Positions 1 through 30,715 of a stretch of DNA of 30,715 nt are shown here, piece by piece. Under the pieces are notes generated by a model. It was not told the origin of the DNA. It ran no database searches and saw only the letters and a program-made list of their open reading frames with translations. The translations under genes and the position numbers were made by a program. Numbering within the stretch: the first letter of the stretch is position 1; every line of letters starts with the position of its first letter. This DNA is from a virus: positions 1 through 30,715 of the IMG/VR virus record IMGVR_UViG_3300030101_001574; one strand, written 5' to 3'.

Positions 1-272
1 TGTTATAGTTGTTATTTTAATTTGTATTTATTTTTTTTCTGTTTACAATACCTGTTTGTGATCTTAACCAAAGTTTTTTTATTCTTAATTTTTTTTCAAT
101 TTCTGCATATTTTTGATTTTTGTTATATACTTTTTTTTGATATATTTTATTATGTATTTTATTATACTTTGGTAAAAATTTTCTTATATACTTTTCTTCT
201 AATCTGTTTACTTCTTTACTTGTAGTAAAATCACCTAAATTTTCTATAATTGTCCAAGAATCAAATTCCTTA
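1..272. repeat. Left copy of imperfect terminal direct repeat
   Basis: These bases match 30304-30715 nearly base for base, with scattered substitutions and single-base indels. The exception is one block (30412-30555 in the right copy) that is replaced here by a single codon near 111-113. The repeat covers the 3' part of a GIY-YIG endonuclease gene. The right copy stops exactly at the window edge, at the base equivalent to 272, as expected when a circular or terminally redundant genome is cut inside this gene. Confidence 0.85.
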
Positions 273-418
273 AAACTTGATAAATGTGTACTTAATCTAT
301 TAAGTATATTAGTAGATTGTCCAATATAAACTATTTCATTATTACTTATTAAAGCATATATTATATAACAATGTTTTATTTCTCTTTTACTACTTAATAT
401 TTCTTTTTTTGTTTTCAT
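17..418 (-). CDS. GIY-YIG family endonuclease (short form)
   Basis: This 133-residue protein has a GIY-YIG nuclease domain in its first 90 residues. The two signature strands read IIYAL (19-23) and VYIGQS (30-35). Arg41 lies in the NILNRLSTH helix, the acidic pair Glu74/Glu75 is in RLEEKYIRKF, and Asn86 follows KY, which agrees with the catalytic Arg/Glu/Asn pattern of the family. The lysine-rich tail (about 92-133) is probably DNA binding. Such phage genes are usually free-standing homing-type nicking or cleaving enzymes. A longer version of the same gene, with an HTH block inserted at the domain junction, enters the window from the right edge. The C-terminal few residues differ because of a length change in an A-run. 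The product assignment is firm; the homing role is inference. Confidence 0.8.
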   Translation of the reverse strand: MKTKKEILSSKREIKHCYIIYALISNNEIVYIGQSTNILNRLSTHLSSFKEFDSWTIIENLGDFTTSKEVNRLEEKYIRKFLPKYNKIHNKIYQKKVYNKNQKYAEIEKKLRIKKLWLRSQTGIVNRKKINTN

Positions 419-495
419 TAACGATAATTATTAGTGTATAAAGTTATGAATATGGAATGGCTAAAAGTTTTTTTATTAAAATAATTTTATTAACA

Positions 496-630
496 TTATC
501 TTCCTTGTCCTCTATATTTCTTTGTATAATTTTTGGAAGATTTTATGTTTGAAGTTTTGGTTTTACTATGTATTCCTTTTCTTCTAATTTTCTTTTTTTG
601 GTAGTGAATAACTTTTTGTTTCCTTGCCAT
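496..630 (-). CDS. Small basic protein, 44 aa
   Basis: This short gene begins with ATG overlapping the TAA of the holin gene (TAATG), which supports translation. The product starts MARKQKVIHYQKKKIRRKG and ends KKYRGQGR, and about one third of its residues are Lys or Arg. I recall similar small basic proteins (pattern KRKG-HAKTKTS...KNYxKxYRGQG) next to lysis genes in marine Bacteroidetes phages, but no function is known to me. It resembles neither a membrane protein nor a catalytic domain. A nucleic-acid-binding role would be a guess. Confidence 0.65.
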   Translation of the reverse strand: MARKQKVIHYQKKKIRRKGIHSKTKTSNIKSSKNYTKKYRGQGR

Positions 631-1046
631 TATTTGTGTTTGTTATTACCAAATACTTTTTCTACACCTCTGCTACCAAAGTAACCACCAATAACTATAG
701 AAAGTAACCCTGTTATAGAATCTAAAGGATATCCTAAATACCAACCTACAACATAACTTACTGTTAAAAATACAAGTGTTAATGGTCTTACATTACTTGC
801 TAACCATGAACCTGATCTTGCATCTGCTACCCATCTTTTTGTAGTACCATCTATTTCTGCTCTTTCTATATCAAGTTTTTTAAGTGCTATAGTTTTATCT
901 TCATCAGACATTTCACTACCACCAATAATTGCTTGTATAACACTTCCTGCAAGTGTATCACCTGCTACTGCACCAACTACATTAGGTATCTTATCAAGTA
1001 GAAACTGACCTACTTTGGTATCTTTAAACTTCTTTTTTTCAGGCAT
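630..1046 (-). CDS. Holin, 3TM family
   Basis: This 138-residue protein matches the pattern of the Holin_3TMs family. A charged N-terminal part includes KFKDTKVGQFLLDKIPN and a glycine/alanine-rich first hydrophobic segment (about 22-42). A conserved amphipathic link follows (RWVADARSGSWLASNVRPLT, about 71-90), then two strongly hydrophobic segments (about 88-107 and 110-128). It sits directly downstream of the M15 peptidase gene, forming a compact lysis cassette. The expected role is to open the inner membrane at the end of infection so that endolysin reaches peptidoglycan. The family call rests on the S-W-L-x-x-N-V-R-P-L-T motif and the membrane topology. Confidence 0.75.
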   Translation of the reverse strand: MPEKKKFKDTKVGQFLLDKIPNVVGAVAGDTLAGSVIQAIIGGSEMSDEDKTIALKKLDIERAEIDGTTKRWVADARSGSWLASNVRPLTLVFLTVSYVVGWYLGYPLDSITGLLSIVIGGYFGSRGVEKVFGNNKHK

Positions 1047-1064
1047 ATTGTAGATCCTACTGTA

Positions 1065-1421
1065 TTAGTAAACCCAAACTGAATTGTTTTTATCTGCATC
1101 TGTATCACAATGGATAAAGGTTTTTGCAACACCAATTCTTTTAAAACCTGCTCTGATAAGTGCATTGAGTATAATGTATCTTTCGTTACCTGATGATACT
1201 GCAACATCTGCTGCAATTCCTTTAAGGTGTGATGAATTTTTAACACCACCAACTTTTTCATTATGTTCTGCTGTTCTATAACCACTTGTGATTTTAAAGG
1301 GGATACCTGCAATCTCTCTTGCTTGTTCAAGTTTGTGCAAAAAATCAAAGTCCATATTTTTACCACTATTAGGTAAAGATGGACAATCAAACTCTGAAAG
1401 TTCAAAGTATTTTAAATTCAT
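1065..1421 (-). CDS. Endolysin, M15 (VanY/Peptidase_M15_3-like) zinc peptidase
   Basis: At 118 residues this is the size of a single-domain Peptidase_M15_3 phage lysin. The zinc site is visible: SSHLKGIAADVAV (about 63-75) carries the SxHxxGxAxD signature with the metal-binding His and Asp. FIHCDTDADK near the C-terminus carries the third ligand region. The N-terminus (FELSEFDCPSLPNSG) and the FKITSGYRTAEHN segment are also typical. Enzymes of this group cleave peptide bonds in peptidoglycan stem peptides. No signal peptide is seen, so release depends on the adjacent holin. The ATG overlaps the preceding stop (ATGA), and TATTGTA lies just upstream on the coding strand. Confidence 0.88.
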   Translation of the reverse strand: MNLKYFELSEFDCPSLPNSGKNMDFDFLHKLEQAREIAGIPFKITSGYRTAEHNEKVGGVKNSSHLKGIAADVAVSSGNERYIILNALIRAGFKRIGVAKTFIHCDTDADKNNSVWVY

Positions 1422-1573
1422 GTTACAATAGAATGTATAACTTTAAAAAACAATAAGAATACAACAAGTCCTATAAATATAATTTTTCCCTTGTCAAATA
1501 TTCTTTCACTTTCTAAATTAGTTTCTACATAGTGTACTACTTTTCTTTTTACTAAATCCCAATACTCTTTCAT
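1418..1573 (-). CDS. Small single-pass membrane protein, 51 aa
   Basis: This ORF runs from ATG at 1573 to TGA at 1418, and the stop overlaps the endolysin start (ATGA). Residues 1-30 are charged (MKEYWDLVKRKVVHYVETNL). Residues about 31-50 form one hydrophobic helix (IIFIGLVVFLLFFKV). Between the microprotein above and the endolysin below, it is part of the lysis operon. It could be a pinholin-like or spanin-like accessory, or a regulator of the holin. There is no lipobox cysteine, which argues against an outer-membrane spanin. Function not recognised. Confidence 0.65.
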   Translation of the reverse strand: MKEYWDLVKRKVVHYVETNLESERIFDKGKIIFIGLVVFLLFFKVIHSIVT

Positions 1574-1575
1574 CT

Positions 1576-1653
1576 TTATTTATTTATGTGTGATCCATCA
1601 CAATTACCTTGTGGGTTTTGTGTGTTACCACATTCACATTTTGGTTTATTCAT
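1576..1653 (-). CDS. CDGSH-like microprotein, 25 aa
   Basis: A 25-codon ORF starts at ATG 1653, overlapping the end of the upstream gene by 8 bases, and stops two bases before the next ATG. The product begins MNKPKCECGNTQNPQG and continues NCDGSH. This resembles the CDGSH iron-sulfur signature (C-x-C-x2-[ST]-x3-P-x-C-D-G-[SAT]-H): three cysteines, Thr, Pro and the terminal CDGSH are all present. The spacing between the second and third cysteines is one residue longer than canonical. CDGSH proteins bind 2Fe-2S clusters through 3 Cys and 1 His. Whether 25 residues can hold a cluster is unknown; zinc or no metal is possible. The tight packing favours a real gene. Confidence 0.6.
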   Translation of the reverse strand: MNKPKCECGNTQNPQGNCDGSHINK

Positions 1654-2062
1654 TTCTTTTATTTTTAGGTGGATTATTCTTATCATCAAAATCTATAGCT
1701 GCTTTGAGTATAATTTTATCCATTACGTTTTCTTGATTCTCTAACATTTGCTTTTGCAAATCTATTACCATTGCTTCTAATTGATCTTTTGCAGAAACTA
1801 AAAGTTCTATATGGTGTTCTTTTTTCTCTAATGCTTGTTTAAGTGCATTTACATCATCAGGTTTGGTTCCACTTATAGTGCTTATAATTATTGGGATACT
1901 TGCTGATATTGTTCCAATGAGCATCATTACAACCTCTTTGTTTGAATCAAGTACAGGAAACTGTAATAAAGTTACAATAATACCAATTACAAAAAGAAAG
2001 ATAAATAAACTTCCTGCATAGTGCCTTATCTCTTTTGCTACACCATTTCTTGGTAAACTCAT
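1646..2062 (-). CDS. Membrane protein with coiled-coil tail (lysis region)
   Basis: This 138-residue product has two hydrophobic segments: about 18-35 (LFIFLFVIGIIVTLL) and about 45-62 (MMLIGTISASIPIIISTIS). A long helical, probably coiled-coil segment follows (about 70-118, NALKQALEKKEHHIELLVSAK and onward), then a charged end. Its place upstream of the endolysin and holin, together with its topology, suggests a second holin, antiholin or spanin-like protein. I cannot place it in a named family. The start overlaps the upstream 47-aa ORF (ATGA), consistent with coupled translation. Confidence 0.7.
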   Translation of the reverse strand: MSLPRNGVAKEIRHYAGSLFIFLFVIGIIVTLLQFPVLDSNKEVVMMLIGTISASIPIIISTISGTKPDDVNALKQALEKKEHHIELLVSAKDQLEAMVIDLQKQMLENQENVMDKIILKAAIDFDDKNNPPKNKRNE

Positions 2063-2202
2063 TTCTTTAACTTTTTATAAATTCCTATCATACTATATAT
2101 TGTCGCAGATACTAAACTTAATACTTGTAGAACAGGAGTTACATCTTGCATACTTATTGTTAATGCTAAAACTGTTAATCCTATTGTTCTAAAATCTTCC
2201 AT
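2059..2202 (-). CDS. Small hydrophobic protein, 47 aa
   Basis: An ATG at 2202 opens a 47-codon ORF ending in TGA at 2059, overlapping the next start as ATGA. It begins MEDFRTIGLTVLALTIS, has a weakly hydrophobic middle (VLQVLSLVSATIYSMIGIY) and ends in a lysine cluster (KKLKK). It may be one or two short membrane helices with a cytoplasmic basic end. It lies 3 bases downstream of the tail-tip gene and opens the lysis block. No family recognised. Confidence 0.6.
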   Translation of the reverse strand: MEDFRTIGLTVLALTISMQDVTPVLQVLSLVSATIYSMIGIYKKLKK

Positions 2203-2205
2203 TGT

Positions 2206-3237
2206 TCATGCAATTGCCCAATATAAAATTGTGTCATTAAGTTTGTTTATAGATGTGTCTGTTGTTGCAAGTTGAAAGCCATCAGTTAAAAAATTAACTT
2301 GGTCAAATGATGTTTGTTCAGGTCCATTAGTGTCTGCATTTATATAATTTGCTCTTGGATTCGAAGTATCTCTTGTGCTGTCAATTATCCTCCAATTAGT
2401 TCCTGTTGTATCTCTTGATTTTAACATAAGCCAAGATGGTGCAAAACCCGTTGTCACTGTTGGCCCTGTTGCACTTCCATTGCCCGTATAACTTCCAAAT
2501 TTCTGAAAACCTGCCACATCATGCCAACAATATGCCAAAACATTACTGCTGTTTGAAACTGTATAATTTGACCTCGTACTTATTACACTACTTGTAAAGG
2601 CTTGTTGACCCCATATCCTCGAATCTTGTGTCAATCCTGCTTCATTAAAATTTTCATTTAAATATAAAAAGTTCTGTTCAGCACTTAATCCTTTATGAAA
2701 AACAAACCAATTACCTCCTGAACCAAAATTTCGTAAAAATACCATGTCAGGTTTGGCATTGAGTCCATGTCCAATAGTAAAGTTTTGCTCCGATGATGGT
2801 GATGTAAATGTAAGTGCTGAAAATCCTGCTTCAGTGTTTGCCCTTACAGAACTTGTTACTGAACCATCATTATTTGTAGCTGTTGAAGATGCGCCTTTCC
2901 AATTCCAAGAAACAAAATTGTGACCACTTCTGTTAGTGCCTGTGTAACTACCTAAAGTAAAACCATCTGAATTAAAACTTGTTAGAGAACCACTATCAGA
3001 AAATTGTGAGTCTGCTGTATTACTGTATATTGTTTGCTCAACACCTCTGATTGAATCATATAACATATGTGGTTCACCAATATCTCTATTTTTTGTCCAC
3101 ACCAAAGATGGTTCAAATGCCAAGCCTGTTATTGATTGGGATGATGGTGATGTGCCTGTGTAAAGTTTTGTCTGAAAATGGTCTGTTGCAGTAATTCCAT
3201 CTGCTCCTGATTCAATAATTCTTTTTCCTAAACTCAT
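2206..3237 (-). CDS. Tail-associated/receptor-binding-like protein (DUF7483-like repeats)
   Basis: This 343-residue protein is rich in Ser, Thr, Asn, Gly and aromatics, as expected for beta-rich tail proteins. It carries segments I associate with the DUF7483-type module of marine phages: ITGLAFEPSLVWTKNRD (about 37-53), LYDSIRGVEQ, and FVSWNWKG (about 107-114). A second, looser copy of the pattern follows (GHGLNAKPDMVFLRNFGSGG, then VLAYCWHDVAGFQ). The third unit contains TGFAPSWLMLKSRD. The three KPDMV/PSLVW/PSWLM strands suggest an internally repeated lectin-like (concanavalin-type) fold. It is expected at the virion tip for host recognition, which is inference from composition and from its position after the fibre genes. 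Its ATG overlaps the preceding stop (TAATG). Confidence 0.68.
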   Translation of the reverse strand: MSLGKRIIESGADGITATDHFQTKLYTGTSPSSQSITGLAFEPSLVWTKNRDIGEPHMLYDSIRGVEQTIYSNTADSQFSDSGSLTSFNSDGFTLGSYTGTNRSGHNFVSWNWKGASSTATNNDGSVTSSVRANTEAGFSALTFTSPSSEQNFTIGHGLNAKPDMVFLRNFGSGGNWFVFHKGLSAEQNFLYLNENFNEAGLTQDSRIWGQQAFTSSVISTRSNYTVSNSSNVLAYCWHDVAGFQKFGSYTGNGSATGPTVTTGFAPSWLMLKSRDTTGTNWRIIDSTRDTSNPRANYINADTNGPEQTSFDQVNFLTDGFQLATTDTSINKLNDTILYWAIA

Positions 3238-3704
3238 TATCTAAAACTTGGAAGTTTATAATCTACAATAGCAGCTTTTGTTGTTAAGGAGTTTATTTCA
3301 GATTCTTTTGTTGCACATTCTGTTCTTAATGCTGCTCTTGCATCTAATATTGATTTTGGTGTCGCAACACCCTCTTGTGATCTTATCAAGTACCAATCAG
3401 TTGTAGCTAATTTGCTTTTATAGATGCTTTTTAAGTTTGCAATCTTTTGTGCTTTGAGTTCAGATACAGATAGACTAAAGGTTTTATTTTTAACAGGATA
3501 TTTAAATACTTTATTTTTAGAATCCCATTTTATTTCTCCATACTCTTGACTGTCTTTTATTGCAGGTTTTTCTACATCGTAAAAGCCATAACTCTCAAGT
3601 TTTTCTTTTGAAAATGTATCAAACCCACAAATTACAGCACCCCAATTTTTGGGTGTACTGTTAAACACTTTTATCTCTCCGTTACTATCTTTTATTGCTT
3701 TCAT
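3237..3704 (-). CDS. Tail fibre assembly-like protein
   Basis: This is 155 residues long. Its C-terminal half resembles the tail region of fibre assembly/DUF4376-type proteins: KIANLKSIYKSKLATTDWYL (about 89-108), an Arg-x-x-E turn, PKSILDARAALRTECATKE, and the ending VDYKLPSF. The TDWY...R...A..R...C pattern is common in small proteins paired with phage fibres. The N-terminal part (MKAIKDSNGEIKVFNSTP) looks like a beta-strand substrate-mimic segment. It lies between a fibre-like gene (upstream) and the tail-tip protein (downstream), which fits a chaperone for fibre trimerisation or a minor fibre subunit. The assignment is by pattern only. Confidence 0.55.
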   Translation of the reverse strand: MKAIKDSNGEIKVFNSTPKNWGAVICGFDTFSKEKLESYGFYDVEKPAIKDSQEYGEIKWDSKNKVFKYPVKNKTFSLSVSELKAQKIANLKSIYKSKLATTDWYLIRSQEGVATPKSILDARAALRTECATKESEINSLTTKAAIVDYKLPSFR

Positions 3705-3706
3705 AA

Positions 3707-4276
3707 TTATGGTGTTGTATCAACTGTTATTTTTCCAACTGAATAGTTTATAATCGCTGCTGAATCTGTATCATCGACACAAACAACTTGAATTAAATTC
3801 TTTTCCGAAGTGTCAAAATCAGTTGTTCCTATTTTGTTAATTGTTGTACTTGAAAAATTTGTTGCTAATGTTATTGCTGCACTACTTAATGTTCCTGTCA
3901 TATGAATGTCAATTACTTGCCCAAGTTTCATATTTTGAATTGTAAGTGTAGCTGTTGCAACATTACCTGTAAGTAAAAATGTTGTAGCTGTTGAAGCATC
4001 TAAATTTTGACTACCTGTTGATGAACTTGTTGCTTTTGCAGTATATCTTGGTTCTAATTTAGCATGTGTAATCCCATCATCTAAAAGAGATATCGTTACT
4101 GCTCCTGTTGCTGAATCTCTTGCTATTGGTGCTGTTGCTGTTATACTGCCTACATCACCTGCATCATCAGTATATAATTCAGTAAAATTTGAATTTATTT
4201 TAGTAAAAGCTGAACGTAGCGTATCCCCTGTTCCATCATTTGCTGTTGTACCAACTCCTATAGTTTGTTGTGCCAT
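3707..4276 (-). CDS. Tail fibre/spike-like structural protein
   Basis: This 189-residue product starts with a motif seen at the N-terminus of many phage fibre and spike proteins: MAQQTIGVGTTANDGTGDTL, then RSAFTKINSNFTELY. That module is thought to attach the fibre to the tail. The remainder is Ser/Thr/Ala-rich beta sequence (TATAPIARDSATGAVTISLL, then the SSSTGSQNLDAS segment), with no catalytic motif. The two genes downstream are a fibre-assembly-like protein and a lectin-like tip protein, so the three probably build the adsorption apparatus. The role comes from the N-terminal motif and context. Confidence 0.65.
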   Translation of the reverse strand: MAQQTIGVGTTANDGTGDTLRSAFTKINSNFTELYTDDAGDVGSITATAPIARDSATGAVTISLLDDGITHAKLEPRYTAKATSSSTGSQNLDASTATTFLLTGNVATATLTIQNMKLGQVIDIHMTGTLSSAAITLATNFSSTTINKIGTTDFDTSEKNLIQVVCVDDTDSAAIINYSVGKITVDTTP

Positions 4277-4287
4277 ATTTTTATTTT

Positions 4288-4455
4288 TTAATATTCTGTT
4301 GCATCTGCTGTAAATTGAGTAGTGTCTGCTGTTTCCAAAGTGGTGTCTGCAGTAAATAATGAACCATCAGCATCAAAAGGGTATACGATACCCCAACCAT
4401 TTGCTTCATTAACATTACCCCACCAACTAACTGAATAAATTGATCCATAACTCAT
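4288..4455 (-). CDS. Small conserved phage protein, 55 aa (SWWG...FTADTT type)
   Basis: The ATG at 4455 is preceded by TATTGTATTA on the coding strand, one of the recurrent start elements of this genome. The product reads MSYGSIYSVSWWGNVNEANG at its start and ends with repeats of T-A-D-[TA]-T (FTADTTL, TADTTQ, FTADATEY). Small proteins of this pattern are common just upstream of fibre genes in marine phages. They are probably minor virion or fibre-attachment components, but I know no demonstrated function. The TADTT triplication suggests a short beta-repeat. Confidence 0.65.
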   Translation of the reverse strand: MSYGSIYSVSWWGNVNEANGWGIVYPFDADGSLFTADTTLETADTTQFTADATEY

Positions 4456-4456
4456 A

Positions 4457-4564
4457 TTAATACAATAACTTTTTTTCTAATTTGTTATTTACTTTATTTA
4501 TATAATTCTGCAACTTTGTAATATTTTGTTGCTTTGGTTTGTATTTCTTTTTTATATTACCCAT
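4457..4564 (-). CDS. Small lysine-rich protein, 35 aa
   Basis: The ORF starts inside the last codons of the connector gene and stops one base before the ATG of the next small gene. The product begins MGNIKKKYKPKQQNITKLQN and is predicted helical and strongly basic. Tight packing on both sides is the only support, and it could be untranslated spacer. No family recognised. Confidence 0.4.
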   Translation of the reverse strand: MGNIKKKYKPKQQNITKLQNYINKVNNKLEKKLLY

Positions 4565-5058
4565 CCCTCAAAACTTGTTCCACCCTTATCAGGCATAACA
4601 TCTTCATTATTGTTTGTATAGTATTCAGGAAACTTACTCCCTGCGTTAAAACTTAAAAATTCTACTAATCTGTTAATATAATATTCTGCAGTATCTCTTT
4701 CCTTTTCCATTAGGAAATCTATTTCTTCTTTTGATACACCCTCTGCATTTTCACTTGATGGTTTAAATACACCCTTGTTTGCAATAGTGTAATTACTAAA
4801 AGGTAAATATTCTACCATTGTAAAATGTAGAAGTGCAGGTTTTACATATGTGTTTACTAATGTTAAGTAATCACCTGTTAAAGTACCTGCTATAATATCT
4901 GCTTGTATTTTATTGAGAAGATCTGTACCTAAATAATTCTCTATATGTTTATCTTGTGCAATCTTAACATACTGTATAAACTTATCAGTATCTACATTAC
5001 CATTCATTGCAGTAAATTTAACTACATCTTTCCTTGATATTAAAAGTGCTTCTGCCAT
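4552..5058 (-). CDS. Head-tail connector/adaptor-like protein
   Basis: This 168-residue helical protein lies 3 bases after the portal stop. It contains FIQYVKIAQDKHIENYLGTD (about 27-46), GDYLTLVNTYVKPALLHF and MEKERDTAEYYINRL, a pattern I recognise from DUF6712-type proteins next to portals in Bacteroidetes phages. The all-helical fold and length match gp6/gp15-type adaptors that dock on the portal ring and receive the tail stopper. The C-terminus (SKFPEYYTNNNEDVMPDKGG) is conserved in that group as I recall it. The family name is moderately certain; the adaptor role is inferred from position and fold class. Confidence 0.65.
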   Translation of the reverse strand: MAEALLISRKDVVKFTAMNGNVDTDKFIQYVKIAQDKHIENYLGTDLLNKIQADIIAGTLTGDYLTLVNTYVKPALLHFTMVEYLPFSNYTIANKGVFKPSSENAEGVSKEEIDFLMEKERDTAEYYINRLVEFLSFNAGSKFPEYYTNNNEDVMPDKGGTSFEGWVI

Positions 5059-5061
5059 ATC

Positions 5062-6816
5062 TTATCTATTTACAAATCCTTTTTTTGGCATATCAACAGG
5101 TCTTTTTGCAACTTTAGCATCATTTTTTTCAGGAACAAAACCCTCTTTTCTTGCCTTGTTTACACTTATCTCTGCATTTGGGTTTGTTGCATCAGGTCTT
5201 ACACCCTTTGCCATGTACGTTTTTCTCATCCAATAATGATGACAATTACCACCACCTTTGTACAACCATATATCATAAGTTGCAGCACCATTTAAACCCC
5301 ATCCTGCATTTACTGCTCTTTCACCCATTTGCATAATATCTTCTTTCCTATATATCTTTTTTGCATCAATCATTTTTTTACAAAAGTTTCTACTAACAGA
5401 TTTACCATTTCTTATAGTTTCTTTAAGTGGTTGGTATTGGTATCTTACTTTAAATTTAAGTACCTCATCATCTTCTTCTACCTCACCATCTTGTTCACTT
5501 TTAGAATTAGGTCTTGCTGAACCTGTAGATGCCAAACCAATCATTTTATCTAATGCTTCTTCTTGCTCGTAATCTACTTTTCTTTCATCAACAAGTTCCC
5601 AATTATCTAAATCTTCTTCTTCACCAAATTCTTGTAACAGATCGTACATTTCATCAGGTGTTTGTGGTACATCTTTTGCAAGTTTTACACCTGTTTCTTC
5701 TTCTCTTGCTTCATCAGTTATAGCATTATCTGTTTCTATAAATTCTAATGGTTGTAATGTTTTAAAGTATAGTTTTAATGATATTTTATTTACTGCTAAT
5801 ATCTGTTCTATACATTCTATAATTAAATCTTGATAAGGTTTTATAGTTATGTTGTTAAATAATAAAGATGCTGTTTTAATTTCATCTGCATTATTTCCTA
5901 AACCATTATTACCATCTCTGATACCTAAAAGTAAAGGTGAAGTTACTCTATGTGCTACCATAAGTTTTGTTGCACATTCTCTTGAAAGATATTCGTAGTG
6001 TTGTGGTGCATCATTTAATGGAATATCATCAACTGTTGTTTTGGATTCTGCATTGTTATTAAAAGCAATAATTACTTTCTCACCTCTTGTTCCTGTGAGT
6101 TTGTGCATTACATCATTCTTAATCTGTAACTGCTTTTCTCTATCAGGTATTCCATTCGAAAAATTTACTACCTTTGTTCCACTAAATCCATTTTGTACAT
6201 CATTTATAAGGTAATCTGCTATTTCTGATTCTAATTCTGCATATGCCAAACCACCTTGATAATCTACAGGGCAATAGTAATCATATCCTGATACATACTT
6301 TTTTACTATTTTTATTTCAGGTTCTTTACCATTACCAAAACCAAAAGCTGCTATTCTTTCAGGTTTATCTGTAGGTTTTATTTTACCCCAATCAGGAAAA
6401 TAATAGTATGCTTCTATATCACCATCATCATTATATTTTTCTGCTCTTAATGTTTGTCTTGGAAAATGTTCTGCTCTTATTACTTTACCATCTTTGTATA
6501 ATACTTGGAAAGATGCTTCACCTAATAGTTTTAAATCAAGTGCTACTTTTTTTAAGCAGTCATTATGTACAATACTTTTTAGTGCTGCATATTCATCTGT
6601 TTTTGTAGAACTATCTAATGCATCTAAACCTTTACCATAGATCATGTTAGATACACCATTTATAACAGCATTGTTTGTTGTGCTGTTTATGTATAAATCT
6701 ATAAGATATTGGTAGTAATTGTTATCATCACCATAAGCAACCCAATTTTTTCTTTTATCCTCTTTGATTTGGGGTTTATTGTATTGTGAAAGATTAACTA
6801 TGTGTAAGTTTTCCAT
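5062..6816 (-). CDS. Portal protein with extra C-terminal module
   Basis: This 584-residue product has a portal core in about its first 375 residues. It includes NWVAYGDDNNYYQYLIDLYI, then the NAVINGVSNMIYGKGL segment, and the stem/crown region AHRVTSPLLLGIRDGNNGLG followed by helix NADEIKTASLLFNNITIKPY. The portal forms the dodecameric DNA gate at one capsid vertex. An acidic linker (about 376-453) follows. The last 131 residues form a separate module with SRNFCKKMIDAKKIYRKEDI, WGLNGAATYDIWLYKGGGNC and HHYWMRKTYMAKGVRPDA. Similar modules are known to me in Bacteroidetes phage head proteins and proteases, without a known function. Most portals end where the linker begins, so this is a fusion. 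The start lies one base after the upstream stop region. Confidence 0.82.
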   Translation of the reverse strand: MENLHIVNLSQYNKPQIKEDKRKNWVAYGDDNNYYQYLIDLYINSTTNNAVINGVSNMIYGKGLDALDSSTKTDEYAALKSIVHNDCLKKVALDLKLLGEASFQVLYKDGKVIRAEHFPRQTLRAEKYNDDGDIEAYYYFPDWGKIKPTDKPERIAAFGFGNGKEPEIKIVKKYVSGYDYYCPVDYQGGLAYAELESEIADYLINDVQNGFSGTKVVNFSNGIPDREKQLQIKNDVMHKLTGTRGEKVIIAFNNNAESKTTVDDIPLNDAPQHYEYLSRECATKLMVAHRVTSPLLLGIRDGNNGLGNNADEIKTASLLFNNITIKPYQDLIIECIEQILAVNKISLKLYFKTLQPLEFIETDNAITDEAREEETGVKLAKDVPQTPDEMYDLLQEFGEEEDLDNWELVDERKVDYEQEEALDKMIGLASTGSARPNSKSEQDGEVEEDDEVLKFKVRYQYQPLKETIRNGKSVSRNFCKKMIDAKKIYRKEDIMQMGERAVNAGWGLNGAATYDIWLYKGGGNCHHYWMRKTYMAKGVRPDATNPNAEISVNKARKEGFVPEKNDAKVAKRPVDMPKKGFVNR

Positions 6817-6817
6817 G

Positions 6818-7159
6818 TTATAAAACTATAAATTCATTATCTGTACTATGTACTGTATATTCATTGTTGTTTACAGAATAAGAAGAAATTGTTTGGTTAG
6901 TGCAAAATATCTTATCTCTATAAATTAAGTTACTACCTTGTTTAATTTCTAATGTGTAAAAAGTATCTTCTACTAAAGTAAAGGTATTACTATATTGGTA
7001 ATAATAATCATTAGCAGTAAAAGAGGTTGTTGTTTGACTAAACACCTCTTTGTTTGTTGTTTCATCATTTATTTTAATCGTATAGGTTAAACCTGTTGTG
7101 TACGATCTTGGAATAAAATTAAACGTTTGGCTGCTACCTGACTGTTCTAATATAATCAT
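6818..7159 (-). CDS. Small beta-rich structural protein
   Basis: This 113-residue product is dominated by alternating hydrophobic and Thr/Ser residues (SGSSQTFNFIPRSYTTGLTY at 7-26), suggesting an all-beta fold. I have seen small proteins of this kind between capsid and portal genes in marine Bacteroidetes phages. Plausible roles are capsid decoration or joining; nothing in the sequence decides this. Upstream lies a terminator hairpin (7200-7223), so the gene probably starts a new transcription segment or is reached by read-through. TTTATTGTTATAT precedes its ATG. Confidence 0.6.
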   Translation of the reverse strand: MIILEQSGSSQTFNFIPRSYTTGLTYTIKINDETTNKEVFSQTTTSFTANDYYYQYSNTFTLVEDTFYTLEIKQGSNLIYRDKIFCTNQTISSYSVNNNEYTVHSTDNEFIVL

Positions 7160-7199
7160 ATATATAACAATAAATCTTTCTTGAATTTGTTATAATAAA

Positions 7200-7223
7200 A
7201 AGGGTAACATCTCTGCTACCCTT
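7200..7223 (-). terminator. Rho-independent terminator after putative tail tube gene
   Basis: On the minus strand, AAGGGTA and TACCCTT pair around a 10-base loop. The hairpin is followed by a T-rich stretch (complement of 7191-7199). It stands 28 bases beyond the stop of the 186-aa gene. Confidence 0.75.
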
Positions 7224-7250
7224 AAAATTACCAAATGAAAAAAAACTAAT

Positions 7251-7811
7251 TTAGGAATTAGTACCCTCTGTTACTGTTACTGTTGTAGTCATTCCTGCAA
7301 ATGGATCTGCTGCTGTTGCACCCTCTAAAAAGTTTGCAGGTTCTATTTCTTGTGCATTTAGTGTTAACGTATAACCACTTAAATCACCCATTGCTGCACC
7401 TGTTACTATCGTACCCCCATTTACATCTGCACCATGTTCAACACCCATAATAAATGCATTGTCATTATAGTCATGAATAACCACATGTGGTCTGCCATAA
7501 CTCATTAATTTTACCTGTTTGTGATCTTGAACTGTAAGTTTCTTTAATGTAAGATTTAAAGTTTGATCGAAAAAAGTTGTACCATTTTCTCTTGATGAGG
7601 TTATGGTTTGTTCAAAACTACTATTGCCTTTTACCTCATATTTAAATGCAGTAATACCACTTCCATCTGATGTTTGTATATCTTCAACTACATCTGTATC
7701 TACACTATCTTTTGTTACAGATACACCATAATCAATAAAATATACAGCTTTTATACCACCAACTACATCTTTACATGGTTCTTTTCTACCTTTTGTTAAA
7801 TTACAAGCCAT
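7251..7811 (-). CDS. Putative major tail (tube) protein
   Basis: This 186-residue protein directly follows the major capsid gene and is flanked by two terminators, as expected for a strongly and separately expressed virion protein. It begins MACNLTKGRKEPCKDVVGGI, a start I associate with abundant virion proteins of Bacteroidetes phages. It continues with beta-rich segments (ITAFKYEVKGNSSFEQTITS) and a conserved-looking MSYGRPHVVIHDYNDNAFIM. The C-terminal part contains GAAMGDLSGYTLTLNAQEIE, typical of tail-tube-like folds that end in a beta strand and a flexible Thr-rich tail. No catalytic motif. The alternative is a head decoration protein; stoichiometry in virions would decide. Confidence 0.6.
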   Translation of the reverse strand: MACNLTKGRKEPCKDVVGGIKAVYFIDYGVSVTKDSVDTDVVEDIQTSDGSGITAFKYEVKGNSSFEQTITSSRENGTTFFDQTLNLTLKKLTVQDHKQVKLMSYGRPHVVIHDYNDNAFIMGVEHGADVNGGTIVTGAAMGDLSGYTLTLNAQEIEPANFLEGATAADPFAGMTTTVTVTEGTNS

Positions 7812-7823
7812 ATTTTTTGTATT

Positions 7824-7861
7824 AAAAAAGGGTAGGTAGATACAATGACCACCTACCCCTT
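7824..7861 (-). terminator. Rho-independent terminator after major capsid gene
   Basis: GGGTAGGT (7830-7837) pairs with ACCTACCC (7851-7858). On the minus strand the stem is followed by a run of six T (complement of 7824-7829). It lies just downstream of the capsid gene stop and upstream of the next start. Confidence 0.8.
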
Positions 7862-7880
7862 AAAGTTATTTAATTATCTA

Positions 7881-8831
7881 TTAGTTAGCTGAATTAGTAA
7901 TACCATATGTGGTAATATCTTCTATGATTCCATACTGTACACCTGCAGTAAATCTCATTACTACTCTTACATTTTGTGAACCATCTAAATCTGCCATATC
8001 AATTACTTTAACCTCATTGTGGTCAGCAAGTAATCCTGTACCAAAGTATAGATTAGATTTCTCTGCTGCTATTGCTTTGTTATCTGCAAGTCCATTAGCG
8101 ACAAACATTTTTACACCATCAAAAGATAATGCACCATTGTTGTACCATTGTGTACCTTGTGTGTTAACACCTGCTGCACCTACACCACTCGCAAATCCAC
8201 CTAATGCTCTAACATATGCTCTTGCAATGTTTTGTGAAACATATATAAATAAATCTTCACTTCCATAAAGTGTAGATGGTATTGCATCTACAAGTGAACC
8301 AAGTTGTGCAATAACATTTGAAGATGTTACTGTAGTACCTGATACCTCTTGTGCAGATGGTAAACCTGAATCTAAAGAAATCAATTTTGTTAATCCATCA
8401 AATTGACCATTGTTTGATGTGTTACCATCCCATATAGATTGCTCTGTACGTTGTGCAACTTTAGCAGCTACATGTGCAATCAAGAAATCACTAAATGATG
8501 GTGGTAAATCTTGATGTGCTGAAAATCCCATACCTATAGCTTCCCAATCAGATTGAAAATCTTTTTTACAAAGTTGTAGGTTAACTTGCTGATACTCAGG
8601 TTGTAATATTTTTTCGCTTAACGTTATGCTACTTGTGGGGTCAAAATCACATGTAGCATCTTTTACGATAGCATTTGTATCTACTTTCTTAATTACCTCT
8701 TTGAACTTGATGTTTGGTTTTACAGTAATACCACCACCCTCAATAGTAGCACCACTTAATAATGCAGCAGATATATACTCTCCTGCAAACTCACCTGCAT
8801 AAGTTGTTGTTATACTTGTTGTTGTTGCCAT
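7881..8831 (-). CDS. Major capsid protein (HK97-fold)
   Basis: At 316 residues this has the size and feel of an HK97-type shell protein. The N-terminal arm (TTTSITTTYAGEFAGEYISA) is followed by a region with PEYQQVNLQLCKKDFQSDWE, corresponding to the spine helix/E-loop area. Next comes a peripheral helix with FLIAHVAAKVAQRTEQSIWD. In the A-domain, YGSEDLFIYVSQNIARAYVR and VKMFVANGLADNK follow, ending in strands RVVMRFTAGVQYGIIEDITT. It follows a scaffold-like acidic protein and the prohead protease. A strong terminator downstream fits high, separate expression. Family-level call from motifs and synteny. Confidence 0.85.
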   Translation of the reverse strand: MATTTSITTTYAGEFAGEYISAALLSGATIEGGGITVKPNIKFKEVIKKVDTNAIVKDATCDFDPTSSITLSEKILQPEYQQVNLQLCKKDFQSDWEAIGMGFSAHQDLPPSFSDFLIAHVAAKVAQRTEQSIWDGNTSNNGQFDGLTKLISLDSGLPSAQEVSGTTVTSSNVIAQLGSLVDAIPSTLYGSEDLFIYVSQNIARAYVRALGGFASGVGAAGVNTQGTQWYNNGALSFDGVKMFVANGLADNKAIAAEKSNLYFGTGLLADHNEVKVIDMADLDGSQNVRVVMRFTAGVQYGIIEDITTYGITNSAN

Positions 8832-8837
8832 TTTTTA

Positions 8838-9425
8838 TTAATTATTTTTTAAGTTAGCTATTTTTGAAAGCACCCTATCATATGTTGTTTGTGGTCTTTT
8901 TTGCCCATACAAGTGCATTGCTTTCTTTGTTTCCTTTTCAGGATTGTGTTTAATTTTCTCAACAGGTTGTTCTACTGCTGACAATTCTTCTTTGGTTTCT
9001 GATTCAGGTTCTTCTGCACTCATTTCATCTTTCTTTTCAATCATGCCTTTGATTTCCTCAATCATTTCTTTCACCTCTGCTAATTCTTCTTTAGTAGCGT
9101 ATTGCATTTCTTCCTTTTCTTCTTCTAAATTTTCCTCTTTGGACGCTTCCTCTGCAGGTTCTTCTGCCTTTCCAATAGATGCAATTACACCCTCTTCTTC
9201 AACTTTGAGCATCTCTCCATCTTCTAAAGTGTATTCACCTACAGGTAGTGCTACTTTTTCATCTTCTGTTACAATAAATACTTCACTTCCTGCAGCAAAA
9301 TTTTCACTTTCTATAACAGTACCATTTTCCAAAGTAGCTTGTGCTAATTTTACTTCTTGGGTTTCTTCTGTAAGTTCAACTCCAAGAACTTCTTTTACTT
9401 TGTTTAACATATCTGTTGCTTTCAT
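8838..9425 (-). CDS. Acidic scaffold-like protein
   Basis: This 195-residue protein is very acidic and helical: long Glu/Lys runs include EEPAEEASKEENLEEEKEEM, and a predicted coiled coil follows (EELAEVKEMIEEIKGMIEKK). Its C-terminus turns basic (ETKKAMHLYGQKRPQTTYDR). This charge layout, and its place between protease and major capsid genes, are typical of capsid scaffolding proteins, whose basic C-terminus contacts the shell. The N-terminal 90 residues (VLGVELTEETQEVKLAQATL, GTVIESENFAAGSEVF) form a small beta-rich domain. I recall such a domain before acidic linkers in other phages, possibly a capsid-binding part. TATTGTA precedes the ATG. Confidence 0.65.
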   Translation of the reverse strand: MKATDMLNKVKEVLGVELTEETQEVKLAQATLENGTVIESENFAAGSEVFIVTEDEKVALPVGEYTLEDGEMLKVEEEGVIASIGKAEEPAEEASKEENLEEEKEEMQYATKEELAEVKEMIEEIKGMIEKKDEMSAEEPESETKEELSAVEQPVEKIKHNPEKETKKAMHLYGQKRPQTTYDRVLSKIANLKNN

Positions 9426-9463
9426 ATATATTACAATAAATTATAAATGTGTTTGTTGTGTTT

Positions 9464-9847
9464 TTATAAATCACCTGTATCTCTTAATGCTATAATTGCA
9501 TCTCTTAAATTTTTTACTCTTGATGCTTGTCCTTCTGCAATTCTTAAATATGTGCCATCAATAGCGAATTTAGTTTGTGTATCAAGTGAACCTCTATCTA
9601 TACCAAGTGTTTTTATTTCTGCTTGTAGTTTTTTTGTGTTTTTTTTAATTTCAGCAGTACGTTTTTCTAATCTTTGATATATCTGTATGCTTTCACTTAC
9701 ATTTTGTGCTGCACTTCTTATCATTTGCCTTGCTTTTCTTACACCTACATCATTTGCATCTACATCTGATAAAATATCTTGTATTAATCCTAACTCAACT
9801 TTCTCTTTACCTAACTTTGTAAGTATCTTTTTTGTTTTTGCATCCAT
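9464..9847 (-). CDS. Coiled-coil protein of unknown function (head region)
   Basis: This is 127 residues, nearly all helical and highly charged. A central coiled coil spans about 50-85 (RSAAQNVSESIQIYQRLEKR, then TAEIKKNTKKLQAEIKTL). The C-terminal part contains KFAIDGTYLRIAEGQASRVK. It lies between the 47-aa Cys protein and the scaffold-like gene, so a role in prohead assembly is possible. No named family recognised. Confidence 0.6.
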   Translation of the reverse strand: MDAKTKKILTKLGKEKVELGLIQDILSDVDANDVGVRKARQMIRSAAQNVSESIQIYQRLEKRTAEIKKNTKKLQAEIKTLGIDRGSLDTQTKFAIDGTYLRIAEGQASRVKNLRDAIIALRDTGDL

Positions 9848-9883
9848 ATTTATATAATAAGTTTTTTAAGGGTTTGTTGTATT

Positions 9884-10027
9884 TTATGTACCATCTCCTG
9901 TTATGTTACCAATACCTTGTGCTTGGAAACTACCATCGCAACACTTTCTTGAATATGTTCCATCAGGACATAAACATGCTCTTTTATCACTTTGTGGTGA
10001 TGGGTTTTTTTCTTTGTAATCTCTCAT
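9884..10027 (-). CDS. Small Cys-rich protein, 47 aa
   Basis: The ATG at 10027 overlaps the stop of the protease gene (ATGA) and the ORF ends in TAA at 9884. The product begins MRDYKEKNPSPQSDKRACLC, then GTYSRKCCDGSFQAQGIG. Four cysteines (CLC and CC) in 13 residues suggest metal binding or disulfides. I recall this NPSPQSDKRACLC...YSRKCCDGS...AQGIG pattern as a tiny conserved protein in the structural region of marine Bacteroidetes phages, with no known function. Overlap and motif recognition support a real gene. Confidence 0.7.
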   Translation of the reverse strand: MRDYKEKNPSPQSDKRACLCPDGTYSRKCCDGSFQAQGIGNITGDGT

Positions 10028-11622
10028 TTTGGTGCTTTTGGATGTTTAGCAGGTAATAAATCATAATCACCTGTATATTTTGGGTTTTGTGGTCTGCCAT
10101 TTTTAACTAAATACAAAAATGCATTAACCCTTGCAAATGCCCATTGTGATGCACTTCTTACTCTTGGTGAATGGGAAACATTAAATGCACCTAATCCTCT
10201 TTGGAATACTGCTTTTAGTTTTCCTACTGTAACACCATATCCTAATTTATCTTTGTACCTTTTATTAAAATCATCACTTTTTGTTTGTAAAGTTTTTTCA
10301 TCTGCTTTAGATACCTTTGCACCTCTACCTGTAGATGCATCACCTTTTGCTGTACCTTTACCTTTTGGGTTTTTGTTAGGTGTACCTGACTTTGGTGCTT
10401 TAGGTGATTTTCTTATACCACCTCTTTCACCTACTTCTGCATATTTATATTTTTTTTTTACACATTTACCATTTTTATCTTTTGTAAAACCTTTAGGACA
10501 TTTTAATTGTTCTTCTGTTTTTATATGTGTTTCACATGGCATGTACCATGTTTTTAATTTACCATCTTTATCTTCTAAATCATGTGTATGAAATCCTTTG
10601 CAACCAATATTTTTTGCCATTTCTTCTGCTTTCTCTTGTGTTGAGTAAGCTAATCTATCATCTATAATTGCAAAATCATCATCTATTACCTCTGTTTTTA
10701 ATTCTATTTCACCTAATTCTTTAAGTTTAGATTCACTCCATCTTTTACCTGCTAAACCACCCCATAGTAAGAAACTTATTGTACCACATGCTTTTGTATC
10801 ATCAGGTTTGTAATATTCTTCTGCTCTTGATAAAAAAGAATACATACGTTTTATTGTTTCTACTGTTATAGATTCTTTCTTTGCAAGTTGTGATGCTCTA
10901 ACTTTACCTACTTGTGTTGCACATTTGTTATCTACCTTTTCGTTTAGTTCGATACCTTTTTTTGCATTGTTAGATACTGCATCAGGATAATCAGAAAATG
11001 ATTCTAATTGTTCACCTCTTAATATTTGTTTTACTTCTGATAAAAGATAATCTGCTTCTTGTTCATCCATACTTTGCAAAATAGCAAGTTCATTAGGTTC
11101 ATTTGGTCTTTCTGCTTTGTCAGCAAAGTAACCCTCTATAGAAAATCCTTTAACCTTTCCTGTTTTAACATAGTCATTCCAAACATCATCATTTAAAACT
11201 TTCATGGACAACATCCATGTTCCTTTTGGCATATCCATACCATACGCTGCACTTTTATCTTTTTTAGGATCTTCTACTAACCATGATTCTACAGCTACTA
11301 ATCCATTTAATGGCATACCATGTTCTAATGTAGATCTATTATAGTTACCCCTTATAAAAAATAATTCACTTGCTTTTCTTACTGTATCTCTTGAAAAATA
11401 AATGTAATATTCTTTATCTTCATTCTTTCTGTATATGGGTTTGTTGGGTATAAGTGCAGCACCCATAAGTATCCTTTTCTCTTTGTTTACTTCTGCAAAT
11501 TTTACTTCATGATTTTTAAGTGCAATAAAATCTTCTTCTATTGCAGGGTTTTCTACTATTGATACTGCTTCAATTCCTGAAACCTCATCTTGTTCATCTA
11601 TAAAAAGTTCTACTATATCCAT
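10024..11622 (-). CDS. Prohead protease (XkdF-type serine protease) with accessory modules
   Basis: Of 532 residues, the first ~170 form an XkdF-like head maturation protease. GAALIPNKPIYRKNEDKEYY and RSTLEHGMPLNG carry His101, and VKGFSIEGYF carries Ser161, the expected catalytic pair. A second module (about 208-305) has SDYPDAVSNNAKKGIELNEK, KCATQVGKVRASQLA, and CGTISFLLWGGLAGKRWSES. This resembles the NNAKRAL...CGT...W module in Bacteroidetes phage head proteins. A short piece follows (GCKGFHTHDLEDKDGKLKTW, MPCETH). After a Gly/Lys/Pro linker, residues about 450-532 form a DUF5824-like domain (KLKAVFQRGLGAFNVSHSPR, FARVNAFLYLVKNGRP, YDLLPAKHPKA). The protease trims scaffold and capsid; the other modules have no function known to me. 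TATTGTA stands 5 bases before ATG. Confidence 0.85.
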   Translation of the reverse strand: MDIVELFIDEQDEVSGIEAVSIVENPAIEEDFIALKNHEVKFAEVNKEKRILMGAALIPNKPIYRKNEDKEYYIYFSRDTVRKASELFFIRGNYNRSTLEHGMPLNGLVAVESWLVEDPKKDKSAAYGMDMPKGTWMLSMKVLNDDVWNDYVKTGKVKGFSIEGYFADKAERPNEPNELAILQSMDEQEADYLLSEVKQILRGEQLESFSDYPDAVSNNAKKGIELNEKVDNKCATQVGKVRASQLAKKESITVETIKRMYSFLSRAEEYYKPDDTKACGTISFLLWGGLAGKRWSESKLKELGEIELKTEVIDDDFAIIDDRLAYSTQEKAEEMAKNIGCKGFHTHDLEDKDGKLKTWYMPCETHIKTEEQLKCPKGFTKDKNGKCVKKKYKYAEVGERGGIRKSPKAPKSGTPNKNPKGKGTAKGDASTGRGAKVSKADEKTLQTKSDDFNKRYKDKLGYGVTVGKLKAVFQRGLGAFNVSHSPRVRSASQWAFARVNAFLYLVKNGRPQNPKYTGDYDLLPAKHPKAPK

Positions 11623-11651
11623 ATCTATACAATAATATTATTTTGTTTTTG

Positions 11652-13244
11652 TTACCCTATTGATGCTGTGTTTTCTATTTGCCTATCTAATGCTTGTTGG
11701 TTAGAAACCTCATTACTTACTACAAATGCTTTAATTGGTTTTTGTTGTTGTCCCTCTATAGTTTGTGCTAATTGGTTTTCAGGTGCAGATCCCACAACAT
11801 TAAATGCAGGTGCTTGTGATGTTCTTGGTGTTGCAACATTACCCATATTACCACTTGATGCACTACCACCTTGTGAACCTATCATTGATTTTGCTGTACT
11901 TACTGCTGACTTAATACTCATTGCTATACCTGCTGCTTGTGCTGCAAATATTGCAATCAATGGTACATTTGCAGGTGGTGGTGCTGCTGCTGCTGCTTTC
12001 ATTAAACCTTTTGCACCATCAACTCCTGATTCTGCAGCAGATGATAAAATTCTTTGCATTGTTGCTTGTGCTGCTAATATTTGTTCTTTTATTATCATTC
12101 CTGTTTTTAAAAGGAATAATGCTTTTGCTATTTTACTTTCTTCTCCTGCTGCTTGTGCAACAGCATCCATTGCACCAAATATTGCATCTTTTCTTTTTTC
12201 TTCTAATTCTAATGCTTTTTCAGTTAATTCTATTTTCTGTTCCTCTGCTTCTCTTTCTAAAGATATTCTGTTAATTAATTGTTCTGATCTGAACCCCTCT
12301 ATTTGTGCTAATATACCCTCTCTCTCTGCTCTTGCTTCTAATAGTGCAATTTGGTTTTCATCATTATTATTTTTATCAAATTGTGCTTGTGCAGCAGCTA
12401 TAACTGCATCTGCATTTGCTAACATCAATCTTTCTTGTTCATTTAAAACCTCACCAAGTTTTTCATTAGCAGCAACTCTTTCTTCTATAGTTTTACTTTC
12501 ATCATCTCGTATTTGTCTTAACTTCTCTGCTTCTCTATCTTTTTGTTCTAAAATAATTCTATTTTGTGCAATACCTACCTCTGCTGCTCTGTTTAGTTCT
12601 ACTGTATCATTTGCTGCTTGTATTGTACTTTTTGCATAATCTGTGATGCCTTTTACAACTGTAGGTAATGTTTCAGATACTTTATCAAATGTGTTATCTA
12701 CTCCTGTTACAACATCAAATAATTCTTTACCTGCATTTGTAGCACTTTCTGCTGCACCTGCAAAATCACCTTGAAATACTTTTACAACAGCTTCACCTAA
12801 AAATCCTAAAGCATCTAATGCAGATCGTACCCTCTCTATAACATTATCTACTATTGCTCTACCAAAGTTCTTAATTGCAACAACAGGATTTTCAAAAATA
12901 CCTTTAAAGTAATCTATAACAGTACCTACATTTCTATCTAAAAAATTAAAGAAATCATTAAAAGCAAGTGATAGTGTTTCAAATACAGTATTAAAAGTAT
13001 TAGCAACTTTTTGGTTTTGATTAAATACCTCTGCTAACTTTGCAAATGCAGCAATAGCCAATCCTATACCTGCAGCTTTTAGCGCATTACCTATACCCTT
13101 AACACCTTTAGCTACACCACTTGATGTATCTTTAACATCTTCTAAATTTTTATCTATATTTTCTACACTCTTTGCAACACCTTGTAAATCTTTTTCTGCT
13201 TTACCAACTCTTGCTTCAAGTTCTATTGTTTTTGTAATTGCCAT
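11652..13244 (-). CDS. Tape measure protein
   Basis: This 530-residue protein has the expected composition. The N-terminus is helical (LEARVGKAEKDLQGVAKSVE), followed by Gly/Ala hydrophobic segments (LKAAGIGLAIAAFAKLAEVF; FLGEAVVKVFQGDFAGAAES). A long charged coiled coil spans about 215-350, with RIILEQKDREAEKLRQIRDD. A C-terminal hydrophobic part follows (PPANVPLIAIFAAQAAGIAM), then a Ser/Gly/Gln-rich end. Tape measures set tail length and leave with the DNA. At roughly 1.5 angstrom per residue the tail would be about 80 nm, which is an inference from the family rule. No lytic domain is seen. It lies between the large tail protein and the prohead protease, an unusual place next to head genes. 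Confidence 0.8.
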   Translation of the reverse strand: MAITKTIELEARVGKAEKDLQGVAKSVENIDKNLEDVKDTSSGVAKGVKGIGNALKAAGIGLAIAAFAKLAEVFNQNQKVANTFNTVFETLSLAFNDFFNFLDRNVGTVIDYFKGIFENPVVAIKNFGRAIVDNVIERVRSALDALGFLGEAVVKVFQGDFAGAAESATNAGKELFDVVTGVDNTFDKVSETLPTVVKGITDYAKSTIQAANDTVELNRAAEVGIAQNRIILEQKDREAEKLRQIRDDESKTIEERVAANEKLGEVLNEQERLMLANADAVIAAAQAQFDKNNNDENQIALLEARAEREGILAQIEGFRSEQLINRISLEREAEEQKIELTEKALELEEKRKDAIFGAMDAVAQAAGEESKIAKALFLLKTGMIIKEQILAAQATMQRILSSAAESGVDGAKGLMKAAAAAPPPANVPLIAIFAAQAAGIAMSIKSAVSTAKSMIGSQGGSASSGNMGNVATPRTSQAPAFNVVGSAPENQLAQTIEGQQQKPIKAFVVSNEVSNQQALDRQIENTASIG

Positions 13245-13375
13245 CTCTTATACTGTTTATATCCCTCTTTTATACTCATAGGTATTTTGTTTTTACCTAA
13301 AGCAATAAATGTATATTGCCCTATCTCCTTTTCATGTTTTGCTATTTCAAGCATGTCTAATATATTACTTATCAT
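13223..13375 (-). CDS. Small helical protein, 50 aa
   Basis: This ORF opens at 13375, overlapping the stop of the 920-aa tail gene as ATGA, and runs 22 bases into the tape measure gene before TAG. It reads MISNILDMLEIAKHEKEIGQ at its start and ends in QYKRWQLQKQ. The mixed helical charge pattern has no Cys or membrane segment. Overlap at both ends supports translation; it may couple tape measure synthesis to the upstream gene. No family recognised. Confidence 0.6.
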   Translation of the reverse strand: MISNILDMLEIAKHEKEIGQYTFIALGKNKIPMSIKEGYKQYKRWQLQKQ

Positions 13376-16134
13376 ACGTTATTTGTTGTTCTTGATCCTG
13401 TTTTAGTATATGCTATTTTATTTACATCATAATTTGCATCATCATTAGTTTTTATGTATGCAACATAATATATTGTTGTGTTTGCAGATAATCCCTCTAA
13501 TCTATAATATACAACACTTGGTAAAACGTTTTGGTTTAAAGCTGTACTTTGTATTGGTACATGTGTAACACCTGCTGTATTTTTAAGTGTTGTAAAATCT
13601 CTACTTGCTAAATCAAATTCATTACTACAATAAAAGAATCCATATTCACTCCATCTTCCAACCTCACCTATTTTACCAAGTTTAAATACATTAGCTGAAA
13701 GTGTAACAATAGATGTAGATGTAAAACCTGATGTACTTAAAACAATTTGTGCTTCTGTAACTTCTACACCTTTAACTACATCTACTGTAATAAAGTTATT
13801 ACCTGTTTCCATTTGTATAGGTATTACCTCTGCAATATTTTTTATTTCTTCACCCTCAAAATTACAATCTCTATCTGCTCTAATTTTAAAGTTATCTGCA
13901 AAGTAAGCAGTAGAATCTGCAGTAATACAAACTACATTATTTTTGAATTTATCTAACACTACAGGTTCTACAACTAAATCTACATTTTTTGGTGTTATTG
14001 TACCTGCTTGTGAATCTGTTCTTGTATTAATTGTTTCTCTGATATTGATTAACTCTAAAACTGATTTCATAGTTTCAAAGTTTGTAGTAATTTTATTTAT
14101 CTTAAATAACTGATCGAATATCCTTATTTTATCTGCAAGTGTAAACTCCATAAGCATAGATAAAGGCAGGTATGCAGATGTAGTTGTTAATCTTCTTGAT
14201 TTTTCAAATATCTCTTTTATGTAATTTTCATAATATGTTTTAAATAATGTTTGTTCAAATGATAAACCATTAGGATCATATTCATTTGGTTCACTTGCAA
14301 AGTTAATATTAAAAGAATCTGTTTGTGATACTGAATTAGATGGTAAATACATGTTAGCATTATGCCTTGATGATGTACCATCTAAATTAATTATTGCTAT
14401 ATCTATTGCTGTTGGTATTGCATAAAACAATAATGGTTTACCTAAATTTGGTTGCTGTTTAACATCTGCACTCCATCCCCATTGTACAGGTGTTACTGTA
14501 TTACCATTTATATCTATTAACCTTTCATACTTGTGGTGTTCAAAAGGTAGTTCTACTTTAAAACTTTGTCCATCAAATTTCCTTGATATATTGTATTCTA
14601 ATGTACCCCATTCTTTTTGAAACAATTCTTTATGTGATGCTGCAAAAAAGTTTTCTAACCCACTATACCCAAGTGTTATATGATTAAAAGGTAAAACAGC
14701 ATCTACAGTTTGTGAATCTTTATCTAAATCTTTTGTTATATCCCAAGTGGTTGTACTATCTGCATAAAATTGATCTAAAGTTTTTACCTCTATTATATCA
14801 CTATCATTAAGAACTGCTGTTAGATTAAACATCTTAAATAAACCTGATAGAAAATCCATTACTTTCATATCAGGTAGTTGTGTAGTAGAATTTATATTTT
14901 GATTTGAACCTACTGTTGCTGTACCTGTAAATATATCTTCTGATCTTTTAAATCTTCTTTTTACCCTTACAACACCCTCTATTGAATATGTTCCTGCAGA
15001 TCCACTTTGTATAGCAATACTATATACACCCTCTGTACCTAAATTTAAAAACCCCTCTTTTTTCTTTTCTGTAATATTCCAATTTATACCATCACCATCT
15101 GTTCTTGATACACCATCATATCTTTGGAATAGTTGTCCATCTTTGTATATAAGTAAATCAAATTTATCATCACTTGGTGGTGTAACTTTTACATTAAGTT
15201 CTCTGTCAATATCTCTATCACCAATAAATAAACCTGTTTCATTTGCATCTACATCAAACGTAGAATTACTTAATTTTATATTACCATCAAAATCTTTATT
15301 GTCTGCTTTGAAATCTTTTGCAAATGCTACATCATTTTCATCATCAAATAAATCACCTGTTTTGTTATGTAACCATATATATAGATTGTAATAGTTTTGG
15401 TTTGTTATGTTAAAAAAATCTGTACTAAATGTATAACCATATTGTATTTCTATTGCTTTAATTATTGCATGTATTCTTAAAGCAGGTTTTAGTTGGTTAA
15501 GTTGTAAACCATATTTAGTTGCATCTGATGAACTCAACCCTGATATATACCCTAAATTATTTAAGGTTTCTGTATTTACATTTGTTGATGTTGGTGTTGT
15601 ATCATAAACAAATCTTTTTGTGTGTGATATAAGTGGAAATATAATCGCATCAGGAAAAGTATCTGTACCTGCAGTTATATCTAATCCACTTGTCATGTAA
15701 CTGATAATGTTTGCATTTGTATATTCAAACACAAAATTTTCTTGCAAGTATCTTAAATTAGATAATTTATCATCACCTATAACATCTGTAATTTTTACAG
15801 TATTACCATAGAATGTAATTTTATATGTATGTGGTTTATTATCTTTTTTTGTTACACCCTCTAATTTTACTTTACCCTTTTGAAATATTTTAAAGTTTAA
15901 AAACAGTTCTGCATCTTTTTTTGTTCTTGCATCAAATCCTACAATATGTGGATCATAAAAGTGTTCAAATATTTTATTGTTTGTTTTGGATGCAGGTACA
16001 TTAAATGTTCTTGTAAAATCTGTAAATATTTTATCAATACTTTTCACATCTTGTAATACTTGTGTAAAAGTAACTGATTCATCTTTAAATAATTCAAGCT
16101 GTTGGTTTTCAATAAATACTTGTAATGTTAACAT
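13372..16134 (-). CDS. Large tail protein (putative baseplate hub/distal tail)
   Basis: At 920 residues this is the largest product. The N-terminus (about 20-130) has FTQVLQDVKSIDKIFTDFTR, FNVPASKTNNKIFEHFYDPH, FDARTKKDAELFLNFK and the YKITFYGNTVKITDVIGDDK segment. I recall this module at the start of tail proteins in marine Bacteroidetes phages. Later parts are beta-rich: RWSEYGFFYCSNEFDLASRD and a fibronectin-like end (YRLEGLSANTTIYYVAYIKT). It is probably the hub or tip of the tail, linking tube to fibres. It lies after two other large tail proteins and before the tape measure. No peptidase motif visible. The start overlaps the preceding gene's stop. Confidence 0.6.
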   Translation of the reverse strand: MLTLQVFIENQQLELFKDESVTFTQVLQDVKSIDKIFTDFTRTFNVPASKTNNKIFEHFYDPHIVGFDARTKKDAELFLNFKIFQKGKVKLEGVTKKDNKPHTYKITFYGNTVKITDVIGDDKLSNLRYLQENFVFEYTNANIISYMTSGLDITAGTDTFPDAIIFPLISHTKRFVYDTTPTSTNVNTETLNNLGYISGLSSSDATKYGLQLNQLKPALRIHAIIKAIEIQYGYTFSTDFFNITNQNYYNLYIWLHNKTGDLFDDENDVAFAKDFKADNKDFDGNIKLSNSTFDVDANETGLFIGDRDIDRELNVKVTPPSDDKFDLLIYKDGQLFQRYDGVSRTDGDGINWNITEKKKEGFLNLGTEGVYSIAIQSGSAGTYSIEGVVRVKRRFKRSEDIFTGTATVGSNQNINSTTQLPDMKVMDFLSGLFKMFNLTAVLNDSDIIEVKTLDQFYADSTTTWDITKDLDKDSQTVDAVLPFNHITLGYSGLENFFAASHKELFQKEWGTLEYNISRKFDGQSFKVELPFEHHKYERLIDINGNTVTPVQWGWSADVKQQPNLGKPLLFYAIPTAIDIAIINLDGTSSRHNANMYLPSNSVSQTDSFNINFASEPNEYDPNGLSFEQTLFKTYYENYIKEIFEKSRRLTTTSAYLPLSMLMEFTLADKIRIFDQLFKINKITTNFETMKSVLELINIRETINTRTDSQAGTITPKNVDLVVEPVVLDKFKNNVVCITADSTAYFADNFKIRADRDCNFEGEEIKNIAEVIPIQMETGNNFITVDVVKGVEVTEAQIVLSTSGFTSTSIVTLSANVFKLGKIGEVGRWSEYGFFYCSNEFDLASRDFTTLKNTAGVTHVPIQSTALNQNVLPSVVYYRLEGLSANTTIYYVAYIKTNDDANYDVNKIAYTKTGSRTTNNV

Positions 16135-17120
16135 TATCTAACATTGTTTATCTTGTTGAAAGCAAATTCAAATTCTATTGTATAGTTTGCAAGTTTATCA
16201 TTTACACTTGTTTTTAGTGTTAGTGTTTTTGTTTTAGGTATAACTGATAAAGTTTTACTATCCTGCCTTAAAAACACATTTTCAGATAAAAACAATTCTT
16301 CAATAGTTGAATTACTATCTTCATTTATAAATCCTGTATTTAATGTAATGCTTTTTGTAGCATTGGTGTTGTATCTTTCTTTTTGTCCATTATAAGTGTT
16401 ATATGTTACACTTGATGTAGATACAGTATTTTTTTTAAACATCTCATCAGTAACATTAAATGATTCTGTAGTTTTTTTAAAGAAATACAAATCTTGATAT
16501 GCTCCATATTTGTTTACAAATGTTACTTTAAATGGTGTAAATTTTGGTTCACAAACATTATTAACTGTTATTGTTTTTTTAAGTGTTGCATCATCAGTAT
16601 CATATACTTGTATTGTAGAACTGTTAGCAGGTATAGTTATGTATTGTATTTTTTGGTTTGAATTACCACTATCTGTTATTTGTGTTGTTGTAGAATCTAT
16701 TATTACTTTACCTACACCCTCTGCAAATATTGGTAATTTACCTGCTGTATTTTCAGGTAAGTAAATAGTGTTGGCAGTCATAAGTGCATTTCTTGATAGT
16801 TCAGGATTTATTTCATCTTCAAAATATCCATAACCATCTAATGCTAAATATGTATTTACAACAGGTGAACCAAAAGTAAATTGTAAATTATCTTCATCTA
16901 ATAATGTTGTTACACTTCTTACCCATACTGCATCTGATGGGTAATCATTATTAAAATTGTGTGTGATGTAATCTCTAACTAATTCTGCTACTTCAAAAAC
17001 AATATTAGTATCTGTACCTAATCTTGATTTTTGTATAGTGTATCGTATATCAGTATCAGTAAAATCTGTAGAAAGTCCTGTAAATATATATAATTGTAGT
17101 TCTGCTGTTGTTAATGCCAT
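16134..17120 (-). CDS. Tail structural protein of unknown family
   Basis: This 328-residue protein has a helical N-terminus (TTAELQLYIFTGLSTDFTDT, LVRDYITHNF) and a long beta-rich remainder (VFVNKY-type strands, KSITLNTGFINEDSNSTIEE, FLSENVFLRQDSKTLSVIPK). There are no cysteines beyond NNVCEPKF and no catalytic motif. It is translationally coupled on both sides (its ATG overlaps the stop upstream; its stop overlaps the 920-aa start). It presumably forms part of the tail tip complex with its two neighbours. The assignment is contextual. Confidence 0.6.
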   Translation of the reverse strand: MALTTAELQLYIFTGLSTDFTDTDIRYTIQKSRLGTDTNIVFEVAELVRDYITHNFNNDYPSDAVWVRSVTTLLDEDNLQFTFGSPVVNTYLALDGYGYFEDEINPELSRNALMTANTIYLPENTAGKLPIFAEGVGKVIIDSTTTQITDSGNSNQKIQYITIPANSSTIQVYDTDDATLKKTITVNNVCEPKFTPFKVTFVNKYGAYQDLYFFKKTTESFNVTDEMFKKNTVSTSSVTYNTYNGQKERYNTNATKSITLNTGFINEDSNSTIEELFLSENVFLRQDSKTLSVIPKTKTLTLKTSVNDKLANYTIEFEFAFNKINNVR

Positions 17121-18712
17121 TATGCTATTTTTGTAAATGTTGAAGCATAATAATCAATAAACCATACTTCTGTAATTAAACCATTAGTTTCTAATTTCAC
17201 AAAATGTGATGTAAGTTGAAAAGCAGGTGATATAAAACTACCTACTTCTTTTGTTTTATCTATTCTTATATATCTACCACCTGTTGGATTGTCATTGTTT
17301 GGTATTCTTGTGTTAAACAGTAATGGATTACCCCCACCTCTAAATAAGAAAGCATAAGTGTTTACTAAACTTGTTTCTGTTGCACTTTGTAATAATAAAG
17401 GTACAGCAGCTTTTTGAAGTATCTTTTGTTTTGGATCTCCTAAACCCTCTGTTTCTAACATACCCTCTAAAGTATTTTGGTTTAGTTCAAGTGTTGTAAC
17501 AGAACTATCATGTGCTTGATATTGTGCTTTTGTAATAAATGTAAATGATCTACCACCTGTATAATATGTTACTGTTCCTGCTGTTGGTTGTAGTGCAGGT
17601 TGCAATAAAGTTATATCACATGAAATATCAGAACCACCACTATTTGAATATCCACTTGATGGTGGTGTTATTTTAAATGTAACTGTTCTTTGTGTATCTA
17701 CACCAACAGATGAATCAAAACCTATAGGTGTAAAATCACTAATAGTACCTACGTTTGCAATACCTTTGTTTATTGCACCTGAACTACTTATTGCTTGATT
17801 AGTTAATGATGCTACAGTACAATCAAAAGTAGGAAGTACAGATGTAGGTTGATTAAATGTTGTAGAACATTCTATTGTACTGCCTGTATTAGAATATCCT
17901 GTAGGTATTGTAATATCAAAAAATAAAGTTACTGTTCTATCACTACCTGTAGAATTTGCAGGATAACTTGTTATTGTACTACCACCACTTGAATCTTTTA
18001 TTGCTGTTATTGTACCATTTACTGTTGGGTTTGTAATTACTCCTGCTTGTGTTATTGAACCACCTGAAAAAAATGCATCACTACATGTGTAAGTTTCTTG
18101 TGCTGTTGTAGTAACTTGTATTGTTTGTGTAGCTTTACAATTAGCTGAATTACCATCTGATGCTTCTACTGTAAATGTTTTAACACCTGCTCTTTTTTTA
18201 CCTATTATTTGTAAAGTAGATCCTGATAAACTATGTGTAAAGAAATCTAAAAAATTGTTAGTAATACTAAAACTTGTTATAGGGTTTGAACTTGTAAAAA
18301 ATGATGCTAAATTAACTGTAGCTGTACCACCTTGTGTATCTACAGCTTGGTTTGGTATTGAACCATTATTTGTAACTCCACCTGTACAAGCTGTTGCAGG
18401 TTGTGTTGCTGTTAAAGATACATCTACATTACTACCACCATTACTAAATTTAGGTGGTACTAAAATTGTAAATACAACAGTTCTACTTGTATCTGTACCA
18501 ACTGCTGCAAATTTCCCATTACTAAAATCTCCTGCAGATGATGTATAAGAATTTATTGCACCAAAATCTAAAACAGGTAGTTGTATGTTTCCATACTCAT
18601 CTACTGCAAAACCTTGTGCATTAATCAATGCTGTTGTAAGTTCTATAGTAGGTTCAGTAGGTTCTGTTATGTTTATGTAAAATGGTGATCTTACATTTAT
18701 CTTTGTACTCAT
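17120..18712 (-). CDS. Repetitive Ig-like tail/virion surface protein
   Basis: This 530-residue protein is Thr/Ser/Gly rich. Three homologous beta units recur, each with a core like R-T-V-x-F-x-I-x-x-P-x-x-[FY]-S-N-x-G-S. The cores read RTVVFTILVPPKFSNGGSNV (about 76-95), RTVTLFFDITIPTGYSNTGS (about 260-279) and RTVTFKITPPSSGYSNSGGS (about 345-364). Each is followed by paired strands ending in Q-P. Units two and three carry cysteines at matching places (TYTCSDAFF/TFDCTVASL and IECSTTF/ISCDITL). A cadherin-like segment lies between (PITSFSITNNFLDFF, KTFTVEASDG). The last 110 residues (NNDNPTGGRYIRIDKTKEVG, SHFVKLETNG) are different, perhaps the docking end. Ig-like repeats on virions often bind surfaces. 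The role is inferred. Confidence 0.62.
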   Translation of the reverse strand: MSTKINVRSPFYINITEPTEPTIELTTALINAQGFAVDEYGNIQLPVLDFGAINSYTSSAGDFSNGKFAAVGTDTSRTVVFTILVPPKFSNGGSNVDVSLTATQPATACTGGVTNNGSIPNQAVDTQGGTATVNLASFFTSSNPITSFSITNNFLDFFTHSLSGSTLQIIGKKRAGVKTFTVEASDGNSANCKATQTIQVTTTAQETYTCSDAFFSGGSITQAGVITNPTVNGTITAIKDSSGGSTITSYPANSTGSDRTVTLFFDITIPTGYSNTGSTIECSTTFNQPTSVLPTFDCTVASLTNQAISSSGAINKGIANVGTISDFTPIGFDSSVGVDTQRTVTFKITPPSSGYSNSGGSDISCDITLLQPALQPTAGTVTYYTGGRSFTFITKAQYQAHDSSVTTLELNQNTLEGMLETEGLGDPKQKILQKAAVPLLLQSATETSLVNTYAFLFRGGGNPLLFNTRIPNNDNPTGGRYIRIDKTKEVGSFISPAFQLTSHFVKLETNGLITEVWFIDYYASTFTKIA

Positions 18713-19254
18713 CTATTTTGCTTTATTGTAAATTTTAAAAATTCTTCTACATCTAATCCATATGCTTTTAGTATTTCATCAGGTAGTGTTTTAAATGCTT
18801 TCTCAAAAGGTTTAGTAAAAAATAAACTTGGTTTTAATCCTTTGTTCCATATTGATCTTGATATAAGAAATGCTGTAGAATTATAACTCATAAATTTTCC
18901 TTGCTTATCTCTAAATTGAAATCTTCTTTTTCTTACCCATTCTTTAATACTTTTTGATAAACCTTTACCACCTTTACCTTTACCACTACCAAATCTTGCA
19001 AGTGTTGGATACCTACCAAGTTCTGTATAGGATGATGTTGTACCATGTACACCTCTGTCTTGATAGTAACCATAATCTTTCATTAAGAAATCTAACTCAA
19101 AAGAATTTTTACTTGTTTTAAGTTTACCCTCTAAACTATTATACAATTCAGATGTAACATTCTTTTTACCTCTTGTAAGGTTTGCTCTTGCTTGTTTTAT
19201 AACAAAGTTTTTAAACTTGTTAAGTGCTTTATATGTTTCTCCTTTGGTTAGCAT
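18709..19254 (-). CDS. Head-tail joining protein, HK97 gp10-like
   Basis: This 181-residue basic protein shows the gp10-type layout. An N-terminal helix (MLTKGETYKALNKFKNFVIK) is followed by a strand-loop with DYGYYQDRGVHGTTSSYTEL, matching the usual Y-x-x-[FY]-x-[ED]-x-G-x-x-G segment. Next come an exposed loop rich in Gly/Lys (FGSGKGKGGKGLSKSI) and a C-terminal helix (FFTKPFEKAFKTLPDEILKA). Proteins of this class connect capsid and tail tube. The next gene upstream resembles a tail terminator, so the pair makes functional sense. ATG and stop overlap the neighbouring genes. Confidence 0.6.
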   Translation of the reverse strand: MLTKGETYKALNKFKNFVIKQARANLTRGKKNVTSELYNSLEGKLKTSKNSFELDFLMKDYGYYQDRGVHGTTSSYTELGRYPTLARFGSGKGKGGKGLSKSIKEWVRKRRFQFRDKQGKFMSYNSTAFLISRSIWNKGLKPSLFFTKPFEKAFKTLPDEILKAYGLDVEEFLKFTIKQNR

Positions 19255-19703
19255 ATAGTCATGTCATTTTGTATTATAACATCAAATGTTGCTACCCATC
19301 CTGCTAATTTATTTTCAAACCTATCTACAAAAGGTTCACATCCTACTGTACCCTCAACTTGGTATTTATCAGTATAAAGTGTACCTCTTTTTAATAAAGC
19401 AATTAATCTATTTAGTATTGCAAGTTGTGTATTTAGTACATCTTGTTCATTGTCATTTCCTACAAAGTTATCTGTAGTTTCTAATTTGCTTTCATCAACA
19501 ATATCCATTGCTAATACTGAAATGTTAAATGTAAGTACACCTGAATCTACATTACAATTATTTACAATAATGTGTGATAAGGGAAATATAGTTTGTTTGT
19601 TTAAATCTACATCATCTAAACTACCATAAGTAACTGTATTTACAAATGGTTCTGCTTGTAATGTATCTTTTATCTTTTGTGTTAAATCATAGAAACCTGT
19701 CAT
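19248..19703 (-). CDS. Tail terminator/completion-like protein
   Basis: This is 151 residues. The order helix, strand, strand (MTGFYDLTQKIKDTLQAEPF; FPLSHIIVNNCNV; VLTFNISVLAMDIV) and the final strands (LAGWVATFDVIIQNDMTIC) resemble tail terminator/minor tail U-type proteins. These cap the tube and join it to the head. It directly precedes the gp10-like gene. The start overlaps the stop of a 29-aa ORF (TGATG-type). The fold call is by pattern; I do not recognise a named family. Confidence 0.5.
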   Translation of the reverse strand: MTGFYDLTQKIKDTLQAEPFVNTVTYGSLDDVDLNKQTIFPLSHIIVNNCNVDSGVLTFNISVLAMDIVDESKLETTDNFVGNDNEQDVLNTQLAILNRLIALLKRGTLYTDKYQVEGTVGCEPFVDRFENKLAGWVATFDVIIQNDMTIC

Positions 19704-19789
19704 TTCCTATATCTTTTTATTTGTTGCTTTTCTAATTCTACTTTTTCTTTTTCAAATGCTAAATAAACAAAACAACTATGCATATTCAT
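19700..19789 (-). CDS. Tiny ORF, 29 aa
   Basis: An ATG five bases after the upstream stop opens 29 codons ending in TGA that overlaps the next ATG. The product begins MNMHSCFVYLAFEKEKVELE and ends KRYRK, probably a short amphipathic helix. It fills an otherwise non-coding 90-base space. It may be a coupling leader or the small second part of a tail chaperone. Support is positional only. Confidence 0.45.
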   Translation of the reverse strand: MNMHSCFVYLAFEKEKVELEKQQIKRYRK

Positions 19790-19794
19790 TTTTG

Positions 19795-20448
19795 TTATAT
19801 CATCAAATTTGGTAACATCTCCTTTAGCAAGTCCATAGATTGATTGATACCAACCCCATTTTTTTCCAAAGTTTGAAGTTGTAAAGTGTTCATCTGATTG
19901 GGTACTTCCCTGTTCAAATAGTTCAGGATAGTTTGCAGTAATTCGTTGTTTAAATTGTAAAAAAAAACTATAGAACCCATTACAACATCTAACCTCATCT
20001 GCTTCATTTGTTCTGCATCATCAGTTCCATCATATTCTTCAATCAAATACTTATCTCCTTTTCTCATTGTAACAGGTCTATAGAGTACACTCATTGCTTT
20101 GTGCATGGTTTCCCAATCAGTAAGTGAATCATCTAAATCAATATATTCACCTAAACTAATATCATCAAGTTTTGGTATAAAACCATACTCTTTACCTTTG
20201 AGTTTAAATGTAGGTATAAGATCAGGTTTTTCTGAAAACACATTATCTATATCTTTAATTACAGATTTTACACTATGCACTTTTATCTTTGCAATATCTT
20301 TTAGATCTAACCCACAAAAGATCTCAACAGTTTTATGTAATATAAAATTTGTGTTTTGATTTTCTTCTGTATTTATCTTGTTAAACTTTTGATACTGTTC
20401 TAAAGTTATTTCTGATAAACTTGTAGGTACTTGTATTTTTACTTTCAT
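19795..20448 (-). CDS. Putative tail assembly chaperone/unknown phage protein
   Basis: This is 217 residues, soluble and helical, with the opening MKVKIQVPTSLSEITLEQYQ. I associate that start with a conserved Bacteroidetes phage protein upstream of tail genes. Other segments include KGKEYGFIPKLDDISLGEYI and MSVLYRPVTMRKGDKYLIEE, then a C-terminal helical part (FFYNLNNELLQTILNYLNRE). Tail chaperones (lambda G-like) typically sit at this place, are of this size and are followed by a small or frameshifted partner. The 29-aa ORF just downstream could be such a remnant. No slippery sequence was recognised. TATTGTA stands 5 bases before ATG, after a terminator. Confidence 0.5.
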   Translation of the reverse strand: MKVKIQVPTSLSEITLEQYQKFNKINTEENQNTNFILHKTVEIFCGLDLKDIAKIKVHSVKSVIKDIDNVFSEKPDLIPTFKLKGKEYGFIPKLDDISLGEYIDLDDSLTDWETMHKAMSVLYRPVTMRKGDKYLIEEYDGTDDAEQMKQMRLDVVMGSIVFFYNLNNELLQTILNYLNREVPNQMNTLQLQTLEKNGVGINQSMDLLKEMLPNLMI

Positions 20449-20489
20449 ACTAATACAATAAACTTTTGTGATATATGTATAAAAAGAAA

Positions 20490-20506
20490 GGGGATGTAAA
20501 ATCCCC
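20490..20506 (-). terminator. Rho-independent terminator
   Basis: GGGGAT and ATCCCC pair around a 5-base loop. On the minus strand the stem is followed by TTTCTTTTT. It lies between the 75-aa gene and the 217-aa gene, separating the small-gene block from the tail operon. Confidence 0.8.
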
Positions 20507-20531
20507 TATCTCAATCAAAAACAAATGAAAA

Positions 20532-20759
20532 CTAATTATCTCTATTGTAGTAATAACAATAAAGGTCTTGTATTCTTTTATACATCTCTTGTTTTTCTTT
20601 TTTGTTTTTTTGCGACCACAATATATCTCCTGTTCTTTTGAACCCTTGATAGTTTATTTGTATCGCTAATCTTGGTGGTGTTTGTTGTTTTGATTCTTTC
20701 CATATAATAGGATAAATAATAATATCATTTTTTAAACACCAACTCATACAGCTTTCCAT
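20532..20759 (-). CDS. Hypothetical protein, 75 aa
   Basis: The product opens MESCMSWCLKNDIIIYPIIW and has a basic, aromatic end (YKRIQDLYCYYYNRDN). WKESKQQTPPRLAIQINYQG and a GDILWSQ segment suggest a small alpha/beta domain. It is packed directly behind a small membrane protein gene and ahead of a terminator. No family recognised. Confidence 0.55.
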   Translation of the reverse strand: MESCMSWCLKNDIIIYPIIWKESKQQTPPRLAIQINYQGFKRTGDILWSQKNKKEKQEMYKRIQDLYCYYYNRDN

Positions 20760-20760
20760 A

Positions 20761-20946
20761 TTAATACTTCATAATAAAAAGTGCAGCATATAACATTGCA
20801 TACATAAATACATAACTTGAACACATAAACAATACTGCATAGATTGCTGTTTTAAGTGTTTGTTTAATGTACTTTCTTGATGTTGCTTTTTTGATTAGGT
20901 TGTATTCAACACTAAAATCATTTCTCCAATTATCCTCGTTTTTCAT
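20761..20946 (-). CDS. Small membrane protein, 61 aa
   Basis: The first half is charged (MKNEDNWRNDFSVEYNLIKK). The second half is one long or two short hydrophobic helices (TAIYAVLFMCSSYVFMYAML, then YAALFIMKY). It overlaps the 52-aa gene upstream by 17 bases. It may sit in the inner membrane during infection. Superinfection exclusion or host modification are possibilities with no direct support. Confidence 0.55.
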   Translation of the reverse strand: MKNEDNWRNDFSVEYNLIKKATSRKYIKQTLKTAIYAVLFMCSSYVFMYAMLYAALFIMKY

Positions 20947-21088
20947 TATTCATTAAATTTTTATATTCATATACTGTTTTAGTTTGTTGCCAAGCATTAA
21001 ATAAATCATTCTCAAGCTGTAGTAATTCTTCTGCAGTCATGCTATCTAATTTATTTGTTCTGAAATATATTTCTAATTGTTTGTCCAT
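20930..21088 (-). CDS. Small acidic helical protein, 52 aa
   Basis: ATG at 21088 begins MDKQLEIYFRTNKLDSMTAE, continues ELLQLENDLFNAWQQ and ends at TAA 20930, inside the next gene. Its composition suggests a two-helix soluble protein. It follows a terminator closely, so it is the first gene of a short block. No family recognised. Confidence 0.55.
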   Translation of the reverse strand: MDKQLEIYFRTNKLDSMTAEELLQLENDLFNAWQQTKTVYEYKNLMNNEKRG

Positions 21089-21111
21089 AATATTTGTTTT
21101 TAAATTAAAAA

Positions 21112-21129
21112 AGGGGTATCTCTACCCCT
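21112..21129 (-). terminator. Rho-independent terminator
   Basis: GGGGTA (21113-21118) pairs with TACCCC (21123-21128) around the tetraloop TCTC, with one extra A-T pair at the base. On the minus strand a T-run follows. It stands just after the stop of the 71-aa gene. Confidence 0.8.
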
Positions 21130-21135
21130 AAATTT

Positions 21136-21351
21136 TTATCCATTTAAATAAGCATCAAGTGTTGTCTCTTGTGACCAATGCCAAAAATGTTTATCACATT
21201 GTTTTTGACATGCTTTTTCTGTTTTGTAACTTCTTAAATATGTTTCATAAAATTCTCCATCTACATATCTTGCTACATACCATTTTTTTGAAGCATCTTG
21301 AAATGGTTTAAAACTAATCATTTGGTCTATTGCATTTTTATATTGTTTCAT
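21136..21351 (-). CDS. Hypothetical protein, 71 aa
   Basis: The product includes WYVARYVDGEFYETYLRSYK (about 24-43), a beta-hairpin-like stretch similar in feel to Arm-type DNA-binding or AP2-like integrase domains. A Cys/His/Trp-rich end follows (ACQKQCDKHFWHWSQ). It is a single gene between the terminase gene and a terminator. DNA binding is possible but not shown. No family recognised. Confidence 0.55.
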   Translation of the reverse strand: MKQYKNAIDQMISFKPFQDASKKWYVARYVDGEFYETYLRSYKTEKACQKQCDKHFWHWSQETTLDAYLNG

Positions 21352-21410
21352 TTTATATAATTGTTTTTGTTTTACTTTGTAAAGATATAAACATTTTATT
21401 AAAAAACAAA

Positions 21411-22580
21411 TTAATAAACAAAATATTGTCCTTTATTTGGGTTTTCTAACTGATCTGTTAGTGCATACCTTGCTGCATCTATACAATCAGGATGTGAACC
21501 TGTTGGTTTACTTGTAGTGTTACCATCTTTGTCTTTTGCCCATACATATCCTTGTAATTCTCTTTTAAGGTTTCTACTTCTTGCTGTTATGTATATTTCA
21601 TTTTGGTTTATTAAGTTTATACCATATACTACTGAATCCCTACCTTTAGATACAGGATATACTTTATGACCATATCCTACAAGTTCAGCTATACTTTTTG
21701 GTTCTGCTGAATCTGCAATAATATTATCTTGTATATTGTTTGCTTCTAAAAACCTGCTTATATCTCTATTTAACATTCCTGTTTTATATAGCACCTCATC
21801 AAATATGTAAGCATTATTCCATTTATAAAGTGCAATAAGTGTAGATGGATCTATAGAATAACCAAAGTCCATACCATAGTTTAGTAATCTTGCTTCTTGT
21901 GGTATGTTATCTATTTCTTTCCAATCAGGAATACATGCACCTGATAATGTACCTTGTAAACCTAATCCATATACATTCCACCAATTTTCCCAATAGGTAG
22001 ATGTCTTTGCTTTATCTCTTGCTTTCTCTATCTCTTTAACTATTGTTGGTGATAGTGCATCATTATCTTTGTAAGTTAGAGTAATGTAATCTGTGTCAGG
22101 TTGCCCAATAACTTCTTTATCTACCCAAAACAAATGTGTAGGGTTGTAATCTAACCATACTACTTCAGATGTTCGTATAGATAATTCACCATAAGCAGAA
22201 AAAGGAATATTAGAACACTCATTAATGAAGAGAGTGGTTCTTCTACTCCCACGCAATTTATCAGGTTGGTCTGTACTAAAAAATTCAATATAGCTGCCAT
22301 TAGTAAAAGTGTATTTAAGGGTTGTTCTGTTAAATTGTGATTCTTTATATCTGTTTAATCCTTGTAATATGCTAATGAAATCTTTGAGTGCGCCACGCCT
22401 TAAAGATGGTACTGATTCTGCTACTACACTTATTTCTTTACCCTTGTATGTTATTGCTTCATTAATTAATATACAAAGTATAGATATTGTTTTGGAAGCT
22501 GATGTGCCACCTTTTATAACTCTTGTTCTTTGAGTAAGTTTTCTTAATTTAATAAGTGCTTGTGTTTTTTTGACCTGCAT
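21411..22580 (-). CDS. terL: Terminase large subunit
   Basis: At 389 residues this is the packaging motor. The N-terminal ATPase has a P-loop GGTSASKT at 24-31, a form common in Bacteroidetes phages. A second ATP-site segment reads TDQPDKLRGSRRTTLFINEC (about 103-122), whose LFINEC is the Walker B strand with the catalytic Glu. The nuclease domain has Asp in LNYGMDFGYSIDPSTLIALY, DNIIADSAEPKS, and the final Asp in GSHPDCIDAARYAL, giving the three acidic metal ligands of the RNase H-like fold. The length is a little short of typical 420-550. The small subunit lies just upstream. Confidence 0.92.
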   Translation of the reverse strand: MQVKKTQALIKLRKLTQRTRVIKGGTSASKTISILCILINEAITYKGKEISVVAESVPSLRRGALKDFISILQGLNRYKESQFNRTTLKYTFTNGSYIEFFSTDQPDKLRGSRRTTLFINECSNIPFSAYGELSIRTSEVVWLDYNPTHLFWVDKEVIGQPDTDYITLTYKDNDALSPTIVKEIEKARDKAKTSTYWENWWNVYGLGLQGTLSGACIPDWKEIDNIPQEARLLNYGMDFGYSIDPSTLIALYKWNNAYIFDEVLYKTGMLNRDISRFLEANNIQDNIIADSAEPKSIAELVGYGHKVYPVSKGRDSVVYGINLINQNEIYITARSRNLKRELQGYVWAKDKDGNTTSKPTGSHPDCIDAARYALTDQLENPNKGQYFVY

Positions 22581-22610
22581 ATAAGTTACAGATAAGAGTA
22601 TGGTTATCTC

Positions 22611-22877
22611 TTAATCTATAAATAAAGGCACATCCTCTGAAACATTTATATTCTTTGTTTCTGTAGGTTTACCTGCATAGTAGTTGTAAAACAACTGTAC
22701 ATATTTAAAATCTCCTTTTTCAACTCCTGCTTTAAGTGCTGCATATGCTAAAGGTTCTAATGGTGTTAACTTTTCTACAAGTTTTATTTCTTCTGCTTTA
22801 GGTTTTCTACCTGCACCATCTCTTTTACCACCATTATTTGATCTACCATCCAAGATTGAAAAACATTGATTAATCAA
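22611..22877 (-). CDS. terS: Terminase small subunit-like protein (TTG start)
   Basis: At 88 residues, with the signature GGKRDGAGRKPKAEEIKLVE (about 16-35), this matches the N-terminus of many small terminase proteins of this group. The rest is helical (PLAYAALKAGVEKGDFKYVQ) and ends in an acidic tail. There is no ATG in the whole ORF. The likely start is TTG at 22877, preceded by TATTGTATAA on the coding strand, the same element seen before several ATG starts. A second TTG lies at codon 9. It directly precedes the large subunit. Expected role: recognising phage DNA for packaging. Confidence 0.65.
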   Translation of the reverse strand: MINQCFSILDGRSNNGGKRDGAGRKPKAEEIKLVEKLTPLEPLAYAALKAGVEKGDFKYVQLFYNYYAGKPTETKNINVSEDVPLFID

Positions 22878-22896
22878 TTATACAATAAAAAAAAGG

Positions 22897-23304
22897 TTAA
22901 ACTGTTAATTGCTTTTTTAACATTCTGTTTTCATTTCTTGTTTTTCGTAGTTCTAAAAGTACATCTTTATATTTTTGTCTGTAATAATTAGATGGATCTA
23001 CAAACCTTTCTATGCTTGTACTTTTGTTTCTAAACATTCTATCTAATTTACTATGTATTCTTTTGTAATCTTGTGCATCTTCATATTTTGTTATCACATC
23101 ATCAAACAAGCGTAATCCATGTAATACTGTTGCATGATCTTTTTTTACAGATTTACCAATACTTGAAAGTGTTGCTCTTGTATGTGTCTTACAAAGTTTA
23201 TAGTAAATACTTCTTGCATATACTATTTCTCTTTGCCTTGATTTTAGTTTTAAATCTGCATCTGTTTCTATTTCAACTATTTCTTTTATCTTGTCTAATT
23301 TCAT
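22897..23304 (-). CDS. Stand-alone DnaA domain IV-like DNA-binding protein
   Basis: Residues about 22-66 match the C-terminal DNA-binding domain of the bacterial initiator DnaA. SRQREIVYARSIYYKLCK corresponds to the KR-[KR]-E-I-V-x-A-R-x-I-A helix. SIGKSVKKDHATVLHGLR corresponds to the DnaA signature IG...F..RDH[TS]TV.HA, with the DHATVLHG residues that contact the DnaA box. No AAA+ domain precedes it. The rest is a linker and a C-terminal coiled coil (KYKDVLLELRKTRNENRMLK). In DnaA this domain binds TTATCCACA boxes. A solo copy may target host or phage origins, act as a repressor or sequester boxes. It overlaps the 74-aa gene upstream and lies just before the terminase genes. Confidence 0.8.
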   Translation of the reverse strand: MKLDKIKEIVEIETDADLKLKSRQREIVYARSIYYKLCKTHTRATLSSIGKSVKKDHATVLHGLRLFDDVITKYEDAQDYKRIHSKLDRMFRNKSTSIERFVDPSNYYRQKYKDVLLELRKTRNENRMLKKQLTV

Positions 23305-23497
23305 CTATCTTTTTTTTAATTGTTGTTAGTGTATCATTTTTTACCTCATCTATTGCTCTTTGTATTCCTGCACATGCTTCATAATCTTCCAAAACTTCAT
23401 AGTAATGTATTGCTTTTTCTAATTCATCTATTGGTGATCCATTTGCTAAATCAGTAAGTGCCATTAAATAAAACTCATTTATTAGGTTTCTTTTCAA
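23273..23497 (-). CDS. Hypothetical small protein, 74 aa or 63 aa
   Basis: The ORF can start at TTG 23497 or at ATG 23464; the ATG version begins MALTDLANGSPIDELEKAIH. A short helical hairpin follows (HYYEVLEDYEACAGIQRAID), then a charged tail (KKKIDEIRQDKRNS). The stop lies 31 bases inside the DnaA-like gene, implying coupled translation. I recall this kind of small protein upstream of replication genes, without function. The start is uncertain: the TTG fills the space after the upstream gene, the ATG is the conventional choice. Confidence 0.6.
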   Translation of the reverse strand: MKRNLINEFYLMALTDLANGSPIDELEKAIHYYEVLEDYEACAGIQRAIDEVKNDTLTTIKKKIDEIRQDKRNS

Positions 23498-23505
23498 TTA
23501 TAATA

Positions 23506-24216
23506 TTATTCAATAATTAAATCTTTTTTTCTAAAATAATTATATACATCAACTATCTCTTTTACAATATCACCCTCTCTGTTGTATATATTTAATCTTC
23601 TTTTATAACAGTTTTTCTTTAAATGGTCAATATCAAATTTTTCATTTTTTACTATCACTTTTTTTATTGCTCTTACAAATTTAGATTGCTTTGCATTATC
23701 TAATGCATCACTTAATTCTATACAATTATTTAATACAGTATCTCCTAAATCTATATCTATTTTATAGTTTTTATTTTTGATAAGTGTTGAACTACCTTTA
23801 AGTGTTGAATTATATGCATCAACTACAGTCATAAAGTTGAAATTATCCTCCCAATCTTTAATAAGTTCAAGTATTTTTTGGCAATCTAAATCACCAAGTT
23901 TAGCTTGGCTGTGTAACCTGTCTTTAGTTTTCCAATCATTTCTATCATTATTCATTATTTCTACATCATTAATTGTAGAATAATTATTTACAACATACCA
24001 TACAGGTTTTTTATGTTTCCTTAAAATTATAAACCTATGCTGTCCATCTGTTATAAAACCATCTTTAGTAACCATTAAAGGTGTTTTTAACCCATGTTTT
24101 AAAATAGATTTTTCTATATCTTTTAAATTTTTTTCATCTATATCTCTATTGTGTTCTAAAAAATTAAATAGATTATAATCTGTTGTGTTATGTAAATTAA
24201 ATAGTTGTTTGTTCAT
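23506..24216 (-). CDS. ParB-like nuclease domain protein
   Basis: This is 236 residues. The N-terminal ~90 residues match the ParB/Srx fold: NRDIDEKNLKDIEKSILKHG, LKTPLMVTKDGFITDGQHRF, with the key I-x-D-G-x-H-R motif (FITDGQHRF). The rest is helical and basic, and I do not recognise it. The classic ParB central HTH is not evident. In phages, ParB-like proteins act in DNA binding, nicking or CTP-dependent regulation. Here it stands between an HNH endonuclease and the DnaA-like protein, so a replication or recombination role is likely. It is not evidence for plasmid-type partition on its own, since no ParA is present. Confidence 0.7.
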   Translation of the reverse strand: MNKQLFNLHNTTDYNLFNFLEHNRDIDEKNLKDIEKSILKHGLKTPLMVTKDGFITDGQHRFIILRKHKKPVWYVVNNYSTINDVEIMNNDRNDWKTKDRLHSQAKLGDLDCQKILELIKDWEDNFNFMTVVDAYNSTLKGSSTLIKNKNYKIDIDLGDTVLNNCIELSDALDNAKQSKFVRAIKKVIVKNEKFDIDHLKKNCYKRRLNIYNREGDIVKEIVDVYNYFRKKDLIIE

Positions 24217-24242
24217 ATTCTTAATTTAATTATTGTTTTTAT

Positions 24243-24821
24243 TTATAATACACCTCTCTTTGTTTGTTGTTCTTTTGTATATAAATCTTCAATTTCTTTA
24301 ATTGTAAAATTATCATGTATTATATTATGGCAATTTTCACATAGTATTTTTAAATCTCTTTGATGCTCATGCCCCCATCTTCTATAAGTTCTATGATGTA
24401 TATGTAAATACTTAGAATCATTTGGAATATATCCACAATCTTCACATTTTATCCCTCTTTTCTTTAAGAGATATTTTCTTTTATTTCTCCAAATAGAAGA
24501 TTTAACATAATTTTTGTGATTTTGTTTATTATCAAAGTCAAGATTTTTACAAAAGTATAAATTAAAAGGTTTTGTTTTTTCTTTTATATTTTCTGTATCT
24601 ATAGATATGTTTAACTGACCTAATAACTTATCATTTACTTGTTTTATTACTTGTGTTATTCCGAATAAATGTTTATTAGTAATAATTCTTTTTTTCTTTA
24701 TTGATATGGTTAACATACCTTTATAATTAGATGGTACATATCTATAATTTTTATTTTTTTTTATAGTTCTTAATAAGAATACTTGATCTTTATTTAAAGG
24801 ATACCCTCTAATTTTCTTCAT
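24243..24821 (-). CDS. HNH endonuclease
   Basis: This is 192 residues with a C-terminal zinc-stabilised HNH domain. CEDCGYIPNDSKYLHIHHRT holds the first Cys pair and the His-His catalytic centre. LKILCENCHNIIHD holds the second Cys pair and last His. The first half (PLNKDQVFLLRTIKKNKNYR) is basic and probably binds DNA. Such enzymes in phages are free-standing homing nucleases or packaging nickases. It lies far from terminase, between ParB-like and RecB-like genes, which fits a mobile insert. The start codon overlaps the upstream stop (ATGA). Confidence 0.82.
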   Translation of the reverse strand: MKKIRGYPLNKDQVFLLRTIKKNKNYRYVPSNYKGMLTISIKKKRIITNKHLFGITQVIKQVNDKLLGQLNISIDTENIKEKTKPFNLYFCKNLDFDNKQNHKNYVKSSIWRNKRKYLLKKRGIKCEDCGYIPNDSKYLHIHHRTYRRWGHEHQRDLKILCENCHNIIHDNFTIKEIEDLYTKEQQTKRGVL

Positions 24822-25579
24822 AAAATACCTCTTAATACATATTGATCTAAATCATTTTCTTCTTGGAAAAAATATTTGTAATTACTTACTGCTTGTTTAA
24901 ATTTATCTTCACCTCTTGCAATAAATTCATCACTTGTTTCAAATATACCAATATCAGTAGAATTTTTATCTACCACAATAAAACTACATTTATCTTTTTT
25001 AAACATCCTTTGGTATATGTATGCTTGTAGATCATAACCAAATTTATCTGCAGAGTATCTAAAGCTGTTTAGATCTTGTGTGCTTTTTATGTCTACTATA
25101 CAATCATCTCTTAAAATATCTGCTTTTGCTCTAAAAGGTAAACCATCTAACATTTGTATTTCAGGTATTTCAAACTCTGCTTTGTTTAGTAGTTTAAGTA
25201 CAGCTTCGTTTCTTAATAGTGCATCTGCTAATCTTTCTGCTTCGTTTATCTCTTTTCTTAAATACACTTCTTGATGTTCTATCTTTGCATCTTTGTATGC
25301 TTTTGTGTTTTTGGTAGTTGCTTCTATAACTTTTAGTTTTTTTATTTTGTGTGGTTCTAATACCATCCAATGTAAAAGTTTACCAAGTACAAGTGCTGCA
25401 GATTCTGTAGAACCATAGTTCAAAACATTTCTATATGTCTTTGGTGATTTCAACAACATCTTTAGTGCAGAACTACTTAAAGCATTTTTACCTAACACAC
25501 CATAATAAAACTCATCATCATAAGCCATGCTTATAATTTCTTCTTTGGAATATGTATCACCATTTAATAACGTAATCAT
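24818..25579 (-). CDS. PD-(D/E)XK exonuclease-like protein (DUF3799/RecB-like)
   Basis: This 253-residue protein has the DUF3799-type layout. LSSSALKMLLKSPKTYRNVL (about 34-53) is the N-terminal SxSxL...SP.y motif. AALVLGKLLHWMVLEP follows, with the G-x-x-x-H element. The catalytic centre is GLPFRAKADIL...IVDIKSTQDLNSFRYS, where Asp, then Asp-x-Lys (DIKS) form the PD...(D/E)xK motif. FGYDLQAYIYQRM is the usual QxxxY helix. Relatives are phage exonucleases (lambda Exo/RecE-like) used in recombination or end processing. An SSB-like protein is encoded nearby; no obvious annealing protein was found. Confidence 0.8.
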   Translation of the reverse strand: MITLLNGDTYSKEEIISMAYDDEFYYGVLGKNALSSSALKMLLKSPKTYRNVLNYGSTESAALVLGKLLHWMVLEPHKIKKLKVIEATTKNTKAYKDAKIEHQEVYLRKEINEAERLADALLRNEAVLKLLNKAEFEIPEIQMLDGLPFRAKADILRDDCIVDIKSTQDLNSFRYSADKFGYDLQAYIYQRMFKKDKCSFIVVDKNSTDIGIFETSDEFIARGEDKFKQAVSNYKYFFQEENDLDQYVLRGIL

Positions 25580-25707
25580 TTTTCTTCTTTGAATCTTTGT
25601 TCTAATTCTTGCTTACATTTATTTCTGTAAGAATCTAAAAGTTCTTTGTTTGTAGCATCTCTTAATAAATCCAAGTTGCTCATAAGTGTGTAATATGTTT
25701 TATACAT
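25576..25707 (-). CDS. Small charged protein, 43 aa
   Basis: ATG at 25707 opens MYKTYYTLMSNLDLLRDATN, continues KELLDSYRNKCKQELEQRF and ends with TGA overlapping the ATG of the nuclease gene (ATGA). It is helical and charged. The overlap with a confident gene supports translation. A second possible start is the Met at codon 9. No family recognised. Confidence 0.55.
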   Translation of the reverse strand: MYKTYYTLMSNLDLLRDATNKELLDSYRNKCKQELEQRFKEEK

Positions 25708-25718
25708 GATTAATTGTT

Positions 25719-25814
25719 TTAAAGTTTCTCTAAATTAATTAAAATTTTATCAACAAACAAATATTTATACTCGCCAACAAATGTTGCTGTACTATGCCAT
25801 TCTATGATCTCCAT
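25719..25814 (-). CDS. Micro-ORF, 31 aa
   Basis: The ORF begins at ATG 25814, inside the preceding 24-aa ORF, and ends 11 bases before the next start. It reads MEIIEWHSTATFVGEYKYLF at its start and ends DKILINLEKL, compatible with a beta-hairpin plus strand. It contains a TTATCAACA at 25747-25755. Chained overlap is the only support. Confidence 0.35.
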   Translation of the reverse strand: MEIIEWHSTATFVGEYKYLFVDKILINLEKL

Positions 25815-25876
25815 GTGCCAAATAACAAAAATTCAATTATTCTAAACAAAATATATCCAACTATAAATTCATCCAT
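25802..25876 (-). CDS. Micro-ORF, 24-aa hydrophobic peptide
   Basis: ATG at 25876 lies 8 bases inside the end of the 101-aa gene. The peptide begins MDEFIVGYILFRIIEFLLFG, a plausible single membrane helix, and ends TWRS. It overlaps the following micro-ORF by 13 bases. It could be a real small membrane peptide or chance in AT-rich DNA. Confidence 0.3.
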   Translation of the reverse strand: MDEFIVGYILFRIIEFLLFGTWRS

Positions 25877-26174
25877 ATATCTTTTTATATTTTTGCATTT
25901 CTTTTTCTAACTTTTCAAGTTTTTCTTCTGCATCTCTTGCTCTAATGATTGCTCTGTTTTTATCTGCTCTGTATTCACTTATAGATGCATCATAGTGTTT
26001 TTGTTCTATAATCATATTGTGTACATAAAATCCTATATCTTGCCATGCAAAATACATTTCATTAAGTGGTTTAGAATCTTCTTTCATTTTCTTCCACTTT
26101 ATTATATACTCACCTACTAAATTAAAGTTAGCATAATAATCTATTTCTTTTAAATTGTTTATTTTTTTGTTCAT
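25869..26174 (-). CDS. Hypothetical helical protein, 101 aa
   Basis: The product is helical, with IKWKKMKEDSKPLNEMYFAW near the centre and a C-terminal coiled coil (ARDAEEKLEKLEKEMQKYKK). The start overlaps the stop of the restriction-like gene (ATGA). No domain recognised. The coiled coil suggests oligomerisation or a partner protein. Confidence 0.6.
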   Translation of the reverse strand: MNKKINNLKEIDYYANFNLVGEYIIKWKKMKEDSKPLNEMYFAWQDIGFYVHNMIIEQKHYDASISEYRADKNRAIIRARDAEEKLEKLEKEMQKYKKIYG

Positions 26175-26809
26175 TGTTTGTTTTTAAAGGTTAATATAAT
26201 ATTTATTTTATTAAATACTTTTTGTTTATCATATAAATCATTATTGTCATAATATAAAAGCATGTGTGGTACTTTAAATAATTTTATGTATGCTTCCTTT
26301 TGTATTTGGTGATTTTTTTTTTGTTTTAACTGATAAGGTGTTGACATATATTTATATGATATAGGTTTTATTTGTCCACCAAAAACTAATTTACTATTAG
26401 TATATGTTTGAAAATCTGTAAAGTAATTTGCATCTAAATCATTTGTTGTTCTTTCGAAATATAGTTTAGGAAAATTTTCTTGTAATATTTTTATAATATT
26501 TAATTCTGTAAGAAAACCATTGTAAGTTTGTGCAATCACACGAAGAAATATAAAATCTGACAAATCAACAGCTAATATATCTTGGTGTTTTTCTCTTAAA
26601 ATTAGATATATTTCATTTAATCTTTTTGTTCTTTCTTCTGTTAAATAATAATTTTCCCAACCTAACTTACAAAAATTTTTTGTTGAATGGTAATAATCAT
26701 TTATTAACTCCATACACTTTCCAACAGATTTTTGATTAAAGAATCTATTGATAGATCTGTTTTTATTAAGTTTTGAGTAAACCTTTTCTGATAAAGGATT
26801 TCTATACAT
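26171..26809 (-). CDS. Putative restriction endonuclease-like protein (PD-(D/E)XK with QxK; MjaI-like?)
   Basis: The start is placed at ATG 26809 because it overlaps the upstream stop as TAATG; an in-frame ATG at 26848 would add 13 residues. The product (212 residues) has an acidic helix GFLTELNIIKILQENFPKLY, then NDLDANYFTDFQTYTNSKLV and the strand FGGQIKPISYKYM. The order Glu in a helix, Asp-rich strand, then Q-x-K is the PD-(D/E)XK nuclease pattern with Gln for Glu, as in several type II enzymes. The GxQIKPxSY segment reminds me of the MjaI (CTAG-specific) family. No methyltransferase is in the window, so a phage role could be host DNA breakdown or a solitary nuclease. The fold is likely; the family name is uncertain. 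Confidence 0.5.
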   Translation of the reverse strand: MYRNPLSEKVYSKLNKNRSINRFFNQKSVGKCMELINDYYHSTKNFCKLGWENYYLTEERTKRLNEIYLILREKHQDILAVDLSDFIFLRVIAQTYNGFLTELNIIKILQENFPKLYFERTTNDLDANYFTDFQTYTNSKLVFGGQIKPISYKYMSTPYQLKQKKNHQIQKEAYIKLFKVPHMLLYYDNNDLYDKQKVFNKINIILTFKNKQ

Positions 26810-27219
26810 TATGTATACTGTTTGTAAACTTTCTGTAGAGAATCCCATACTGTACTTTTAAAACTACATGGAATACATTCAACCCTTTGGTTAAATATTC
26901 TGTTGTATATAGATGTGTATTGTTTTGCTTCTTCTGCTGTAAATGTATTCTTTTTACTTTCAATAGCAGATTTCACTAATTCATATTCTGATGCAGTAAA
27001 ACATTCAGGTTTTTGTCTTGGAAATAATTTATTAAGTTTTTCTTTTCTTCTATCACAACCACAATCTCTACCATCTGCAAAAAATTCTACTGCTGCTTTT
27101 ATACCTGTAGCTGTTGTTATTTTTTCTACTACATCTCCTAAACCACTAATACCTGCTTCATGGTTTTTTTTCCATTGTTTATATGCTTTTGTTCTTTTAT
27201 CACCTTTATATTCTGTCAT
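26809..27219 (-). CDS. Cys-rich conserved phage protein, 136 aa
   Basis: The N-terminal segment AGISGLGDVVEKITTATGIK and the following AVEFFADGRDCGCDRRKEKL form a pattern I recall from several Bacteroidetes phages (GLGDxxEKxTxATGIK...DCGCxxRKxxLN). Further cysteines come in KPECFTASEY and VECIPCSF, giving five in total. Two CxC/CxxC pairs suggest zinc binding. It follows the sigma-like factor and overlaps it by 14 bases, hinting at joint action in gene control, but no function is established to my knowledge. Confidence 0.6.
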   Translation of the reverse strand: MTEYKGDKRTKAYKQWKKNHEAGISGLGDVVEKITTATGIKAAVEFFADGRDCGCDRRKEKLNKLFPRQKPECFTASEYELVKSAIESKKNTFTAEEAKQYTSIYNRIFNQRVECIPCSFKSTVWDSLQKVYKQYT

Positions 27220-27754
27220 AATCTTTATTTTTAAAATCTAAATAACTTTCTTCTACCTTTTCTTTTATATCTAATTTAAGTGTTTTTAAACTGTTGAATA
27301 TACTTACCCAAGAAATTTTAGTTTCTTCTGCAAGTTTTCTAATACTCATATCTGTTTTAGAATACAAGTTCCATAACTTTTTATCATACCAATGCCAATC
27401 ATCTGTAACCTCATCTACCAATAAACATATCTTATGAAATGCTTCGTTTTCTTCTATGTTATCAGTATCAGGTATTTGTAAAAATTTATCATCATCATCA
27501 ATACTTACTTTGTGTATTTTTTTCTTTTTGTTGTAGTATTGGAAATATAAACTCTTAAGTGTAAAAAATATATATCCCCTGCTTACTTTACCATCCTTAA
27601 TTATTTTTTCAGGATCTGCATATTTAGATAACGTAATATACATTTGTTGTACAAGATCTTCATGGTAAGTATATTCACCAAAACTTTTTACAATGCCAAC
27701 CCATGTTTTATGTTGTTTAGCAACCACACTTAACCATTCGAAGTTTGTACCCAT
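27206..27754 (-). CDS. Sigma-70-like/HTH transcription factor
   Basis: This is 182 residues. The first half resembles sigma region 2: YHEDLVQQMYITLSKYADPE (about 30-49) corresponds to the D-L-x-Q-[ED]-x-[FY]-x-x-[LV] helix, and GYIFFTLKSLYFQYYNKKKK (60-79) to the following -10 recognition helix with its basic end. After an acidic linker (about 85-103), residues 121-165 form a region 4-like HTH: HWYDKKLWNLYSKTDMSIRK, then LAEETKISWVSIFNSLK. It would direct host RNA polymerase to phage promoters, as late sigma-like factors do. The same HTH is found inserted in the endonuclease gene at the right edge. Related proteins are common in marine phages as I recall. A pure DNA-binding regulator is the alternative. 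Confidence 0.65.
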   Translation of the reverse strand: MGTNFEWLSVVAKQHKTWVGIVKSFGEYTYHEDLVQQMYITLSKYADPEKIIKDGKVSRGYIFFTLKSLYFQYYNKKKKIHKVSIDDDDKFLQIPDTDNIEENEAFHKICLLVDEVTDDWHWYDKKLWNLYSKTDMSIRKLAEETKISWVSIFNSLKTLKLDIKEKVEESYLDFKNKDYDRI

Positions 27755-27948
27755 TGTATTGTTATACTAATAAAAAAAATGCAAACCTGCAAAGTATGCT
27801 CCCTACCCTCATCATAATCAGTATATGAATATAAAGCACCAACCATAACACCTAATATTGGTGCAAAAATTATTTCAGCTTTATAAAATAATCCTGCAAA
27901 TATTGATGCTACAGTTATTGATACTAATATTATAATTACTGTTATCAA
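27730..27948 (-). CDS. Small membrane protein, 72 aa
   Basis: The N-terminus is a membrane helix (MITVIIILVSITVASIFAGL). A second hydrophobic segment (IIFAPILGVMVGALYSY) follows, then an acidic loop (DYDEGREHT) and a weaker third stretch (LQVCIFFISITIQW). The stop lies 24 bases into the sigma-like gene and the start overlaps the helicase stop, so it belongs to the replication operon. It may be an inner membrane anchor or exclusion protein. No family recognised. Confidence 0.6.
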   Translation of the reverse strand: MITVIIILVSITVASIFAGLFYKAEIIFAPILGVMVGALYSYTDYDEGREHTLQVCIFFISITIQWVQTSNG

Positions 27949-28859
27949 AATAATACTTCTTTAATTGTTGCTTTTTTACTATGTAGTATATCCTTACCCA
28001 TAAATTCAAACCCTACATTGTTCTTAACCATTCGTAATCTAATAGGTTCTTGATATGGTGTACATCTCATTCCTGTTTCTGTTTCCTTAACTTTAAGTAC
28101 ATGCAAATGTGAATACATCCAATCAGTAGGATGTGTTGTGTACCTATGGCAGCATATTACATCATCTGCTCTGTTACCCCATTTACCACCACCCTCAACA
28201 GATGCTAACCCTAATGGTATAGGTAAGTTAGCATATTCATGTTCTTTGGGGTGTGTTCTTCTCATTGCTTCTGTAACACCATGTGCATTTAGATATAAAG
28301 TAACATTTTTTTTCTTTGCAAATAATCTAAATTCTGTTGCTACTGTATAATCATATAAATGTGATCCTATACCTCTCATAAGTTGTGTATCTACAGATAG
28401 TGAATTATATGGATCAATAAGTAAGCCATGATAATCCCATACATCTTTTATAGAACTTACCTCTTTAAGTAAATCTTTGTATGTATATAAATCATCAACA
28501 TCTATAATTTTAAAATATTGATTGCACCAATTTATACTTTCTTTGATTTCTTTTTTAGTTGCAGTATGTATTGGTTTACCCATTTTAAATTCAATTATCT
28601 TTCTTACAATACTATCAGGTGTATTTTCACTACTCCAAATTACAAATCTTAATTTATGTAATATAGCATATAGTGTTAAAAAATAACATATGATAGTTGT
28701 TTTACCAACATTAGCATGACCTATCCACAAACAAAAATTACCTTGTTTATATCTTATATACTCATCAATTTCAGGTACACCAATTTTTAAACCCTCTTGG
28801 ATTTTACCATCTTTAATGTCGTATATTCTTTCTTCAATTTGGTTTGTATTTGCAATCAT
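27945..28859 (-). CDS. Replicative helicase-like ATPase (DnaB/RecA fold)
   Basis: This is 304 residues, one RecA-type domain. KIGVPEIDEYIRYKQGNFCL leads into the Walker A loop GHANVGKTT (47-55). VIWSSENTPDSIVRKIIEF resembles the DnaB H1a segment with the catalytic Glu (SSEN, like S-[LM]-E-M). LLIDPYNSL is Walker B. LYLNAHG is the H3/sensor strand, and the late GGGKWGNRADDVI segment follows the DnaB pattern of G-[SA]-x-x-x-x-x-x-A-D. There is no N-terminal primase or DnaB helical domain, so the protein is shorter than DnaB (about 450) or T7 gp4. It may load on the host replisome or act in recombination. Confidence 0.78.
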   Translation of the reverse strand: MIANTNQIEERIYDIKDGKIQEGLKIGVPEIDEYIRYKQGNFCLWIGHANVGKTTIICYFLTLYAILHKLRFVIWSSENTPDSIVRKIIEFKMGKPIHTATKKEIKESINWCNQYFKIIDVDDLYTYKDLLKEVSSIKDVWDYHGLLIDPYNSLSVDTQLMRGIGSHLYDYTVATEFRLFAKKKNVTLYLNAHGVTEAMRRTHPKEHEYANLPIPLGLASVEGGGKWGNRADDVICCHRYTTHPTDWMYSHLHVLKVKETETGMRCTPYQEPIRLRMVKNNVGFEFMGKDILHSKKATIKEVLF

Positions 28860-28866
28860 AAAAAAA

Positions 28867-28884
28867 AGGGGGTAAAACCCCCCA
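28867..28884 (-). terminator. Rho-independent terminator after SSB-like gene
   Basis: GGGGG and CCCCC pair around a 5-base loop (TAAAA on the plus strand). On the minus strand the stem is followed by seven or more T. The hairpin separates the SSB-like gene from the helicase start, and the helicase ATG lies inside the region after the T-run. It may act as a partial terminator setting SSB in excess. Confidence 0.75.
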
Positions 28885-28886
28885 TG

Positions 28887-29207
28887 TTAAAATGGTAAAT
28901 CTATTTCCTCTCGCTGTTCATTCTGCATTTGGTTTGTAACCTCATTTCTTTCAGCTACATCTATACCACCTTTATCTAACCATTTAACTGCTGCATTTCC
29001 TAATGTTATAGGTTTTACTTTATCATCTCTTTCTTGTTTAGATATTGTTTGTGTAACCCATACATTGTTTCCATATGCAGATTGGTTTTGTACCATCATG
29101 GTAATATTTAAGTATTTTTTACCATTTTTACCCTCTATAAGTTTTGATTTATCAACTGCTGTAAGGTCAATACTGCCTGATATAATCGCTGTTGTTTTTT
29201 TTTCCAT
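28887..29207 (-). CDS. ssb: Single-stranded DNA-binding protein (SSB-like)
   Basis: This is 106 residues. The core has OB-fold-like strands: ISGSIDLTAVDKSKLIEGKN, KKYLNITMMVQNQSAYGNNV and WVTQTISKQERDDK. After a Gln/Asn-rich linker the protein ends EEIDLPF, very like the acidic SSB tip (DDDIPF) that recruits partner proteins. It is shorter than cellular SSB (about 150-180). It should coat single-stranded DNA in replication and recombination beside the helicase and nucleases. The final Phe and acidic tip make the call reasonable even without clear overall identity. Confidence 0.72.
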   Translation of the reverse strand: MEKKTTAIISGSIDLTAVDKSKLIEGKNGKKYLNITMMVQNQSAYGNNVWVTQTISKQERDDKVKPITLGNAAVKWLDKGGIDVAERNEVTNQMQNEQREEIDLPF

Positions 29208-29255
29208 TGTATTTCTATTTGATAATTATTAATAGTAAAGTATGTTTTTTTTACT

Positions 29256-29582
29256 CTACACTTTTTGTAATTCATTTGCTACCTTATTTGATATCATATA
29301 TTGGTTTCTTATATCTTTAACTGTGTAACCCTCTTTTATCCAATCTATTGCTTTATTGTAATCAGGTGTGTTAAAGTTTAACCATTGCTTTTCAGCATCA
29401 GGTATAACAGGTAGTGGTGGTAATAAATTTACTTTACCACTTTGTTCACCACATACCCAATCAACAAAAACTTCTGCAGTTCTTATAATCTTTTCCTCAT
29501 CCCAATTATCATTTTTGGAATGTAATGTTGTTGCTCTATCCAAGCAACTTTGCTTTATAATATAAAGTTGTGTTTGATCCAT
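29256..29582 (-). CDS. Small HTH-like protein, 108 aa
   Basis: The last 40 residues (FNTPDYNKAIDWIKEGYTVK, then DIRNQYMISNKVANELQK) look like a helix-turn-helix with a GYTVKDI turn. The N-terminal half has IIRTAEVFVDWVCGEQSG (about 29-46), a conserved-looking helix in small phage replication proteins, and a proline-rich link (LLPPLPVIPDAEKQW). Probably a DNA-binding regulator or replication accessory. It lies between the NinG-like and SSB-like genes. Confidence 0.6.
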   Translation of the reverse strand: MDQTQLYIIKQSCLDRATTLHSKNDNWDEEKIIRTAEVFVDWVCGEQSGKVNLLPPLPVIPDAEKQWLNFNTPDYNKAIDWIKEGYTVKDIRNQYMISNKVANELQKV

Positions 29583-29634
29583 AATTATTTATTTTTAAGT
29601 TCATATAAAGTTATAAAAAATTTATTAAAAAAAA

Positions 29635-29658
29635 AGGGTAGAAAATAAAATCTACCCT
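29635..29658 (-). terminator. Rho-independent terminator after ninG-like gene
   Basis: AGGGTAGA (29635-29642) pairs with TCTACCCT (29651-29658). On the minus strand nine T follow the stem (complement of 29626-29634). It lies between the NinG-like gene and the 108-aa gene. Confidence 0.82.
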
Positions 29659-29682
29659 CTTCGTTAAAAACAAACAATTAAT

Positions 29683-30066
29683 CTAAAGAAATTTTTTGAT
29701 TTGTTCAGAATAATAAGTAATCTTATCCTGTAACTCATCAGTTGTAAATTTAACAACTTCTTTACTTTTATTATATAATTCTTCTGCCAAGTTATTACCA
29801 AGATATTTACTAAACTTATATTGTTGTCCTTGTTGCATAACGTTACATCCATAACATTGTGGTTTTACATTATCTTCTAACCATCTTGTACTGTAATGTT
29901 TTCTACTCATAAAATGTCCTGCTTGTATTTGTTTCCAAAAATATTTTTTACCACAAGTTACACAAGTACAATAACCATGTTTATCTGTATTACTTAATCT
30001 TATATATTGTGAAAATACTACATCAAGTTTTTTAACAACCTTACTTCTTGTAAGTTTTTTAGGCAT
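29683..30066 (-). CDS. ninG: NinG/Rap-like recombination nuclease
   Basis: This is 127 residues and matches the NinG pattern. The N-terminal helix contains VFSQYIRLSNTDKHGYCTCV. The zinc knuckle is CTCVTCGKKYFWKQIQAGHF, followed by MSRKHYSTRWLEDNVKPQC and the second Cys pair YGCN. The HF-S-R...TR-x-x-x-x-N-x-x-x-Q-C-x-x-C-N arrangement is an HNH-type centre. In lambda, Rap (NinG) is a structure-specific endonuclease acting on recombination intermediates. It fits the recombination set here. Its start overlaps the 80-aa gene by 8 bases. Confidence 0.85.
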   Translation of the reverse strand: MPKKLTRSKVVKKLDVVFSQYIRLSNTDKHGYCTCVTCGKKYFWKQIQAGHFMSRKHYSTRWLEDNVKPQCYGCNVMQQGQQYKFSKYLGNNLAEELYNKSKEVVKFTTDELQDKITYYSEQIKKFL

Positions 30067-30301
30067 CCATATGGTTTAGTAGTAAATTACCATCAGTAAC
30101 ATTAAAACTCTTAATCAACTTATACAGATGTTTACTATCAGATTTTACTTTGTTTTTTTCTGTTTTTGTACTATCAATACCTAAATTAGTATATTGTATT
30201 GCATCAAGTTGTAGTATAGCATCTGTTCTTTCTTTTACAGATAACTGAAAATCAATAGCAATTTTTTCAGCAAGTTTTCTAATAGTCATATCTTCATTCA
30301 T
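30059..30301 (-). CDS. Small phage protein with HTH-like N-terminus, 80 aa
   Basis: The product starts MNEDMTIRKLAEKIAIDFQL. MTIRKLAEKI closely resembles MSIRKLAEET in the HTH of the sigma-like protein, and the DNA coding for it matches over 24 bases with one difference. The remainder (YTNLGIDSTKTEKNKVKSDS, KHLYKLIKSF) is helical and not known to me. It directly follows the GIY-YIG/HTH gene and overlaps the NinG-like gene. Probably DNA binding; function open. Confidence 0.6.
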   Translation of the reverse strand: MNEDMTIRKLAEKIAIDFQLSVKERTDAILQLDAIQYTNLGIDSTKTEKNKVKSDSKHLYKLIKSFNVTDGNLLLNHMDA

Positions 30302-30303
30302 TA

Positions 30304-30715
30304 TGTTAGTTGTTATTTTAATTTGTATTTATTTTTTATTCTACTTACAATACCTGTTTGTGATCTTAACCAAAGTTTTTTTATTCTATATTTTTTTTCA
30401 ATTTCTGCATATTCTTGTAAATATTTCTTCACTCTTGTATAAGTATTATAAATAGAAGTATAACTAATATTAGTTTTATCAGATAAACTTTTTATGGTTT
30501 CACCACCTTGTATATAGTTATATATTTTCTTGTCATACCAATGTAACGTATCTATTTGATTTTTGTTACATACTTTTTTTTGATACATTTTATTATGTAT
30601 TTTATTATACTTTGGTAAAAATTTTCTTATATACTTTGCTTCTAATCTGTTTACTTCTTTACTTGTAGTAAAATCACCTAAATTTTCTATAATTGTCCAA
30701 GAATCAAATTCCTTA
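30304..30715. repeat. Right copy of imperfect terminal direct repeat
   Basis: The counterpart of bases 1-272. It carries an extra in-frame block at 30412-30555 (48 codons in place of one in the left copy). The flanks on each side of the block stay nearly identical, and the window ends inside the repeat. Confidence 0.85.
30313..30715 (-). CDS. GIY-YIG endonuclease with inserted HTH, 5' end beyond the window
   Basis: The reading frame stays open to the window edge, so the true start lies outside; the Met at 30588 is internal. The visible part begins at the equivalent of residue 50 of the left copy (KEFDSWTIIENLGDFTTSKE). It keeps the catalytic-side segment with KYIRKFLPKYNK, and ends KKLWLRSQTGIV then a frameshifted tail. 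Between VCNKNQ and YAEIEKK it has 48 residues in place of one: IDTLHWYDKKIYNYIQGG, then ETIKSLSDKTNISYTSIYNT. This is a helix-turn-helix. GIY-YIG enzymes commonly carry separate DNA-binding modules, so the block may set target specificity. Confidence 0.78.
   Translation of the reverse strand, partial: KEFDSWTIIENLGDFTTSKEVNRLEAKYIRKFLPKYNKIHNKMYQKKVCNKNQIDTLHWYDKKIYNYIQGGETIKSLSDKTNISYTSIYNTYTRVKKYLQEYAEIEKKYRIKKLWLRSQTGIVSRIKNKYKLK

Follow-up and report, generated by a model that had tools for sequence, protein, structure and literature searches.

The window, meaning the whole 30,715-nt stretch of DNA analysed here, encodes a 135-aa ORF that matches Bac_DnaA_C in Pfam with an E-value of 4.7e-14 and 52.6 bits, above the curated cut-off of 31.5 for DnaA domain IV membership. 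Against the NCBIfam DnaA profile TIGR00362, the ORF covered the profile end alone (positions 363–426 of 437) and scored 45 bits versus a cut-off of 344. Because the match is restricted to these positions, the AAA+ motor is absent, and a search of the ORF with this profile for the AAA+ ATPase and domain I returned neither, so the protein is not a full initiator. The original prediction of a stand-alone DnaA domain IV without the motor is thus confirmed. The features of the locus are collected in Table 1.

Table 1. Features of the solo DnaA domain IV locus and related elements in the window.
Feature	Position	Strand	Remarks
Similar promoter downstream of terL (late genes)	21378..21411	-	
Terminase large subunit	21411..22580	-	About 50% identity to FPSV/Fpv terminases
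Small-terminase-like gene	22611..22877	-	Conserved neighbour on the downstream side; identified by position and reading, without a strong family match
Solo DnaA domain IV protein, 135 aa	22897..23304	-	Bac_DnaA_C residues 15-65; helical extension 75-134
Reading helix DHATVLHG, residues 56-63	23116..23139	-	From sequence; invariant residues in 53 relatives
Basic loop R23-R31	23212..23238	-	Aligned to E. coli R399, R401, R407
74-aa helical partner gene	23273..23497	-	Overlaps start of DnaA-like gene by 32 bp
RecE/DUF3799-like exonuclease	24818..25579	-	Conserved upstream neighbour
Bacteroidota-type promoter of the exonuclease operon leading to the DnaA-like gene	25729..25762	-	TTATCAACA at 25747-25755
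Replicative-helicase-like ATPase without primase part	27945..28859	-	Matches 346-606 of 644 of primase-helicase family
Weaker promoter-like site of similar type, upstream of early genes	29604..29637	-	

A single-sequence fold of the protein was poor (pLDDT 49) and was replaced by an AF2 model based on a 53-sequence alignment, which reached a pLDDT of 90.3. The top Foldseek matches of this model were DnaA domain IV structures, with modest E-values of 1e-3 to 6e-3 and TM-scores against 1j1v and 3pvp of 0.79–0.82 over the target. Superposition of 1j1v, E. coli DnaA domain IV, gave an rmsd of 1.8 Å and a TM-score of 0.82 over the target, and the same chain was the top PDB match by sequence (E 6.5e-4). 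The structure comparison proposed earlier as a check therefore agrees with a domain IV fold. A weak match to retron Ec67 in the PDB search (E 0.67) was dropped, and PADLOC matched the protein to no defence system. The C-terminal tail consists of two helices (residues 75–102 and 113–134), which may form the coiled coil suggested earlier and may dimerise the protein.

The helix expected to read the DnaA box was indeed kept, with H57, A58, V60 and G63 invariant among 53 relatives, as were R23 and R31 of the basic loop. In our alignment, E. coli R399, R401 and R407 correspond to R23, R25 and R31, and D433, H434, T435, T436 and H439 to D56, H57, A58, T59 and H62, indicating that both the DnaA signature helix (DHATVLH, residues 56–62) and the minor-groove arginine are present. 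The phage protein thus shares its fold, arginine loop and reading helix with bacterial DnaA domain IV (PF08299; 1j1v, 3pvp), but it lacks the AAA+ part and domain I and has gained the helical tail. Flavobacterial DnaA proteins, a comparison group that may not include the window phage's own host, carry KSKTRKREIVQAR...KDHATVLHA. The phage helix KDHATVLH is identical to theirs, including the Ala that replaces E. coli T435, and the phage loop K[ST]R..RE.V.AR also agrees with flavobacterial host DnaA.

Nearly all close relatives retain the pair formed by the 74-aa gene and the DnaA-like gene, in the order exonuclease, variable cargo, 74-aa gene, DnaA-like gene, small terminase and large terminase. 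Cargo after the exonuclease comprises RecT, ParB-like, HNH and methyltransferase genes, and a methyltransferase or PAPS-reductase-like gene sometimes lies between the DnaA-like gene and the small terminase. Both flanks of the pair swap cargo among close relatives (L003:1429-2034, L004:2062-2910, L002:987-1982), the exchanged genes being those for methyltransferase, an SspD/PAPS-reductase-like protein (PADLOC E 3.4e-9), RecT, ParB-like and HNH proteins. The position before terS-terL holds for the close family only, and in a 60–70 kb lineage the DnaA-like gene instead precedes those for exonuclease, SSB and helicase. A helicase ATPase without primase and the lack of a polymerase had also been predicted. 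The ATPase indeed matched the helicase part alone, and within the early region (22.9–30.7 kb) no ORF exceeded 304 aa, too short for a polymerase, in this linear, possibly partial record.

Several other genes of the window were recognised on the minus strand. The ORF at 26171–26848 matches the family of the MjaI restriction endonuclease (Pfam E 4.3e-7; PADLOC REase_II 1.4e-7), with no methyltransferase recognised beside it. An ECF-like sigma factor at 27206–27754 (TIGR02937 E 9.4e-5, below cut-off) could serve phage promoters, and the HNH gene at 24243–24821 weakly matches the HNH portion of IscB, with an E-value of 1.5e-6 that falls far short of the cut-off. A 166-bp repeat of 97% identity occurs at both record ends (107–272 and 30550–30715), inside two similar ORFs (17–418 and 30313–30714), and the record may therefore be nearly complete or contain a duplicated gene.

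A profile scan recovered at least 509 relatives in viral contigs. Many carriers are annotated as DnaA already, among them phages of Olleya, Flavobacterium, Cellulophaga, Polaribacter and Pelagibacter, with further entries in BFVD; named examples are Olleya phage Harreka_1, Cellulophaga phi19:3, phi13:2 and phi10:1, Flavobacterium Muminvirus, Polaribacter P12002L and pelagiphage HTVC035P. These annotated proteins ('DnaA protein' or 'DnaA C-terminal domain-containing') are, like ours, solo Bac_DnaA_C proteins of 110–170 aa with the signature DHA[TS][VI][LI]H, but they stand in another gene order, whereas in the clade of the window the 74-aa partner accompanies the gene, which lies in the exonuclease-terminase setting. 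The window source is a marine-type Bacteroidota phage, the solo DnaA domain IV family is already known, and the window protein, which is well conserved, is largely of this known kind. Our literature search for solo phage DnaA domain IV found annotation only and no functional study. A Christiangramia genome (L195, also L133) holds a solo 135-aa DnaA-C gene besides its normal dnaA, possibly within a prophage, and a human-gut match (L011) was excluded as a full DnaA with AAA+, not kin of the solo kind.

One route in the original prediction, in which the protein would bring host DnaA or helicase to the phage origin via DnaA boxes, is not supported by the box counts. The window has no TTATCCACA, and near-matches are rarer than chance (counts of TTATCCACA and TTWTNCACA), which rules out a canonical-box origin there. 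The suggested search for clustered boxes, covering DnaA-type boxes, turned up none in 14 related genomes; in related phage genomes TTATCCACA stood at chance level. A conserved TGTTAATAA near position 487 was not adopted as an origin, as it sits behind the stop codon of a small ORF.

Flavobacteriaceae genomes hold a different word, TTATNAACA, which differs from the E. coli box by one base. Tandem TTATNAACA was present in all 15 genomes and tandem TTATCCACA in none of the 15; in 14–15 of them such a tandem precedes dnaB and HU. The tandem copies that we read lay mostly upstream of dnaB or HU, genes identified by reading their translated starts (MEKI.SPQNISYKKSNVVSLEKGKVPPQAVDLEEVVLGAMMIDKKGVDEI for dnaB), and the conserved pairs at these genes have a 20-bp period, TTATNAACA-N11-TTATNAACA (L284-L303), which makes them likely DnaA-type regulatory sites. 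The N11-spaced pairs were rejected as the origin, since most lie at dnaB and HU. In one genome the GC skew switches at about 3.62 Mb. A non-coding box cluster, TTTTCAACA-AAG-TTTTCAACA with TTATTAACA and TTATGAACA, is located 26 kb past this switch; the tandem TTTTCAACA is identical in six further genomes. The stretch TTTTCAACAAAGTTTTCAACA, conserved and non-coding beside an nrdB-like gene (L326 (G026 C1:3646245), L324, L325, L327-L330), is a candidate flavobacterial origin near the GC-skew switch. From these positions we infer that TTATNAACA is the Flavobacteriaceae DnaA box and that flavobacterial boxes follow TTWTNAACA. For the solo protein, TTATNAACA (in forms such as TTATTAACA) is probably the box to consider in place of TTATCCACA.

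We evaluated depletion of TTATNAACA against a synonymous-codon shuffle, ranking it among 32,768 bipartite words. In the 14 family genomes it was seen 53 times versus 103 expected (depletion rank 2). Because TTATNAACA was chosen after seeing the family promoters, nine other gene-carrying phages provide the fairer test, and there we counted 36 versus 70.7 expected (rank 3). Pooling both carrier sets gave 89 seen, 174 expected, z −6.4 and rank 1, with depletion in both orientations. Eleven flavophages without the gene had 74 versus 88.2 expected (rank 2571), and 140 kb of one host had 11 versus 12.3. Carriers and non-carriers differed with p values of 0.001 (binomial) and 0.011 (rank test), which are not corrected for phylogeny. 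A change at any of the eight specified positions eased the depletion, mostly fully, relief being partial where G replaced T2 (0.69) and C replaced T4 (0.75), and the candidate origin form TTTTNAACA was not avoided (0.94). The depletion held under an order-5 Markov null (rank 13) and weakened under the strictest one, a maximal-order Markov null (rank 116); non-carriers 6H (1/7.4), phi12:1 (1/4.5) and phi39:1 (1/4.2) were also depleted, and one carrier, G014, was not (16/11.6). An intergenic enrichment of TTATNAACA was set aside as too close to the AT-matched control. As carriers tend to lack the host-like box word, these counts suggest that the protein reads host replication boxes and not a phage origin.

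Occupation of host DnaA boxes by the solo protein, the alternative that the original prediction named, interfering with host DnaA through putative binding, is accordingly our leading reading, held tentatively and at somewhat less than even confidence; it leads because the helix is identical to that of host DnaA, the word is avoided and phage box clusters are missing. A phage transcription regulator comes a close second, since the same word lies between −33 and −7 of family promoters, and is possible if rather doubtful. Such a protein would bind TGTTNATAA-like elements in this interval of middle and late promoters, controlling its own operon and the late switch, while avoidance elsewhere would prevent stray binding. 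In the family, the exonuclease-operon promoter includes TGTTNATAA, which reads as TTATNAACA on the opposite strand; 5 of the 14 genomes have it within the promoter spacer. Family promoters showed TGTTNATAA with another TGTTNAT 11 bp further along 12 times against 0 expected, and GTTNATAAAATGTTNAT-like elements occur at about 18 per Mb in phages versus about 1 per Mb in host relatives. That TTATNAACA was first noticed in phage promoters also suits a phage regulator. In the close family the DnaA-like gene moreover closes the exonuclease operon right before terS-terL, the slot where other phages keep late regulators; RinA, ArpU and lambda Q are such regulators upstream of terS, alike in gene position with no sequence or fold relation seen. 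However, intergenic copies in other carriers are not clearly in promoters, the promoters could be accounted for by the ECF-like sigma gene, their elements are AT-rich and agree in part with an ordinary Bacteroidota promoter, and in larger phages the gene travels with replication genes. A strict promoter pattern, TGTTNATNNNNTGTTNATNATNTTTG, had 0 matches across the collected loci and was discarded as too strict.

This association with exonuclease, SSB and helicase in the 60–70 kb lineage would suit a phage origin-binding protein marking the origin for the phage helicase or host DnaA, as would the presence in the phage of a helicase and an SSB-like gene with no recognised initiator, and the case of phi39:1, where a separate initiator gene is present and the DnaA-like gene is missing. 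We nevertheless consider this role unlikely, given the missing box clusters in 14 genomes, canonical boxes at chance, the depletion of TTATNAACA and, in the window phage, a gene that is far from the helicase and adjoins the terminase; host-box occupation fits the data better than phage-origin recruitment. The constant neighbourhood of terS-terL and exonuclease in the close family could also point to an accessory role in packaging or recombination, with the protein bound to phage DNA beside the terminase, but the gene lies far from the terminase in unrelated carriers and no packaging-site motif was found, making this very improbable.

The gene encodes the reading domain alone of a DnaA of Bacteroidota type, extended by a helical tail; under host-box occupation, this protein is predicted to bind the flavobacterial DnaA box TTATNAACA. 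Having neither ATPase nor domain I, the protein could neither open an origin nor load helicase; when bound at host boxes it would act as a competitor of host DnaA and lower host initiation or the expression of genes under DnaA control, and the phage genome, kept nearly free of TTATNAACA, would spare itself from binding. SeqA, CtrA and Spo0A are origin-occluding regulators and would resemble the phage protein in occupying DnaA sites if this reading is right, although their folds are unrelated and the phage protein is a piece of DnaA. The E. coli prophage protein YfdR is likewise phage-derived and acts on DnaA-dependent initiation, but it binds the DnaA protein, not DNA boxes (PMC4776307). Bac_DnaA_C has also been reused away from DnaA in REP-type HuH transposases, where it is fused to the nuclease and where, according to that study, the target repeats do not resemble the DnaA box (PMC6006769).

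The general proposal that widespread Flavobacteriaceae phages use a captured DnaA reader on host boxes, that these boxes are TTATNAACA and not TTATNCACA, and that the phages purged the box from their own genomes is, taken as a whole, a speculative one that we regard as possible but on the unlikely side. The interest of the locus rests on the box-avoidance result and the proposed flavobacterial box. A concrete target emerges from the word counts, which also suggest that TTATCCACA, the probe in common use, is wrong for Flavobacteriaceae. Binding of this kind, if true, would establish which DnaA box a large bacterial family uses and reveal a phage route to control host replication initiation or phage late genes.

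Follow-up and report, generated by a model that had tools for sequence, protein, structure and literature searches.

One allele of a GIY-YIG nuclease gene in this virus carries an in-frame block of 141 nt (47 codons; 30415..30555, minus strand), which codes for a sigma-4-like HTH domain (IDTLHWYDKK...KKYLQE). Judged by identities and trees, the block stems from the sigma factor found in a sister lineage of phages, not from the sigma gene of the phage itself. We consider it probable that a free-standing mobile GIY-YIG nuclease of the homing type captured the sigma-4 domain of a sister phage as an extra DNA-reading module. In the following, "the window" is the whole stretch of DNA that was analyzed, which is the whole virus record (30715 bases).

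Homing-type nucleases are built from shuffled DNA-binding modules. To our knowledge, such a module can rarely be traced to its source. In this case, one can see both alleles (plain and fused), the site without the gene and the family of donors. With a sigma factor as the donor, it is also possible to guess its promoter-like sites. Provided that the domain retargets the nuclease, the case would offer a directly testable path from a selfish gene to an anti-rival weapon.

Two alleles of one nuclease locus at the record ends

The window codes for a complete blockless nuclease of 133 aa near its left end (17..418, minus strand). This allele belongs to the GIY-YIG superfamily (PF01541, 34 bits, cut-off 22.6). 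The block-containing allele is found at the right end (30313..30714, minus strand) as a 133-codon fragment that is cut by the record end. The first-pass annotation had taken the right-hand protein for a second gene. This view had to be abandoned. When the record ends were compared with each other, positions 1-272 aligned with 30304-30715, except for the block and a few differences. The terminal 77 bp overlap is exact (196-272 corresponds to 30639-30715), while the wider end overlap is imperfect. In a related contig (L056), window position 1 joins directly onto the gene at 30059-30301. The overlap and this continuity indicate that the record ends are two alleles of a single site, in a genome that is circular or circularly permuted. 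The alternative of two paralogous nuclease genes is ruled out by the overlapping ends. The record is classed as linear. Since two different alleles were assembled at its ends (1-272 and 30304-30715), their overlap is imperfect and would be missed by terminal-repeat checks that require exact repeats.

Only the second half of the fused allele is present in the record. This copy is devoid of the N-terminal 49 codons, including the GIY and YIG motifs, which were not assembled, and it has its last 77 bp in common with the left allele. The residues Y21, YIG, R41, E74 and N86 are invariant in the nuclease alignment (A2), and the fused allele retains E74 and N86. We infer the GIY/YIG/Arg catalytic part of the fused allele from the blockless allele.

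Mobility of the nuclease gene

The nuclease gene is sporadically distributed. Of 50 related records, 6 have a PF01541 match above the cut-off, and no donor-type record is among them. The proteins from L056 and L158 are 100% identical to the left allele. For most of its length, the left allele is 99-100% identical to its counterpart from L056; the downstream flank is ~80-96% identical and the upstream flank mostly 65-92%. Two phages (L002 and L021) have ~80 bp in place of the nuclease gene and are ~98% identical to the window around the site. Because near-identical phages have no nuclease there, the gene is considered mobile on comparative grounds. Such a presence/absence polymorphism with empty alleles is as expected for a free-standing homing endonuclease.

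The block is missing from all four more distant relatives found at this site (L057, L058, L059 and L159, ~71-73% identical). For this reason, the blockless state is most likely ancestral and the block was gained. Among named phages, only weak GIY-YIG matches were found. An HNH endonuclease gene (24243-24821) is 98.9% identical to its counterpart in L005 over 188 aa, and the neighboring genes are 58-79% identical; it is probably another nuclease gene that has moved recently.

The inserted block and its relation to the sigma factor

The block is located between the catalytic domain and the basic C-terminal motif RIKKLWLRSQTGIVSR, a conserved tail of the blockless relatives. Its limits are uncertain by up to 4 nt, and its edges carry CAAA/CAAGA. 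The reading frame is open through the block to the native tail. In a structure model of the nuclease fragment, the block forms an HTH (10-residue mean pLDDT 92-96). When the fragment was compared with known folds, the matches were weak (E>0.1); among them were a sigma factor and HTHs of the LuxR/FixJ type.

It had been noticed that the block resembles the C-terminal HTH of the phage's own sigma-like protein (27248..27394, minus strand, limits approximate), to a degree that seemed too specific for chance. Both points are borne out. In a pairwise alignment, 19 of 48 positions are identical (56% DNA identity). The alignment score is 99, whereas the maximum among 2,000 shuffles was 47, so that none was as good. 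A tblastn search of the record with the right-hand ORF also matches 27251-27490 (E=1e-8). The proposed profile alignment of the two segments gave a probability of 99.0% (E=4e-18, 38% identity over 48 columns). The similarity would have lost its meaning if unrelated HTH families matched the block equally well. The best Pfam match, however, is to Mga (E=0.0028), which is below the cut-off of that family, and Sigma70_r4_2 is at E=0.18. A generic HTH resemblance is thus ruled out by the shuffles, the weak Pfam HTH matches and the profile-profile score. The segment in the phage's own sigma factor is a distant counterpart of the block.

The source protein is an ECF-like sigma factor, represented in the window by the gene at 27206..27754 (minus strand), as assigned by PHROG, Pfam and fold. 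In its family, 22 of 27 members match a PHROG sigma family and 15 of 27 match Pfam Sigma70_r2. The AlphaFold2 model of the window's protein has a mean pLDDT of 84, and its top PDB fold matches are ECF-type sigmas, with 1or7 (E. coli sigma-E) ranking first (E=2.8e-4). Sequence and fold of the sigma2 and sigma4 domains thus place it in the Sigma-70 family, ECF type. According to this model, the source protein folds like an ECF sigma, and the block corresponds to its region-4-like domain.

The 80-aa gene at 30059-30301 opens with an MTIRKLAEKI-like sequence. Within the DNA coding for the sigma HTH (27322-27353), 29 of 32 bases match the corresponding gene start in L002, which is perhaps a further shared fragment. 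Judged by TerL, Flavobacterium phages are the closest relatives in culture (~50% identical).

Origin of the block in a sister lineage

The sequence similarity had been taken to suggest that a domain moved between a transcription factor and a nuclease within the same genome. The sharing of the domain stands, but the transfer within one genome does not. The block is 79-85% identical to the C-terminus of the sister-lineage sigma and only 40% identical to that of the phage's own sigma. Examples are 39 of 46 identical residues in L064 and 38 of 48 in L060 (79.6% DNA identity). A codon tree groups the block with the donor-type sigmas (support 0.96), and a protein tree places it in the same way. These identities and both trees rule out a same-genome transfer. 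The exact donor is not among the sampled sequences. At the DNA level, the known donor sequences are no more than 80% identical to the block.

A profile scan of IMG/VR with the block revealed a large ECF-like sigma gene family. At least 576 relatives were confirmed, and the 80 best of them are without exception sigma-like ORFs, none being a nuclease. No relative was confirmed when cellular genome contigs were searched with the block profile. The direction from sigma factor to nuclease is favored because the blockless nuclease relatives lack the domain while at least 80 sigma proteins have it. The donor-type phages share their gene order with the window, and their lysis-side genes are closely related (gene 630 is 79-96% identical), while the sigma factors are only ~31-37% identical between the two.

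The fused allele was seen once, at a contig end. A comparison of phage GIY-YIG proteins with and without the block had been suggested; it yielded blockless relatives, but neither the relatives search nor the junction-pattern scans retrieved another nuclease with the block. The junction-pattern scans, which may leave out the window's own record, showed no second fusion case.

An assembly artefact, with the block stitched in from another phage of the sample, must be considered, because the block lies within ~300 bp of the contig end and the population is mixed. We regard this as very improbable. A de Bruijn chimera requires a long shared sequence at the joint, but only ~5 nt are shared here. In addition, nuclease sequence is present on both flanks, and an assembled-in copy does not fit with the lack of any known donor sequence above 80% DNA identity.

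Alternatively, a fragment of a sister sigma gene might have been joined illegitimately at CAAA/CAAGA into a weakly constrained nuclease gene, as a chance insertion without function. The sequences at the block edges and the single occurrence of the fusion are consistent with this, and so is the ratio of 6 unique replacements to 7 unique synonymous codon changes in the block. On the other hand, a complete domain has been inserted exactly in frame, its conserved core residues are kept, and the frame remains open to the native tail. A chance insertion is, on balance, rather unlikely. One of the replacements, Y33T in the recognition helix, is present in no close donor. Given Y33T and the other replacements, DNA binding by the block may be changed or relaxed.

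Late-promoter-like motifs and the possible target

Promoter-like motifs differ between the two lineages. The motif AACAAA-N15-TTGT has 25 gene-strand hits in own-type phages (1.6 expected), mostly just before start codons, and 1 in donor-type phages. Conversely, CGTwAT...TATG has 16 hits in donor-type phages (1.9 expected) and 1 in own-type phages. Since the motifs had been spotted by eye in the very genomes in which they were then counted, the counts do not amount to an independent test of discovery; nor are hits at orthologous positions independent of one another. At three orthologous operon starts (those of the genes at 19795, 8838 and 6818), each lineage carries its own motif. The -10 part clearly differs between the lineages (CGTwATA in the sister lineage). 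For the -35, the part that sigma4 would read, the donor sequence is ill-defined and cannot be clearly told apart from the own -35. Such lineage-specific motifs would fit with a sigma factor that directs RNA polymerase to specific promoters.

Five putative own-type late promoters were located in the window, all on the minus strand. They precede the genes at 19795-20448 (20445..20479, with a weak -35), 10024-11622 (11619..11653), 8838-9425 (9423..9457) and 6818-7159 (7157..7191), and a further one is at 4452..4486. Except for the first, they read AACAAA-N15-TTGT. All five end at a start codon, suggesting that late messages are leaderless or nearly so.

In the mechanism that we favor, the locus is a free-standing mobile homing-type nuclease, present in some phages of the group and missing from near-identical ones. 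One allele would have gained the 47-residue sigma-region-4-like HTH from the late sigma factor of the sister lineage, placed in frame ahead of the native basic C-terminal motif. This HTH would most likely be an added DNA-reading module. The fused nuclease would then bind and cut near sites of the donor sigma (the -35 of late promoters), besides or instead of its native site. With the HTH, specificity would be extended or shifted, in the manner of modular homing endonucleases (PMC1564403, PMC2988022). It had been proposed that the nuclease might be aimed at the promoters or the sigma gene of the phage itself or of a rival phage. Should the domain still recognize a -35 element, then its origin speaks for promoters of the sister lineage as the target, in preference to those of the phage itself. 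The nuclease may possibly be directed at them.

In a stronger form of this explanation, the sigma-4 domain would aim the nuclease at the late promoters of its source lineage during coinfection, as a means of interference competition. In favor of it, the block comes from a sister lineage and not from self, and the promoter-like motifs are lineage-specific. Gene order and lysis-side genes are common to both lineages, which may therefore have overlapping hosts. Precedents are a homing endonuclease involved in phage competition (PMC11620839) and T4/T2 marker exclusion (PMC2988022). However, the donor -35 resembles the own -35, and only a single allele carries the block. We therefore consider a weapon against sister phages unlikely. 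The specific claim that the nuclease uses the captured promoter-reading domain to cut the late promoters of the sister phage, as a promoter-aimed weapon, is more doubtful still.

Sigma4 normally also contacts the beta flap of RNA polymerase. The domain might thus dock the nuclease on the host RNA polymerase, or compete with a rival sigma, without reading DNA. This dual role of sigma4 is established, and both family and fold assign the domain to the sigma-4-like HTHs. Nevertheless, we consider protein contact as the sole role to be highly unlikely, and prefer an added DNA-reading module.

Comparison with known systems

As in the T4 seg genes and other free-standing GIY-YIG homing endonucleases (PMC2988022), the nuclease is encoded intergenically and occurs sporadically among phages, with an allele that is near-identical between phages whose flanks have diverged. 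It differs in being very small (133 aa without the block) and in having one allele with a sigma-4-like HTH.

PhiPA3 gp210 is an intron endonuclease acting in phage competition and a precedent for a homing endonuclease that harms a coinfecting relative; it is an HNH enzyme encoded in an intron, and the text consulted mentions no sigma-derived domain (PMC11620839). Among the papers searched, none was relevant to sigma domains in homing endonucleases or to NUMOD and sigma54. Some members of the sigma family match HNH endonucleases (PHROG 7545/8446), and the match of the window's sigma is in its HTH region. Those proteins have an HNH catalytic domain, and the similarity is weak (best E 2e-4).

The source protein shares the sigma2 and sigma4 architecture and the fold of ECF sigma factors (PHROG 1740; PDB 1or7, E. 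coli sigma-E). Unlike known ECF sigmas, it belongs to a family from uncultured phages, and a tblastn search of 50,697 named phage records with the window's sigma gave no match.

Like I-TevI and the NUMOD modules (PMC1564403, PMC2988022), the fused nuclease combines a GIY-YIG catalytic domain with small modular DNA-binding units, including an HTH. No NUMOD was among the Pfam matches of either allele or of the block at E up to 1. In contrast to those modules, the block is traceable to a phage sigma factor.
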